The notes beneath the pieces were generated by a model, which worked only from the letters and a program-made list of their open reading frames with translations, searched no databases and had not been told where the DNA came from. Shown piece by piece: positions 1 to 11,891 of a DNA stretch of 11,891 nt. Position 1 is the first letter of the stretch. Each line of letters starts with the position of its first letter. The stretch comes from Eudoraea sp. (GTDB lineage: Bacteria > Bacteroidota > Bacteroidia > Flavobacteriales > Flavobacteriaceae): assembly GCA_013042125.1 (NCBI GenBank), contig JABDQS010000200.1, forward strand, positions 1 to 11,891, in the 5' to 3' direction. The position numbers and the translations under genes are program-made.

Positions 1-295
1 CAGTACCCCATGGTTTGGCTCTTTCTCCTTTAAAGCTGGTCCCTTCCGGAAGATCACTTAATTCCTGAGAAACTACATCTAGTGCTACCGTTCCGGGAAT
101 TTTTGAAGATAAGTATTCTTTAAGGAAAGCTACGTTATCTTTCTGGGTGACCACAACAATATGATCAAAGCCGTTTTCAAGAGCGTCGTAGATACTGAAC
201 TCCATCAGGAATTCTTCGTTAGGTCCCAGTCCATCGAACTGTTTTAGTTTTCCGTATCTGCTGCCTCTTCCGGCTGCCATTAATAATAGGGTCAT
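1..295 (-). CDS. Nucleotidyltransferase (NTP_transferase family), C-terminus beyond the window
   Basis: I translated this partial gene directly from the minus strand: ATG at 295-293, then about 98 codons open to the left edge. The protein begins MTLLLMAAGRGSRYGKLKQF, the nucleotide-binding loop of sugar-phosphate nucleotidyltransferases (AAGxGSR followed by a conserved Lys, residues about 7-19). It continues with a GPNEE segment and a beta strand reading DHIVVVTQ. Such enzymes transfer a nucleotidyl group from an NTP to a sugar phosphate or a similar acceptor in the cytoplasm. The substrate cannot be told from this fragment. It is divergently transcribed from the oxidoreductase at 394, with 98 bp between the start codons, and shows no link to the nos genes. 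The family call is firm and the specific function is open. Confidence 0.8.
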   Translation of the reverse strand, partial: MTLLLMAAGRGSRYGKLKQFDGLGPNEEFLMEFSIYDALENGFDHIVVVTQKDNVAFLKEYLSSKIPGTVALDVVSQELSDLPEGTSFKGERAKPWGT

Positions 296-313
296 GGTAA
301 TTGCTTTTGGGCG

Positions 314-321
314 CAAAAATA
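314..321 (-). promoter_or_regulatory. Candidate Bacteroidetes -7 element for the nucleotidyltransferase
   Basis: On the minus strand the bases read TATTTTTG, an exact match to the Bacteroidetes -7 consensus TAnnTTTG. It lies 18 bp before the ATG at 295. I see no well-placed TTG -33 element, so support comes from the -7 match and its position only. Confidence 0.4.
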
Positions 322-393
322 AGTTTTTAAGATACAATTCCTGTGCTGTCCGCAAGAAATTCATAAATTGAGTTTCTTATACATTCAGGAACT

Positions 394-1752
394 ATGAACA
401 GCAGAAGAAATTTTATTAGGAATACCGCCATTGTAAGTGCAGGAATGAGTGTTCTGCCTAATTTGGCTTCGGCCATATACCCTGCCAATATAAAGGAGGA
501 GCTAAATGTAGGATTGATTGGAGTAGGGCTCCGCGGTACCAATCACCTTAGAAATCTTCTATTGCGTTCAGACGTTCAGATCACTGCACTATGTGATGTT
601 GATCCTGAACGTATCAGTATAGGTAAAAAGTTACTGGCGGATGCCGGTAAAAAGTCGCCTGCCATCTTTGGCAATGACCCTTATGACTATCTTAATTTAC
701 TGGCATTGAAGGAGGTTGATGCTGTGATCATTGCCACTCCCTGGTTATGGCATACCCGGATGGCGGTTGATGCCATGAAGGCTGGAAAATATGCGGGAGT
801 GGAGGTCTCTGCGGCAAATACACTGGAAGAATGCTGGGATCTTGTGAACACTCATGAAGCTACCGGAACACATATGATGATCCTGGAGAATGTGAATTAC
901 AGACGTGATGTATTGGCCGTTCTAAATATGGTTAAGCAGGGTGTCTTTGGTGAAATGGTTCATTTTAGATGTGGGTATCAGCACGATCTTAGGGAAGTGA
1001 AATTCAATGACGGGAAACAACCCTACGGAGGAGGAGTGGAGTTTGGAGAAAAGGCCATTTCAGAGGCGCGTTGGCGTACCGAACATTCGGTAAAAAGGAA
1101 CGCAGATGTGTACCCTACCCATGGCTTAGGTCCGGTGGCTGTAATGGCCGATATTAACAGGGGTAACCGATTTTTATCACTGACCTCTCATGCTACCAAA
1201 GGTATAGGCTTGCATAATCATATCGTGAAAAATGGTGGTGAGGACCATCCCAACGCAAAGGTTAAGTTTAAGCAAGGTGATGTAATTACTACCACTATTG
1301 ATACTGCAAAAGGAGAGACCATTATCATCACCCATGATTGTAACTTGCCCCGGCCTTATTCATTGGGCTTTCGGGTTCAAGGGGCCAACGGGTTATGGGA
1401 AGTAGATGGCAATCGCATGTATATTGAAGGAAGATCGGAGCCACATAGGTGGGATCCGGCTGATGCCTGGTTAGAAGAATACGACCATCCTTTATGGAAA
1501 AAGTATGGAGAATACGCCGCCGGAGCCGGGCATGGGGGGATGGACTTTTTTGTTCTGAATTCCTTTGTAGAATCAGCGAAAGCAAATATTGCCCCACCTA
1601 TGGATGCCTATGATGCTGCGGCATGGAGTGCAGTTACGCCTTTGTCTGAGCTCTCTATTCTCCACAAAGGCGAACCTCAGGATTTCCCTGATTTTACACG
1701 TGGCCTTTGGATGAAAAGAGGTGCCTACAACTGGATGAAGGATACATACTAA
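394..1752 (+). CDS. GH109-like Gfo/Idh/MocA family oxidoreductase with Tat signal
   Basis: This 452-residue protein is a NAD(P)-dependent oxidoreductase-fold enzyme, closest by motif to glycoside hydrolase family 109 (NAD-dependent alpha-N-acetylgalactosaminidase type). The N-terminus MNSRRNFIRNTAIVSAGM looks like a twin-arginine signal (R4-R5, then F7), so it probably acts in the periplasm with its cofactor already bound. A Rossmann GxGxxG follows (G43, G45, G48), then ATPWLWH (115-120) and GVEVSAANTLEECWDL (135-150). ILENVNY (163-169) and YPTHGLGPVA (240-249) hold E165, Y240 and H243. Their spacing resembles the active-site Glu, Tyr and His known for GH109. I recall no evidence linking it to denitrification. 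It is followed by 105 bp before hemN and seems to be its own unit. GH109 substrate activity is an inference, since many homologues are uncharacterised. Confidence 0.85.
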   Translation: MNSRRNFIRNTAIVSAGMSVLPNLASAIYPANIKEELNVGLIGVGLRGTNHLRNLLLRSDVQITALCDVDPERISIGKKLLADAGKKSPAIFGNDPYDYLNLLALKEVDAVIIATPWLWHTRMAVDAMKAGKYAGVEVSAANTLEECWDLVNTHEATGTHMMILENVNYRRDVLAVLNMVKQGVFGEMVHFRCGYQHDLREVKFNDGKQPYGGGVEFGEKAISEARWRTEHSVKRNADVYPTHGLGPVAVMADINRGNRFLSLTSHATKGIGLHNHIVKNGGEDHPNAKVKFKQGDVITTTIDTAKGETIIITHDCNLPRPYSLGFRVQGANGLWEVDGNRMYIEGRSEPHRWDPADAWLEEYDHPLWKKYGEYAAGAGHGGMDFFVLNSFVESAKANIAPPMDAYDAAAWSAVTPLSELSILHKGEPQDFPDFTRGLWMKRGAYNWMKDTY

Positions 1753-1797
1753 CAGATGGTATTATTTTCCTGTGTGCGCCTTTGCCTGCCTTATTAA

Positions 1798-1811
1798 ATG
1801 ATTAATATCAT
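1798..1811 (+). promoter_or_regulatory. FNR/CRP-type palindrome upstream of hemN
   Basis: The bases ATGAT-TAAT-ATCAT form inverted half-sites with a 4-bp spacer. This is the geometry of FNR/DNR/NnrR boxes (TTGAT-N4-ATCAA), with one outer base changed in each half. Its centre (1804.5) lies 29.5 bp before the first base of TAATTTTG at 1834-1841, so it would sit near -41.5, the classic class II activator position. The same half-sites and spacing recur before the cytochrome c gene (4744-4757). The binding regulator is not encoded in this window. Confidence 0.6.
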
Positions 1812-1833
1812 ATTTTAAGAACCGAGGTACATG

Positions 1834-1841
1834 TAATTTTG
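1834..1841 (+). promoter_or_regulatory. Candidate hemN -7 element
   Basis: TAATTTTG matches the Bacteroidetes -7 consensus TAnnTTTG at every fixed base. Transcription would begin near 1846, leaving a leader of only about 12 nt before the hemN ATG at 1858. No TTG is seen at the -33 position. A promoter with a weak -33 fits dependence on an activator bound at 1798-1811. Confidence 0.5.
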
Positions 1842-1857
1842 AAGAAACAGTATTTGT

Positions 1858-3219
1858 ATGCTTAACCTAATTCAAAAGTACAATGTTCAGGGTCCACGTT
1901 ATACGAGCTATCCTACCGTTCCTTATTGGGATATAAACTCTTTTTCAGGAAAAGCCTGGAATGAAACCCTGCAAAAAAGTTTTGAAGAAAGTAACGATAC
2001 AGAAGGTATTAGCCTTTATATTCATTTGCCTTATTGCGAAAGTATGTGCACCTTTTGTGGCTGCCATAAGCGTATCTCCAAAAGGCATGAGGTGGAAATG
2101 CCATACATCAGATCGGTCTTAAAAGAATGGCGTTTATACTGTGATCTTTTTGATTCAAAACCTATTATTAAGGAATTGCACCTGGGAGGAGGTACACCTA
2201 CTTTCTTTTCCCCGGAACATTTGAAAATGTTGATCGATGGGATCTTCAGGCATGCAGAAAGATCTGATCTTCATGAGTTTAGCTTCGAAGGTCATCCCAA
2301 TAATACCAGTAAAGAGCATTTACAAACATTGTTCGATCTGGGATTCAGACGAGTGAGTTATGGGGTACAGGATTATAGTGAAAAGGTGCAGAGAGCCATC
2401 CATAGGGTACAACCATTTGAAAAAGTAAAAAAGGTAACGGAGTGGTCTCGCGAGATAGGGTATACTTCTGTGGGACATGATATTATATTTGGTCTTCCGC
2501 ACCAAAAAAATAATGATATAAGACAAACCATTGACAAGACCAACGAATTAAGACCAGACAGATTAGCTTTTTACAGCTATGCACATGTACCCTGGCTAAA
2601 AGGAAATGGTCAACGAGGATTCAAAGATGAAGATCTGCCAGGGGCTGAAGAAAAACGTCAGTTATATGAGCTTGGCAAGGATTTATTGACTGAAGCAGGA
2701 TATTATGAAATAGGAATGGATCATTTTGCACTCAAAAGCGACTCTCTTTACAAGGCATTTGAAGCAGGGACAATGCACCGGAATTTTATGGGCTATACGG
2801 ATTCTAAGACGCAGTTGATGATTGGGTTGGGCGCATCGAGTATCAGTGATAGCTGGTATAGTTTTGCTCAAAACGTAAAAAGTATTGAAGAGTACCAGCA
2901 TTTGGTAGACCATGATATAATTCCGATCTACCGCGGACATATGCTTTCTGAAGAGGATTTGGTAATACGACGCCATATTCTTAACTTAATGTGCAGAATG
3001 CAAACCTCCTGGGAAGATGAAAGTCAGCAATTCAATGACCTGGAACTTGTACTTGAACATTTACATGAAATGGAATTAGACGGCTTGGTTAATACTAATA
3101 CCAACAAACTGAGCGTTACAGAAACAGGCAGACCTTTTATTCGAAATGTTTGTATGGCATTTGATCTCTTAATGCATAGAAAAGCTCCGGAAAAAAGAGT
3201 ATTTTCAATGACCATTTAA
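1858..3219 (+). CDS. hemN: Oxygen-independent coproporphyrinogen III oxidase (radical SAM)
   Basis: HemN decarboxylates coproporphyrinogen III to protoporphyrinogen IX without oxygen, using S-adenosylmethionine and a [4Fe-4S] cluster, in the cytoplasm. The 453-residue length is normal for true HemN. Seen in the sequence: GPRYTSYPT near the N-terminus (12-20), a hallmark of HemN rather than HemW. The radical SAM motif is CxxxCxFCxC with C60, C64, C67 and C69; the fourth Cys also favours HemN. HLGGGTPTF (108-116) is the SAM-binding glycine motif. A palindrome and an exact -7 element upstream suggest anaerobic activation. The universal stress gene follows after 17 bp, probably in the same transcript. 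Anaerobic haem supply fits the cytochrome c at the head of the nearby nos cluster. Confidence 0.96.
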   Translation: MLNLIQKYNVQGPRYTSYPTVPYWDINSFSGKAWNETLQKSFEESNDTEGISLYIHLPYCESMCTFCGCHKRISKRHEVEMPYIRSVLKEWRLYCDLFDSKPIIKELHLGGGTPTFFSPEHLKMLIDGIFRHAERSDLHEFSFEGHPNNTSKEHLQTLFDLGFRRVSYGVQDYSEKVQRAIHRVQPFEKVKKVTEWSREIGYTSVGHDIIFGLPHQKNNDIRQTIDKTNELRPDRLAFYSYAHVPWLKGNGQRGFKDEDLPGAEEKRQLYELGKDLLTEAGYYEIGMDHFALKSDSLYKAFEAGTMHRNFMGYTDSKTQLMIGLGASSISDSWYSFAQNVKSIEEYQHLVDHDIIPIYRGHMLSEEDLVIRRHILNLMCRMQTSWEDESQQFNDLELVLEHLHEMELDGLVNTNTNKLSVTETGRPFIRNVCMAFDLLMHRKAPEKRVFSMTI

Positions 3220-3236
3220 CCCTTTAAAAAGAACCC

Positions 3237-4061
3237 ATGAAAACAATTATTGTCCCAGTAGATTTCTCAGAACAATCCGAATACGCTCTTAAGGTAGCCG
3301 CTTCTCTGGCTAAAAAACAGAAGTTTGAGATCATCGTGTTACACATGCTCGAGTTAAATGAGGCCACACTTACCTCAACTGAGGGATTTCATCCGGAACA
3401 AACTGTTTTCCTATTGAAACATGCGGAGAAAAGATTGAGCCAGTATTTAAATAAGGACTATCTGAAAGGAATAAAGATCACACCGGTTATTAAGCATTTT
3501 AAAGTTTTTGGCGAGGTGAATGAAATCGCTGAAAAACACGATGCAGATCTTATAGTAATGGGGTCTCATGGTAGCGATGGATTAAAAGAGATCTTTGTTG
3601 GTTCTAATGCTGAAAAAGTAGTGAGACATTCGGATGTACCTGTATTGGTGGTAAAAGATGAAATGAAGGATTTCAAGATTGAAAATTTTGTTTTTGCCTG
3701 TAACTTCAAGGGTGAAAGCCTGGCGGCATTCCAAAGAGCGCGCAAATTTGCAAGTTCTTTAGGAGCAAAGTTGCATATGGTGTATATCAATACCCCTGGG
3801 GATGATTTCCTTAGTAATAATGATTCCCATGAAAAGATCAATAAATATCTGGAAAAAGCAGGTGTCGGGGAGAAAGTGAAGATCTACAATGATTACAGTG
3901 TAGAAAAAGGAGTTCTAAATTTCAGTGAAAGCATGAATGCAGATCTTATTGGTATCCCTACCCATGGTAGAAAAGGACTATCTCATTTCTTTATGGGCAG
4001 TATAGGAGAGGATATTACCAACCATTCCAGGATCCCGGTAATGACCTTTAAGATCAAGTAG
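3237..4061 (+). CDS. Universal stress protein, two tandem UspA domains
   Basis: This 274-residue cytoplasmic protein carries two Usp folds in tandem. Domain 1 (about 1-140) starts MKTIIVPVDFSEQSEYAL and ends with the ATP-binding pattern G-2x-G-9x-GS (G109, G112, G122-S123), followed by VPVLVV. Domain 2 (about 150-274) has a similar terminal pattern, THGRKGLSHFFMGS (242-255). The first strand of domain 2 reads FVFACNF and has lost the usual VPxD start, so domain 2 may bind nucleotide differently. The gene begins 17 bp after hemN, without a visible promoter, and ends before a strong terminator. Co-transcription with hemN, and hence induction under low oxygen, is inferred. Its molecular role cannot be read from sequence. 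Confidence 0.92.
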   Translation: MKTIIVPVDFSEQSEYALKVAASLAKKQKFEIIVLHMLELNEATLTSTEGFHPEQTVFLLKHAEKRLSQYLNKDYLKGIKITPVIKHFKVFGEVNEIAEKHDADLIVMGSHGSDGLKEIFVGSNAEKVVRHSDVPVLVVKDEMKDFKIENFVFACNFKGESLAAFQRARKFASSLGAKLHMVYINTPGDDFLSNNDSHEKINKYLEKAGVGEKVKIYNDYSVEKGVLNFSESMNADLIGIPTHGRKGLSHFFMGSIGEDITNHSRIPVMTFKIK

Positions 4062-4077
4062 ATTTCAATAAACATTA

Positions 4078-4108
4078 AAAAAAAGGGTGCCGTTAGCACC
4101 CTTTTTTT
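4078..4108. terminator. Bidirectional intrinsic terminator between convergent genes
   Basis: A perfect inverted repeat has the GC core GGGTGC (4085-4090), loop CGTTA and GCACCC (4096-4101). An A-run lies before it (4077-4084) and a T-run after it (4102-4108). On the plus strand it ends the hemN-usp transcript 16 bp after the usp stop. On the minus strand the A-run becomes a U-run and would end the Rrf2-small ORF transcript. Confidence 0.9.
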
Positions 4109-4166
4109 GATTCTTAACTAACTTCATCTATGTTTCTTTACAATTGGCATGCCTGTTTGGTAGAGG

Positions 4167-4241
4167 TTAATTGTCAATAAGGGCATTTTTAAATGTCAAG
4201 AGACCGATCAGTAGGGCGATAACCAAGTATACAAAGTCCAT
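4167..4241 (-). CDS. Putative 24-residue single-span membrane peptide
   Basis: On the minus strand an ATG at 4241-4239 opens a 24-codon frame that ends in TAA at 4169-4167. It begins MDFVYLVIALLIGLLTF: one acidic residue, then about 15 hydrophobic residues, then Lys-Asn and an acidic tail (Ile-Asp-Asn at the end). This is the shape of a small single-span membrane protein. It starts 16 bp after the Rrf2 stop codon and lies before the shared terminator, so it would be co-transcribed with the regulator. An AAAGG stretch lies about 12 nt before the ATG, with an A-run between. I do not recognise a family. Chance ORFs of this size are common; the hydrophobic pattern and placement are the only support. 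Confidence 0.4.
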   Translation of the reverse strand: MDFVYLVIALLIGLLTFKNALIDN

Positions 4242-4257
4242 TTTTTTGTGAACCCTT

Positions 4258-4689
4258 TCAGGATGATATGAAGGAGGCGCCTTTTTTAAGATCGAGTGAG
4301 AGCTCGCCAATCGTCATTTTTTTTAACGTACCTAAAAGAACAGCTCTGGAAGGGCCCACGTATTCGTGAAGAGGACAGGGATGTTGTGCATTGCATTCCT
4401 CAATTCCAAGGACGCATGCTTCCATTCTCTGATTCCCATCTATTACTTCAATAACCCTATAAACAGAATTCTCTTTGTTCTCTTTAGTAAGGTAATAGCC
4501 GCCCTTGGGCCCTTTTGTAGATGAGATGATATTGTGCTTAGAGAGGTTCTGTAATAATTTTGCCAGATAGGCCTTGGGCACTTGAGTAGGTTGGTAAAGA
4601 TCTTTTACCATAAGTTTATTGGAGCTATCTGTTTTATCTGCAAGATACAATACCGCTTTTAAGGCGTATTTCCCTGAATTACTCAGCAT
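4258..4689 (-). CDS. Rrf2-family transcriptional regulator with Fe-S-type cysteines (NsrR/IscR-like)
   Basis: This 143-residue protein begins MLSNSGKYALKAVLYLADK, the start of the Rrf2 winged-helix domain. The recognition-helix region (VPKAYLAKLLQNLSKHNII, about 37-55) and the wing SSTKGPKGGYYLTK (56-69) are both present. Three cysteines, C92, C99 and C105, lie where NsrR and IscR bind an Fe-S cluster, but with spacing C-x6-C-x5-C. It could sense NO, oxygen or cluster status. NsrR-like sensing of NO would suit a denitrification locus, but sequence alone does not decide. It is divergent from the cytochrome c-nos operon, with a 122-bp gap holding two palindromes. The likely targets are its own promoter and perhaps nos. 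A small membrane-peptide ORF follows on the same strand. Confidence 0.9.
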   Translation of the reverse strand: MLSNSGKYALKAVLYLADKTDSSNKLMVKDLYQPTQVPKAYLAKLLQNLSKHNIISSTKGPKGGYYLTKENKENSVYRVIEVIDGNQRMEACVLGIEECNAQHPCPLHEYVGPSRAVLLGTLKKMTIGELSLDLKKGASFISS

Positions 4690-4713
4690 ACTTTTGGTTT
4701 CTAAATAAGAATT

Positions 4714-4721
4714 TAAAGATA
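4714..4721 (-). promoter_or_regulatory. Candidate -7 element of the Rrf2 gene
   Basis: On the minus strand the bases read TATCTTTA, matching TAnnTTTG except at the last base. Its first base (4721) is 29.5 bp from the centre of the shared palindrome at 4744-4757, exactly mirroring the cytochrome c side. The start codon would follow a leader of about 20 nt. Confidence 0.4.
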
Positions 4722-4724
4722 AAA

Positions 4725-4738
4725 GGATATTTATATCC
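4725..4738. promoter_or_regulatory. Palindrome GGATAT-TT-ATATCC, candidate Rrf2 operator
   Basis: Perfect 6-bp arms flank a 2-bp centre. The site lies directly upstream of the candidate -7 element of the Rrf2 gene, in the -12 to -30 zone where a bound repressor would block RNA polymerase, and is next to the FNR-type palindrome. Autorepression by the Rrf2 protein is an inference. I saw no second copy of it in the window. Confidence 0.45.
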
Positions 4739-4743
4739 GAAAT

Positions 4744-4757
4744 ATGATTTTTATCAT
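4744..4757. promoter_or_regulatory. Shared FNR/CRP-type palindrome between the Rrf2 gene and the nos operon
   Basis: ATGAT-TTTT-ATCAT extends to an interrupted palindrome with 8-bp arms AATATGAT/ATCATATT (4741-4760). It has FNR-box geometry and the same half-sites as the hemN site. Its centre, 4750.5, is the exact midpoint of the two divergent start codons (4689 and 4812) and is 29.5 bp from a -7-like element on each side. One dimer could therefore act from about -41.5 on both promoters. A CRP/FNR-family protein encoded elsewhere is the likely binder. Confidence 0.65.
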
Positions 4758-4779
4758 ATTATTTTGTGTAGTTCACTGC

Positions 4780-4787
4780 TATTTTTA
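4780..4787 (+). promoter_or_regulatory. Candidate -7 element of the cytochrome c-nos operon
   Basis: TATTTTTA matches TAnnTTTG except for the final G. It would start transcription near 4792, giving a leader of about 20 nt before the ATG at 4812. No properly spaced TTG -33 element is present, consistent with an activator-dependent promoter. Confidence 0.4.
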
Positions 4788-4811
4788 CCCGAAATTTTAA
4801 ATCTAAACCAA

Positions 4812-5315
4812 ATGAAATCAATCTTGAAAAGTATGGCCCTTTTGTTTTCTCTGCTACTCATAAGTTGCGGGGGAAAGGAAGAAAAAAAAGAAGGCTTTAG
4901 TGTGGATAGGAGTAAAGCTCCCGAGCAAACTTCTGAGGTATCTTCAGAGACCAATGACGTACCTGCATCTCAACGTATTACGCTCGATGAGAAAGGGGTA
5001 GGGCAAATAAAAGAGATTACGCTCGATCCTCAGATCGACACTGAAATGGCAGCTGCCGGTGAAGCTATCTTTAAGACCAATTGCACAGCTTGTCATAAAA
5101 TAGATAAACGATTTATTGGCCCTTCACCAAGAGGAATTTTGGAAAGAAGAAGTCCGGAATGGATCATGAATATGATCCTCGATCCTAAATTGATGACAGA
5201 ACAAGATCGTTGTGCCAAAGATCTTCTAATAGAATTTAACGGAGCTGCCATGGCTAACCAAAATTTGACTGTGGAAGAGACCCGGTCCATTTTAGAATAT
5301 TACAGAACCCTATAA
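4812..5315 (+). CDS. Monohaem cytochrome c lipoprotein, candidate electron donor to NosZ
   Basis: I chose the ATG at 4812 because it gives a clean lipoprotein signal, MKSILKSMALLFSLLLISC with C19 as the lipidated residue. A longer frame from 4764 would place the promoter region inside the gene. The mature protein has a charged linker (residues 20-75) and then a class I-like cytochrome c domain. The haem motif is C91-T-A-C94-H95. FIGPSPRGI follows, and M147 in AAMANQ is the likely sixth ligand. An extra Cys, C134, is present. At 167 residues it is a small, membrane-tethered carrier. It is the first gene of the nos operon, with the FAS1 gene 11 bp downstream. No NosR, NosG or NosH is seen, so passing electrons to the CuA site of NosZ is the natural inference. 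Confidence 0.9.
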   Translation: MKSILKSMALLFSLLLISCGGKEEKKEGFSVDRSKAPEQTSEVSSETNDVPASQRITLDEKGVGQIKEITLDPQIDTEMAAAGEAIFKTNCTACHKIDKRFIGPSPRGILERRSPEWIMNMILDPKLMTEQDRCAKDLLIEFNGAAMANQNLTVEETRSILEYYRTL

Positions 5316-5326
5316 ATTTCGAACCA

Positions 5327-5911
5327 ATGAAAAGACCCAAAAAATTAATAATACTAGGAGTTTCCTTTCTTTTATTAGGAATAGTCTCAAATTGTAAAAA
5401 TGAGGCCAAAACAGATACTTCCACTGCTTCTCCTGCAGCGACAACAGATGAAGCTAAAGAAGAGGGACAGGCCTTTATTGAAGATGATGTATCCACGCCC
5501 AATGTTCTTGACATCGCGATAGGTTCTCCGGACCATACAACATTGGTGGCCGCAGTTCAGGCTGCTGATCTTGAGAATGTTCTTGTAAACGCCGGCCCCT
5601 TAATGGTATTTGCTCCTACAAATGAGGCCTTCGCGGCACTTCCTGAAGGAACAGTAGAAGACCTCCTTAAGCCTGAAAATAAGGATGCATTGGCCAATAT
5701 ATTGAAGTATCATGTAACACCGGGTAATTACAGCAAGGAGTTATTAATGAAATTCAAAAAATTAGGTCAGGCCAACGATCAGAGTGCTCCCGTTGAAGTA
5801 AAAGAAGGTGAGGTTTATGTAGGTGGGGCTAAGATCATTGCCAGTGTTAATGCAGGTAACGGAATTGTTCATGTAGTGGATAAAGTAATGTTGCCTCCGG
5901 CCGAAGAATAA
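5327..5911 (+). CDS. FAS1 (fasciclin) domain lipoprotein inside the nos operon
   Basis: This 194-residue protein has a lipoprotein signal ending IVSNC (C23), a low-complexity Thr/Ala/Glu linker (about 25-55) and one FAS1 domain (about 58-192). FAS1 landmarks are visible: FAPTNEAFAALP (95-106, the H1 box), KYHV (127-130, the YH motif) and GIVHVVDKVMLP (179-190, the H2 box). FAS1 domains usually mediate protein-protein or surface adhesion; no catalytic or metal site is evident. It lies between the cytochrome c and nosZ genes, with 11 and 32 bp gaps, so it is almost certainly co-expressed with them. A scaffold holding cytochrome and NosZ together at the membrane is a speculative reading. Its role in N2O reduction is not known to me. 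Confidence 0.92.
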   Translation: MKRPKKLIILGVSFLLLGIVSNCKNEAKTDTSTASPAATTDEAKEEGQAFIEDDVSTPNVLDIAIGSPDHTTLVAAVQAADLENVLVNAGPLMVFAPTNEAFAALPEGTVEDLLKPENKDALANILKYHVTPGNYSKELLMKFKKLGQANDQSAPVEVKEGEVYVGGAKIIASVNAGNGIVHVVDKVMLPPAEE

Positions 5912-5943
5912 CAGATATCAATTAAACCATAAAAACAGATACA

Positions 5944-7899
5944 ATGATAAAAATTAAATATTCCGCGCTTGCCTTTTTAGGACTGGTGATGGTCTTTACC
6001 GGTTGTAATGACGCAGGCAAGTCCTCTAATGGGGCATTGTCTTCCAGCGCTGCTGAAAAAGTATATGTGGCCCCGGGAGAACAAGATGAATTCTACGCCT
6101 TCCTTTCAGGTGGGTACAGCGGTAACCTGACTGTTTACGGTCTTCCGTCTGGACGTATGTTTAAGGAAATACCTGTTTTCTCGCAATTTCCAACCTCAGG
6201 GTATGGGTATTCTGAAGAAACCAAACCCATGTTAAATACTTCCTTTGGATTTGTTCCATGGGATGATTCCCACCACCCCGATATTTCTCAGACCAATGGA
6301 GAATTGGATGGGAGATGGATCTTTATCAATGGGAACAATACTCCGAGGATAGCCCGGATAAGCCTGAGTACTTTTGAGACTGAGGAGATCATGGAGATCC
6401 CTAACAGTGCGGGGAATCACAGTTCTTCCTTTATCACGGAAAATACCGAATATGTGGTGGCAGGCACACGTTTTTCAGTCCCTGTTCCACAGCGCGATAT
6501 GCCTATAAACGAATATAAAGGTAATTTTAAAGGTGCCTTATCTTTCATTAGTGTTGCCCCGGACGATGGTCGTTTAAATCTGGAATTCCAGGTCCTTATG
6601 CCTGGTTTCAATTATGACCTATCACATCCCGGTCGTGGAAAATCGCACGGATGGTTCTTCTTTTCAACCTATAATACGGAAGAAGCCAATTCCCTATTGG
6701 AAGTAATGGCTTCACAAAATGATAAGGATTTTATCGCCGCTATTAACTGGAAGAAAATAGAAGAGTATGTCAAAAATGGAGGCGGTACGAAGATGCCGGC
6801 TAATTATGCACACAACGTGTATGATGAAGAAACCCATACCGGAACCTCTACCATGAAAAAAGAGGTCATTACAGTAGATCCAACGAAAATACCCGGATCG
6901 GTGTACTTCTTACCCACTCCAAAATCTCCTCATGGTTGTGATGTGGATCCCACGGGTCAATATATAATTGGTAGTGGAAAATTGTCTGCTGACATTACAG
7001 TCCACTCCTTTGATAAAATGCTGGCAGCCATAGAAGGTGAAAAATTTGACGGAGAAGCCTATGGCATTCCTATTCTAAAGTTTGAAGAAGTTCTGGCGGG
7101 TACTGTAAAGAGCGGAGGTTTAGGACCACTGCATACAGAATTTGATGGCCAGGGAAATGCCTACACTACCTTCTTCATTTCTTCAGAAGTGGTTAAATGG
7201 AATGTTGGATCCTGGGAGGTCATCGATAGAAAACCCACGTACTATTCCGTAGGTCACCTTATGATTCCCGGAGGAAACTCGAGAAAGCCTTTTGGCAAGT
7301 ATGTTGTGGCTATGAACAAGATCACCAAGGACAGATATTTACCGACAGGCCCTGAAATGGAACACTCAGCACAGATCTATGACATATCTGGAGAGAAAAT
7401 GGAACTTATCTATGATTTCCCAACACATGGTGAGCCTCACTACGCCGCAGGTTGTCCTGCAGAACTTCTGGCACCTAAATCACAAAAGATCTACAGACTT
7501 GATGAGAATAAGCATCCCTATGCAACCCCAACACCAGATAAGGCAAGGGTAGAACGTACTGGTAATGAAGTACATGTCTATATGTCCACTATTCGAAGTC
7601 ATTTCACACCAGATAATATAGAGGGTATTAAGGTTGGGGATAAGGTATATTTCCATATTACCAACCATGAACAAGATTTTGATGTTCCGCACGGTTTCTC
7701 AATTATTGGTCAGAATACTTCTGAGATACTGGTTATGCCGGGACAAACCAAAACTTCCGTTTGGGAACCTAAAAAAGTTGGAGTATGGCCATTTTATTGT
7801 ACCGACTTCTGTTCTGCCCTGCATCAGGAAATGCAAGGTTATGTTAGGGTATCTCCAGCGAATTCTAACATAGAACTATCATGGACATTAGGTGAGTAA
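5944..7899 (+). CDS. nosZ: Nitrous oxide reductase, clade II, predicted lipoprotein
   Basis: NosZ reduces N2O to N2 with two electrons at the CuZ copper-sulfur cluster, fed through the binuclear CuA site. The 651-residue protein has an N-terminal beta-propeller and a C-terminal cupredoxin domain. Likely CuZ histidines are all present: H110-H111 (DDSHHPD), H159, H330 (SPHG), H397 (GLGPLHTEFDG), H438 (VGHL) and H499 (GEPHY). CuA ligands are H583 (VPHGF), C619, C623, H627 and M630 in CTDFCSALHQEM. Asp at position 621, where clade I has Trp (CSWFC), fits clade II. There is no Tat motif. The signal MIKIKYSALAFLGLVMVFTGC ends in a lipobox (C21), suggesting Sec export and lipid anchoring rather than a soluble enzyme. 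Maturation genes follow downstream. Confidence 0.98.
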   Translation: MIKIKYSALAFLGLVMVFTGCNDAGKSSNGALSSSAAEKVYVAPGEQDEFYAFLSGGYSGNLTVYGLPSGRMFKEIPVFSQFPTSGYGYSEETKPMLNTSFGFVPWDDSHHPDISQTNGELDGRWIFINGNNTPRIARISLSTFETEEIMEIPNSAGNHSSSFITENTEYVVAGTRFSVPVPQRDMPINEYKGNFKGALSFISVAPDDGRLNLEFQVLMPGFNYDLSHPGRGKSHGWFFFSTYNTEEANSLLEVMASQNDKDFIAAINWKKIEEYVKNGGGTKMPANYAHNVYDEETHTGTSTMKKEVITVDPTKIPGSVYFLPTPKSPHGCDVDPTGQYIIGSGKLSADITVHSFDKMLAAIEGEKFDGEAYGIPILKFEEVLAGTVKSGGLGPLHTEFDGQGNAYTTFFISSEVVKWNVGSWEVIDRKPTYYSVGHLMIPGGNSRKPFGKYVVAMNKITKDRYLPTGPEMEHSAQIYDISGEKMELIYDFPTHGEPHYAAGCPAELLAPKSQKIYRLDENKHPYATPTPDKARVERTGNEVHVYMSTIRSHFTPDNIEGIKVGDKVYFHITNHEQDFDVPHGFSIIGQNTSEILVMPGQTKTSVWEPKKVGVWPFYCTDFCSALHQEMQGYVRVSPANSNIELSWTLGE

Positions 7900-7932
7900 A
7901 TTGTTTAATAGAAGATCAAAATTAGGTGGAAT

Positions 7933-7967
7933 AAAAGCGGGTAGGTTTATAGTATCTATCCGCTTTT
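7933..7967 (+). terminator. Hairpin after nosZ, possible leaky terminator or RNA-processing stem
   Basis: The 12-bp arms AAAAGCGGGTAG and CTATCCGCTTTT pair with a single G-U wobble around an 11-nt loop. The T-run is only four bases long, then AAA. It sits in the 134-bp gap between nosZ and the next gene, the largest gap in the operon. It may reduce read-through, or protect the 3' end of the nosZ message so that NosZ is made in excess over its maturation factors. No convincing new promoter was seen after it. Confidence 0.55.
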
Positions 7968-8033
7968 AAATCAAAAGAAAGTCAAAACAATACTCTCCAC
8001 GCATATTGTGAAGTTATTTAATTAAGAAGCGAG

Positions 8034-8663
8034 ATGAAAAAAGCGAGTATAATCATGATGGTAGGGCCCTTACTTTTATTGGGATTATTTGTCTTTCCAT
8101 TGTGGAACATAATGTTGGGTGCCCCCCAATACCCTGATCCCTTGGGGATCAATATTCATATCGATGGCATCAGGGATGTAAATGAGTTCGACATACAGAA
8201 TATAGACGGGCTAAACCATTATATTGGAATGAAGACCTTACCCAAGCCTGAGGATATGTGGGAATTTAGTACGTTTCCACTTATTATAGGAATAATGATC
8301 TTTCTGGGAACGCTAATCGGACTGTTGGGCTATGCAGGTAAAGTAAGCTACAAATGGTTTTTAGGCTGGTTTATACTGATGTCTGTTCTGGGAGTTATGG
8401 GAATGTATGATTTTAATGAATGGATGGTTGATTACGGAACTAATTTGGATCCCCATGCTATCATGAAACTTGCCAATCCGGATGGGACACCTATGACCTA
8501 CAAACCACCTCTTTTCGGACATACAAAAATGTTGAATTTTGATGTTACTTCTCTGCCTTCAACAGGGGCATGGTTTATGTTCACAGGGATGATGCTCACA
8601 GTAGTAGCCTTTTTTATGGGCAGAAAGCAGCGTCAATCCAGGGTAGAAATTGGTAATGAATAG
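8034..8663 (+). CDS. Four-helix membrane protein in NosB position, function unknown
   Basis: This 209-residue protein follows nosZ and precedes nosL. Hydrophobic spans are seen at about 6-26, 81-100, 107-126 and 177-196. Two extracytoplasmic-looking segments lie between them (about 27-80 and 127-176). The first contains NHYIGM (61-66). The second contains FGHTKM (161-166). With H42 and H141, these give several His and Met residues that could bind copper or haem. In clade II clusters such as that of Wolinella, a membrane protein called NosB lies next to nosZ. The position matches, but I cannot show homology, so no symbol is given. Its place among maturation genes suggests a role in NosZ assembly or electron input. 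The nosL coding region overlaps or closely follows its stop. Confidence 0.85.
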   Translation: MKKASIIMMVGPLLLLGLFVFPLWNIMLGAPQYPDPLGINIHIDGIRDVNEFDIQNIDGLNHYIGMKTLPKPEDMWEFSTFPLIIGIMIFLGTLIGLLGYAGKVSYKWFLGWFILMSVLGVMGMYDFNEWMVDYGTNLDPHAIMKLANPDGTPMTYKPPLFGHTKMLNFDVTSLPSTGAWFMFTGMMLTVVAFFMGRKQRQSRVEIGNE

Positions 8664-8685
8664 GCATATGATATATCGAAAATCG

Positions 8686-9120
8686 ATGAAAGTAACATAT
8701 TGTATCGTAGGCTTATTTATGATAGGACTTACCTCCTGTAATATTGGCCCGGCACCTATAAACTACGGTAGTGATGGTTGCCAATACTGCAGTATGACCA
8801 TCGTGGACAAACAACATGCAGCTGAATTTGTCACTAAAAAAGGCAAGATATTTAAGTTCGATGCCGTGGAATGTATGATGAATTACCTCAAGGAGATAGA
8901 TCAGACAACGGTTGCCCTGTTCCTTGTCAATGATTATGACGCTCCCGGTGAATTGACCAATGCTACCAAGGCTACATATCTTATCAGTAACAATATTCCA
9001 AGCCCTATGGGTGAGTTTCTCACAGCTTTTAAAAGCAGAGAAGTTGCCGAAAGGGTCCATGATGCTAATCAGGGAATGCTCTTGTCCTGGGATGAATTGC
9101 AGCAACGATTCAAGAAATAA
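8686..9120 (+). CDS. nosL: NosL, copper chaperone lipoprotein for NosZ
   Basis: NosL binds Cu(I) and delivers it for CuZ assembly with the NosDFY complex. I prefer the ATG at 8686, giving 144 residues, because it yields a compact lipoprotein signal MKVTYCIVGLFMIGLTSC (C18). ATGs at 8656 and 8668 and a TTG at 8650 are in frame. The 8656 start would overlap the preceding stop codon and allow translational coupling. The mature protein begins with GPAPINYGSDGCQYCSM, holding C32-x2-C35-x-M37, the conserved NosL copper motif. TIVDKQHAAEFVTKKG and FDAVECMMNYL (C63) follow and are also typical. It is a single-domain NosL of normal length, tethered outside the cytoplasmic membrane. The cupin gene begins 20 bp downstream. 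Confidence 0.95.
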   Translation: MKVTYCIVGLFMIGLTSCNIGPAPINYGSDGCQYCSMTIVDKQHAAEFVTKKGKIFKFDAVECMMNYLKEIDQTTVALFLVNDYDAPGELTNATKATYLISNNIPSPMGEFLTAFKSREVAERVHDANQGMLLSWDELQQRFKK

Positions 9121-9140
9121 ACCCTCTTAATCCGCTAAGT

Positions 9141-9434
9141 ATGTACCTAATAGATGATGTAATAAAAACACAGAAGTACAATGCTTTACAAGTAAAAAAA
9201 TTAAACACAGCCTCCAATCTGGAAATTCTCTGTATTTCGCTGGAAAAGGACGCCTTATTCCCCGAACACACATCTCCAAGGAATGCGGAATTGGTTGTCC
9301 TGGAAGGAACCATCGAATTTCACATCAATGGAACAACATACAACCTGAATACCCGGCAGCATTTTAATTTCCCAAAAGAAACTGTACATTCGGTTGTGGC
9401 CAAGGAAAATTCCAAGTTTTTGATCATTAGATAA
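9141..9434 (+). CDS. Small single-domain cupin, unknown role, in the nos operon
   Basis: This 97-residue protein has no signal peptide, so it is cytoplasmic. It shows a cupin barrel pattern. Motif 1 is PEHTSPRNAELVVLEG (41-56), with H43 and E50 but only one of the usual two His. Motif 2 is FPKETVHSVVA (77-87), with H83. The set H43, E50 and H83 could still hold a metal. It is 20 bp after nosL and 7 bp before nosD, so it belongs to the operon. Cupins of this size are often sensors or small-molecule binders. A copper or metal-handling role in the cytoplasm is conceivable but not shown. Confidence 0.88.
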   Translation: MYLIDDVIKTQKYNALQVKKLNTASNLEILCISLEKDALFPEHTSPRNAELVVLEGTIEFHINGTTYNLNTRQHFNFPKETVHSVVAKENSKFLIIR

Positions 9435-9441
9435 AACTTCA

Positions 9442-10677
9442 ATGAGAATATTCATTTGTTTTTTAGTAGGTGTATTGTGCTTGGTTGGACAGGCACAGCA
9501 TTCCAAGGTAATCGAGGTTTGCCCAACGTGTACTGTAAAGACTATAAAAGAAGGCATTTCACTAGCATCAAACCATGACACCCTACAAATAAAAAAAGGT
9601 AAGTATCCCGAATACAACATTGTCATTGATAAACCTCTCACTTTGTTAGGAGAAGATTACCCTATTATCGATGGAGAAGATCAGGGGGAGATCATCCGCA
9701 TTGTGGCGGACAGTGTTACTGTAGACGGACTCTTTATTAAAAACGTTGGCACAAGCTATACCACAGACTGGGCGGCTATTCGCGTTGTAAAAAGTGAAAA
9801 TTATCTTATTCAAAATGTGGTGCTGGAGAACTTGTTTTTTGGGATCTATCTGGAAAGATCGAATAATGGAAGAGTATATAACAACAAGATCATAGGTGAT
9901 GCCATTGACGAGTACAATTCCGGTAATGGCATACAACTTTGGTACTCTAAAAATGTTGAAGTTGATCGAAATATTGTTCAGGGGGTGCGTGATGGAATTT
10001 ATCTGGAATTTTCCGACAACATTTCTATTAATAATAATATAAGTACGAAAAATTTGAGGTATGGTCTGCATTTTATGTTCTCGAATGATGACATTTATAC
10101 AAATAACACCTTTGAGAATAATGGCGCAGGGGTGGCCGTCATGTTTTCCAAAAGAATAAAAATGCTCAACAACACATTTCGTAAAAATTGGGGAGCTGCC
10201 GCATTTGGTATGTTGCTCAAGGAAATCAATGATGCTGAAATAACGGGCAATACTTTCAAAGAAAATACTATTGGAATAAATATTGAAGGCTCGAACCGAA
10301 TTCAGTACAATAACAACAATTTTATAAGTAATGGATGGGCGGTTAAGGTATTGGGGGCTTGCTATACCAATTCATTCAGGAATAATAATTTTTTGTATAA
10401 CTCCTTTGACATCTCTTATAATAGCAGGATGAATGACAATGTTTTTGATCAGAATTATTGGAGTGATTATACGGGCTATGATCTTGACAAGGATGGGGTG
10501 GGAGATGTTCCCTACAGACCCGTAAAGCTGTTTTCCTATATTGTGAATCGCACGCCTGAAACTATTATCCTTTTACGCAGTTTATTTATGGATATCATCG
10601 ATTTTTCCGAAAAGGTATCCCCCGTTTTCACTCCCGATAAACTTGTGGATGCAAATCCATTGATGAAGAAACAATAA
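9442..10677 (+). CDS. nosD: NosD, periplasmic beta-helix maturation protein
   Basis: NosD works with the NosFY ABC transporter and NosL in CuZ assembly of NosZ. The 411-residue protein has a Sec signal (about 1-19, ending VGQAQ). A long right-handed beta-helix follows, seen as repeated Asn-rich turns such as GRVYNNKI, SINNNIS, DIYTNNTF, KMLNNTF and EITGNTF. The C-terminus has WSDYTGYDLDKDGVGDVPY and PETIILLRS, typical of NosD. A C27-P-T-C30 pair stands right after the signal peptide. Its TAA shares one base with the nosF ATG (TAATG), which suggests translational coupling. It starts 7 bp after the cupin stop. Confidence 0.96.
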   Translation: MRIFICFLVGVLCLVGQAQHSKVIEVCPTCTVKTIKEGISLASNHDTLQIKKGKYPEYNIVIDKPLTLLGEDYPIIDGEDQGEIIRIVADSVTVDGLFIKNVGTSYTTDWAAIRVVKSENYLIQNVVLENLFFGIYLERSNNGRVYNNKIIGDAIDEYNSGNGIQLWYSKNVEVDRNIVQGVRDGIYLEFSDNISINNNISTKNLRYGLHFMFSNDDIYTNNTFENNGAGVAVMFSKRIKMLNNTFRKNWGAAAFGMLLKEINDAEITGNTFKENTIGINIEGSNRIQYNNNNFISNGWAVKVLGACYTNSFRNNNFLYNSFDISYNSRMNDNVFDQNYWSDYTGYDLDKDGVGDVPYRPVKLFSYIVNRTPETIILLRSLFMDIIDFSEKVSPVFTPDKLVDANPLMKKQ

Positions 10678-11375
10678 TGATTGACGTAAGCTCTTTATAT
10701 AAAAGATTTGGCAAGAATAAGGTCCTGATGGGCTTGGACCTTCAAATAGAGGAAGGTGGAATCTTTGCTGTTCTGGGCCCCAATGGTTCCGGGAAGACTA
10801 CTCTTATAAAATGTATTTTAGGTATGGTAGTTCCAAATAAAGGAGCCATTAAGGTTATGGGAGCGCCTATCAGAAATACCTGGCGTTACCGAAGTCAAAT
10901 AAATTATCTTCCGCAGATCGCCAATTTTCCCGGGAACATAAAAGTAAAGGAGTTGTTCAAGATGATCAAAGATCTGAGACAACAGCCAGACAGGCAGGAA
11001 GATCTTGTTTCACTGTTTGGATTAGAAACTTCTATGAACAAAAAGCTGGCAAACCTCTCGGGAGGTACCAAGCAAAAAGTAAACATTGTACTCACCTTTA
11101 TGTTCAACAGCCCGCTACTCATTCTGGATGAGCCCACAACAGGATTGGATCCGGCGTCATTGATTCAACTTAAGAAACTGATCAAGGAGGAGAAAGCCAA
11201 GGGAAAAACAATTTTAATAAGCTCACACATTATGCAATTTGTGGCCGAAGTTGCGGATGAGATAATTTATCTGCTCGAAGGGAAGATCTATTTTAAAGGA
11301 GGAGTTACCGAGTTGCAGAAAAAGACAGGCCAACACAATCTTGAACATGCCATAGCGGCAATTACATCTAAATAA
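10677..11375 (+). CDS. nosF: NosF, ABC transporter ATPase for NosZ maturation
   Basis: This cytoplasmic ATPase powers the NosDFY complex that serves CuZ assembly. The 232 residues show all ABC motifs: Walker A GPNGSGKT (34-41), Q-loop Q80, signature LSGGT (127-131), Walker B LLILDEP (147-153), D-loop GLDPA and the switch H184 in SSHIM. The start overlaps the nosD stop by one base and nosY starts 4 bp after the stop, so the three genes form a coupled block. Without its neighbours it would be only a generic ABC ATPase; the context makes the NosF call. Confidence 0.96.
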   Translation: MIDVSSLYKRFGKNKVLMGLDLQIEEGGIFAVLGPNGSGKTTLIKCILGMVVPNKGAIKVMGAPIRNTWRYRSQINYLPQIANFPGNIKVKELFKMIKDLRQQPDRQEDLVSLFGLETSMNKKLANLSGGTKQKVNIVLTFMFNSPLLILDEPTTGLDPASLIQLKKLIKEEKAKGKTILISSHIMQFVAEVADEIIYLLEGKIYFKGGVTELQKKTGQHNLEHAIAAITSK

Positions 11376-11379
11376 TAAA

Positions 11380-11891
11380 ATGCTTAAGATTTTAAAATAT
11401 AGTTTTTACGATCTCATAAGAAGCAGATGGAGCTATGTCTATTTCCTGTTCTATTTATTACTGGGATTTGTATTGCTATTCTTGAATAATGACGTTTCCA
11501 AAGCGGTTATTACTTTGATGAATGTCATCATAGTGCTGGTACCTCTTATTGGTACCATTTTTGGCATCATGTATTATTATAATTCAAAAGAATTCACAGA
11601 ACTATTGCTGGCACAACCCATTCCCCGTTCTTCCATTTTTCTCGGACAATATTTAGGGGTGGCAAGTTCACTTACTTTTAGTTTAGTCTTTGGGTTGGGC
11701 ATTCCATTTATCTTGTACGGCCGTTTCAGAAGTGATGCCATTTTTGATTTTTCTCTTCTATTGGTAACCGGTGCCTTTTTGACACTTATTTTTACCGCCC
11801 TGGCCTTTAATATTGCTATTTCCAATGAGAATAAGATCAAAGGTTTTGGGTATGCCGTACTTCTGTGGCTCTTTTTGGCAGTAATATACGA
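11380..11891 (+). CDS. nosY: NosY, ABC transporter permease, cut by the right edge
   Basis: An ATG at 11380 opens a frame of 170 complete codons that runs out of the window. The protein starts MLKILKYSFYDLIRSRWSYV. Hydrophobic spans are at about 18-36, 44-64, 90-112, 123-146 and 156-170. Between spans 2 and 3 lies YYYNSKEFTELLLAQPIPRS (65-84), the cytoplasmic segment of NosY/ABC-2-type permeases that contacts the ATPase. NosY forms the membrane part of the NosDFY complex. About 100 residues with one or two further helices should follow outside the window, judging from the usual family size of about 270. Confidence 0.93.
   Translation, partial: MLKILKYSFYDLIRSRWSYVYFLFYLLLGFVLLFLNNDVSKAVITLMNVIIVLVPLIGTIFGIMYYYNSKEFTELLLAQPIPRSSIFLGQYLGVASSLTFSLVFGLGIPFILYGRFRSDAIFDFSLLLVTGAFLTLIFTALAFNIAISNENKIKGFGYAVLLWLFLAVIY

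Follow-up and report, generated by a model that had tools for sequence, protein, structure and literature searches.

What controls nitrous-oxide reduction in marine flavobacteria, and how many proteins does it take? Bacteroidota that carry clade II nosZ are considered important sinks of N2O. In the parts of PMC6264515 covered here, regulation in N2O reducers outside the Proteobacteria is described as little known, and it is already reported there that rrf2 accompanies clade II nos clusters in marine sediment. The window, as the whole stretch of DNA analyzed is called here, is an 11,891-base contig from a 2.24-Mb genome that is 74% complete. An rrf2 gene and a nos operon diverge in it from a shared 122-bp region, with ATGs at 4689 (minus strand) and 4812 (plus strand). 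The operon runs in the order c-type cytochrome, fasciclin-domain protein, nosZ, nosL, nosD and ABC ATPase, its nosZ is one that we take to be of the clade II type, and the nearest nosZ locus among the matches listed is that of an uncultured Muriicola. The genes are as follows.

4258..4689, minus strand: rrf2, Rrf2-family regulator of 143 aa (PF02082, E 5.2e-24)
4812..5315, plus strand: c-type cytochrome, gene 1 of the nos operon (PF00034)
5327..5911, plus strand: fasciclin-domain protein of the nos operon (PF02469)
5944..7899, plus strand: nosZ, Sec-dependent nitrous-oxide reductase (TIGR04246, 930.7 bits, cut-off 625)
8650..9120, plus strand: nosL-like protein, start codon uncertain (PF05573)
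9442..10677, plus strand: nosD (TIGR04247, 442.5 bits, cut-off 300)

A sequence-only reading had proposed that one FNR-type dimer, bound to a single palindrome midway between the two start codons, drives both transcripts. The region between the genes contains four elements that bear on this proposal.

4714..4721, minus strand: TATCTTTA, mirror -7 element for rrf2, separated from the S1 center by 29.5 bp, predicted start 4709
4724..4739, no strand: S2, AGGATA-TTTA-TATCCG (GGATA-N4-TATCC, 4725-4738), predicted NsrR-like Rrf2 operator at about -22.5 of rrf2 and -60.5 of nos
4741..4760, no strand: S1, Crp/Fnr-type inverted repeat with core ATGAT-N4-ATCAT at 4744-4757, predicted to bind an activator at -41.5 relative to both nos and rrf2
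4780..4787, plus strand: TATTTTTA, -7 element for the nos operon, separated from the S1 center by exactly 29.5 bp, predicted start 4792

S1 is made up of AATATGAT (4741-4748), TTTT and ATCATATT (4753-4760), with its center at 4750.5, and each half-site differs from the FNR consensus TTGAT by one base. Both the palindrome and the two start codons lie where that reading had located them. The nosZ loci compared were the best 80 of 464 relatives; L012 and L015 end before the promoter, and the other 78 plus the window give 79 usable promoters, 67 with a usable rrf2 start and 12 without. All counts out of 79, 67 or 12 below refer to this set. After a first comparison of relatives the S1 pattern was loosened from ATGAT-N4-ATCAT to ATGAY-N4-RTCAT, and in this form it occurs without mismatch upstream of the cytochrome gene in 79/79 promoters, so the lack of conservation that was to count against the proposal is not what the relatives present. 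The narrow core of the window is found in 38/79. ATGA and TCAT are invariant, and the inner bases read TA in 38 promoters, CA in 16, TG in 14 and CG in 11. The distance from S1 to the cytochrome ATG is 61.5-63.5 bp in 59/79, and that to the rrf2 ATG ranges from 51.5 to 84.5 bp across loci. In the window 4750.5 is indeed halfway between the ATGs, but as a design feature the exact midpoint does not hold, with equal distances in 5/67 loci and unequal ones (51.5/61.5 bp) in the closest relative, L005.

S1 is also tied to the core promoters. In the parts of PMC9723704 covered here, the sigma-A box of F. psychrophilum is TAnnTTTG at -12 to -5. The TAnnTTT-like elements claimed on each strand at 29.5 bp from the center are present as TATTTTTA from 4780 (plus) and TATCTTTA from 4721 (minus), each with one mismatch to TAnnTTTG. 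With a box start at -12, as in the covered parts of PMC9723704, the 29.5-bp spacing gives S1 a center at -41.5, and transcription is predicted to start at 4792 and at 4709, each 20 nt before its ATG. For nos, a TAnnTTTG with no more than one mismatch stands at exactly 29.5 bp in 67/67 promoters with a usable rrf2 start and in 12/12 without (perfect in 58 of the 67 and in all 12), and at other offsets from 22.5 to 41.5 bp the count is 0 or 1. Class II CRP/FNR-dependent promoters have their activator centered at -41.5. The nos promoter, with its predicted start sites, has this class II layout, namely the site at -41.5 and a fixed spacing.

The rrf2 side is less regular. The mirror -7 element is present with at most one mismatch at 29.5 bp in 39/67 promoters with a usable rrf2 start and in 0/12 without, and it is weak, being perfect in 3/67. 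Elements at other offsets (35.5 bp in 15 loci, 40.5 bp in 12) may serve loci without the 29.5-bp mirror element. These counts support the proposal that S1 acts on both genes in most loci, the predicted rrf2 promoter being weak.

The layout was also sought in a class-wide sample, in which nosZ was over its cut-off in 128/395 genomes and 60 loci were fetched, 9 of them from the window's own family (L214 duplicates L063). Defined as an S1 core with no more than one mismatch and a perfect TAnnTTTG exactly 29.5 bp away, the layout was present in 18/51 fetched Bacteroidia nos loci outside the family and in 5/9 inside; four control patterns each gave 0/60, so it extends beyond the family but is not universal. 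Three distant Bacteroidia nos promoters (L204, L208, L230) contain two S1-like sites 22-23 bp apart in place of S1 and S2.

S1 is not confined to nos. In the window's own genome ATGAT-N4-ATCAT occurs at 23 palindromic places, compared to 4 for the reversed pattern, and in three relatives ATGAY-N4-RTCAT exceeds its reversed pattern by 35:7, 42:5 and 68:7. By these counts S1 is a predicted regulon motif, more than chance. Open reading frames of 100 aa or more contain 9 of the 23 places, and the other 14 lie outside them. One of the 23 is a second site in the window itself.

1798..1811, no strand: S1 site before hemN, whose center is 29.5 bp from a perfect TAATTTTG

In this hemN promoter (window 1798-1841) the S1 center is 53.5 bp before the ATG, and the hemN product is assigned by TIGR00538 (426.3 bits, cut-off 324.95). 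Other genes at own-genome S1 sites, named by eye, include ccoS, a Usp gene other than that of the window, and genes for Hsp20, ferredoxin and PEPCK. Two further sites (L092:1501 and L101:1501) have TAnnTTTG-like elements with 0-1 mismatch 29.5 bp away on both strands, and bidirectional S1 promoters may therefore recur.

A column profile of the nos promoters reveals a further conserved block on the rrf2 side of S1, an inverted repeat (S2; 4725-4738 in the window) that is absent from the earlier account and whose center is 19 bp to the left of the S1 center. The pattern RRGAYA-N4-TRTCYY, derived from these promoters and loosened once, matches with at most two mismatches in 77/79 (48 perfect, 26 with one, 3 with two); in 200 shuffles of the left flank it matched 1.2 promoters on average and never more than 5. 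The spacing between S2 and S1 is exactly 19 bp in 72/77, with 4 at -1 and 1 at +1, and the conserved outer arms of the two repeats overlap by about 3 bp. S2 is kept in 10/12 loci without a usable rrf2 start (L029, L033, L038, L040, L056, L063, L067, L069, L080, L084), which argues that it serves nos. This retention, together with the recurrence of S2 at ric and at unlinked rrf2 genes described below, does not fit S2 as a mere -33 element of rrf2.

The product of the window's rrf2 gene is a member of the Rrf2 superfamily (PF02082, 85.3 bits vs 30; TIGR00738, 93.5 vs 73.3) with three cluster-type cysteines, C92-X6-C99-X5-C105. The pattern C-X5..7-C-X5-C is found in 76/87 aligned Rrf2 rows, and the other 11 are nine L001-type paralogues, L253_2742 and a poor row, L037_2855. 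Like NsrR, these proteins have three cysteines of the cluster-ligand type and a predicted regulon of NO genes, with S2 before 10/15 ric genes and with norB, ric and a globin gene beside unlinked rrf2. The NsrR label is nevertheless not earned, because the NsrR equivalog model NF008240 gives the window protein 30.5 bits against a cut-off of 182 (39.9 bits for the L131 protein) and because S2, RRGAYA-N4-TRTCYY, is not the NsrR operator gATGyAT-N5-ATrCATc. NO is the likely cluster-damaging signal, given the CX6CX5C cysteines, the norB/ric neighborhood and the known NsrR proteins. In a tree of 143 columns for 78 rows, in which the order of the forks is tentative, the L001-type paralogues stand apart from the rest (100/100), and the other rows include a nos-linked clade A of 42 rows (99/94) and a clade B of 21 rows (99/84); L021, L024 and L066, although nos-linked, belong to neither clade.

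The neighbors of the unlinked rrf2 genes include norB (PF22085), ric (TIGR03652) and a bacterial globin gene. In 11/11 clade-B unlinked rrf2 promoters examined, S2 with 0-2 mismatches is 22.5-24.5 bp before the T of TAnnTTTG (10 boxes perfect, 1 with a mismatch), which places its center near -35; a stricter earlier S2 pattern matches 9/11. Among 30 further Rrf2 loci of mixed types, S2 stands 24.5-25.5 bp before a TAnnTTTG-like element in 8 (L293-L298, L301, L309), of which L294 appears to duplicate L130, and three others (L306, L314, L318) are nos-linked copies with S1 and S2. The layout of S2 plus -7 element was not seen in most of the other further loci, and L292, L299, L300 and L302 are close to clade B yet lack S2. 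Fifteen of eighteen ric loci were readable, and S2 with at most two mismatches precedes the ric gene in 10 of these, mostly 27-48 bp before the ATG. It is not found at ric in L266, L270, L271, L272 and L273, the last two of which lie directly behind rrf2, nor at the ric gene of the L064 genome, and ric itself was not found in the window's own, incomplete genome.

S2 shows no genome-wide enrichment (own genome 80/86 vs control 84/88; 12 vs 17 in another count), as expected of a small regulon, and its identification thus rests on position and recurrence. A general Rrf2 motif it is not, since 7/8 L001-type paralogues (L140, L145-L151) have none within two mismatches; the eighth, L146, has a one-mismatch match 14 bp before its ATG. 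The genomes checked with S2 at nos hold a clade A or clade B Rrf2, and all 10 genomes with S2 but no usable nos-linked rrf2 hold an unlinked clade-B Rrf2. The link does not run both ways, since S2 is missing at nos in six class-level genomes (L206, L223, L241, L248, L250, L260) whose Rrf2 is clade-B-like (54-68% identity). In L067, L069 and L084 (genomes G011, G015 and G014) the adjacent rrf2 matches are partial or have an internal stop, an intact unlinked clade-B Rrf2 is present, and S2 is retained at nos. The two promoters of the 79 that lack S2 at nos are L064, in whose genome an L001-type paralogue is the only Rrf2 seen, and L079, whose genome has a distinct Rrf2 beside norC-like genes. 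Between that Rrf2 gene and a norC-like gene (L126, ~1546-1665) are an S1 (1555) and an S2-like repeat (1607), each with one mismatch, and the nor genes of this genome may carry the control that is lacking at its nos.

Which protein would bind S1? The window's own genome shows two Crp/Fnr-type proteins. The L003 protein has 229 aa with cNMP-binding and HTH_Crp domains (PF00027 and PF13545), and the genes beside its own are one for a P-type ATPase, a short one and a ccoN-like one that is cut off by the contig end; next to the Crp/Fnr gene, S1 sites with one mismatch stand before and after the ATPase gene. In the 27 relatives searched, its orthologues are 72-89% identical in 16 and 60-63% in 3, and 2 have only a 35-40% match. 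In the other six (G008, G010, G016, G018, G026, G027) only frames of ~350 aa match, with a similar recognition helix; the one such frame tested, just upstream of nos (L064:687-1733), is a receiver-cNMP-HTH fusion. The recognition helix reads E-x-x-I-R in 30/31 aligned rows. That of E. coli FNR is ETISR (E-x-x-S-R). An altered helix residue beside an altered half-site is, we infer, what co-variation would predict, as ATGAY-N4-RTCAT replaces the FNR pattern TTGAT-N4-ATCAA in 79/79 promoters.

The S1 binder is probably this 229-aa, cco-linked Crp/Fnr-family protein, unlike E. coli FNR at its recognition helix. Against the Fnr model PRK11161 (NCBIfam) the protein scores 105.5 bits, below the cut-off of 228, and its C5, C8 and C107 match three of the four cluster cysteines in an alignment with E. 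coli FNR; three cysteines plus another ligand may serve, and an oxygen signal is plausible. The earlier naming of an FNR-type site therefore stands as to a Crp/Fnr-type site with class II spacing for nos in 79/79, but E. coli-type FNR identity does not, given the half-site, the cysteine that is missing and the ~350-aa Crp-type frames that are the best match in 6/27 genomes. In the parts of PMC8510549 covered here, a Flavobacteriales Crp/Fnr protein is placed near MalR.

The best explanation, and one that we hold with fair confidence, is that S1 is a Crp/Fnr-type activator site and S2 an NsrR-like Rrf2 operator that gates nos and represses rrf2. It builds on sequence, spacing and conservation and on the fact that S2 recurs at rrf2 genes linked to NO and at ric genes; from these we infer which protein pairs with which site, the sign of the Rrf2 effect on nos, the Fe-S cluster and the signals. 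A Crp/Fnr-family activator at S1 would activate nos in class II fashion from -41.5, and rrf2 as well in 39/67 loci. Rrf2 at S2 would block the rrf2 core promoter (about -22.5), and at about -60.5 of nos, overlapping the outer edge of S1, it would gate the activator. Damage to the Fe-S cluster, most likely by NO, would release Rrf2, and nos would be expressed when low-oxygen-type and nitrogen-oxide signals coincide. Rrf2 most likely represses its own gene, because S2 lies over the rrf2 core promoter, at -22.5 in the window and ~-35 at unlinked genes, where a repressor would be expected, and autorepression appears likelier than the simple co-induction of rrf2 with nos that had been proposed. At nos, bound Rrf2 may hinder the activator, which we prefer, or the two proteins may touch; the rigid spacing fits both.

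That a single FNR-type dimer at S1 activates rrf2 and nos symmetrically, with nothing else needed, would account for the mirror -7 elements at 29.5 bp, for the tie of the mirror element to rrf2 (39/67 vs 0/12) and for the two-sided -7-like elements at L092 and L101, and to this extent the sequence-only reading was borne out. However, the mirror symmetry is broken by S2, which is present in 77/79 promoters, exactly 19 bp away in 72, lies inside the rrf2 core promoter and, retained in 10/12 loci without a usable rrf2, serves nos; a single activator dimer is therefore improbable as the whole of the control, and simple co-induction is doubtful. It is very improbable that S1 and S2 are tandem sites both bound by Crp/Fnr proteins, with Rrf2 acting elsewhere, since S2 is GAY-N6-RTC and S1 GAY-N4-RTC, S2 occurs without S1 before clade-B unlinked rrf2 and most ric genes, and of the two only S1 is a genome-wide motif. 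The GAY/RTC letters common to both sites and the S1-like pairs 22-23 bp apart at L204, L208 and L230 would suit such an arrangement.

A further alternative concerns the sign of the Rrf2 effect on nos. Positions near -61 are typical for activators. Rrf2 at S2 (-60.5) could thus be a co-activator of nos that touches the S1-bound protein while autorepressing rrf2 from -22.5, and the rigid 19-bp spacing (72/77), found also where rrf2 is not adjacent, would agree with contact. The overlap of ~3 bp between the arms fits exclusion equally well, and elsewhere S2 is in repressor-like places (near -35 at unlinked rrf2, mostly 27-48 bp before the ric ATG), so that co-activation seems rather unlikely; it overlaps the preferred explanation of gating except for the sign at nos, and the two are not exclusive parts of one whole. 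A bolder proposal, of rather low probability, is that S1 and S2 form one composite operator, whose rigid 19-bp spacing would reflect a ternary complex of the NsrR-like Rrf2 (-60.5) and the activator (-41.5) that sets nos as the same Rrf2 shuts its own promoter, so that a single piece of DNA would make a low-oxygen AND nitrogen-oxide decision on N2O removal in Flavobacteriaceae.

Parts of this scheme have precedents. In the parts of Rodionov et al. 2005 (PMC1274295) covered here, the E. coli hcp-hcr promoter has an FNR site and an NsrR site; as is predicted for the flavobacterial promoters, an FNR-type site and an Rrf2/NsrR-type inverted repeat join anaerobic and nitrogen-oxide signals, and the regulon includes dnrN/ytfE. 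In these parts the NsrR motif gATGyAT-N5-ATrCATc is downstream of the FNR site. Unlike it, S2 (RRGAYA-N4-TRTCYY) is upstream of S1 for nos and overlaps its edge, and the promoter is a divergent regulator/nos promoter in Bacteroidota. The same parts of PMC1274295 describe DNR at TTGATnnnnATCAA of nos genes. The class II CRP/FNR promoters and DNR share with the scheme predicted for S1 the activator centered at -41.5 and Crp/Fnr control of nos, but not the half-site ATGAY, the helix E-x-x-I-R (E-x-x-S-R in E. coli FNR) or the flavobacterial -7 box TAnnTTTG.

Magnetospirillum, which belongs to a different phylum, offers a precedent for the other site. In the parts of PMC11014258 covered here, its Rrf2/NsrR protein binds a nosZ promoter probe, an NO donor lowers the binding, and the nosZ transcript is higher in an nsrR deletion; NsrR-type control at nosZ is thus common to both, here as predicted from sequence, and those parts contain no S1/S2-type layout or shared divergent promoter. 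The covered parts of PMC6264515 likewise give no operators or promoter anatomy for the marine-sediment nos clusters. Neither operator was recognized at these promoters in the literature searched, a library with few subscription journals, and within it both operators, the distance between them and the divergent promoter that they share seem to be new.

S1 and S2 give a concrete control scheme for nos and suggest that greenhouse-gas removal in marine flavobacteria is under the joint control of a low-oxygen-type activator and a nitric-oxide-type regulator. Both sites also provide search signatures: S1 plus TAnnTTTG at 29.5 bp for Crp/Fnr-activated promoters, and S2 plus TAnnTTTG 22.5-25.5 bp downstream for NO-linked rrf2 promoters in Bacteroidia. 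At one unlinked rrf2 gene (L129, ~1950-1992), an inverted repeat that is longer and nearly perfect has S2, by eye, as its core.
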